From Myxococcales bacterium (GTDB taxonomy: Bacteria; Myxococcota_A; Polyangia; Fen-1088), in contig PMKP01000221.1 in NCBI GenBank assembly GCA_003157775.1, positions 1 through 42,399 on the forward strand: 42,399 nt of DNA. Direction: 5' to 3'. Made by a program: the position numbers and the translations under genes. Shown piece after piece: positions 1 to 42,399 of the stretch. Numbering within the stretch: position 1 is the first letter of the stretch; each line of letters starts with the position of its first letter. Below the pieces are notes generated by a model. It made no database searches. It saw only the letters and a list, made by a program, of their open reading frames with translations, and was not told the DNA's origin.

Positions 1-795
1 CTGTCGCCCGTGGATCGCGGCATTCTGGCGCTGGTCACGCCCTTGCAGTCACGCATGGCTCGGCTGGCCCGCAGCATCGGTCACGCCGCCGGCCAGTACG
101 TCGATCTCGTGCACGTGCGCGCCGAGAACGAGGCCTTGCGCGACGAAAACGGCCGCCTGCGCGCCGAGCTGCTCGAGGCCAAGCGCGGCGCCGCTGAGAG
201 CGTGCGCTTCCAGAGACTGCTCGGCCTGCGCAACGCGGTTACCGCGGAGACCCTGGTGGCGCGGGTCATCGCCATCGACGTCTCGCCCTACTTCCGCGTG
301 GCGCGCATCCAGCTCGACCGCGGGGAAGGCCTGGTCAGCCGAGGCATGCCGGTCATCACGCCCGACGGTGTGGTGGGTCGGATCAACCGCGTCGCAGGCG
401 ACACCTCGGACATCCTGCTTTCGGTGGATCCGCGCTCGGCCATCGACGTGGTGCTGCCGCGCACCGGCGGTCGCGGCATTCTGCGCGGCAAGCCCGGCGA
501 GAATGGCTACCGCTGCGCCATCGAATACCTGATGCAGGGCGAGCAGGCCAGGGAGGGCGACCTGGTAGTCACCAGCGGCCTGGCCGGTTTTCCGCGCGAT
601 CTTCCGGTGGGCAAGGTCAGCCGAGTCACCCGCAACTCGGCCGGGCTGTCGCAGGAACTGGAGGTTTCGCCCGACGTGGACTTCGCGCGCCTCTCCGAGG
701 TGCTGGTCGTGGTGGCGCCCGCGCCGCCCGCTGACCCTGAAGCGAGCACGCACAAACCCCTGGTCCCCAGCCACGGATTGGGGGTGTATCGCTAA
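1..795 (+). CDS. mreC: Rod shape-determining protein MreC (5' end runs off the window)
   Basis: Frame open to the window edge (LSPVDRGILALVTPLQSRMARL...); MreC-like coiled coil and beta domain (RVIAIDVSPYFRVARIQLDRGEGLVSRGMPVITPDGVVGRI); followed by mreD, PBP2 and rodA. Confidence 0.93.
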   Translation: MSPVDRGILALVTPLQSRMARLARSIGHAAGQYVDLVHVRAENEALRDENGRLRAELLEAKRGAAESVRFQRLLGLRNAVTAETLVARVIAIDVSPYFRVARIQLDRGEGLVSRGMPVITPDGVVGRINRVAGDTSDILLSVDPRSAIDVVLPRTGGRGILRGKPGENGYRCAIEYLMQGEQAREGDLVVTSGLAGFPRDLPVGKVSRVTRNSAGLSQELEVSPDVDFARLSEVLVVVAPAPPADPEASTHKPLVPSHGLGVYR

Positions 796-1349
796 TGCGC
801 TCTCTCGCCACCCTGATCGTCGGCCTGCTGCTGCTACTGCTGCAGTCAACGGTGATGGAATTCGCTCCCGTGCACTTGGTAACGCCGACCCTGGGCCTGC
901 TCACCGTGCTCTATATCGGCCTGTCGCCGCTCAAGTGGGCGCCGGGCGCGGCCGCGCTGGTTGGGCTGTCGCTGGGCTATCTCTTCGACCTGGTGTCAGG
1001 GGCGCCACGCGGAGTCCACGCCTTCGTCTTTCTGGTGATGGCACTCTTTGCTCGCGTCCTGGCTTCGCGCCTCGCGGTGCGAGGCGTGGTACTCAAGGCG
1101 GCGGCGGCCTTCGTGGCCAGCCTGCTCTCCGCCGTGCTTATCGTCGTGGTGCGCGCCCAGGTCAGCCCAGAAACCGGCTACGGCGGTCTCCGCCTGGCAC
1201 CACTGGAAGCCCTGCTCACGGCAGTTTTTGGACCGCCCGTGCTGTGGTTGCTAGGACGTCTCGACGGCCGCCTGGACCCGGCGCTGCTGCGGGTCGGGCT
1301 GTCGCGCCGACGTGCGCGCGCGCTGGGGTCAGGACTGCCACCGCGGTAA
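795..1349 (+). CDS. mreD: Rod shape-determining protein MreD
   Basis: Small hydrophobic multi-TM protein overlapping the mreC stop; classical mreC-mreD-PBP2-rodA order. Confidence 0.85.
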   Translation: MRSLATLIVGLLLLLLQSTVMEFAPVHLVTPTLGLLTVLYIGLSPLKWAPGAAALVGLSLGYLFDLVSGAPRGVHAFVFLVMALFARVLASRLAVRGVVLKAAAAFVASLLSAVLIVVVRAQVSPETGYGGLRLAPLEALLTAVFGPPVLWLLGRLDGRLDPALLRVGLSRRRARALGSGLPPR

Positions 1350-1358
1350 TCCCCAGTC

Positions 1359-3407
1359 ATGGATATCGCCGGCCAAGATGCAGAACTTCCTGAGATCCGG
1401 CACCGGGCGCGCTACCTGTCCGCCTTGGTGGGCCTGTTGTTCTTAGGCCTGGCCGCGCGACTTTTCTACCTTCAGATCGTTGAAGGCGACAGTTACTACC
1501 GCATGACGGCTGATAGCATCGTGCGCACCGCGGTCCTCCCTGCGGTCCGCGGCCAGATCCGCGACCACAAGGGCCGCGTGCTAGCCACCATGGTTCCCTC
1601 CTACGATGTTCAGGTGCTGCCCTCCCAGCTCACCCACGAAGCCTACCTGCGCTTGCGCGAGATCCTCGGCCCCGATGTGGAAGGCGTGCCGACCTGGGAA
1701 GCCATTTCCGAAGAGGCGCAAAAAGGCAAAGATCGCACCATGGTAGCGGCCGAGGACATCAAGCGCGAGGTGATGGCCCAACTCGAAACCGCGCTCGACA
1801 AGCCCGGCATCAAGGTGGTGGCAGTGCTCCGACGCCACTACCCCTTCGGCACGCTGGCCAGCCACGCCATCGGCTACATGAACGAGGTTTCGGCCGAGGA
1901 GCTGCGCACGCGCAAGGACGATGGGTACAGCTCGGGTGATTCCGTGGGCCGCACCGGTGTCGAACGCCAGTGGGAGCCCTATTTGCGCGGCCAGAAGGGC
2001 TTTGAACGGATGGTGGTCAACCGGCGCGGTCTGCGCCGCACCGACGTGCGCATCGCCGATTTGGTGGATGGACCCATCAGTCAGACACCGGTGCCCGGCA
2101 ACAACCTGGTGCTGAGCTTGGATATGGACCTGCAGCGCATCGTCGAACGCGCGTTGCGCGGCTCGCCGGCCGCGGCCGCCGTGGTTCTCGACGTGGAAAC
2201 CGGCCGCATCCTGGCGCTAGCGTCCAAGCCCAGTCTAGACCCAAACTTGATGTCGCGTGGCCTCTCCCCGGAAGCGGTATCGCGCATCCTGAGCGATCGA
2301 TTGCGCCCTTTCCGAGACAAGGCTCTGGCTGACACCTACAACCCCGGCTCGACCTTCAAAGCCGTCACCGCCTCCACCGCTCTGGAAGAAAAGCTCATCA
2401 CTCCCGAGGACAAAGTGCGCTGTGCTGGCTACATCCAGGTGGGCCGGCGCCGCTTCCGCTGCTCCAAGGTGCACAAGACGGTCAACCTGCACGATGCCAT
2501 CGTGCAAAGCTGCAACGTCTTCTTCTACGACCTGGGCGCGCGGCCGGGCATGATGAATCGCATGGCCAAGTTTGCCAACGAGTTCGGGCTCGGCGCACCC
2601 TCGGGCCTAGGACTCAACAACGAGCAGGCCGGCTTTGTGCCCACGGAGGACTGGCACCGAGCCCAGGACAGCCGCGGCGGCAAGAGCGAAGGCTTCATGA
2701 TTGGGCACGCGCTCAATACCGCCATTGGCGAGGGCGCCACGCGCGTCACCGCGCTCCAGATGGCGCTCGCCTACGCCGCCATCGCCAACGGCGGCAAGCT
2801 GTGGTTGCCACAAATCGTGGAACGGGTGGAATCGCCGGATGGTAAGGTGGTCGAGGAGTTTCCCCCGCGCGTCCGCCGGGACCTGGCCGTGTCAGCCGAA
2901 TCGCTGGCCATCATCCGCAGCGGGCTGTACGGTGTCGTCAACGATTCCAAGGGGACGGCCTACAAGGCGCGATCACACCACATCGAGGTCGCCGGCAAGA
3001 CCGGGACCGCGCAGGTCTACCGAGGCGGGCGGGTCGGCAAGGACGATCCTCCCCTGCCCTACGAGCGCGTCGACCATGCCTGGTTCGTGGGCTATGCCCC
3101 AGCCGCCAAGCCCCGCATCGCCTTCGCCGTGTTCGTCGAACACGGCGGACACGGCGGCGCAGTGGCGGCGCCGGTGGCCATGGAGATTGTCGACAATTAC
3201 TTCGAAAGCGTCGCACCGCCAGAAGATCGGTCACCGCCCCGTCTGGCGCGCCACGCGGGGTACGGCCCGGCCAAGGGAGACTCTCGCCTGCCCTCCACCG
3301 TCGGCGAGTCGCGGCCCGATCCTCTGCCTGTCCCGGGCTCGCCGAAGCCGCCTGCGAGAAATGACCCTGCTCTACCACCGGACTCAGTCCGCAAGGAGAA
3401 TCGCTAG
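1359..3407 (+). CDS. mrdA: Penicillin-binding protein 2 (peptidoglycan DD-transpeptidase)
   Basis: Short TM N-terminus, NPGSTFKAVTA active-site SxxK motif (STFK), late KTGTAQ motif. Confidence 0.95.
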   Translation: MDIAGQDAELPEIRHRARYLSALVGLLFLGLAARLFYLQIVEGDSYYRMTADSIVRTAVLPAVRGQIRDHKGRVLATMVPSYDVQVLPSQLTHEAYLRLREILGPDVEGVPTWEAISEEAQKGKDRTMVAAEDIKREVMAQLETALDKPGIKVVAVLRRHYPFGTLASHAIGYMNEVSAEELRTRKDDGYSSGDSVGRTGVERQWEPYLRGQKGFERMVVNRRGLRRTDVRIADLVDGPISQTPVPGNNLVLSLDMDLQRIVERALRGSPAAAAVVLDVETGRILALASKPSLDPNLMSRGLSPEAVSRILSDRLRPFRDKALADTYNPGSTFKAVTASTALEEKLITPEDKVRCAGYIQVGRRRFRCSKVHKTVNLHDAIVQSCNVFFYDLGARPGMMNRMAKFANEFGLGAPSGLGLNNEQAGFVPTEDWHRAQDSRGGKSEGFMIGHALNTAIGEGATRVTALQMALAYAAIANGGKLWLPQIVERVESPDGKVVEEFPPRVRRDLAVSAESLAIIRSGLYGVVNDSKGTAYKARSHHIEVAGKTGTAQVYRGGRVGKDDPPLPYERVDHAWFVGYAPAAKPRIAFAVFVEHGGHGGAVAAPVAMEIVDNYFESVAPPEDRSPPRLARHAGYGPAKGDSRLPSTVGESRPDPLPVPGSPKPPARNDPALPPDSVRKENR

Positions 3408-4507
3408 TGCCGCGAGTCGTCTCCTGGCGCAAACTGCGCTTCCGCTTCGACTGGATGCTCACCGTGGCCACCCTGGTGTGCATCTCGCTCGGGCTGCTCA
3501 ACTTGTGGAGCGCCGTGCTCGAGCGCCAGTTTCACCTGTTCGCGCAGCAGCTCTCTTGGGCCGCGGTTGGCGGTCTGCTGTTTCTGGCGGTGGCCAGTTT
3601 CGACTACCGGGTCATTGCGCGAATGGGCTACGTGCTCTACGGCATCGGCATCGCGTTGCTGGGGACCGTGCTCATTCACGGAAAGATGGTGGGCGGTTCG
3701 CGGCGCTGGTTCGATCTGGGCGCCTTTCACCTGCAGCCATCCGAGCTCATGAAAGTTCTTACCATCATCGCTCTGGCCAAGTACGTGCACGAGACCCCTG
3801 CGCTCGACGGGCGGACCCTGCGCCACATCTTGGTGCCCATCTTTCTCGCCGGCCTACCCTTCCTCCTCATCGCTGCGGAACCAGATCTGGGCACCGCCCT
3901 CATCGTCGTGCTGATCTTCGCCACTGTCATGCTGACCGCGCGCCTCCGCCTCAAGACCATGGCCGGGATCGTCCTGGTGGCGGCGCTGGCCGCCACGCCC
4001 TTGTGGGAATACGCCCTGCACGACTATCAGCGCAACCGCATCCTGGCCTTCATCAACCCAGCGGTCGACCCTGCCACGGCGTGGCAACCACGCCAAGCCA
4101 TGAATGCCGTGGGTTCGGGACGGCTCATCGGCAAGGGATTCTTGCAGGGGACGCAGATTCGGCTGCGCTCACTGCCGGCGCTGTGGACCGACTTCCCGTT
4201 TGCCGTGTGGGCCGAGGAATGGGGCTTTCTCGGTTGCATGGTCGTCTTGCTCGCCTATGCCCTGCTCGCCCTTTGGGTGATCAAGATTGGGCGCGAGGCC
4301 CGCGATCGATTCGGCATCACGGTCTGCGTGGGCGTGGCGGCCATGCTCTCGTGGCAGGTGGTCGTCAACATCGGCATGGTGACCGGCCTTCTGCCGGTGG
4401 TCGGCGTCACCCTGCCCCTGCTGAGCTACGGCGGATCGAGCGCACTCACCGTCATGTTGGCGCTGGGCTTGGTGATGAACGTGTCGGTGCGACGGTTCGC
4501 GTACTAG
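3407..4507 (+). CDS. rodA: Rod shape-determining protein RodA (SEDS glycosyltransferase)
   Basis: SEDS signatures (KMVGGSRRWFDLGAFHLQPSELMK, LPLLSYGGSSALTVMLALGLVMNVSVRR); GTG start overlaps the PBP2 TAG stop. Confidence 0.95.
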   Translation: MPRVVSWRKLRFRFDWMLTVATLVCISLGLLNLWSAVLERQFHLFAQQLSWAAVGGLLFLAVASFDYRVIARMGYVLYGIGIALLGTVLIHGKMVGGSRRWFDLGAFHLQPSELMKVLTIIALAKYVHETPALDGRTLRHILVPIFLAGLPFLLIAAEPDLGTALIVVLIFATVMLTARLRLKTMAGIVLVAALAATPLWEYALHDYQRNRILAFINPAVDPATAWQPRQAMNAVGSGRLIGKGFLQGTQIRLRSLPALWTDFPFAVWAEEWGFLGCMVVLLAYALLALWVIKIGREARDRFGITVCVGVAAMLSWQVVVNIGMVTGLLPVVGVTLPLLSYGGSSALTVMLALGLVMNVSVRRFAY

Positions 4508-4528
4508 CGTTGTGGCGATAAGCAGCGA

Positions 4529-5635
4529 TCAGATCTGCGTCTTCAATTTGCGTCGCTCCGCACGCCGCTCGATGGCCAGGTCGATGAGGCGCGCGATCAG
4601 CTCTTTCTGCGACACGCCCGATGCCTCCCACATCTTGGGGTACATGCTAATGGCGGTGAAGCCTGGGATGGTGTTGACCTCGTTTACGTAGAGCGTGCTC
4701 GACTGCCGGTCGAGGAAAAAATCTACCCGCGCCATACCTGCCAGCTCCAAGCAGCGGAAGGTCTCCACCGCCAGTTTGCGTACCCGTAGGGTCAGTTCAG
4801 GTGGAAGGTCGGCCGCGATCTTGGCGTCCGCGCCGTCCGCGTCCACGTACTTGGCGTTGTAAGAATAGAAGCCATCTCTGTGATGAACTATGATCTCCGC
4901 CGGCACGGAGGCCTGGGGCTCGTCGTTGCCCAGCACCGCGCACTCGATCTCGCGGGCATTGACCGCCGCCTCCACCAGGACCTTGCTGTCGAACCCCAGC
5001 GCGGCTCGCAGCGCCGGTTCCAGCTCGGCGGCGGACTTGACCTTGCTGACACCGACCGACGATCCGGCGTTGGCCGGCTTCACGAACACTGGAAAACCCA
5101 GCTCCGAGGCGTACGCCAGCGCAGCCGCGCGGTTTCGGGAGAATTCGCGCGCGCTGACTAGTCGCCAGGGCACGACCAGGATCCCGGCCTGCGCCAAGAG
5201 GCGCTTGGCCACGTCCTTGTCCATGCCGATGGCCGAGCCGAGCGTCCCCGGCCCGACGTAGGCGATGTCGGCCAACTCCAGCAGACCTTGCACGGTTCCA
5301 TCCTCGCCGTAGGTTCCGTGCAAGACCGGGAACACCACGTCGTCGTGGCGAAGCAAGGCACGCGGCGTGGTCACCGCCCCGCCGCTGTCGGGATAAACCG
5401 GCACTTGCAACGCGCGCCCTACTGCCTTCAGGCTGAGGGTGCGCGGATCACCTGTGGCGCCCAGCAGGGTCTGTTCAGCCTCAGGCCGCCAGCGGCCCTG
5501 CTTGTCGATGCCGATCAGAACCGGTTCGAAACGTTCGCGGTCGAGTGCGACGAAGACGTTGCGGGCCGACAGCAGCGACACCTCGTGCTCCGCCGATCGG
5601 CCACCAAAGAGAATGATGACGCGGGTCTTGTTCAC
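4529..5635 (-). CDS. ddl: D-alanine--D-alanine ligase
   Basis: ATP-grasp Ddl motifs: VIILFGGRSAEHEVSLLSA, VFPVLHGTYGEDGTVQGLLELADIAYVGPG, YVNEVNTIPGFTAISMYPKMW. Confidence 0.96.
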   Translation of the reverse strand: MNKTRVIILFGGRSAEHEVSLLSARNVFVALDRERFEPVLIGIDKQGRWRPEAEQTLLGATGDPRTLSLKAVGRALQVPVYPDSGGAVTTPRALLRHDDVVFPVLHGTYGEDGTVQGLLELADIAYVGPGTLGSAIGMDKDVAKRLLAQAGILVVPWRLVSAREFSRNRAAALAYASELGFPVFVKPANAGSSVGVSKVKSAAELEPALRAALGFDSKVLVEAAVNAREIECAVLGNDEPQASVPAEIIVHHRDGFYSYNAKYVDADGADAKIAADLPPELTLRVRKLAVETFRCLELAGMARVDFFLDRQSSTLYVNEVNTIPGFTAISMYPKMWEASGVSQKELIARLIDLAIERRAERRKLKTQI

Positions 5636-5673
5636 GGCCTGACCCTACTACCCGTCGCCGTTCGCCGCCAGAT

Positions 5674-7764
<2,091 letters not shown>

Positions 7765-7796
7765 GAGAGTGCTCAGCAAGAACGCCAGCACGACCT

Positions 7797-9134
7797 CTAC
7801 GCCCTTCCGCGCATCAGCCGTTTGACCGTGCCCGAAAGCGCAAACAGCGCCGCGCCGGCAATCAGTGTGACTACCACGAACATCAGGAAAAAGTCTGCCT
7901 GGCCGCCCAGAATGCGAAACACCTCGCCGCGCTCGACCTTTTCCACCTGTCCGGCCAGGATGCCGGCGCAGCGATCGGAGACGAAGAAGGCCAAGAACCA
8001 AATGCCCATCATGAGTGAGGCGAAGCGCGCTGGCGCCAGCTTGGTCACCATGGAAAGCCCGACCGGCGAAAGGCACAGCTCGCCGCAGGTCTGCAACACG
8101 TAAGTCGCAATCAACCACAGCGGGCTCACGCGAACCCCGGCGTCGGAAAGGCGCGCAGCCACCACCATGATGGCGAAGCCTGCGCTGACCAGGAACAAAC
8201 CGGTGGCGAACTTGACCGGCGTGCTCGGCTCGCGACCGCGCGCTGCCAGCCGGCCCCACATCCAGGCAAACACCGGCGCCAACACGATGATGGCAACCGG
8301 ATTCACTGACTGGAAGTAGGGGGCAAGGAAGTCAATGCCGAGAAAGTGCCGCCCGGTGCGCTCCTCGGCGAAGAAATTCATGGACGAGCCCGCCTGCTCG
8401 AAGGCGATCCAGAAGAAAATATTGAAGAAGGCCAGGATGGCGATGGTGGCAATGCCGCGCCGGTCGTCAGACGAAAGCGGCTGACGGGCCGGCCCGTCCC
8501 GCGCAGGGGCTCGACCGGCGGGTACGTCGCCAATGCCGGGCAGGTAGCGCTTCTTGAAGACGAGGTAGGTCACTAGGCCCGCCACCATGCCCACCCCGGC
8601 CGCGCCAAAGCCCCAGTGCCAGCCGAAGCGTTCGCTCTTGGCCAAGTAACCGCAAATGATGGGCCCCAGCGCGGCTCCGGTGTTGATCCCCATGTAGAAG
8701 ATGGTGAAGGCCGAATCGCGACGGCGGTCGCCGGGTCGGTAGAGCTGCCCCACCATGGTCGAGATGTTGGACTTGAAGAATCCAGTTCCGAGAATGATGA
8801 GCGCCAGCCCGAGAAAGAACGTCGGCCGGGCGGGCACCGCCAGGCAGAAGTGGCCCGAGGCGATCACGATGCCGCCAATGATGAGGGCACGGTGGGTGCC
8901 CAAGAACCGATCCGCCAGGTAGCCGCCGAAGAGAGGGGTCAGGTAAACCAGCCCCGTGTACCAGCCGTAGAGATTGGCGGCCTCTTGCTTGGACCAACCG
9001 AATCCGCCCGCCGTGCTGACCAGGAACAACACCAAGAATGCCCGCATCCCGTAGTAGGAGAATCTCTCCCACATCTCGACCCCGAAAAGTAGGAAGAGCC
9101 CGGGCGGCTGCTTGGAGGTGCTTTTCTCCAGCAA
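7797..9134 (-). CDS. POT/PTR family proton-dependent oligopeptide MFS transporter
   Basis: FGVEMWERFSYYGMRAFLVLFL, GGYLADRFLGTHRALIIGG and FYMGINTGAALGPIICGYLA are characteristic POT motifs. Confidence 0.93.
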   Translation of the reverse strand: MLEKSTSKQPPGLFLLFGVEMWERFSYYGMRAFLVLFLVSTAGGFGWSKQEAANLYGWYTGLVYLTPLFGGYLADRFLGTHRALIIGGIVIASGHFCLAVPARPTFFLGLALIILGTGFFKSNISTMVGQLYRPGDRRRDSAFTIFYMGINTGAALGPIICGYLAKSERFGWHWGFGAAGVGMVAGLVTYLVFKKRYLPGIGDVPAGRAPARDGPARQPLSSDDRRGIATIAILAFFNIFFWIAFEQAGSSMNFFAEERTGRHFLGIDFLAPYFQSVNPVAIIVLAPVFAWMWGRLAARGREPSTPVKFATGLFLVSAGFAIMVVAARLSDAGVRVSPLWLIATYVLQTCGELCLSPVGLSMVTKLAPARFASLMMGIWFLAFFVSDRCAGILAGQVEKVERGEVFRILGGQADFFLMFVVVTLIAGAALFALSGTVKRLMRGRA

Positions 9135-9135
9135 G

Positions 9136-10504
9136 TTACACGCCCAGAATCAGGATCAGGCGCACGTCCTTAGTGCCCAGGCCGTTGCCCACGTCCAGGC
9201 CCACCAGAGGTATGGCCACGGTCCGCAAAAAGAAGCGCAGACCCGCGCCGGCCGAGCTATGCAAATCTTGCCCCACCTGGAACCCCTGGTGGAGCAAACT
9301 GGGTGGCAGAAACTGGCGGCCATCGGATCGGAGGTCGTAGGTGTCGCCGGTCTTGGCTGGAAGTTTGCGATACCAGATGGCCGCGGCGTCGTTGAAGACC
9401 AAGCCGCGAACGTCAACACCCCACAGCGAAAAGAGGGGGAAGTGGTACTCGACCTGGGTACGCAGGTGCGTGTCGCCTTGGAACTGTCGATAGAGATAGC
9501 CGCGCAGATTGGTGCCGCCGGCCGAATTCTCCGCCCACAGCGGCAAATTGTCGCCCGCATTGGCGCCTGCGCGCATGATCAAGTTGTGGCGGCGAAAGAA
9601 GCGAATCCCATGCTCGTACCCAACACCGGCCTTCCAGTAGTTGGTCTTGTCGTCGCTACCCCACCGGGTACCCCCAACCTCCAGGGAAAAGCCCAGCGCA
9701 TTGCCGTACATGACCGCTTGCTGGCGGGCGCGAAAATCGAAGGTCACGTTGGCGGTGGCGGCGCCCCGCCGTGCGCTTTCCGCGGCTTTCGGCAGAATGA
9801 TGCCGGTGTCTTGCACATAACTGTCGTCGGTATTGGCGCCTGACCACATCACGTCGTTCTGATCAAGCATCCATCCCACCGAGGTACGGACCCTGCGGAA
9901 CCAGGCCACACCCACGTTGATCTCACCGCCGTAGGTGCGCAGCTTGGTGTTGCGCAGAGCCGCCAGGGGCATGTCGGGCTGGTTGCTGTATTCGGGAATG
10001 ATCTGCAGTTGGAACTTCCCCTTGACGGTGAAAAAGATCCACGATCCCCACACCGCCGGGTCCTCGTAGGCCACCAAAGCGCCTGAATCGACATTGGAGA
10101 TGGCGCCCCCCGATGACCCCGCGCTTGCCTCTGCCAAAGAGGTTGCCGTGGCCGACGACCGCCCCGCCCGAAATATTGCCCGGCGAATAGGAGAAGGTGG
10201 GCAGCGGCGCCCAGGGGAATTTCTCCTTGACCACGATGTTGACGCGCACGCCGTCCTGGTGCGGCTCCCAATAGACATTCACGTCCGCAAACAACCCGGA
10301 GGTGTGCAGCCGCTCGCGTACCATGTCCAGCGTATCCGGCTGCAAGAGTTGGCCGATGGAGATGCCGGCAATGGAGCGGATGGTTTCCTCGTTGGTGCGA
10401 ACCGCGTTCTGAACCCGAACGTCGGTGATGACCTCGTCCATTGCCCACGCCTGCGCGGCGGTCAGGCTGACCGCAAGCGCGGCGAGACAAACTAGGAAGC
10501 GCAT
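9136..10504 (-). pseudogene. BamA/TamA-like outer-membrane protein with POTRA-like N-terminus, split by a +1 frameshift at a C6/G6 run (10106-10111); pseudogene or assembly error
   Basis: N-terminal part in ORF 9923..10504 (signal peptide, ITDVRVQNAVRTNEETIRSIAGISIGQLL...GNLFGRGKRGVIGG). The barrel continues in ORF 9136..10278 (GGAISNVDSGALVAYEDPAVWGS...). Removing one G restores ...GVIGGAISNVDSG.... Confidence 0.85.
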
Positions 10505-10611
10505 GCGGCCGCCATCTTATCACCGTCCGAGCCGTTCCTTTGCTTCCGCCGTACGAAATCCCACGCTCGGAGTTGTGCCCATCGCGGTTGCCGAGTAGCT
10601 TACTTCCGCCG

Positions 10612-13050
10612 ATGGTTCCCCAAGAGTCGTTCCCGGCCCGCTACTGTCGTTTCGTCTCCCGCCACGCCCGCACAATCTTGGCTGCGGCGACCGCCTTGTT
10701 CATCGTCGCCGCGGCACTGGCCGCGCGCCTGGAGTTGCGCACCTCCTTTGCCGAGCTGCTGCCCAGCGACGATCCAGGCGTGGTGGCACTGAACGAGACG
10801 CAGAAGCGCATGGGCGACATGACCCTGCTTTTCATCGGCGTGCGCTCGCCTGACCGCGACGCCAATATTCGCTACGCCGAAATGTTGACGGGCAAGCTGC
10901 GCGACTTGCCCAAGAGTGTGGTGGAGTTCGCCGCCTACAACGTGCGCGATCTGCGCGCGTTCTTCGAGGCGAACAAGTGGCTCTTCGCCGGCGAGGACGA
11001 TCTGATCGAGATCCGCGACCGTGTACGCCGCGAGATCAGCAAGCGCAAGAATCCCCTGCTGGTCGATCTCGACGACGAGGAATCGGTCGAGCAGATGAAG
11101 GACCGCATGATCAAGCGGGACTGGGTAGATGACCGCTTCCCCGACGGTGTGTTCAGCAGCCAGGACGGCACCTACGTCTGGGTGGCGGCCTTGCCGCCCG
11201 GGGGCCTTCTGGGTGAGCGGGCGGGCGAGGCCATCTTCCAGGCGGCCCAGCAACTGGTCAGGGACAACGACCCGAAGAAGTTTCACGAGCAGATGGTGGC
11301 GCATTTGGGCGGCCCGGTGGCCACCCTGATTGCATCGCGCTCGGCGGTGGAGCGCGACATCCTGTGGGTCACGTTGACCTGCCTGCTCATCGTGGCCGCG
11401 TCGCTGTGGGCCTACTTCCGTCGCTTCCGCGCCGTGCCCCTGGTGGGTGTTTCGGCGATGATCGGCACGGTCATGGCTTTTGCCATGGCCGACCTGCTCT
11501 TTGGCTACGTCAACTCGTCGACTGCGTTCTTGGGCTCGATCATCCTGGGCAACGGCATCAACTACGGAATCATTCTCATTTCACGCTACCAGGAGCTGCG
11601 CGCCGGGGGTCTGCCCACTGAAGATGCTCTGGCAAAAGCCCTGGCCGGCGTGATGCGCGGAACCGGAGTGGCAGCCGTGTGCGCGTCGGCCGCCTATGCC
11701 ACGCTGATGCTGACCAGCTTCCGGGGTTTCTACCAGTTCGGCGTGATGGCGGCCTTCGGTCAGATCTTCTGCTGGCTGCTCACCTTCAGCGTCTTGCCCG
11801 CCCTGTTCCTGGTCATCGACCGTCGGACCCGTGCGAGTGGCGCGCCCGATCGGGCCCCGGCCAGTTTTTCCTTTCTGCGGCCGCTGCTGAGCAAGCACCC
11901 CGGCCGCGTTGCCCTGGCAGCCGGACTGCTCACCGCCCTTTGTGGCTACGGCCTCCTGCACTTCGTAGACGCACCCTTCGAGTACGACTTCCGCAAGCTC
12001 AACGCGCAACTCGCCTCCACCGAGGATGACGAGGCGTTCGCCCACAGCGTCGACTCGCTCTTCGGTCGTTGGCCCTCTCCAACCATCGTCTTGGCCGATT
12101 CACGCGCAGAGACTGAGTCCATCCGCCGGGCGATCCGCAAACAGGATCGGGCCACCGGCGACAGGCAGGTCATCGGTCAGATCGCTACCGTGTATGACCT
12201 TCTGCCGGGCACTCCCGAGGTGCAGACGCGCAAGCTCGCCCTGCTGGCCAACATCCGCAAGCTGGTCCACGACCCCGCTCTCGACGTGCTGACGGCCGAC
12301 GAGCGCAAGAAAATCGACGCTCTCGACCCACCCACGCACCTGCACGTCCTAGTCCCTGAGGAGTTGCCCGCGCTGGCACGACGACCGTTCACCGAGGCGA
12401 ACGGGACGGTGGGCCGCGTGGTGTTGGTTTATCCGATCGACAAAGGCCTCTCGGTGTGGAACGGCAAAGACCTTCTGCGGATTGCCCGTGTTCTGCAGGT
12501 CATCCATCTCGATGAAGGCAAGACCATCGACACCGCGGGCAGCGCGGTGGTTTTCGCCGCCATGATTCGCTCGGTGCTGCACGATGGCCCCCGGGCCACG
12601 GCCGCATCACTACTCGCGGTGCTGGTCCTCATTTTGCTCATCATGCGGCCGATGTCATCCGCGCGCGCAGCGATCGCCACACTTCTGGTGGGCGTGACCT
12701 GGATGATGGGCGTGGCGGGACTGTTTGGCGTGAGAATTACCTTTCTGAATTTCATCGCCCTGCCCATCACCTTCGGAATCGGTGCCGAGTATGGCCTCAA
12801 CGTGGCGGTACGCTACCGGCAGGATCGCGACATGATCCGCGCGGTGATGTCGACCGGCGCGGCCGTAGCGGTTTGCTCGTGGACCACCATCGTGGGCTAC
12901 GGCTCGCTGCTCGCCGCGCGCAACCGGGCTCTGCGGGGTTTTGGCGCTATGGCCATTTTGGGCGAGTTGGCTTGCATCACCGCGGCGATCTTGGCCCTGC
13001 CTGGCATAATGTTGTGGCTGGAGCGGCGCCAGGCACGACGGACGGGTTAG
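10612..13050 (+). CDS. MMPL/RND superfamily exporter
   Basis: Two-fold repeated RND layout with large soluble loops and many TM helices (LGSIILGNGINYGIILISRYQELR; FIALPITFGIGAEYGLNVAVRYRQ). ATG at 10612 preferred; ORF opens at 10540. Confidence 0.87.
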   Translation: MVPQESFPARYCRFVSRHARTILAAATALFIVAAALAARLELRTSFAELLPSDDPGVVALNETQKRMGDMTLLFIGVRSPDRDANIRYAEMLTGKLRDLPKSVVEFAAYNVRDLRAFFEANKWLFAGEDDLIEIRDRVRREISKRKNPLLVDLDDEESVEQMKDRMIKRDWVDDRFPDGVFSSQDGTYVWVAALPPGGLLGERAGEAIFQAAQQLVRDNDPKKFHEQMVAHLGGPVATLIASRSAVERDILWVTLTCLLIVAASLWAYFRRFRAVPLVGVSAMIGTVMAFAMADLLFGYVNSSTAFLGSIILGNGINYGIILISRYQELRAGGLPTEDALAKALAGVMRGTGVAAVCASAAYATLMLTSFRGFYQFGVMAAFGQIFCWLLTFSVLPALFLVIDRRTRASGAPDRAPASFSFLRPLLSKHPGRVALAAGLLTALCGYGLLHFVDAPFEYDFRKLNAQLASTEDDEAFAHSVDSLFGRWPSPTIVLADSRAETESIRRAIRKQDRATGDRQVIGQIATVYDLLPGTPEVQTRKLALLANIRKLVHDPALDVLTADERKKIDALDPPTHLHVLVPEELPALARRPFTEANGTVGRVVLVYPIDKGLSVWNGKDLLRIARVLQVIHLDEGKTIDTAGSAVVFAAMIRSVLHDGPRATAASLLAVLVLILLIMRPMSSARAAIATLLVGVTWMMGVAGLFGVRITFLNFIALPITFGIGAEYGLNVAVRYRQDRDMIRAVMSTGAAVAVCSWTTIVGYGSLLAARNRALRGFGAMAILGELACITAAILALPGIMLWLERRQARRTG

Positions 13051-13082
13051 CTTTTTCACCACAGAGAGCTAGAGTGCCGCCC

Positions 13083-13529
13083 ATGCCCAAGAAGGTGGAA
13101 TCGCGGCGCCAGAGTTTGGGTGCAGAGCAGCCATGGTCTACAAATGCGCCGCGGGTGCCCGCCCGCTTGACCAAACCTGCGGCGAGAGAACCGTCACCTG
13201 CCACGCTGACACAGGCTCCTGCGGCGAGCGAACCCTGCAAGTTGCGTTGCAGGGGCGCGACCCGCTACGGCGATCCATGCCGGTTCTGGGCGTTGCCCAA
13301 CGGCGAGTTCTGCTACTGGTGCGAGCAGGCCGGGCGTCCCCGCTACCCATTGCCCAAACCCACCGGTGAAGCAGCTCGTGCCGCAAGCATCAAGGAGATC
13401 CACAAGAAGCGCTGCCAGGGCGTTACCGTGTTCGGTGACCAGTGCCGCTTCTGGGCTGTGGGCGCGACCGACTACTGTCAGTGGTGTTCCGCAGCTTCGC
13501 TAGGGATGCAAAATCGGGTACAAGAGTGA
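13083..13529 (+). CDS. Small basic protein with two C-x9-C-x10-C-x2-C (putative zinc-binding) motifs
   Basis: CRGATRYGDPCRFWALPNGEFCYWC and CQGVTVFGDQCRFWAVGATDYCQWC occur in tandem; start MPKKVESRRQ at 13083. Confidence 0.72.
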   Translation: MPKKVESRRQSLGAEQPWSTNAPRVPARLTKPAAREPSPATLTQAPAASEPCKLRCRGATRYGDPCRFWALPNGEFCYWCEQAGRPRYPLPKPTGEAARAASIKEIHKKRCQGVTVFGDQCRFWAVGATDYCQWCSAASLGMQNRVQE

Positions 13530-13560
13530 CGGTCCGTGGGTTCTTGGTCCCTCGCTGCCC

Positions 13561-13787
13561 CTAGCCCGCATTATTCACCACAATCGGACTGCCGACGATC
13601 ACACCGTAGCAGACTGGTTTGGACGCGCGGAAGGGTGGCGGGCTAGGTCGATCGTAATGGGAACCCTGGGAGGGTTCCCAAACCCTCCCGCGACGCTACG
13701 CTGCCGGCAAAGCCGGCAGGCTCCGCACGCGTTTGCCTAGCCCGCACAGACATCGACTTGGTGCAACTCGTGAATAATGCGGGCTAG
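13561..13787. repeat. 227-bp intergenic element with perfect 18-bp terminal inverted repeats, nested inverted repeats and two hairpins
   Basis: ctagcccgcattattcac (13561-13578) versus gtgaataatgcgggctag (13770-13787); inner gcgggctagg (13639-13648) / cctagcccgc (13736-13745); hairpins gggaaccc-tggga-gggttccc (13659-13679) and ctgccggc-aaa-gccggcag (13701-13719). Confidence 0.75.
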
Positions 13788-14722
13788 CCCACAAGATCGA
13801 GATCACCAATAATAGCGCGCAGCAGGCCCTTGTGTTGGATGAGTAGTTCCTTGGCGCGCGCGGCGTTCACCCGCGCATGATGCATGACCAAGGCAACCTT
13901 GGCCCGACCGCCCGCCTTCTTGATCAGCTTGACCGCCTCCTCGGCCGGCAGGTTGGTCAGTCGGGCCACCACCCGGGTGGCGCGCTGCCAGCCACGCGAG
14001 GTGGTGGGCCGCACATCCACCATCAAGCCACCGTAGGTCTTACCCAGACGAACGAAGGCGGTGCTGGAAACCGCCTCCAGCACCAGCTTGAGGGCGGTCG
14101 CGGCTTTCAGCCGTGTGCAGCCGGCGATCATCTCGGGCCCTGGGTCCAAATCGATCACCACGTCAGCCAGGGGCTCGGCTGAAGGGCTCGGCCCCGCGCA
14201 GGTAAGCAAGATGATGGCCGCGCGCCGGAAACGCGCATAGTCGAGCGCGGCTTGCAGAAACGGCGAGATCTCGGTGTCGGCGATCCCAAAAACCACATCC
14301 TGCGGCCCCACCGCCGCCCGCCGCATGCGCTGGTCAGCTTCCCGCGGGTTGTCCTGCGCCGCCTCGGCCACCCGGGCCAGGGCATGCGGGCCACCGGCGA
14401 TGATCGACACCACCAGCGACTGCGGCAGCCCAAAAGCCGGGACGCACTCGGCCGCCTCCAGCGCGCCCAGCCGGCCGGCCGTGCCCACGCCCACGTAGAC
14501 CAGGCGTCCACCTGCCGCGAGCTTGTCAGACATCAACTCTGCCGCTGCAGCCAGCGCCGCGGCGCGCGCGCGCACCGCCTTCACGGCGTTGCTTTCGTCC
14601 TCCAGCAGCAGCTTGACTACCTCCTCGGGGGGAAGCGAGTCCAGCATGGCCGCGCGCGGGTTCTCTGCGTCGTGCAGTGAACTTTCATTGGGCTTGGAAC
14701 CGGATCGCGCCATTGGCCACAA
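13784..14722 (-). CDS. murQ: N-acetylmuramic acid 6-phosphate etherase
   Basis: SIS-domain protein with GGRLVYVGVGTAGRLGALEAAECVPAFG, FGIADTEISPFLQAALDYA, TYGGLMVDVRPTTSRGWQRATRVV. Confidence 0.95.
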   Translation of the reverse strand: MWPMARSGSKPNESSLHDAENPRAAMLDSLPPEEVVKLLLEDESNAVKAVRARAAALAAAAELMSDKLAAGGRLVYVGVGTAGRLGALEAAECVPAFGLPQSLVVSIIAGGPHALARVAEAAQDNPREADQRMRRAAVGPQDVVFGIADTEISPFLQAALDYARFRRAAIILLTCAGPSPSAEPLADVVIDLDPGPEMIAGCTRLKAATALKLVLEAVSSTAFVRLGKTYGGLMVDVRPTTSRGWQRATRVVARLTNLPAEEAVKLIKKAGGRAKVALVMHHARVNAARAKELLIQHKGLLRAIIGDLDLVG

Positions 14723-14759
14723 TTGTCACCCAGGAGCGGGCGAATGGAAAGATGGAATG

Positions 14760-15854
14760 TCACGCCCAGGGAGTATTCAGGGCCGGCCGGACTCGCAGAG
14801 TGGAGGGAGCGGATCTTGTCGACAAGCCGGCAAGGCCAGTAGACCGCGGGCCGGACGTCATGGGCTTGCGCACCTGCCCGCTGACGTGGACGGTGCAGAC
14901 CTTTCCGTGGGCGAGGACCATTCTGGTCAGCCCAAGGCCGAGGGCAATCCAGACTCCGCTTCGCAACCGGCGCAACAACACCAACGCCATGGCAATGGGA
15001 GCATCTACGCCCAATGCGACGCAGGCGGCGAAGACGGCAGCTTCGACCACACCCATCTGCCCGGGGATCGCAGCGCCCAGCACCGATGCCACCACTGATG
15101 CAGCTCCCAACCACAAAGCAAGTGCCGGGCTCGACCCCAGCAACGCCAGGAGCAGGGCCATCTCGGCAACAATCCACAGCTTGCCAGCTAGATGTAGCAA
15201 CACGCTGCCCAACACGAGCCGCGGCCGCGAGAGCAAGGCGGTGCGGGCGGCATCCAACCCGCGCACCAATCGGGCCGCCCGACCGGATCCCGTGCCCCAC
15301 CGGCGCAGGGGTGCCGCGAGGATGAGAAGCACGGCGACGAGCACGATGGCAAAGCTGGTCGCGCCCGCCCAGGCGCAGGTGCGCCCGCTCACCAGCGACG
15401 TGGAGGCCCAAGGAAGGAACGCCGCCCCGGCCAGGCACAGCGCCGTGGCCGCGATGTGGGTACCGTTGTCGAGCGCCAAGGCGACGATGGTGCGGCTCCT
15501 CACGCTCGGGTGAAACACCAACGCCTTGAGCGGCTCCCCCGCCACACCAGCGCCCAGTTCGTCACCGGCCTGCGACGCCACATAGGCCGCAAGCGCGATC
15601 CCTGGGCGAGGACGCAACGATTTGGGCAAGAGCACGAGCCAGCCCCAACAATGCAGGACCATTGCGACAAAGGGCGCGAGCAGAACCAAGATGAGATTCG
15701 GACCGATGCGCTCGATGCTCCGCCAAACCGTCTCCGCGCCGACCCGCCGTAGCAGGACGACCAGAGCCGCCAGGCCCGCTGCCAGCAGAGCCGCGCTCAG
15801 CCAGCCCGTGCCGCGAGATCGCCTGCTGGAGCCTTCCGCAATTGAACGCATCAC
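14760..15854 (-). CDS. Lysylphosphatidylglycerol synthase TM-region / flippase-like membrane protein (UPF0104-type)
   Basis: Multi-TM protein of about 364 aa with WGWLVLLPKSLRPRPGIALAAYVASQAGDELGAGVAGEPLKALV and AAIPGQMGVVEAAVFAACVALGVDAPIAMALVLLRRLR. Confidence 0.78.
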   Translation of the reverse strand: MMRSIAEGSSRRSRGTGWLSAALLAAGLAALVVLLRRVGAETVWRSIERIGPNLILVLLAPFVAMVLHCWGWLVLLPKSLRPRPGIALAAYVASQAGDELGAGVAGEPLKALVFHPSVRSRTIVALALDNGTHIAATALCLAGAAFLPWASTSLVSGRTCAWAGATSFAIVLVAVLLILAAPLRRWGTGSGRAARLVRGLDAARTALLSRPRLVLGSVLLHLAGKLWIVAEMALLLALLGSSPALALWLGAASVVASVLGAAIPGQMGVVEAAVFAACVALGVDAPIAMALVLLRRLRSGVWIALGLGLTRMVLAHGKVCTVHVSGQVRKPMTSGPRSTGLAGLSTRSAPSTLRVRPALNTPWA

Positions 15855-16131
15855 AACCCTGGACTATGCAAGCAGGAGACCAGCGCCTATGGCCTGGCCA
15901 GATGCGGGCCAGCGCGCTGCGGGTGTTGAGAAGCTGACAGACTTGTCCCGCGCCTGGCTGATTCTCAACAGAACTCAGGCGTTGGACCCGCTATCGTTCG
16001 CCCTGGCCTGCCGCAGACGGCCCTCGCAGAAAATCCCGGCGCTTATGGCGGCCGCCACCATCAGCCAGCACGGCAACGGCACACCAAAAAGGGACAGCAA
16101 AGCACTGAAGCGCACTACCACCACTCAATGC

Positions 16132-16941
16132 CTACTTCAGTCCCAGCACGTCGCGCATGTCGTTCAGACCGGGGCCGCGGCCGTGCAGCCAGAGCGCAGC
16201 GCGGACTGCGCCGCGGGCTAGGCATTCGCGCGACGAGGCCCGGTGGGTAATCTCGATGCGGTCGCCTTGCCCGAGGAAGAACACGGTGTGGTCGCCCACC
16301 ACGTCGCCGCCACGGATGGTTTGGATGCCAATCTCGTCGGCGGTGCGCGGCCCAATCTCGCCATGCCGCTCGTAGCGCGCGCTCTTGCCGAGGTCGCGGC
16401 CGGTGGCCTCGGCCACTGCCTCGGCCAGACGCAAGGCCGTGCCCGACGGGGCGTCGCGCTTGGCTCGGTGGTGCGTCTCCACGATCTCAATGTCGTAGGC
16501 CGAGCCCAGCGCGCGGGCCGCGTCCGCCACCAAACGCAGCATCACGTTCACCCCCACTGACATGTTGGGCGCCAGCACGATGGGGATCTTCTTCGCCACG
16601 GAAGCTATCGCTTCCCTATCCTGGGTCGAAAGCCCGGTGGTGCCGATCACCAGGGCAGCGCCTGCCTGGGCCGCGGCGCTGGAATTGGCCACGGCAGCGC
16701 CGGGCGTGGAAAAGTCGATCCATACCTCGGCCGCGCCCCGGCCGGGCCGGTTCGCCTGCAGGCGCACGCCGCTTTCGGGCAATCCCGCCAAACGGCTCGC
16801 ATCCGCACCCAGCTCCGGGAAATCGGGGCGCTCGATCGCGGCCACCAGGCAGGCGCCTGGCGTCTCGGCAATCGCGCGCGCAATGGCGCCCCCCATCTTG
16901 CCGGCAGCGCCGAATACAGCAATACGCACGGGCTCGGCCAT
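16132..16941 (-). CDS. dapB: 4-hydroxy-tetrahydrodipicolinate reductase
   Basis: VRIAVFGAAGKMGGAIARAI, ALVIGTTGLS, APNMSVGVNVMLRL, EIVETHHRAKRDAPSGTALRLAE, FLGQGDRIEITHRASSRECLARGA. Confidence 0.97.
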   Translation of the reverse strand: MAEPVRIAVFGAAGKMGGAIARAIAETPGACLVAAIERPDFPELGADASRLAGLPESGVRLQANRPGRGAAEVWIDFSTPGAAVANSSAAAQAGAALVIGTTGLSTQDREAIASVAKKIPIVLAPNMSVGVNVMLRLVADAARALGSAYDIEIVETHHRAKRDAPSGTALRLAEAVAEATGRDLGKSARYERHGEIGPRTADEIGIQTIRGGDVVGDHTVFFLGQGDRIEITHRASSRECLARGAVRAALWLHGRGPGLNDMRDVLGLK

Positions 16942-16951
16942 GACTTTCCCG

Positions 16952-17824
16952 TCAGATGAGCTTGAGGTCAGCGAGAATCTTGCGCACCTTCTCGCGATTG
17001 GCCCCAGCCATCGGGTAGAGCGGCGCCCGGATCTCGTCGGTGATCTTGCCCATCATGGCCAACGCGGCCTTCACTGGAATGGGATTGGCCTCGATGAACA
17101 GTCCTTCCGAAAGTGGAAAGACACGGTAGTGCAGCTCGCGCGCCTTTTTCCAGTCGCCCGCGGCCGCCGCGTCCCACATGGCCGCCATCTCAGCCGGCGC
17201 CACATTGGACACGACGGAAATGCAGCCCTGCGCGCCCAGTGCGTACAGGGGAAAGGCCGTCGCATCATCGCCCGACAGGACCACCATACGGTCGCCCACC
17301 CGCGAGATGATCTGCGCTGCCCGCTGGGCCGAACCCGTGGCCTCCTTGATGCCCTTCACCAGCGGCACCTCGCACAGGCGCTCCATCGTCTCGGGCAGAA
17401 GGTCGCACCCCGTGCGCCCGGGCACGTTGTACACCACGATGGGCAGCCCGGCTGCGTCGGCCACGGCCTTGAAGTGACGAAAGAGCCCATCCTGGGTGGG
17501 CCGGTTGTAGTAGGGCGTGACTTGCAGGGTGCCGTCGGCACCCACCGCCCGCGCCTCGAGCGTCAGCTCGATGGCCTCGCGGGTCGAGTTGGCGCCCGTG
17601 CCAGCGATCACCGGCACGCGCTTGCGGGTTTCTTCCACCACGATCTTGATGATGCGGATGTGCTCCTCCACCGAGACCGTGGGCGATTCGCCAGTGGTTC
17701 CCACCGGCACGAATCCGTCGATGCCCGCGCGGATCTGCTCGTTGACCAGGCGGCGCAATGCCTCCTCGTCGACGGCGTCGCCGCGAAATGGTGTGACCAG
17801 GGCCGTGATGACTCCCTTGAACAT
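16952..17824 (-). CDS. dapA: 4-hydroxy-tetrahydrodipicolinate synthase
   Basis: FKGVITALVTPF, FVPVGTTGESPTVSVEEH, VTPYYNRPTQDGLFRHF, YNVPGRTG; adjacent to dapB. Confidence 0.97.
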   Translation of the reverse strand: MFKGVITALVTPFRGDAVDEEALRRLVNEQIRAGIDGFVPVGTTGESPTVSVEEHIRIIKIVVEETRKRVPVIAGTGANSTREAIELTLEARAVGADGTLQVTPYYNRPTQDGLFRHFKAVADAAGLPIVVYNVPGRTGCDLLPETMERLCEVPLVKGIKEATGSAQRAAQIISRVGDRMVVLSGDDATAFPLYALGAQGCISVVSNVAPAEMAAMWDAAAAGDWKKARELHYRVFPLSEGLFIEANPIPVKAALAMMGKITDEIRAPLYPMAGANREKVRKILADLKLI

Positions 17825-17875
17825 ACGCCGGAACCTAGCACGTCTTGGCCATTGAGGTGAGTCGCGCTGGACTAG

Positions 17876-19930
17876 CTACTCGCGCGTTGCCTCGGTGATC
17901 CGTACCCGTGCCCCTGCCACGACGGGCTGGGAAGTCTCGACGATGACGGCGTCGCCGGCGTCCAGGCCCTGGGTGATGACGGCATCGGCCGCGGTTCGAT
18001 CCGCTACCGTCACGCTGCGTGCCTCGGCCCGGCCCGTGGGCGCCACCACCAGAACCCGGTCAGTGCTACCCACGCGCGACAAAGCCGAAGCCGGCACGAG
18101 GAACGCCTCGGCAAAACGCGCGCGCACCAGACGCACCGGCTGGCCGGCCACCGTTGCCGCTTCGGGCGCCAGTTCGATGACCACGTGGTTTTCGTCGCCA
18201 CCATCGGGAGCAAGGCCGCACGCGACCGGCCGCCCTTCAATCTCGGCCCCGCACCAACCCTGCTTGCGGAAACCTGCGGCCGGCGCGCGCGGCAGCTCGA
18301 AACTGGCGCGCCATCCTGCCAGGCGCATGCGCACCGCCGGCGCGCCCGCCTGCACGGTCCGACCCAGGATAGCCAAGGTTGCCTCGATTTGGCCGGCTGC
18401 CTGGGCCACAACTGCCACGCGTGACAACGCCGCCTGCGTCTGCCCGACCAAGCCAGCGCTGATCTGCACCTTGGCCTGGGCCGCATTCGACCGCTTGTCG
18501 TCGCCCGTGTCTCGCACGCCTTGTGCAAGTTGCTCAAAGTACGCGAGCCGTTCTTGCTGCCGGGCCAGGTCGGCCAGTACCCCCCGGGCCGCGTCGGTCG
18601 CGGCCACCACGTCACCGGGCCGCAGCGAGATCCCCGGGGATGCGAGACGAATCACCTTGCCGCCTGCGGGGAAGCTCAGGACCTGACTGGGCAGTGCCTC
18701 CACCGGCGCGCTGCCGTCGAACCAGCGCACAACTGCGGCAGGTTTGGCGACAAGAACGCGTGCGCGCACGGCTGGGGGTGCGTGCGGGCTTAGCGCCACA
18801 GGCACCACCAGCACGCCAACAACCAAGGCCGTCAGAATGCCCAGCAGAGCGTAGAGAATCCATGGGCCGCTGTGCACCGTCGCGGAGCGCGCAGGTGCCG
18901 GCGTGACCAGGGGAGGGGGCGTCGGAATCGGCGGCGGAGTCACTATCCGGCGGGGCCCAGGCGTCGACATGCGAGCCCCACCCTGGATGGAATAAGGCCG
19001 GCTGGTGCTGTCGATAGCCTCTCCGTCGGACACGCGGTTTGCAGACCGTGGCTCCGCAAGTGGGGGTGGCGTCTTTGCCGAAGGCGACGGCGCCTTGTCC
19101 GGCACGGCAAGGGGCTGCGTCTCGGGCGGAACCGGCGCCAGCTCCGTGTCCGGCACGGCAAGGGGCTGCGGCTCGGACGGAACCGGCGACGGCTCGGGTG
19201 GGCTGGCCGCAGGAGGAGTCTCGACCGGCAGGGGCGTCGCGTCTGCGGATGGCAGAGACGTCTGGTCCTGCGACGGACGATCTGGCGACGTGCTTACTGC
19301 GGCTGCGGGCGGCTCGGCCCCAGGCAGCGCTTCCAATGAGGCCGTCTCGGTCGATGCCGTCTCCGCCTCGGGAAGAGCTGGCTCGGCTGCTAGCTCCTCC
19401 GTAGCCGGGCGTGATTCCGTCGCAGGAGGCGCCTCCGGGAGCGTAGAGGGCGGCGTCGGCGCGTCGTTCTCAACGGCCGCGGGTGGTTCGGGAACCGGCA
19501 AGGGCGCCTCGACTGGCACGGTCGGCAACGGGACCGGCAACGGCGTCTGCAAAGTCACCGGTTGCGGCGGGACCGGCGAGGGCGTCTGCGGGACCTCGAC
19601 AACCGGGCGGGTAGAGAGCGCCGGCGTTTTTTCCGGCGCGACCTCCGGTGTACTCTCCTTGTCTGACGCAAGAAAGCCAAGCTGCTTGAGACGTTCGGCG
19701 AAAGCCATGAGTTGCTCTTCCGTCAGCTCAAGCCCGGTCGAAAGCCGCACCCAAGGGATGACCTTGCCCAGAGGCCGGCCATCAAACGCGAGGGCGACCG
19801 AATACTCGTAGTCGAAGAGACGGAAGCTCGAACCACGCCTGGGATCGTGGACGTCGACGCATCTGACGCCATCTTCCTGCAAGATGGTCGAAACTAAATC
19901 GCGCCGCAGGCGCGGCCCGTCAAACGCCAT
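17876..19930 (-). CDS. PqqD-like domain, long Pro-rich linker, TM helix and HlyD/RND-type periplasmic adaptor
   Basis: N-terminus MAFDGPRLRRDLVSTILQEDGVRCVDVHDPRRGSSFRLFDYEYSVALAFDGRPLGKVIPWV; about 230-aa Pro/Glu-rich linker; TM WILYALLGILTALVVGVLVVPVAL; C-terminal adaptor-type barrel (VAGQPVRLVRARFAEAFLVPASALSRVGSTDRVLVV). Internal ATG at 19930 preferred because the upstream extension is a glycosyltransferase remnant. Confidence 0.72.
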   Translation of the reverse strand: MAFDGPRLRRDLVSTILQEDGVRCVDVHDPRRGSSFRLFDYEYSVALAFDGRPLGKVIPWVRLSTGLELTEEQLMAFAERLKQLGFLASDKESTPEVAPEKTPALSTRPVVEVPQTPSPVPPQPVTLQTPLPVPLPTVPVEAPLPVPEPPAAVENDAPTPPSTLPEAPPATESRPATEELAAEPALPEAETASTETASLEALPGAEPPAAAVSTSPDRPSQDQTSLPSADATPLPVETPPAASPPEPSPVPSEPQPLAVPDTELAPVPPETQPLAVPDKAPSPSAKTPPPLAEPRSANRVSDGEAIDSTSRPYSIQGGARMSTPGPRRIVTPPPIPTPPPLVTPAPARSATVHSGPWILYALLGILTALVVGVLVVPVALSPHAPPAVRARVLVAKPAAVVRWFDGSAPVEALPSQVLSFPAGGKVIRLASPGISLRPGDVVAATDAARGVLADLARQQERLAYFEQLAQGVRDTGDDKRSNAAQAKVQISAGLVGQTQAALSRVAVVAQAAGQIEATLAILGRTVQAGAPAVRMRLAGWRASFELPRAPAAGFRKQGWCGAEIEGRPVACGLAPDGGDENHVVIELAPEAATVAGQPVRLVRARFAEAFLVPASALSRVGSTDRVLVVAPTGRAEARSVTVADRTAADAVITQGLDAGDAVIVETSQPVVAGARVRITEATRE

Positions 19931-20096
19931 GCCTGCATCTTTACCCGTGGATCGCGCCGGAGCCAACCCCCACAGATCAGTTTCGCCAATCGAGATGGAC
20001 GCCGTGGCCGTGGTCGCGACGGGCGCGCGCGAAACGCGCGGGGGAGGCGGGCTGGGCTGTCCGTCAGCCCCCGAAGGGGGTGGCTGTGGCCGGGCA

Positions 20097-20143
20097 GCCA
20101 CCTGACGAATGAGATTGAAGTAGCGGATAGCGCCGCGATCAGC
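20097..20143 (-). pseudogene. Remnant of a glycosyltransferase gene (N-terminal piece)
   Basis: gccacctgacgaatgagattgaagtagcggat... closely matches 26194-26244 of the intact glycosyltransferase gene; encodes DRGAIRYFNLIRQVA versus DRGGAIRYFNLIRQVA. Confidence 0.85.
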
Positions 20144-20520
20144 GCACACAATGAACACTGCTCACGTTGGACACGTCGAAGCTGTACGCCTGGCCGGAAT
20201 CGAGATAGACGGCCCACGCGTGGGACGGCGAGCCAGCCAACGGAGACGAAGACCAGAAGCGAGTCGCCGGTGTCGACGGTAAGGCTATCGAATCTATCGA
20301 TGGGTCAGCCTGCAATTTGTCGACCATAGTTTCTAGTTCCTCAATCGTCGGGAGGCGCCAGCCCATGCCTCCCAGGCTCCTGCCCACACCTGCACAGTAT
20401 GTCTTGGCATCGAGCCACGTGTACGTGGTTGACGATACTGTCTGTTGCCGGGTCAGTGCCGGCGGAGGATCTGCAGAGGCGTGCCTCGACCACGAGGCGT
20501 AGTCTATCCCATCGCGTCCC
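20139..20520 (-). pseudogene. Truncated DUF1566/Lcl-type domain fragment
   Basis: TTYTWLDAKTYCAGVGRSLGGMGWRLPTIEELETMVD...FWSSSPLAGSPSHAWAVYLDSGQAYSFDVSNVSSVHCVR; no signal peptide or upstream domain. Confidence 0.65.
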
Positions 20521-20537
20521 CGCCGACGTCGCCTGGT

Positions 20538-20597
20538 GGGGACCAGCGACACCGCGGTGCCGACGGCCACGTCGCGTAGGCGCTGGGCCTGGATTGC
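20538..20597 (-). pseudogene. Remnant of a glycosyltransferase gene (central piece)
   Basis: ggggaccagcgacaccgcggtgccgacggccac... matches 25660-25719 with few mismatches; QAQRLRDVAVGTAVSLVP versus EAQRLRAVAAGSAVSLVP. Confidence 0.85.
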
Positions 20598-20659
20598 CAT
20601 TTGCGTCTACTCCGCGACCCGCTACGCTTTGTTGTTCACAAATCGACAGGAGAGGCGAC

Positions 20660-21586
20660 ATGCACAAAAACGATCGCCGCGCGTTCATGAAGGCTGGCCT
20701 CGCCATCGGCGCGGTCGGCTTGGTCGAGTCCATGGGAATCGGGCGCGCTTTCGCGGCCGCTGCGGCCAGACCCGACATCGTCGCGGTCAAGGGGGCAGAC
20801 GCCTTTGCCAGCACCACCAAGGCGCTGGAGGCGCTGGGCGGAATGAAGCGATTTGACACCCAGGGCCGCCGCGTGGGACTGCTCATCAATGCCCCGCCGC
20901 ACTGGAAACTCGAGGGAAGCCACACCCGGATGGAAGTTGCACTCGCTGTGGCCAAGATGTGCCTCGATGCCGGAGCCAAGGAGATCATCACCCTACCGGT
21001 GCTGGGGCCCAAGTTCTGGACCGGCTCGCCGCTCGGCGAGACTCATGCCAAAGTGATCAAGTCGCTCAAGCAGTGCTCGGGAAGGACGGTGGAGACGAAG
21101 ATCCCCAAAGGTGTCCTGCTCAAGTCGGGGAAGGTTCGGCCCGAGCTGCTCGACGTGGATGTCCTGGTGAACATCCCGATCGCCAAGCACCACGTCGGAA
21201 CCATGTTCAGCGGCAATCTCAAGAACATGATGGGCGGCCTCGATCACGAGACAAACGCGTTCTTCCACAACGGCTCCGGCAAGACCGGTTATGAGGATGT
21301 GGACTTCCTCTCACAGTGCATCGCCGACCTGAATACGTTGCGCAGGCCGAACCTGTGTGTCGCTGACGCCACCGTCGTGCTCGGAACCAACGGCCCCGCG
21401 GGCCCCGGCGATCTACTGCAGCCGCAGAAGATCGTGGCCGGCATGGATCCGGTCGCAGTCGACGCGTACTGCGTGACCCTGCACAGCCGCAAGCCGCAAG
21501 AGGTGGTGATGCTCGCCAAGGCCGCCGCGGCAGGAGTCGGGCGCGCCGACTTCCAGAAGCTCAACCTCCAGGAGATCGCAATCTGA
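20660..21586 (+). CDS. DUF362 domain-containing protein with twin-arginine signal
   Basis: Tat-like leader MHKNDRRAFMKAGLAIGAVGLVESMG; DUF362-like DVDVLVNIPIAKHHVGTMFSGNLKNMMGGLDHETNAFFH; good RBS (aggagaggcgac). Confidence 0.85.
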   Translation: MHKNDRRAFMKAGLAIGAVGLVESMGIGRAFAAAAARPDIVAVKGADAFASTTKALEALGGMKRFDTQGRRVGLLINAPPHWKLEGSHTRMEVALAVAKMCLDAGAKEIITLPVLGPKFWTGSPLGETHAKVIKSLKQCSGRTVETKIPKGVLLKSGKVRPELLDVDVLVNIPIAKHHVGTMFSGNLKNMMGGLDHETNAFFHNGSGKTGYEDVDFLSQCIADLNTLRRPNLCVADATVVLGTNGPAGPGDLLQPQKIVAGMDPVAVDAYCVTLHSRKPQEVVMLAKAAAAGVGRADFQKLNLQEIAI

Positions 21587-21656
21587 GCAAGGGGCTCGGT
21601 ACCCCGAGAAGCCGGAGCAACTGACCGGTCGTTGACCGGCCATCGATGAGATCCTC

Positions 21657-21998
21657 CTAGCTCGACGAAGCCGACCTCGGCGAGTCCGCGGCCGCTCGCC
21701 GTTCATCGCCCGCCGCAGCTGCGGGAATCTCGTGGGACGACCCACCGGGCATTTCGCCCCTGCTGGCGGTGGCGCCAACCGCGAGCCCAAGCTCGTCCAT
21801 GCGCTCGGCTTCGCCCGCTAGCCGCTTCGCGCAGGTCATCCACCGTTCCGTCACGCAGTCGGTTTCTCGACAGGACTCGCAAGCTTCAAGACTCGGAGGA
21901 ACATCTTGAATGACTTCCTGTCGAAGACGAGTCCAAATTGCACTGAGCCGGAGACTAGCGCTCATGTCTTGAACCTCTACTTCTCTGCTTGTCGACAT
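21657..21998 (-). CDS. Small hypothetical protein with a Cys-containing motif (CESCRETDCVTERWMTCAKRL)
   Basis: 113-aa ORF, plausible composition, inverted repeat just upstream of the start. Confidence 0.5.
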   Translation of the reverse strand: MSTSREVEVQDMSASLRLSAIWTRLRQEVIQDVPPSLEACESCRETDCVTERWMTCAKRLAGEAERMDELGLAVGATASRGEMPGGSSHEIPAAAAGDERRAAADSPRSASSS

Positions 21999-22001
21999 GA
22001 T

Positions 22002-22049
22002 CCACGAAAAACCTTACGACGGCAAAATTTTGCTGATAGTTTTTCGTGG
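22002..22049. promoter_or_regulatory. Perfect 11-bp inverted repeat enclosing a 12-bp perfect palindrome
   Basis: ccacgaaaaac (22002-22012) ... gcaaaattttgc (22022-22033) ... gtttttcgtgg (22039-22049). Confidence 0.6.
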
Positions 22050-22052
22050 CTC

Positions 22053-22153
22053 TTGATGGTGACGGTGCTGACCAGGTCGCGCAGCTTCGTTTCCAGGGAA
22101 CGCGAGCAATAGGGCCAATTGACCAGCGGCCTACCGCGCTGAAGCTGTTCCCC
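22053..22153 (-). pseudogene. Remnant of a glycosyltransferase gene (N-proximal piece)
   Basis: ttgatggtgacggtgctgaccaggtcgcgcagctt...gctgaagctgttccc aligns without gaps to 25952-26052 with about 10-15 mismatches. Confidence 0.88.
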
Positions 22154-22246
22154 GCCCCAGTCCTACGCGCAGGCTGGTACTCTTCGGCTTTTCACGTAGA
22201 ATTGGTCCTTCTCGCGAATTTGTCTACTGGACCGGAGGATTGACAT

Positions 22247-24823
22247 ATGCCCAACTTTTTCCGAACAGGCTCCTGGATTTTCGCTGTCATCGCGTTGTTG
22301 TCCTTGCAAGCATGCTCCGGCAGCAGCAGCAGCAGCAACGCAGGAGACGCGGCCAGTGCCCATCTCGGTCGCGACGGCGGAGCACCAACCGGTAGCGTAA
22401 CTCCTCTCAGCCTTCCGGCCTTTTCGCCGCCAGATCAGAACGTCATTATCGGGCGTGTGGTCGACTCAAACGGGAAGGGAGTCGCTGGCGCCACCGTGAC
22501 CTATGTCGGCGGCGGAACCGGCACGGCGAACTACGATGGGTTTTACTACATCGCCGATGTCGCCCCGGCCGATCGCATTGTCCTGACCTTCCAGGCCGAC
22601 GGCTATGTCACCACCACGGGCATCGGCACCATGGTCGCGGGTGGCAATGTCACCGTCAACGCGGTCATGCTCCAGCGTGGCGCGGGTCAGCCGGTCAACA
22701 GCGCAGACGGCGGCACCGTCACCTTTGCCAGTGGCGTGGTGACACTTCCACCCGGTACGGTTACCGATTCCTCGGGCAACAACTACTCAGGCAGCGTCAT
22801 GGTGCACGTCACGCCGGTGACCATCAAGGGTATCGGAATTCAGGCCGCACCCGGTGATTTCAGTGCGACCTCCGCCGCTGGCGCGACAGTGCAGCTTGAA
22901 ACCTTCGGCATGGGCGCGTACGAGCTGGCCGACAGTGCAGGCAACCCTCTGCAGGTAAAGAGCGGAGCCAGCGTGGGGGTCGAGATGCTGCTTCCTGCGG
23001 GTACCAAGCTGGTGGCTGGCCAGACCGTCCCTGCCTGGCATTTCGACGACCAGTCCGGGCGCTGGGTCGAAGAGGGGAGCGGTACGGTCGGCGTGTCGTC
23101 CCTCGACCCGGCTCGTCTCTCCTACAAGTTGAATGTCGGCCATTTCTCCAACTGGAACTGCGACCAACCCTATGACACGACCTGCGTGAGCGGCACCGTC
23201 ACCTCGGCCTGCGACGGCAGTGCCATCGTGGCTGATGTCCGCGCCGGCGGGATTTCCTACGACGGAAGTAGCACTGGATTCGCCAGCGCCAGCGGCCAGT
23301 ACTGTGTCGCGGTCAAGACGGGATCGACTGTCATGCTTACGGTTTCATCGGGATACGGGGCCAATCGTGTCGTGAGTGCGGTCCAGGTGTCGAGCGGCAG
23401 CGCAACCTCCGCGTGCCCAGGGCCGTGCACCGTCCAAGACATCGTCCTGCCTTGCACGCCCGCGGACAATGACGTCGATTGTGGTGACGACTATTTCAGC
23501 GGATGCAAATCTTGCATCCAAGGCCGGGTGGTTGACGATTCGGGCAATCCCGTGGCGGCCATGCTGAAGGTCAAGACCGGCATCAACACCTTGACCGCCG
23601 TGACCGACTCTTCCGGCCACTATTGCTCGTCGGCCGCGCTCAACATACTCACGACCATCGCCGCCAACGCCGAGGGCGGTGCTGGCACCGTCACGACGAC
23701 GCCCACAACGCCGGGTGCGTGCCCGAACTGCAACCAGGCTCCCGACATCGTGATCACCCAGAGTCAGACCACCGGCACCAGCTCGGGAATCGACTTCAGC
23801 CAGTGTCCCACCAGCGTTGGCGGGATTATCATCAACAGGCTTCAGGCCAATGGCACCGATCCGGCGTTGGCTGCTCTCGATTCTGGCTGGATTCTTGCCT
23901 CGAAGGGAGACTCGTCGAGCGGGATTCAATCCTACGTCATCTCCGGCGTTCTCGTTTCCAGCAAGGCCGGCGGGATTTCTTTCGCACCGCAAGCGACCTT
24001 CGAGCTTGACCTGGCCGCCCCGCCGAAGGCAGGTGCGGTGTACGCCGTCCAGGCCGTGTCGGACGACTCGTACCAGATCTCTGGCGACGCGACTTCGTCG
24101 AGCGGCGCGCCGGTCGGAATGGGAAGCGAGTCGTACAAGATCGATACCTCGTCGTCACCCGTGCTCGGCTCGGGACAGATCGCGTTCAGCACGGGCTTTG
24201 CCAACCCCGGCGATCCGGTCAAGGGATCGCTGACGTTGACCTTCGGCGCCAACTGCGCGGCTCCAAGCGCGTCGCTGACCGTGCAAGCGACCATCGACAC
24301 CGTTCTCCAAGACGCCATGGGACTCATGCCGACCGTGCTCGACCCCAATGCCCCGGCTTTCAAGGCCTGGGAATGCAGTCTGTTCAGTCTGATGTCACTG
24401 ACCACGGCGGGATTCTCTACCGGGGCAGTGGAAGTTTCCGTGGACGGCGTGCCCATGGCCGGCAGTAACTCGCTTACATCCGCTGAGTACTCGTGGACCG
24501 AAGACCAGCTCCAGATTTCCTACTACGGCGACACGGGGCTGTTCTCGGCCACGGTCGATCATCCGCAGATCGGGGCCAACGCCGTGAGCTCTGCCACGTA
24601 TTCCGACGACAGCGCGAGCGGTTGTTGGTTCACCCTAGGGCAGGGCACTGTGACCCTTCCCAACTTTGCCGGCGCAGACTCAACCCGCTGGATGACCGGC
24701 TCGTTCGAGGTCGACTTCACCGGGACCAATGTGGGCAGCGCCACTGCGAGCTGCGGGACCCCCAAGGCGACAGGGCAGTTCGGCGCACCAGTTTGCGCCG
24801 GTATGAGCACCCTCTTCCATTGA
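22247..24823 (+). CDS. Large lipoprotein with carboxypeptidase-regulatory-like (Ig-like) domains
   Basis: Lipobox LLSLQACSGSSSSS; IIGRVVDSNGKGVAGATVTYVGGGTGTANYDGFYYIADV; second such motif CIQGRVVDDSGNPVAAMLKVKTG. Confidence 0.82.
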   Translation: MPNFFRTGSWIFAVIALLSLQACSGSSSSSNAGDAASAHLGRDGGAPTGSVTPLSLPAFSPPDQNVIIGRVVDSNGKGVAGATVTYVGGGTGTANYDGFYYIADVAPADRIVLTFQADGYVTTTGIGTMVAGGNVTVNAVMLQRGAGQPVNSADGGTVTFASGVVTLPPGTVTDSSGNNYSGSVMVHVTPVTIKGIGIQAAPGDFSATSAAGATVQLETFGMGAYELADSAGNPLQVKSGASVGVEMLLPAGTKLVAGQTVPAWHFDDQSGRWVEEGSGTVGVSSLDPARLSYKLNVGHFSNWNCDQPYDTTCVSGTVTSACDGSAIVADVRAGGISYDGSSTGFASASGQYCVAVKTGSTVMLTVSSGYGANRVVSAVQVSSGSATSACPGPCTVQDIVLPCTPADNDVDCGDDYFSGCKSCIQGRVVDDSGNPVAAMLKVKTGINTLTAVTDSSGHYCSSAALNILTTIAANAEGGAGTVTTTPTTPGACPNCNQAPDIVITQSQTTGTSSGIDFSQCPTSVGGIIINRLQANGTDPALAALDSGWILASKGDSSSGIQSYVISGVLVSSKAGGISFAPQATFELDLAAPPKAGAVYAVQAVSDDSYQISGDATSSSGAPVGMGSESYKIDTSSSPVLGSGQIAFSTGFANPGDPVKGSLTLTFGANCAAPSASLTVQATIDTVLQDAMGLMPTVLDPNAPAFKAWECSLFSLMSLTTAGFSTGAVEVSVDGVPMAGSNSLTSAEYSWTEDQLQISYYGDTGLFSATVDHPQIGANAVSSATYSDDSASGCWFTLGQGTVTLPNFAGADSTRWMTGSFEVDFTGTNVGSATASCGTPKATGQFGAPVCAGMSTLFH

Positions 24824-24900
24824 CCGGGCGGCGTTCTGCGGCCCGCCGCGCAGGCGCCAAACAACCTGGAGCGCTGCCTGTTTGCCGCAAAAATGACGGC

Positions 24901-24933
24901 CCCGCATTCGCCATCCATGAATAATGCGGGCTA
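24901..24933. repeat. Third copy of the tgaataatgcgggcta motif, within a short inverted repeat
   Basis: tgaataatgcgggcta at 24918-24933 identical to 13771-13786; cccgcatt (24901-24908) / aatgcggg (24923-24930). Confidence 0.65.
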
Positions 24934-25077
24934 ACCGGCCACGCGCTGGCCTTCCTTCGGCCAGCCTATGCCGTCTGCGCGAGTCGGTGCAGTGTGCTCA
25001 ACCCATTTGCTCAACCCATTCGGGGTGCCGGTGAGTCGGGCGGCGGGCACGCTGGGTGTAGCTGCGAAGCCCAAAGG

Positions 25078-26325
25078 TCAGACTGCCAACAACTCGTCGT
25101 AGACGCGGAAAAGCTGCTCGGCGATGCCTGTCCAGTCGTAGTCCCTTTCCACCAGCGCCCGCGCCTGCTGAGTCAGGCGGGCCGCGAGCGCGCGGTCGGT
25201 CAGCAGGCGCGCCACCGCTGCGGCGAAAGCTTCGGCGTCGTTTGCGATGAGCAGGTGCTTGCCGTCCTCGACTGCAAGGCCTTCGCAGCCAAGCGAAGTG
25301 GAAACCACCGGCCGCCCCAACGCCATGGCCTCGAGAATCTTCAGGCGGGTTCCCCCACCGGCGCGCAGCGGCACAACCGCGATATGCGCATTTCCATAGT
25401 AAGGAATGGGCGAGCTGGCGCGGCCGACCAACTCGATGTCGTCGCGCCCAGCAAACTCGCGGAGCGCGCGAGGCGTGCCTTCGCCCACCACAGTCAGGCG
25501 GGCTTCGGGGATGCGGCTGCGCAGAGCGGGCAGGATGTGGCGCGCGAGAAAACGGACCGCGTCTAGGTTGGGCGGGTAGCGCAAATGCCCGACGAAGATC
25601 AGCCGCTTGCCGGCTGCGGCCTCGGGAAGCGGGCGCAAAGCCGCCGTGTCTACACCGTTGGGGACCAGCGACACCGCGCTGCCGGCGGCCACCGCGCGCA
25701 GGCGCTGGGCCTCGATTTCAGAGACCACCAGGCAACGGTCGAAACGCGCGGCATGGCGGGCCTCCCAGCCGCGCATGAGGAACGCCTTTGCCAGCAAGCC
25801 CAGCTTCTCCATTGCCCCCACGTGCATGCTCAGCATGCTGCGGGACTGGGTCTCGCAGAAGTTGTGGAACGATAGGATCGTCCGACAGGGTGAGCCGTCG
25901 GGCACGGCATCGCGGAAATGCGCGAGAAAGGAATGCTCAATCTGAAGAATGTTGATGGTGCCGGTGCTGACCAGGTCGCGCAGCTTGCTTTCCAGGGAGC
26001 GCGAACAATAGGGCCAGTTGACCAGCGGTTGACCACGCTGAAGGTGCTCCCAGAAGTCCCGCGTGCGCGCGATCGCGGAGCCGGAACGCATGACGGCCCA
26101 CTCGACCCGCTCGCAGAATGGCGCCAGCTTGGGCACATGGCGGGCTTCCTCAGCCGACTCAAGCACGGCGAAGAGCAAGACGCGGTATCGGGTCGCCACC
26201 TGGCGAATGAGATTGAAGTAGCGGATGGCACCGCCGCGGTCAGTGGGCCAAGGTAGGCCGTAGGTCAACCACAGAACCGTCTTGCGCTGATCCTGGGCCT
26301 GATCCGGTTTTCCGTCTTCATCCAT
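25078..26325 (-). CDS. GT4-like glycosyltransferase (group 1)
   Basis: LWLTYGLPWPTDRGGAIRYFNLIRQVATRYRVLLFA, LIFVGHLRYPPNLDAVRFLARHILPALRSRIPEARLTVVGEG, VPLRAGGGTRLKILEAMALGRPVVSTSLGCEGL. Confidence 0.93.
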   Translation of the reverse strand: MDEDGKPDQAQDQRKTVLWLTYGLPWPTDRGGAIRYFNLIRQVATRYRVLLFAVLESAEEARHVPKLAPFCERVEWAVMRSGSAIARTRDFWEHLQRGQPLVNWPYCSRSLESKLRDLVSTGTINILQIEHSFLAHFRDAVPDGSPCRTILSFHNFCETQSRSMLSMHVGAMEKLGLLAKAFLMRGWEARHAARFDRCLVVSEIEAQRLRAVAAGSAVSLVPNGVDTAALRPLPEAAAGKRLIFVGHLRYPPNLDAVRFLARHILPALRSRIPEARLTVVGEGTPRALREFAGRDDIELVGRASSPIPYYGNAHIAVVPLRAGGGTRLKILEAMALGRPVVSTSLGCEGLAVEDGKHLLIANDAEAFAAAVARLLTDRALAARLTQQARALVERDYDWTGIAEQLFRVYDELLAV

Positions 26326-26389
26326 TTCCGTTCCCAGCTATGCCTGGGAGCCCTTGCAGCCCTTTGGCTTTCTGGCCGGCGCCGGGGCT

Positions 26390-26740
26390 CTAGGCCCAAA
26401 GGCCGCTGCGCTGACGGCGCACGCGGCGGCAGTAGGCGTGCAACATGCGTTGGTGCAAAGACGCCATGGCCGTGAACCGCACGCCCATGCCGTAGAAGTA
26501 GTCATCCATGGTGTCACGGCAGGTCTCGCCTGCGGCCCAAATGGTTTCAGGCATGCCGGGCAGCTTGAATTCCAAACCAACCGGCGTGCGGGGCGGATTC
26601 GGATCCTGCAGCAAGGTGTTGAGGAACAACCCTCGCTCGCTGATGTCGACGGCAAGGCCGCGCTGAGGCCGGTCCAGGACGTAGGCGCAAAGCAGGGTCT
26701 CCAGAGGCAGACGATCATCGAACCGACGGTCCAAGTTCAT
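26390..26740 (-). CDS. PilZ domain-containing protein
   Basis: MNLDRRFDDRLPLETLLCAYVLDRPQRGLAVDISERGLFLNT...MGVRFTAM; RBS-like aggag upstream. N-terminal extension of the 397-aa ORF rejected. Confidence 0.8.
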   Translation of the reverse strand: MNLDRRFDDRLPLETLLCAYVLDRPQRGLAVDISERGLFLNTLLQDPNPPRTPVGLEFKLPGMPETIWAAGETCRDTMDDYFYGMGVRFTAMASLHQRMLHAYCRRVRRQRSGLWA

Positions 26741-26771
26741 GGCAACCTCTCCTTTCGAGATGGTAGGTAAA

Positions 26772-26798
26772 GTGGGTTTATGTAGGATAAGAACCCAC
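26772..26798. promoter_or_regulatory. 7-bp inverted repeat in the divergent PilZ/epimerase promoter region
   Basis: gtgggtt-tatgtaggataag-aacccac. Confidence 0.4.
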
Positions 26799-26899
26799 AA
26801 AGTGCGCTTCGTCAAGTTTCGCGACCAGGGAGCGTGAGATACTCGCAAGAACGCCGCATGGAAAAGCCCGACGACGACCATCAGCTTCCGGGTCGTGAC

Positions 26900-27880
26900 A
26901 TGAAAGCCGCGCTGGTTACCGGGGCGTCGGGCTTCCTCGGCAGCAGTTTGGTGGCATCCCTTTGCGGACGCGGGGTCAAGGTGCGTGCATTGGTTCGGCC
27001 CTTCAGCGACTTGCGCCGCTTGGCGGGGCTGGGCGTAGAGATCGTGCGCGGGGATGTGTGCGACTCGGCCTCGCTGCGCGAAGCTGCCCGCGGCCAGCAG
27101 GTGGTGTTTCACACTGCAGCCAAGGTGCCTGACTGGGGCCCGCGGCGCGAATTCTTCCGAGTCAACCTGGATGGCACGCGCAACCTGGTGGCGGCCTGCC
27201 AGGATGCCGGCGTCGAGCGCCTGGTGCACGTCAGCTCGCTGACCGTGCTGGGTCTGCCACGCCAGGGCGACGCAGTGGACGAGCAGAGCCCCTACGATTC
27301 GTCGCCGCACGATGCGTACACGGCCAGCAAGATCCAGGCGGAAAAGATTGTGCTTGCGGCAAACGGCCAGCGCGGCTTGCAGACCGTCGCGATCCGGCCC
27401 GGGGCGATCTGGGGACCGGGCGATCCCAGCATCACCCCGCGCATCGCAGCCCTGCTGCGCCGAGGACGCGCGGTCTACATCGGCCGCGCGTCCAACCGCC
27501 TTGCGCTTTCCCATGTCGACAACCTCACCCTTGGGCTGCGGCTTGCCGCCGAAACCCCGGCAGCGGCCGGCCAGGTGTATCACCTGACTGACGGTGAGAC
27601 CGTGACCGCGCGCGAGGTTGTCGATGGCCTGGCCGCGCTTCTGGGCACGGCGCGACCACGGCTGTCTGTCCCGTTTTTTCTCATCTACGCCGCCGCAGCC
27701 GCGATGGAAGGTGTGGCGCGCCTTCTGCGCTGGCGCTCGCCCCCGTCCTTCACCCGCTACGGCGTGCGCCTGCTAGCCAGCGACTGTCGCTACGACAACC
27801 GCAAGGCCGAGCGCGAGTTGGGCTTTCACCCGAGCGTGTCGTTCCAGCAAGGACTGACGGCTCTGGGCGGACATTTGTGA
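26900..27880 (+). CDS. NAD(P)-dependent epimerase/dehydratase (extended SDR, 3-beta-HSD-like)
   Basis: AALVTGASGFLGSSLV Rossmann motif, YTASKIQAEK catalytic motif, VAIRPGAIWGPGD. ORF opens at 26834; alternative starts 26858 and 26900. Confidence 0.9.
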   Translation: MKAALVTGASGFLGSSLVASLCGRGVKVRALVRPFSDLRRLAGLGVEIVRGDVCDSASLREAARGQQVVFHTAAKVPDWGPRREFFRVNLDGTRNLVAACQDAGVERLVHVSSLTVLGLPRQGDAVDEQSPYDSSPHDAYTASKIQAEKIVLAANGQRGLQTVAIRPGAIWGPGDPSITPRIAALLRRGRAVYIGRASNRLALSHVDNLTLGLRLAAETPAAAGQVYHLTDGETVTAREVVDGLAALLGTARPRLSVPFFLIYAAAAAMEGVARLLRWRSPPSFTRYGVRLLASDCRYDNRKAERELGFHPSVSFQQGLTALGGHL

Positions 27881-27883
27881 GGG

Positions 27884-27930
27884 ACGATCGGGCGACCGCC
27901 CGTAGGGGCGACCTGCGGTCGCCCTATCGT
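27884..27930. repeat. REP-like palindromic element
   Basis: acgatcgggcgaccgc (27884-27899) / gcggtcgccctatcgt (27915-27930), 15/16 paired; cgtaggggcgacctgcggtcgccc (27901-27924) also occurs at 6517-6540 in reverse (23/24 identical). Confidence 0.75.
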
Positions 27931-28010
27931 CGCCCCCAACGGGTGGTCGCCGGTTCGTCGCCGCCGTCGCAATTCTCAGTTGTCAGCGGCACAGGGAACG
28001 GCCACGATGG

Positions 28011-30059
28011 ATGGCAAATCGCATGCTCGACGTCGCCTCACTTGGGCCGCTGGTTGATCAGCGCGACGTGATCCTGGTCACGGGCAAGGGCGGCACGGGC
28101 AAGAGCACCCTGGTGGCAGCCTTGGCCGCCCTGGCGGCTCAACGCCGCGGAGGCGCCGTTGCCGTCGAGTTTTCCGCATACCGGCGCCTGCCTGACCTGA
28201 TCGCGCCGGAGAGCGGCGTCAGGGTGGTCAAGATCGACCTCGACACCGCTTTGGAGCCGGCCCTGCGGCGGCTGATCAACATCCCCATGTTGACCCAGGC
28301 GATTCTGCGCAACCGCGTACTGCGCCAGTTCATCCGCACCTCGCCGGCCATGCGCGAGATGATCGTGCTCGATGAACTGCGCGCTCTGGTCGACGAGAGC
28401 ACCGCCCGGCGAGTGCCGGTGATCGTCGATCTGCCGGCCACCGGCCATGCGCTGTCATTTCTCGATACGCCGCGCGCCGTGCACCGCATGTTCCGCATCG
28501 GGCCCATCGCCCACGCGGCGGAGCGGGTTCAGCGCCTGCTGCTCGACGGCAAGCGCTGCGAGATGGTGACCATCACCTTGCCCGAGGAATTGCCGGTCAA
28601 TGAAACCCTCGAGCTTCTGCGCAAGGCGCGTCAGATGGGCATCGCGGCCCGAATGGTCGTGGTCAACCAGGTCCCGGCCATGCTTCTGCACGCCAGCGAC
28701 CGTCCCCTGCTCGAAGTCCTGGAACGGGAGAGCGAAGAGGCATTGGCGCGGCTGGCAGTCGCGGCGAAAGGCCAGCTCGATGGGCTGGACCATGCGAGAA
28801 AACAGATCGACCGGCTGCGCGGTCTGGAGAACGCCAATGTGGTCGAGTTCCCGGCCCGGCCTCCGAAGCAAACGCCTGACAACGGGCGTTCCTCGCGCGC
28901 GGTCGAGCCCTCGGTTAGCAGCGCGGCGGATCTGGCGACGCTCATCGCCGATGCGCCGTTGGTGGTGTGCGTAGGACCCGGCGGTGTGGGCAAGACCACC
29001 CTTTCGGCGCTGCTGGCCCTGCGCCAGGCTGCGGCGGGGCAGCGATCTCTGGTGCTGACCATCGATCCCGCGCGCCGGCTGGCCGACGCGCTCGGGCTGG
29101 TCGAGCTGACCAACGATCCCATGGAGTTGACGGGTTTCCGCAAGATGCACCCTGCGGGCACCTTGAGCGCGCTCATGCTCGACCCCACTGCCACGTTCGA
29201 CCACATGATCGCGTTGCTGGTGCCCGATCCGGCACGGCGGGAGGAGCTGCTGTCGAACCGGGTCTACCAGCACATCTCGCGCAGTTTGTCGGGGACCCTG
29301 GAATACATGGCGGTCGAGCGCGTGCACGAGTTGTTCCGCACCGGCCGCTTCGACCGCGTCGTGCTGGATACCCCGCCCACTGGCAGTGCCCTGGATTTTC
29401 TGGAGGCGCCTGATCGGGTGGCCACCTTTTTCAGCGACAGGATCACCCGCTGGTTCATGCCCGCGGCCGCGTCGTCGTGGACCTCACGTCTGTGGACTCG
29501 GGCCGGTAGCGCGGCGACGTCGCTCATTGCCCGGGTGGCGGGCCCCTCGTTCCTGGACGAAACCGTCGGGTTTTTCGCGGCCTTCTCCGACCTGCTCGGT
29601 CACTTCCGCTCGCGCGGCGAACAAGTCGGCCGTTTGCTGCGCGACCCGCGCACCGTGTTTCTGGTGGTGTGCGCGCCGGATCCGGCCCGCATCATTGAGG
29701 CCCAGGTGATCAGTGAGCATTTGGCCGATGAAGGCTGCGTGCCACGCGCCTTCATCGTCAACCGGGTGGAAGAAGCCTTCTGGCCCGGTCCCGACGAAAT
29801 CGAGCGCGCGGTGGAGCGCGCTGCCGCGCTTCTCGGCGGGTTGGAAGAGCGCGAACCGACGCGCGCGTTCATGGATCGCCTGGAAAAACTGCGCCGCCAA
29901 CAGGAGTCAGCCGCCGCGCTCCACGCAGAAGTAGTGGAGGCAGTCCGAAAGTTCGCTGCCCCACGCCCGGTGTTCACTGTGCCCCGGGTCCCGGTGGGCG
30001 AGACCCCACGCGATTCGCTGCTCGCCATGTACTTGGGCTTGTTCGCCCGGGAAGAGTGA
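28011..30059 (+). CDS. Tandem two-domain ArsA/GET3-family ATPase
   Basis: Two P-loops: VILVTGKGGTGKSTL (N-half) and VVCVGPGGVGKTTLSALLAL (C-half); VDLPATGHALSFLDTP and LDTPPTGSALDFLEAPDRV. Confidence 0.88.
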   Translation: MANRMLDVASLGPLVDQRDVILVTGKGGTGKSTLVAALAALAAQRRGGAVAVEFSAYRRLPDLIAPESGVRVVKIDLDTALEPALRRLINIPMLTQAILRNRVLRQFIRTSPAMREMIVLDELRALVDESTARRVPVIVDLPATGHALSFLDTPRAVHRMFRIGPIAHAAERVQRLLLDGKRCEMVTITLPEELPVNETLELLRKARQMGIAARMVVVNQVPAMLLHASDRPLLEVLERESEEALARLAVAAKGQLDGLDHARKQIDRLRGLENANVVEFPARPPKQTPDNGRSSRAVEPSVSSAADLATLIADAPLVVCVGPGGVGKTTLSALLALRQAAAGQRSLVLTIDPARRLADALGLVELTNDPMELTGFRKMHPAGTLSALMLDPTATFDHMIALLVPDPARREELLSNRVYQHISRSLSGTLEYMAVERVHELFRTGRFDRVVLDTPPTGSALDFLEAPDRVATFFSDRITRWFMPAAASSWTSRLWTRAGSAATSLIARVAGPSFLDETVGFFAAFSDLLGHFRSRGEQVGRLLRDPRTVFLVVCAPDPARIIEAQVISEHLADEGCVPRAFIVNRVEEAFWPGPDEIERAVERAAALLGGLEEREPTRAFMDRLEKLRRQQESAAALHAEVVEAVRKFAAPRPVFTVPRVPVGETPRDSLLAMYLGLFAREE

Positions 30060-30061
30060 TG

Positions 30062-31312
30062 CTAGGCGCAGCCGCCTTGTCCCTGACCGCAGGACGAAGA
30101 ATTGTGATAGCATGAGATTGACACACCCGAGGTGAGCGAGTAGCTCCCAGAGCAATTGTCACCCGCGCCGTTCACGCATTGGGGATTGAAGAGCCCCGGG
30201 CCGCAACTGCTGTAGCATCCCGGCGTGACCTGGTAGGCACCGCCGATACTGGTTGTTATGACGCATGCCTGTCCGGCAAGGCAGGTCGTTGTCTGCCCCA
30301 ACAGCGAGGAGCAAGTCACCGGGCCACAAGCTGCAGTTTGAACCGTCCAGGTGCGACCTGAACAGGTAGCCAGCGTGCGCCCGGTGCTAGCGCAGTCTTC
30401 GTAGAAACACGTGAGGCTGCCGCCGCCGCAAGCTGATGCGTTTGCTAGCGGGGTTTGCGGACAGGTAGCAGGCGCGCACTCGCTCTGCAAAACGCAGCCC
30501 TCGTAGCAGTTGTTTGTGTACGACAGAACATAGGGTGTTTCACAGTAGGGCGTCGCAACTGCACACGCAGCCGTTCCGCTGCAATTGGCGTGAACGCCGT
30601 CAGCGCAGCGCTGATAGTGCGTGCAACAACCCGCGGTGGAACATCCGCAATTATTGGCAGACACGAAGACTGAGTGGCAGTCGCTACGGGCGTCACACTC
30701 GGTCTGGGTCGTGACCTGGCTGCAGCTTGCCAAACCATCGTTCGGCCCCCCATCCCGCGAACAGGCGCCGTCCGCACAGCCCGCGTCCGCTCCTGGGCAA
30801 ACCATACCGGGGCATGTTGGTCCGCACGAACCCGTCCCGGGCGTGCACCCTGGACACCATATCTGCCCAGCCGGGCAGCCGCCTGAGCCCATTCCACCGG
30901 TGCCGCGGGCACCGCCGAATGAGATTCCGCCAGCGCCGATTCCACCAGAGGCGACTCCACCAGAGCCAGCACCGCCAGAAACGATTCCGCCAGCGCCAAG
31001 TCCGCCAGAAGCGATTCCGCCGGTACCCGCTCCGCCGGACGCCTTTCCGCCAATTCCGCCAGAGCCAATTCCGCCGGACGCGACCCCACCAGTGCCAATC
31101 CCGCCGGAAACACTTCCGCCGGTACCTGCCCCAATGATGCCGCCACTTGCGCTGCTACCTCCAGATGCCGTGGACCCGGTCCCCGTGCTTCTGCCCGCGC
31201 TACCGCCGGTTCCAGTGAGCCCACCCGACTTGTTATTCCCACACCCGCCTAACGATGTCCCAGCGATCACGGCGCCTACGAAAAGTGCGATAGCGCTCAA
31301 GACTCTTGTCAT
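30062..31312 (-). CDS. Secreted lipoprotein with Gly/Ser/Ala-rich low-complexity repeats and Cys-rich C-terminal region
   Basis: Start MTRVLSAIALFVGAVIAGTSLGGCGNN (lipobox); about 110-aa (T/S)GG-type repeats; about 250-aa Cys-rich region. Confidence 0.78.
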   Translation of the reverse strand: MTRVLSAIALFVGAVIAGTSLGGCGNNKSGGLTGTGGSAGRSTGTGSTASGGSSASGGIIGAGTGGSVSGGIGTGGVASGGIGSGGIGGKASGGAGTGGIASGGLGAGGIVSGGAGSGGVASGGIGAGGISFGGARGTGGMGSGGCPAGQIWCPGCTPGTGSCGPTCPGMVCPGADAGCADGACSRDGGPNDGLASCSQVTTQTECDARSDCHSVFVSANNCGCSTAGCCTHYQRCADGVHANCSGTAACAVATPYCETPYVLSYTNNCYEGCVLQSECAPATCPQTPLANASACGGGSLTCFYEDCASTGRTLATCSGRTWTVQTAACGPVTCSSLLGQTTTCLAGQACVITTSIGGAYQVTPGCYSSCGPGLFNPQCVNGAGDNCSGSYSLTSGVSISCYHNSSSCGQGQGGCA

Positions 31313-31516
31313 CACATATCTCCCGATCACATCTTGCGGTTCCCTGCCCGTCTCAGATCGATCCGCCTATCGCCCGGTAGCCCGCCCCATCATTGTGCGG
31401 GTCCGCGTGCGCGAACGCAATTTGCCCGCAGATTCGGATGTGATGCCCGTCACACATGCACTCCGAAATCTCGGACACCGCACGCGCGGCACCACCTTCG
31501 CGCGGTCTGTCGCTTG

Positions 31517-32416
31517 CTAAGGCACGACGGTCAGTGCGTAGGAGGCGAAATCCACGCCACCGCGACTGTCGCGCAATACCAGCCACAAGAATACGACTCC
31601 CGCGGTTGCGGGCGACTGCCATGCGTTTTCGGTCCAGACCGCAGTATCGTCTTCTTCGCGCCCGGTCACGGAGTCGTCAAATGCGCCGGCAGTGACGAAC
31701 CAGGAAAGCCAAAGGGCCTCACGATGATCTACCAGCGTTTGCGACGAAGAATCGAAGACTGGATAGGACTCTGCCGAATCGGGAGACCACGTCGCAACCA
31801 GGCGTATCGGTTGACTCGCAGGAAGCGCATCAAGTGAAGCCGGCGTCTCGCCCACCAGGGCCGACAACGACACCAGGGTTGGGTTCTGGTTTGCGGCATA
31901 GCTTCCGCGGAATTCCTGGGACATGGCGAGCGAAGCGCCTGCCAGACCACAGCTCAGCCGCTCGCGGAAGATCGCCTGCTCCACGCCCAGATCAAGTCGA
32001 AGTGGTTGGTAGTAACCCCCGGTAGCATCCGGGTCAGAGGGTCGCAAAGTTCCACTACTTGAGGGCGGCGCAAATGGCCCGAAATTCGCGCACGCGGCGC
32101 TGGGTGTTTGAATCGCAACCGACCCGCCCTGTGCCGACTGCGCCAGATCGTCAGTCAAGCAGGCTTGGCTCACCGGAGTGTTCTCCGCCACAGGCTTGCG
32201 CAGCTTGCATAGGCTCCACGACAAGTCTTGTGCGTCCACGGTGCCCGAGGGAGAAGCGACCAGACTCGCGTAGTGAACCAAGTCCCCGGGCGCCGCTTCG
32301 CCAGGATTGCCACGCGCACCGATGATCCGTTCCTGCGTGATCAGCGAGGCCGGATTGCCCATCTTCGGCACGCAGCCAGCCAGCAACAAGAAAGCGAAAA
32401 GACGAGATCGACACAT
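31517..32416 (-). CDS. Lipoprotein of unknown function (operon gene 9)
   Basis: MCRSRLFAFLLLAGCVPKMG lipobox; ATG overlaps the TonB-receptor stop by 1 nt. Confidence 0.75.
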   Translation of the reverse strand: MCRSRLFAFLLLAGCVPKMGNPASLITQERIIGARGNPGEAAPGDLVHYASLVASPSGTVDAQDLSWSLCKLRKPVAENTPVSQACLTDDLAQSAQGGSVAIQTPSAACANFGPFAPPSSSGTLRPSDPDATGGYYQPLRLDLGVEQAIFRERLSCGLAGASLAMSQEFRGSYAANQNPTLVSLSALVGETPASLDALPASQPIRLVATWSPDSAESYPVFDSSSQTLVDHREALWLSWFVTAGAFDDSVTGREEDDTAVWTENAWQSPATAGVVFLWLVLRDSRGGVDFASYALTVVP

Positions 32417-34473
32417 CAGAACCTCACTGACAGTCCGGCCACGGCCAAGATCGGCAGGCCGGTTATGTTTGAACGCGACGCGAACTGTTCATCGTAGGCA
32501 AATTCCTCGACGTTGGCACGGTTGGTGAGGTTGAGGATTTCCAGGTAGGGAGCGACGTCCACCCAGCGTCGGCGAAAGTGCTTTTCGACGCGCAGATCGA
32601 GCGCATAGAAGATTGGCAGGCGAATGCTGTTCTGTTGCCCGAAGATTGGCTGGTACTGTCCAGTGGTCGTATCCAGATAGCTGCCAACTACCGGCGTTCG
32701 TGGCATCCCAGTGGCCAAGCGGAATCGCGTGCCTACCACGAAGCCCCTAAAGGACGCATTTCCAACAAAGGTAAGAACTTGCGTCTGGTCCTGGTCGAAC
32801 AGTCGGTAGGAGGACTCGGAGGCATGCCGACGCTCGCTGCGGCTTAGCGTGTAGGCCAGCCAGCCGGAGAGCGCCGGGTGAGGCGAGAATTGCAAGACAA
32901 TTTGCACGCCAAAGGCACGCCCTACCCCATCCTGTACAAGAGCCTGGGCGAGGGGCGGATTTTGCTCTGGATTGCGCATTACCAACTCCCACATGTGCCG
33001 GTAGAACAAGGTTGGTCGCACAGTGAAGTGCCGGCCAACGTCCATGTCTGTCCCTGCCACAACATGCACGGCGTGGGCAACCCCTAGTGTCGGCGAGCCA
33101 AAGACAGCACTCAGGTCGCCTGGCGAAGGGGCTTGATGGTACAGTCCAAGCGCAAGATTTGCGCGCAGCCAGGAACCGGTTTGGTGAGTGATGGCAAGGC
33201 GCGGAGCTGGCGACCACGACAGGCGCGAAGACCCCGCCCTTGGCGTGACGCCATTCTCGGGAGTGCTGCGACTGGGTGAAATCCAGTAGCCGTCCAACCG
33301 CAAGGACGGAGTCAGGCGCCAATGCCCCAGGGTGCTCTCCGAAGCGGCGTAGGGGGCCAGATTTCCAATCGAAGCGCTCCACGTATCCGTGCTGGCTCCC
33401 CCTGAAATCGGCTGGCCAAAAGCCACAATGTCACCCTCCCTTGGTGGCAGGGTCGCTGATCCCGAGCGCTGCACACCCGACAGCGTGAGCAGTCCGTCAA
33501 ACCCCAGAAGCAGAGTCAGCCTCGGCGAAAGCGGAGCGCCATACTCTCCGCGCAGACCCAGCACCGTGGAGGTTATCGACTCGTCCGCCCTGCCCTGCCC
33601 TGCGATTTCTTGCCGTCGGGTTTGCTCCCAGCCAACGAAGGGAATCAGCGACGCGCTTGAACCCTCGGAAAACCTGCGCAGGTACCTGACCCCGAGCCGG
33701 GAGAAGGATTGATTCCGGTCTTGCTCGGCGGACGAAGAAGGCGTCGTGGTGTTGCCAGCGATCGAGCTGGCATCGGACGAGGTAAGGAAGATCACCTCGA
33801 CCTTCTCATCATCGCGCAAAGCAAAGACCACCTTGCCTTGAAAGTCGCGATAGCGTGGAAAAGGAAACAGACGACGCGTGTCCGATGATAGGGCGCCGTT
33901 CAGTATGCGATCGAGATAGCCGACGCGGCCTGCGGCAAGAACGCCTCCACCGTTCCCCACCGCTGTGCCGGCTTCAAACGAGGCATCAAGAACATCCACA
34001 TCCAGCTCTCCTTGATAGCTTTGGGATGCGTAGACTGGCGGCGCCCGACTGGCCAGGCGAACCAGGCCTCCCAGTCCCCGGCCGTACTCCGCGCCATAGC
34101 CGCCAGGCACAAGGGTCACTGTGCGCAAGAAGCCACTGTGAACCACCGAGCGCAGCCCACCCAAATGGTACAACGCCGGTATCTCCATCCCGTCAACCAC
34201 CACCCGCGTCTCCTCGGGTGCCGCGCCCCACACCACCAGTTCGCCGCCGCCCAGTCCTGGCCGAGCCACTCCCGGCAGGTTTTCCAGTGCCTTGCCGGCA
34301 TCGCCCTGCGCGCCGGGAATCTGGCGCAACTCAGGCGTGGAAAGGCCAGCTTCCCCAACTTCCCTCGCAGGCGAAGCAATCACGACTGTCTCGTAGCCGT
34401 CGGTTGCCAAAACCGCAGTTTCGGGCAGAGCCGCAAGTATCGCCAGCGCGAAGACGCTCGCCCGCGCTCTCAT
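32416..34473 (-). CDS. TonB-dependent outer-membrane receptor (operon gene 8)
   Basis: Signal peptide; plug region ELRQIPGAQGDAGKALENLPGVARPGLGGGELVVWGAAPEETRVVVDGMEIPALYHLGGLRSVV...GGYGAEYGRGLGGLVRL; long beta-barrel. Confidence 0.9.
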   Translation of the reverse strand: MRARASVFALAILAALPETAVLATDGYETVVIASPAREVGEAGLSTPELRQIPGAQGDAGKALENLPGVARPGLGGGELVVWGAAPEETRVVVDGMEIPALYHLGGLRSVVHSGFLRTVTLVPGGYGAEYGRGLGGLVRLASRAPPVYASQSYQGELDVDVLDASFEAGTAVGNGGGVLAAGRVGYLDRILNGALSSDTRRLFPFPRYRDFQGKVVFALRDDEKVEVIFLTSSDASSIAGNTTTPSSSAEQDRNQSFSRLGVRYLRRFSEGSSASLIPFVGWEQTRRQEIAGQGRADESITSTVLGLRGEYGAPLSPRLTLLLGFDGLLTLSGVQRSGSATLPPREGDIVAFGQPISGGASTDTWSASIGNLAPYAASESTLGHWRLTPSLRLDGYWISPSRSTPENGVTPRAGSSRLSWSPAPRLAITHQTGSWLRANLALGLYHQAPSPGDLSAVFGSPTLGVAHAVHVVAGTDMDVGRHFTVRPTLFYRHMWELVMRNPEQNPPLAQALVQDGVGRAFGVQIVLQFSPHPALSGWLAYTLSRSERRHASESSYRLFDQDQTQVLTFVGNASFRGFVVGTRFRLATGMPRTPVVGSYLDTTTGQYQPIFGQQNSIRLPIFYALDLRVEKHFRRRWVDVAPYLEILNLTNRANVEEFAYDEQFASRSNITGLPILAVAGLSVRF

Positions 34474-35381
34474 GGGGATGCAACGGTGAATGACAAAGCA
34501 GTGACCCCACTGCCTTTGCCTTTGCTGAAGCGCTGACTGGAAGGAAGCGCCTCGCCCTCGGCCTTGTCTAGCGAAATCCCGTTAAGCAGCGCCTCCACCG
34601 TCCAGCGCGCGGCGGAATTTCCACAGAGCGAAAAGGTGTCGACGCGGGCCACATAGTCGCCGACTGGCGCGGCCAGCGACCAAACCACATTCTCGTTGCA
34701 CCGACCATCGATGACGCAGCCACTGTTGGAATCGAAGTCGAGAATGCCATCTTCGTCCAAGACGCCAGCATCGGGCGCCGGAGTAGTCGCATATCGATCG
34801 TAGGAATTGATATTGCCAGCCCAGATCTCGACCCCATAAGGGTCGACCACATGCAGATCAAGATCGGCTTCCGTGTCCCACCACAGCGAGACAACCAATG
34901 CCCCGGTCGGAGGCAGACTGGGCTCGACGTCCAAAGACACATGCGCCGCAGGCCCAAAGTCATTGGGCGTGGACACAGCACGGACGAGCAGATCGTAGGA
35001 GGTTTGTGGCAGCGAATCCGAAAAGGACAGGCTGGAATGAAAGGTCGGCTGGGTGGGGCTATCTGCATCGGGCACGTCGGCCGCAAGTATCCAGTAGCCG
35101 ATATCGCCAGCAAAACCGATGGCCACAGCCGTGCTCCCTGGATTCAGGCGGCCAGAGAGCTGCTTGTCTTGCAGACCAGGTGTGATCACGTTCTGGCTGT
35201 TCAGCACATCCACCACGCCAGGAGCATCCGCGCTGGCCAGCTTGTCGATCGAGCCGCGATAGAACTGGCCTCCGACAACGCGTACGAGAGCTTCTAGCCC
35301 CGTGTCACAGGGTGCTGCGCCACCGCAGGTGGCCGTGGCGAAGGCCCAGAGCAGAAAGCAGATGGCAAGTCTGCATCGCAT
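34470..35381 (-). CDS. Secreted protein with DUF2135-like domain (operon gene 7)
   Basis: Signal peptide; LVVSLWWDTEADLDLHVVDPYGVEIWAGNINSYD...; 4-nt overlap with the TonB receptor. Confidence 0.65.
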   Translation of the reverse strand: MRCRLAICFLLWAFATATCGGAAPCDTGLEALVRVVGGQFYRGSIDKLASADAPGVVDVLNSQNVITPGLQDKQLSGRLNPGSTAVAIGFAGDIGYWILAADVPDADSPTQPTFHSSLSFSDSLPQTSYDLLVRAVSTPNDFGPAAHVSLDVEPSLPPTGALVVSLWWDTEADLDLHVVDPYGVEIWAGNINSYDRYATTPAPDAGVLDEDGILDFDSNSGCVIDGRCNENVVWSLAAPVGDYVARVDTFSLCGNSAARWTVEALLNGISLDKAEGEALPSSQRFSKGKGSGVTALSFTVASP

Positions 35382-36676
35382 CAGAAGACCATCTGTCCGC
35401 GCAGGGTCAGCGTGTCCGAAGCCAGGGTTGTGGGCGAGCCATCAGCGGCCACGGCCAGCGCATTGCGATTGTGCTGGTATTCGAGAACCAAACGATTGTG
35501 AGCAAACCCGCCCCAGGAAAGCGTGAACGTCCAGGTGCGAAAGGACATGTCCTTGGGCACGAGAACCGTGGGGGTCTGACGATAGGCATCCACGTCCGGG
35601 TTGTAGAAGTCGTAGCGAACACCAAACCCGGCCCGCGCTGTGAATTCTTGGCTGCCGCCTAGCACCCAGCCGAACTCCCGCAGATCGCGGCCAGACGCAA
35701 CAGGATCGGCGGGCACAAGCCCCCGATCCAGATTGGCGGCCCAAACCACTTCACCAAAGAGCGTAGATTTCCCCAGATGGGGAACTGCGAAGCCCACGCG
35801 GCCATCCGCTCCCACGGCAAAGCGCGAGAAGTTCTGTGAAGGCGTGGCCGCACGGCCAGGGATGACCTGGATCTCACTGAGCTGGACGATGCCGTCCTCG
35901 TTCTGGTCGCGCCAAACCAAAACGTCCTTGGTCGCGGGTGTGCCGGGATGAAAACCGGTCCCTGCAAGCGAGGAAACCCCGGCGCTGACATGGACCTTGG
36001 CCGCGATGGTAAAGTCCATTCCCAGCCTCCCGACGAAATCCTTGGCCGCGTTCGGATCGCGAGCAGGGAAAGACGCATCTCCCAGCGGGTTGCCATTCAT
36101 CACGGCCAGTTGCGCGCGAACAAAGCGCCAGGAAGCCTGTGCACGCCCACCCAGGTCAAAGGTGCCGGGAAACAGCGCCCGGCTGACGTTGCTCCGCTCA
36201 AGAAGAAACCGGTCTGGATCCCATTCCTGGACTTCAAGGCCAAATGGAATGCGCAGAAGACCGAGCCCAATCTCCCAATTCCACCGCGGCCGTGTCCTGC
36301 CCAGCGCGAGCTCGGCCCGGGCCAAACCCAGCGCCATGCCCTTGACCGTGTTTGCATCCAACTCGATTGCGGCCCGCAGGAAGGTTCGGCTGGCTTCGAC
36401 AAAAAGGTGCGCACGTCGAATGAGAAACCGCTCCGTATTGAGTGGCTCTGCCCCGGTTGGAGAGAGCTGATCCTGCGCAGACTGATCCACCAACACGGCG
36501 TCCGCTTGCAGAAACCCTCCAACTGCCAAAGTCGTCTCCCCCACTGCCAGGTGCCCTGCAGAATTGGTCGCCTCGGGAGCCGCCGGTGGCGCAGGCGCCT
36601 CCTCGGCCAGGGCGGTCCGCACCGCCCCGACCAGAAGGAGTCCGCTCAAACTCAACCGGTTGATGCGCGTCTTCAC
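35381..36676 (-). CDS. OprO/OprP-like (phosphate/polyanion-selective type) porin (operon gene 6)
   Basis: Signal peptide; FLIRRAHLFVEASRTFLRAAIELDANT...WEIGLGLLRIPFGLEVQEWDPDRFLLERSNVSRALFPGTFDLG; terminal FTLSWGGFAHNRLVLEYQHNRNA. Confidence 0.75.
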   Translation of the reverse strand: MKTRINRLSLSGLLLVGAVRTALAEEAPAPPAAPEATNSAGHLAVGETTLAVGGFLQADAVLVDQSAQDQLSPTGAEPLNTERFLIRRAHLFVEASRTFLRAAIELDANTVKGMALGLARAELALGRTRPRWNWEIGLGLLRIPFGLEVQEWDPDRFLLERSNVSRALFPGTFDLGGRAQASWRFVRAQLAVMNGNPLGDASFPARDPNAAKDFVGRLGMDFTIAAKVHVSAGVSSLAGTGFHPGTPATKDVLVWRDQNEDGIVQLSEIQVIPGRAATPSQNFSRFAVGADGRVGFAVPHLGKSTLFGEVVWAANLDRGLVPADPVASGRDLREFGWVLGGSQEFTARAGFGVRYDFYNPDVDAYRQTPTVLVPKDMSFRTWTFTLSWGGFAHNRLVLEYQHNRNALAVAADGSPTTLASDTLTLRGQMVF

Positions 36677-38376
36677 GGAGTGGGAATGGGATCACTCTGG
36701 AAACGCGCCCCAGCAGTGCAGCTATTGTTGATGATCTGCGTAGGGAGCGCTCCACTCGGGAGAGGGCTGCAATCGCTCAGGGACGTGCGGCCATCGTCGG
36801 CTTCGCAGTAGCCATGGTGACAGGTAGTGCCTCCGGTGCAAGACCCGCTTGCAGCACAGGTCACGCAGGCCGCAGGAACCGTGCCGGTGCCAAGCTTGCT
36901 TTCGTAGTAGCAGCCGCAAGGATCAGGGGGTGCAAATAGCGAGAGATCGCCACCCTCGGTCGAGCGTGTCACCGTCATGGCGCACAAAGGAACGATTCCC
37001 TTCTGCGCAACTAAGGCGACCAGATCCAACCCGGACGGAACGCCGGGATTGGCCGTGTTGGTGAGAATATCGATAAACAGCTTGGCGTTTGCATTGACCG
37101 GCATTGGCACTCCTCCGTCGGGCGCTCCTCCGTCGGTAGACGACACCTTGGTCAGGTAGAACACATGCGCCCATGCGACATAGTGGCCCTCACGAAGACT
37201 CCGCTTGTCAAAGGCGGTTGCCGTGGAATCGGGGAGATAGCCGTTGGTCTGGTTCACGGCTTGGAAAGCCAGCGCCTTCAGATTCGCCCGGTTAGTTGCG
37301 CTGTCGTAGGTTTCACTGCCAAGAATGCCGATAGTCTCTTCAGGTTGTGTCGACGTGGCCACGTCGGTGGCAACATCGTTTGATGCGCTGATCTGTTTCC
37401 CGAGCCACTTGGTCGGGTCCAGGCCGATCAACTTGCCAAGGCTCACTTCCACGCCCTTGGTGGGAGTGCGAATGAAGTAGAAGTTTTCGTCGGTCCAAGG
37501 TGCAATGTTGGCAGCGGCGCCTTGGCCAAAAACCTTCAAGGCTTGTTCTGAACTGATGGCCACGGACGAAGCAGCGTGCGGTACCACGAAAAGCATCGAC
37601 TGTACCGGACCCTTGAAAGCAGCGAGATCGGCCGGCGGCGTGTCGCTTGAGCAGGCTGCGGGAAACACGATCGGGATTCCGATGTCCACATTGCGCCCAC
37701 CACTTTCCAGCGCACAGCTCGGCACGGCTCCCGTGGTGGGATCCCAGGTGGCATCACCGGGAATGTAGGACGGGATCTGGGTCAGCGGGGTGCCGTGGTA
37801 AAGGGCGTCGATGATGGTGCAGGATCCGGTTGCGTACCATACCAAGGTTATGGGATTCGCACTTTGCCGGAGGGCCTTTCCCAGGGTCTTCAGCACCGGC
37901 ACCTGTGTGTCGCCGCTCATGACGTAGAGTGGATTCACCAGCGACGAGCAGGCGGTCAGAGGAGCGCCATCGCCAACTGCGCCATCCCCTGCCGGACCAA
38001 CATCACTCGCTATCGCGGTGTCGGCCACGACGTCGGGTTGGGGGCCGTCCGAACCCACACCGGGGCCGGCGCCGTCGACAGCCACCGCAGTGTCGACTGC
38101 CGCGTCCGTCCGGGGTGCGTCCAGCCCTGCATTGGGGGCGGCATCGCCAAGAACCGGCATGTCGACTGTGGTGTCGGGTTGCGCCGCGTCCAATTCCACA
38201 TTGGGGTTGGGGGTATCGATGGCGACTGCCTCGTCGGGTTGGGCGGCGTCCAGGCCGGGGCCGGCGGCGTCAGCAGGCTTGGATGCCGATGAGCTGCCGC
38301 ATCCGGAGAGCGCAGCCGCGAAGACCAAGGAAACCAAACAGGCAAAAGCGGGTCGGATTCTAGGGACCAATGGCAT
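36673..38376 (-). CDS. Lipoprotein with Asp/Pro/Ala-rich tether and PBP-like domain (operon gene 5)
   Basis: AALSGCGSSSASKPADAA lipobox; repeats LDAAQPDEAV/LDAAQPDTTV/LDAPRTDAAV; PBP-like features (GPVQSMLFVVPHAASSVAISSEQALKVFG, FYFIRTPTKGVEVSLGKLIGL). Confidence 0.7.
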   Translation of the reverse strand: MPLVPRIRPAFACLVSLVFAAALSGCGSSSASKPADAAGPGLDAAQPDEAVAIDTPNPNVELDAAQPDTTVDMPVLGDAAPNAGLDAPRTDAAVDTAVAVDGAGPGVGSDGPQPDVVADTAIASDVGPAGDGAVGDGAPLTACSSLVNPLYVMSGDTQVPVLKTLGKALRQSANPITLVWYATGSCTIIDALYHGTPLTQIPSYIPGDATWDPTTGAVPSCALESGGRNVDIGIPIVFPAACSSDTPPADLAAFKGPVQSMLFVVPHAASSVAISSEQALKVFGQGAAANIAPWTDENFYFIRTPTKGVEVSLGKLIGLDPTKWLGKQISASNDVATDVATSTQPEETIGILGSETYDSATNRANLKALAFQAVNQTNGYLPDSTATAFDKRSLREGHYVAWAHVFYLTKVSSTDGGAPDGGVPMPVNANAKLFIDILTNTANPGVPSGLDLVALVAQKGIVPLCAMTVTRSTEGGDLSLFAPPDPCGCYYESKLGTGTVPAACVTCAASGSCTGGTTCHHGYCEADDGRTSLSDCSPLPSGALPTQIINNSCTAGARFQSDPIPTP

Positions 38377-38393
38377 GGCGGGAACCTCCTATT

Positions 38394-39194
38394 TCAGTTG
38401 TGACGAACATCTTCATTGCAGAATGGGCCGGCAATCCCCACCGAGCCCGAGACTCTTGACGAGCAAAACATCCTGCTGGCGAACGAAGTGGGCGGAGCGC
38501 TACAGATGTCGCGCAGCAAGGCGCAGGCCACCACCTGACCTTTCTCAAGCACAGCTACGCGGCTGGCAAGCGCCTCGACATCCATCGCGTCGTGGGTGAC
38601 CAGGATGGTGGGCAAGCCGAGCGAGCGAATGGATTCGGCCAAGAACGCGCGTACCTCGACACGGGCTTCGACGTCCAAAGATGCCGTTGGCTCGTCGAGC
38701 AGAAGCGCCTTGGGAGACGAGGCCAGGGCCCGCGCGAGTGCGACCCGTTGCCGTTCACCGCCGGAAAGCCGCGATGGGTTTCGCTCGGCCAGATTGCCGA
38801 TGCCAAAACGATCGAGCCATGTCATGGCTTGGTCGCGACGCTGCCTTGGGTTCACCCGTTCCGACCTGCACGCCAGTGCGAAGGCCACGTTGTCGATGGC
38901 CGAAAGATGGGGGAACAGTCCAAAGTCCTGCGGCAGGTACGCGAGATGGCGCTCTTCCGTGGGACGGTCAATGGCCAAGGCTGCGTCGAAGAGAACCTCG
39001 TCGGAAAGCACGATGCGGCCCCGCTGCAACTGCCGCAGACCCAGAATACTCAGCAGCAAGCTGGTCTTGCCCGATCCGTTGGGACCAACCAGGGCGACCG
39101 GCTCAGCACCAACCTCCAGTGAGGCTTGCAGGCAGAACGGCCCCAGCGCGGTCTGCACCGCGATCGAGAGTCGAGGTACGCAATTGTCCGTCAT
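38394..39194 (-). CDS. modC: ModC-like molybdate-type ABC transporter ATP-binding protein, short form
   Basis: Walker A GPNGSGKTSLL, signature LSGGERQRVALARAL, Walker B ALLLDEPTASLD; no C-terminal Mop/TOBE domain visible. Confidence 0.87.
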   Translation of the reverse strand: MTDNCVPRLSIAVQTALGPFCLQASLEVGAEPVALVGPNGSGKTSLLLSILGLRQLQRGRIVLSDEVLFDAALAIDRPTEERHLAYLPQDFGLFPHLSAIDNVAFALACRSERVNPRQRRDQAMTWLDRFGIGNLAERNPSRLSGGERQRVALARALASSPKALLLDEPTASLDVEARVEVRAFLAESIRSLGLPTILVTHDAMDVEALASRVAVLEKGQVVACALLRDICSAPPTSFASRMFCSSRVSGSVGIAGPFCNEDVRHN

Positions 39195-40024
39195 GGCGTC
39201 GCCGGCTGGCGCGTTAGTTCAACCCCGCGATTGAAGCGCCGCAAAGAGAGCAAGAGAGCAAAGGCGAACACAACCAACAAGAGCGACAGGGCCTGCGCGG
39301 TATGGATGTCGAGTTCCAAAGCGGTGTAGATCGCAAGCGGCAGGGTCTGCGTCTTTCCCGTCATGTTCCCCGCGAACATCAAGGTGGCGCCAAATTCCCC
39401 TAGCGCACGGGCCCAACTCATGGCCGCCCCACCGATCAGCCAGGGACGAGCGAGCGGCAGGGCAACCCGAAAAAGCAGCCGCGGCGGGGAAGCACCCAGG
39501 CTGCGCGCCACTGCCAGCAAATTGGGATCCAGCCGGCCAAACGCCTGCACCGCGGCCTGCAAATAGAACGGGGCTGAGACGAAGACCTGCGCCATGATGA
39601 CTGCGACCACGCTGAAGGCGGGCGTCCAGCCCAGCCGCTCCAAGGTGCCGCCGAAAAGCCCGCGGCGACCAAAGGCAAGAAGCAGGGCAATGCCACCCAC
39701 CGCGGGAGGGATCACCACGGGAAGCTGCAACAAGATCTCCAACCAGCGCGCCGACCGCCAACGCGAGCGCGCCAGCCACCAAGCGAGAGGCGTTCCCCCC
39801 ACGACCACCAGTACGACCGAGACCAGAGTCGTCCCCAGGCTAAGTCGCAGCGCTGGCCAGGTCAAAGCACAGCCAAGTCCGCGCAGGATGGCTGCCGGCC
39901 CACCGTCGAGGACCAGGGCCACAAAGGGCAGCACGATAAAGAGCAGCAAGCAGCCGCCCAGCCCCACCATGGCCGCGCTGTACAGACGACGACTTCTCGC
40001 ACGAGACAGAGCCGCTTGCGTCAC
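39191..40024 (-). CDS. modB: Molybdate-type ABC transporter permease
   Basis: TM permease with LPVVIPPAVGGIALLLAFGRRG and MSWARALGEFGATLMFAGNMTGKTQTLPLAIYTALE. Confidence 0.93.
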   Translation of the reverse strand: MTQAALSRARSRRLYSAAMVGLGGCLLLFIVLPFVALVLDGGPAAILRGLGCALTWPALRLSLGTTLVSVVLVVVGGTPLAWWLARSRWRSARWLEILLQLPVVIPPAVGGIALLLAFGRRGLFGGTLERLGWTPAFSVVAVIMAQVFVSAPFYLQAAVQAFGRLDPNLLAVARSLGASPPRLLFRVALPLARPWLIGGAAMSWARALGEFGATLMFAGNMTGKTQTLPLAIYTALELDIHTAQALSLLLVVFAFALLLSLRRFNRGVELTRQPATP

Positions 40025-40824
40025 TTTGCTCCTTGTGGCTCGGCTCTACTGAAGCCAGCCGCGGCCAACGTCTTTTGCCCTTCCTTGGACAAGACGAGTT
40101 TCACAAACGCGCGCGCCAGATCAGGATGAGGCGCGGCGCTCAGAACTGCGATTGGATACTCGGCCACGATGTTGATTTCACCTGGAATCTCGATGCTCTG
40201 GACCTTGTCGGGCATGGTCAACGCGTCGGTTCGGTAGACAATGCCAGCGTCGGCCTCGCCCAGTGCGACCTTGGTTAGCACCTGGCGCACGTTCAGCTCG
40301 CGCGAGCGTACCCGCGCGAGGAGCTGTTCGCGGAAGGCCTTGCCATAGAGTTTCTCGGCCGACGCAAAAATGGCGTCGGTGTAGGCGCCGATCGGAACCT
40401 CGCTGGCGCCCACCACCAGATGCTTGACCTTGGGCAGATCCGCAAAGCTGCGTACCTGGGCCGGGTTGTTCTTCGGCACCACCACGACCGGCAGATTGCG
40501 TGCGAAAATTGTGGGTTTGACAAACGTGCCCTGGGTTGCCCGGCCATTCATCTGCTTCCAGTCGGCCGAGGCAAACACGTCAACCTTGGCACCTTGCTCG
40601 ATCTGCACGCGTAGATCCTGGCTGCCCGCGAAGTTGAAGCGGATTTTCGAGTTTGGGTGCTGCTTCTCGAATTTCAGCGCCACGCCCTCGAAAACCTCAC
40701 GTAGCGACGCAGCCGCAAACACCACGAGTTCTTGCGCTTCGCCGCCTCTCGCCCGCATTGCAAATAGCGGCGCAATTGCCCCCGTGGCAACCAAAGCGAC
40801 GAAAACGACCTTGCGGAGATTCAT
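40021..40824 (-). CDS. modA: Molybdate-type periplasmic substrate-binding protein
   Basis: ELVVFAAASLREVFEGVALKFEKQHPNSKIRFNFAGSQDLRVQIEQGAKVDVFASADWKQM is canonical ModA. Confidence 0.95.
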   Translation of the reverse strand: MNLRKVVFVALVATGAIAPLFAMRARGGEAQELVVFAAASLREVFEGVALKFEKQHPNSKIRFNFAGSQDLRVQIEQGAKVDVFASADWKQMNGRATQGTFVKPTIFARNLPVVVVPKNNPAQVRSFADLPKVKHLVVGASEVPIGAYTDAIFASAEKLYGKAFREQLLARVRSRELNVRQVLTKVALGEADAGIVYRTDALTMPDKVQSIEIPGEINIVAEYPIAVLSAAPHPDLARAFVKLVLSKEGQKTLAAAGFSRAEPQGAK

Positions 40825-41957
40825 GCTTGCGGCCCGGTGAAAGCCTCGCCCGTGCGCGCGGTTCGATAGCCGGTCATGCCACCCAGGTCCTGGCGGAAGC
40901 GCGCATTCGACAGGCAATCGAGCAACGCCTGTACGCGGCTGTCCGAGGCAAGAGTCGCGGGGAAGACCAAGTCGAAGCGAGCTTCCGCAAGCGGCTCAAA
41001 GTGCAGGCCGAAGCTGGCTGCAGCCGAGCGGGTGGCCACGCCCACATCGCCCACGCCCATCGCCACCATCTGCGCCACCGCGCGATGCCCGCGTGCCACT
41101 GCCGCTGGCGCCACATTTCCGAACGCGCGGCCCGCTTTGCGAAACAGGCTTTCGAGCAACTCTTGCGCGCCCGCGCCCGTTTCTCGCGCGACCACGCGCG
41201 TGCCTCTTCGTTCCACATCCGCTGCGCTCCTGTACCTTTTCCCGGGCCGACTGACGAACCCCTGCTCCCAGGAAGCCAAGGTCACCAGCACCATCGGTTC
41301 GGTGCCAAACCTCGCGCGGACGGCCACCGCGTTCTCGGCGACACCGCCCTCACCCAGGAGGTGCATTCCCGCCATGTGCACACGACCCAACCCCAGTTCC
41401 TCCAGTGCAGGCCGACTCGCCTTTTCGATCCAGTGCAAGCGGGGACCGCGAAAACGCTCTTCCAGATGACGCCCAAGCAGACCCAGCGCGGGATCACAGC
41501 CCGCGACCAGAAGATTGCGATGGAGCGATTCCAGATCACGCAAAGGACGAATCCGCGCCCTGACCCTGCCCTTCTCTTTCACCAGGGATGCGATTCCGTC
41601 GGCGGGAGTGCCAAGTGCCAAGGCCTCGTCGGTTTCGAGCAAACGAGCTACCCATCGCTCACCAACCCAACCCAGCGACACACGCGCCCTGCGCGCGTCC
41701 CTCGCATTCCGATCCACCTCGCGCACGAACTCGGCGTCGATGACCTGTCTGTTGCTGCGGAGGCTGAAGAGGTCCTCCACCCGGCACTGCAACTCCCGCG
41801 CCAACGCCAAGGCAATCTGGGTGGAAGGGACGGTCTCGCCCGCCTCGATCGAGCTAAGCGTCTGCCGACTCACACCGATGGCCTTTGCCAGATCCCGCTG
41901 CTGCATCTCCAGCCGCTGCCTTATGGCCTTGACGGCGGTGCGCACCGGGGTATCCAT
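40821..41957 (-). CDS. XRE-family HTH regulator with C-terminal PBP-like ligand-sensing domain (operon gene 1)
   Basis: IRQRLEMQQRDLAKAIGVSRQTLSSIEAGETVPSTQIALALARELQCRVEDLF HTH, then about 300-aa PBP-like domain. Start MDTPVRTAV (41957) preferred over 41987, which lies in the palindrome. Confidence 0.88.
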   Translation of the reverse strand: MDTPVRTAVKAIRQRLEMQQRDLAKAIGVSRQTLSSIEAGETVPSTQIALALARELQCRVEDLFSLRSNRQVIDAEFVREVDRNARDARRARVSLGWVGERWVARLLETDEALALGTPADGIASLVKEKGRVRARIRPLRDLESLHRNLLVAGCDPALGLLGRHLEERFRGPRLHWIEKASRPALEELGLGRVHMAGMHLLGEGGVAENAVAVRARFGTEPMVLVTLASWEQGFVSRPGKRYRSAADVERRGTRVVARETGAGAQELLESLFRKAGRAFGNVAPAAVARGHRAVAQMVAMGVGDVGVATRSAAASFGLHFEPLAEARFDLVFPATLASDSRVQALLDCLSNARFRQDLGGMTGYRTARTGEAFTGPQA

Positions 41958-41980
41958 GCGGGCAGCATTCCCGAACCCGA

Positions 41981-42005
41981 CCGTCATGTCAACTTGACAT
42001 GACGG
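41981..42005. promoter_or_regulatory. 25-bp near-perfect palindrome upstream of the regulator, candidate operator
   Basis: ccgtcatgtcaa-c-ttgacatgacgg: 12-bp arms around a single central base, containing TTGACA. Confidence 0.8.
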
Positions 42006-42041
42006 GAGTTTAGAAAAGTTTACGTGATGGCTACCCAGGGA

Positions 42042-42399
42042 TCACGACGACCGCTCGCTGCCGCTTGCGAGCCGCCGAAGCTTTTCGGCCACCACGGCGC
42101 CAAATGCCAGCATCGCGCCCCAGCGGGTGACCCTGCGGTCGACCCCGACGACATCACAACCGCTCCCCGAATTCCCGCCGCCAGCCGTCGAACCCTCGCT
42201 TCCGCCGCTGCCGCCTGTCCCGGCTCCCGCGCTGGTTCCGCCTGTCGTCGCCGAGCCCCCTGATGCCGACGCAGAGCTTGTCGCCGCACCGCCGGTTCCC
42301 CCCGCGCCGCCTGAGGCAGCGCCACCGCCGCCGGGCGTGCCGCCGGAAGCGGTCGTACCGCCGCTGCGCGCGCCTCCGGTCCCGCTCATCCCGCCGCTG
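42042..42399 (-). CDS. C-terminal part of a Gly/Ser/Thr-rich secreted protein with MYXO-CTERM-like tail (N-terminus outside the window)
   Basis: ...GGTSAGAGTGGSGGSEGSTAGGGNSGSGCDVVGVDRRVTRWGAMLAFGAVVAEKLRRLASGSERSS: Gly-rich region, Cys, hydrophobic stretch, basic end. Confidence 0.6.
   Translation of the reverse strand, partial: SGGMSGTGGARSGGTTASGGTPGGGGAASGGAGGTGGAATSSASASGGSATTGGTSAGAGTGGSGGSEGSTAGGGNSGSGCDVVGVDRRVTRWGAMLAFGAVVAEKLRRLASGSERSS

Follow-up and report, generated by a model that had tools for sequence, protein, structure and literature searches.

We found that the gene at 36673-38376 (minus strand) of the Myxococcales contig PMKP01000221.1 encodes a 567-aa putative lipoprotein with the predicted fold of the phosphate-binding protein PstS. 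We consider it fairly probable that this protein is a lipid-anchored oxyanion binder of the outer envelope, that it belongs to a probably TonB-driven uptake cassette for molybdate or tungstate, and that it hands the anion to ModA-ModBC. The analysis itself shows the layout of the operon, the predicted fold, a conserved cassette and its linkage to molybdate genes; we infer the substrate, the coupling, the membrane side and the hand-over. In the following, the window is the whole stretch of 42,399 nucleotides that was analysed, and the protein of interest is called the PBP protein (periplasmic binding protein).

The PBP gene lies in a near-contiguous series of minus-strand genes. The order is an HTH regulator with a PF12727 PBP-like sensor domain found by Pfam (40821-41957), ModA (40021-40824; TIGR01256 above cut-off), the permease ModB (39191-40024; TIGR02141 above cut-off), a ModC-like ABC ATPase (38394-39194; best NCBIfam match TIGR02142, below its cut-off), the PBP gene, an OprP/OprO-like porin barrel (35381-36676), the lipoprotein LIPO35 (34470-35381), a TonB-dependent receptor (32416-34473) and the lipoprotein LIPO32 (31517-32416). 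LIPO35 and LIPO32 belong to no known family and were recognised as cassette members. The receptor was assigned from its plug (PF07715, E 1.4e-5, above cut-off) and its position in the cassette, with the barrel assumed from its length. Neighbouring genes overlap by 1-4 nt from the regulator through ModC and again from the PBP gene, whose stop is overlapped by the porin start, through LIPO32, and the gap between ModC and the PBP gene is 17 nt. These results agree with the sequence-only reading, which had placed the PBP gene in one operon with ModA, and extend the operon to modABC, the TonB receptor and the porin. The copy at 40021-40824 is the only modA found in the window genome, which is 87% complete. 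A glycine-rich, Cys-rich lipoprotein at 30062-31330 (minus strand) was rejected as a further cassette member, being recognised in one locus (L031) among those examined. Near the end of the operon, a protein at 28011-30059 (plus strand) contains two domains that look by eye like ArsA/anion-pump-type ATPases.

A palindrome scan revealed a perfect 25-bp palindrome with 12-bp arms, CCGTCATGTCAA-N-TTGACATGACGG, at 41981-42005, just ahead of the likely ATG of the regulator. Because its own genome has no second copy, even with 2 mismatches allowed, and three congeners carry it in front of the same operon, it is a good candidate operator. A palindrome of a second candidate operator type, CTTTACGTRATGTAAAG, is common to two loci from two families (L066 and L098), where it lies upstream of the PF12727 regulator. 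The Rfam search, which included molybdenum-cofactor riboswitches, gave no match within the window, no promoter-like site emerged from the promoter scan, and predicted terminators did not exceed background.

We constructed an AlphaFold model of the PBP protein from a 45-sequence alignment of relatives, and searched it with Foldseek. The model reached a pLDDT of 90.7 and a pTM of 0.89, and its best PDB matches were PstS structures (4lat, TMt 0.82; 4gd5, TMt 0.81; probability 1.00), with ModA ranking lower (6nio, about 0.60; probability 1.00). The model thus indicates a type II periplasmic-binding-protein fold with PstS as its nearest relative. A PBP fold had been proposed by eye, to be checked by AlphaFold and Foldseek against PstS and ModA folds; it was borne out, and no non-PBP fold was found. 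The sequence search of the PDB with the single protein gave chance matches only, and neither Pfam nor the PstS NCBIfam matched the window protein, although PF12849 (PBP_like_2) was matched by 6/45 relatives. The profile search reached PstS at E ~0.5, so the fold assignment rests on the structure model. The protein is not a ModA: it matched neither TIGR01256 nor any Pfam family, and ModA is the separate gene at 40021-40824, as the earlier reading had stated. Both proteins have type II folds for oxyanions and share an operon, but members of the PBP family have no adjoining permease or ATPase in most genomes.

The ORF is real, its ATG at 38376 being preceded 8 nt upstream by AGGAGG and its orthologues being conserved along the entire length. 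From the N-terminus, the protein comprises a signal peptide with the lipobox LSGC (residues 1-26; 38299-38376), an acidic Ala/Asp/Gly/Pro tether with imperfect repeats (residues 27-142; 37951-38298), the type II PBP domain, delimited by AlphaFold, Foldseek and the PstS alignment (residues 143-485; 36922-37950), a Cys-rich C-terminal module (residues 486-526; 36799-36921) and a tail that resembles the conserved end of a small lipoprotein encoded separately in most relatives (residues 527-567; 36676-36798), all on the minus strand. The lipobox, judged from the sequence and also found in the orthologues L031, L032 and L034-L036, predicts lipidation at Cys26. Orthologues from its own genus and a sister one are 67-86% identical over the full length, and those that have a named entry in the database are Myxococcales MAGs obtained from fens. 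The tether consists of 116 aa, including 18 Asp, 14 Pro and 25 Ala, with a net charge of -18, and its LDAAQPD/LDAPRTD repeats gave a self-alignment score of 79, where the best of 200 shuffles reached 64; the DNA tandem-repeat scan scored no tandem array there. Among orthologues, identity was 34-76% in the tether and 77-91% in the domain, and this faster divergence of the tether fits a linker role. The Cys-rich stretch CGCYYE...CVTC...CTGGTTCHHGYCE spans residues 487-525, and its cysteines are nearly invariant in the 45-sequence alignment of the family. The lipobox, an Asp/Pro-rich tether of roughly 110 aa, its imperfect repeats and the Cys-rich C-terminus had all been noted in the sequence-only reading and all held up, the repeats exceeding chance and the last ~40 residues adding the small-lipoprotein-like tail.

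The comparison with relatives suggests how this architecture arose. In most of them, the PBP protein carries an ordinary signal peptide, lacks a lipobox and is followed by a separate small lipoprotein ending in ..INACT..LPLLxxDGxLPPLP. In L066, L067 and L097, as in the window genus, the PBP protein itself carries the lipobox and tether, the separate gene is absent, and the protein ends in a similar tail, ..TQIINNSCTAGARFQSDPIPTP. This tail scored above the HMM threshold in L066, L067 and L097 and below it in the window protein; for the latter, fusion of the small-lipoprotein tail to the PBP C-terminus is therefore a by-eye inference, backed by these three intermediates. In L080, the small-lipoprotein motif lies ahead of the PBP, and the occurrence of fusions in two orders suggests that the two proteins act together. 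Since the PBP is soluble and Sec-exported in most relatives, with the anchor on the separate small lipoprotein, the N-terminal tether looks like a derived state.

The putative ligand loops of the PBP domain are residues 151-160, 182-187, 231-238 and 303-309 (within 36922-37950, minus strand). PstS binds HPO4 through an Arg, a Ser-Gly-Thr and an Asp. In the sequence alignment to PstS, made at a weak E-value (0.5), the window protein retains the Arg (Arg303), whereas SGT is replaced by KGV and the Asp of SD by PI. Across the window clade, the alignment gave the pattern R-xxx-K-(S/G)-(T/V), so that the HPO4-binding Asp of PstS appears to have been lost. In the tree of PBP domains, this clade, which we call the DTQ-loop clade, is separate from clades with PstS-like loops, of which clade B1 retains the PstS-like R-xxx-SGT and SD motifs. 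The window protein thus shares with PstS a fold and a weak sequence link, the latter seen in the profile search and in the relatives that match PF12849, but differs from it in its altered ligand loops, its tether, its Cys-rich module and its want of a Pfam match or nearby pst genes. Duplicated PBP genes were found in G015 (second copy L036/L074, contig C294) and in G002 (L075, contig C226), the latter standing without a cassette. Both have lost the conserved ligand-loop Arg and Lys (FILQP..M), which suggests degenerate or repurposed copies.

Genes of the neighbourhoods were annotated by HMMs on six-frame ORFs. Of 318 genomes sampled in the class, 122 have the PBP family, which also occurs elsewhere in Myxococcota, in other classes. 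Across about 60 neighbourhoods, one gene order was kept almost everywhere: PBP, small lipoprotein, porin, LIPO35, (ExbB, ExbD, TonB), TonB receptor and LIPO32. ExbB, ExbD and TonB were confirmed by Pfam and lie inside the cassette mainly in sister clades; the cassette of the window lineage has no ExbB-ExbD-TonB of its own. The window porin gave an AlphaFold model of pLDDT 84, with OprP (2o4v, TMq 0.62) and OprO (0.61) among the top Foldseek matches. This predicted barrel resembles the phosphate-selective porins OprP and OprO, and Porin_O_P (PF07396) was matched by 13/35 relatives, the window porin falling below any Pfam threshold. In sister clades, the TonB receptors (L087:2193-4862, L083, L090, L093 and L077) show by eye an N-terminal stretch resembling the TonB C-terminal domain ahead of the plug, which the window receptor does not have. 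The cassette also occurs without modABC and is therefore not simply part of a Mod operon. The gene set is widely conserved in myxobacteria and apparently undescribed before.

The link to molybdate comes from gene neighbourhoods. In all 7 genomes sampled from the genus, as well as in G015, G206, G293 and G270, the single modA found adjoins the PBP gene; in G068, one of two copies does so. Relative to the PBP gene, modABC lies upstream (window), downstream (L067) or in divergent orientation (L096), giving at least three gene orders. Outside the family of the window, a PBP gene was no more than 10 kb away from 4/74 modA matches (0.28 expected) and at most 0.8 kb away from 15/39 strong PF12727 matches (0.17 expected within 10 kb); these Poisson expectations overstate independence, the genomes being related. 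The PF12727 regulators near PBP genes often adjoin modA. All molybdate links fell in the DTQ clade, where 20/35 tips had a PF12727 regulator or mod genes (counted from tree labels), against none of the tips outside it, with two sulfate loci set apart; for nearly half of the DTQ-clade loci, the stretch read contained no neighbouring molybdate gene. The PBP gene of L062 is followed by genes for a molybdenum-storage protein subunit (E 1.7e-69) and for ModABC. At L062:9522-10850, the PBP frame runs into the C-terminal part of this subunit, ahead of a second storage subunit and modABC, a junction that may be either a deletion fusion or a misassembly. Two loci of another clade, L083 and L106, come from different classes and have a complete sulfate transporter (Sbp, CysT and partners) beside the cassette.

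These data bear on whether the protein is instead a general oxyanion or phosphate scavenger that binds phosphate, with modABC as a coincidental or regulatory partner. The PstS-like fold, the PF12849 matches among relatives, the OprP/OprO-like porin and the motifs kept in clade B1 all agree with this explanation. The loop pattern of the window clade, in which the Asp is missing, and the recurrence of the molybdate linkage in separate lineages argue against it. Moreover, no intact PBP gene has a pstC closer than 10 kb, the nearest being about 15-16 kb away, or 5 kb from a fragment, which disfavours phosphate as the substrate. We regard phosphate scavenging as unlikely.

It is also quite unlikely, in our judgement, that the substrate is chelated molybdenum or tungsten, such as a Mo- or W-catecholate metallophore imported by the TonB receptor and taken over by the PBP. 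The cargo of known TonB receptors is mostly large or chelated, and molybdenum in soil and peat is largely bound to organic matter. Nevertheless, small oxyanions are the ligands of PstS-type folds, an unsystematic look at the neighbourhoods examined recognised no metallophore genes, and the presence of the same cassette beside sulfate ABC transporters argues for a free oxyanion. A signalling role for the PBP, for example as a periplasmic oxyanion sensor of the operon, would suit a protein that does not serve the ABC transporter as its binding protein, ModA being present, and some PBPs do act as sensors, but its fixed place among outer-membrane transport proteins, the PBP-like sensor domain already present in the regulator and the lack of a kinase or anti-sigma gene in the cassette make this improbable.

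Under the favoured reading of TonB-driven molybdate or tungstate uptake, the TonB receptor, the anion porin or both would bring the anion across the outer membrane, the PBP would capture it there on its long flexible tether, and ModA would take it from the PBP and pass it to ModBC, completing import. The relay put forward in the sequence-only reading, from an outer-membrane-tethered binder to periplasmic ModA, is consistent with the data. Because the relatives are soluble Sec-exported proteins, a periplasm-facing placement of the PBP is somewhat favoured over surface display. With 0.35 nm allowed for each of its 116 residues, the tether would extend to a contour length of about 40 nm and could in principle cross the periplasm.

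Diffusion through porins is the usual assumption for how small oxyanions cross the outer membrane, and we know of no dedicated molybdate machinery established for this step. Counting against the favoured reading, most bacteria need no more than ModABC to take up molybdate, the window cassette carries no ExbBD-TonB, and molybdate genes are missing near almost half of the DTQ-clade loci. We found no paper on TonB-dependent uptake of free molybdate, sulfate or phosphate in a non-exhaustive search of the open-access literature. In SusCD-type, TbpAB and BtuBG systems, a TonB receptor is paired with a lipid-anchored binding protein thought to feed it. The cassette may pair its receptor and binder in a like manner, but the window binder has a PstS fold rather than that of SusD, TbpB or BtuG, and a porin and two further lipoproteins are added. 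A molybdate-binding protein acting beyond its classical ABC role is also found in Pseudomonas aeruginosa, where ModA is exported by the T6SS and serves molybdenum gain (PMC9769707), but that case involves ModA itself and type VI export, and the window PBP is not ModA. The single parts of the cassette are of known kinds; neither the way they are combined nor a TonB system with a putative cargo of free oxyanions turned up in the same non-exhaustive search.

More broadly, and tentatively, the cassettes may represent TonB-powered outer-membrane importers dedicated to inorganic oxyanions, a family with clades specialised for molybdate/tungstate, for sulfate and possibly for phosphate, and with a PstS-fold protein as envelope carrier in each. 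In the window lineage, this carrier would have gained a lipid anchor and a tether that could span the periplasm, shuttling the anion between the outer membrane and the ABC transporter. If true, the substrate range of TonB receptors would extend to free inorganic oxyanions, several hypothetical-protein families in Myxococcota would gain a function, and the molybdate, sulfate and PstS-like clades would offer a natural series for the change of oxyanion specificity within one binding-protein fold.
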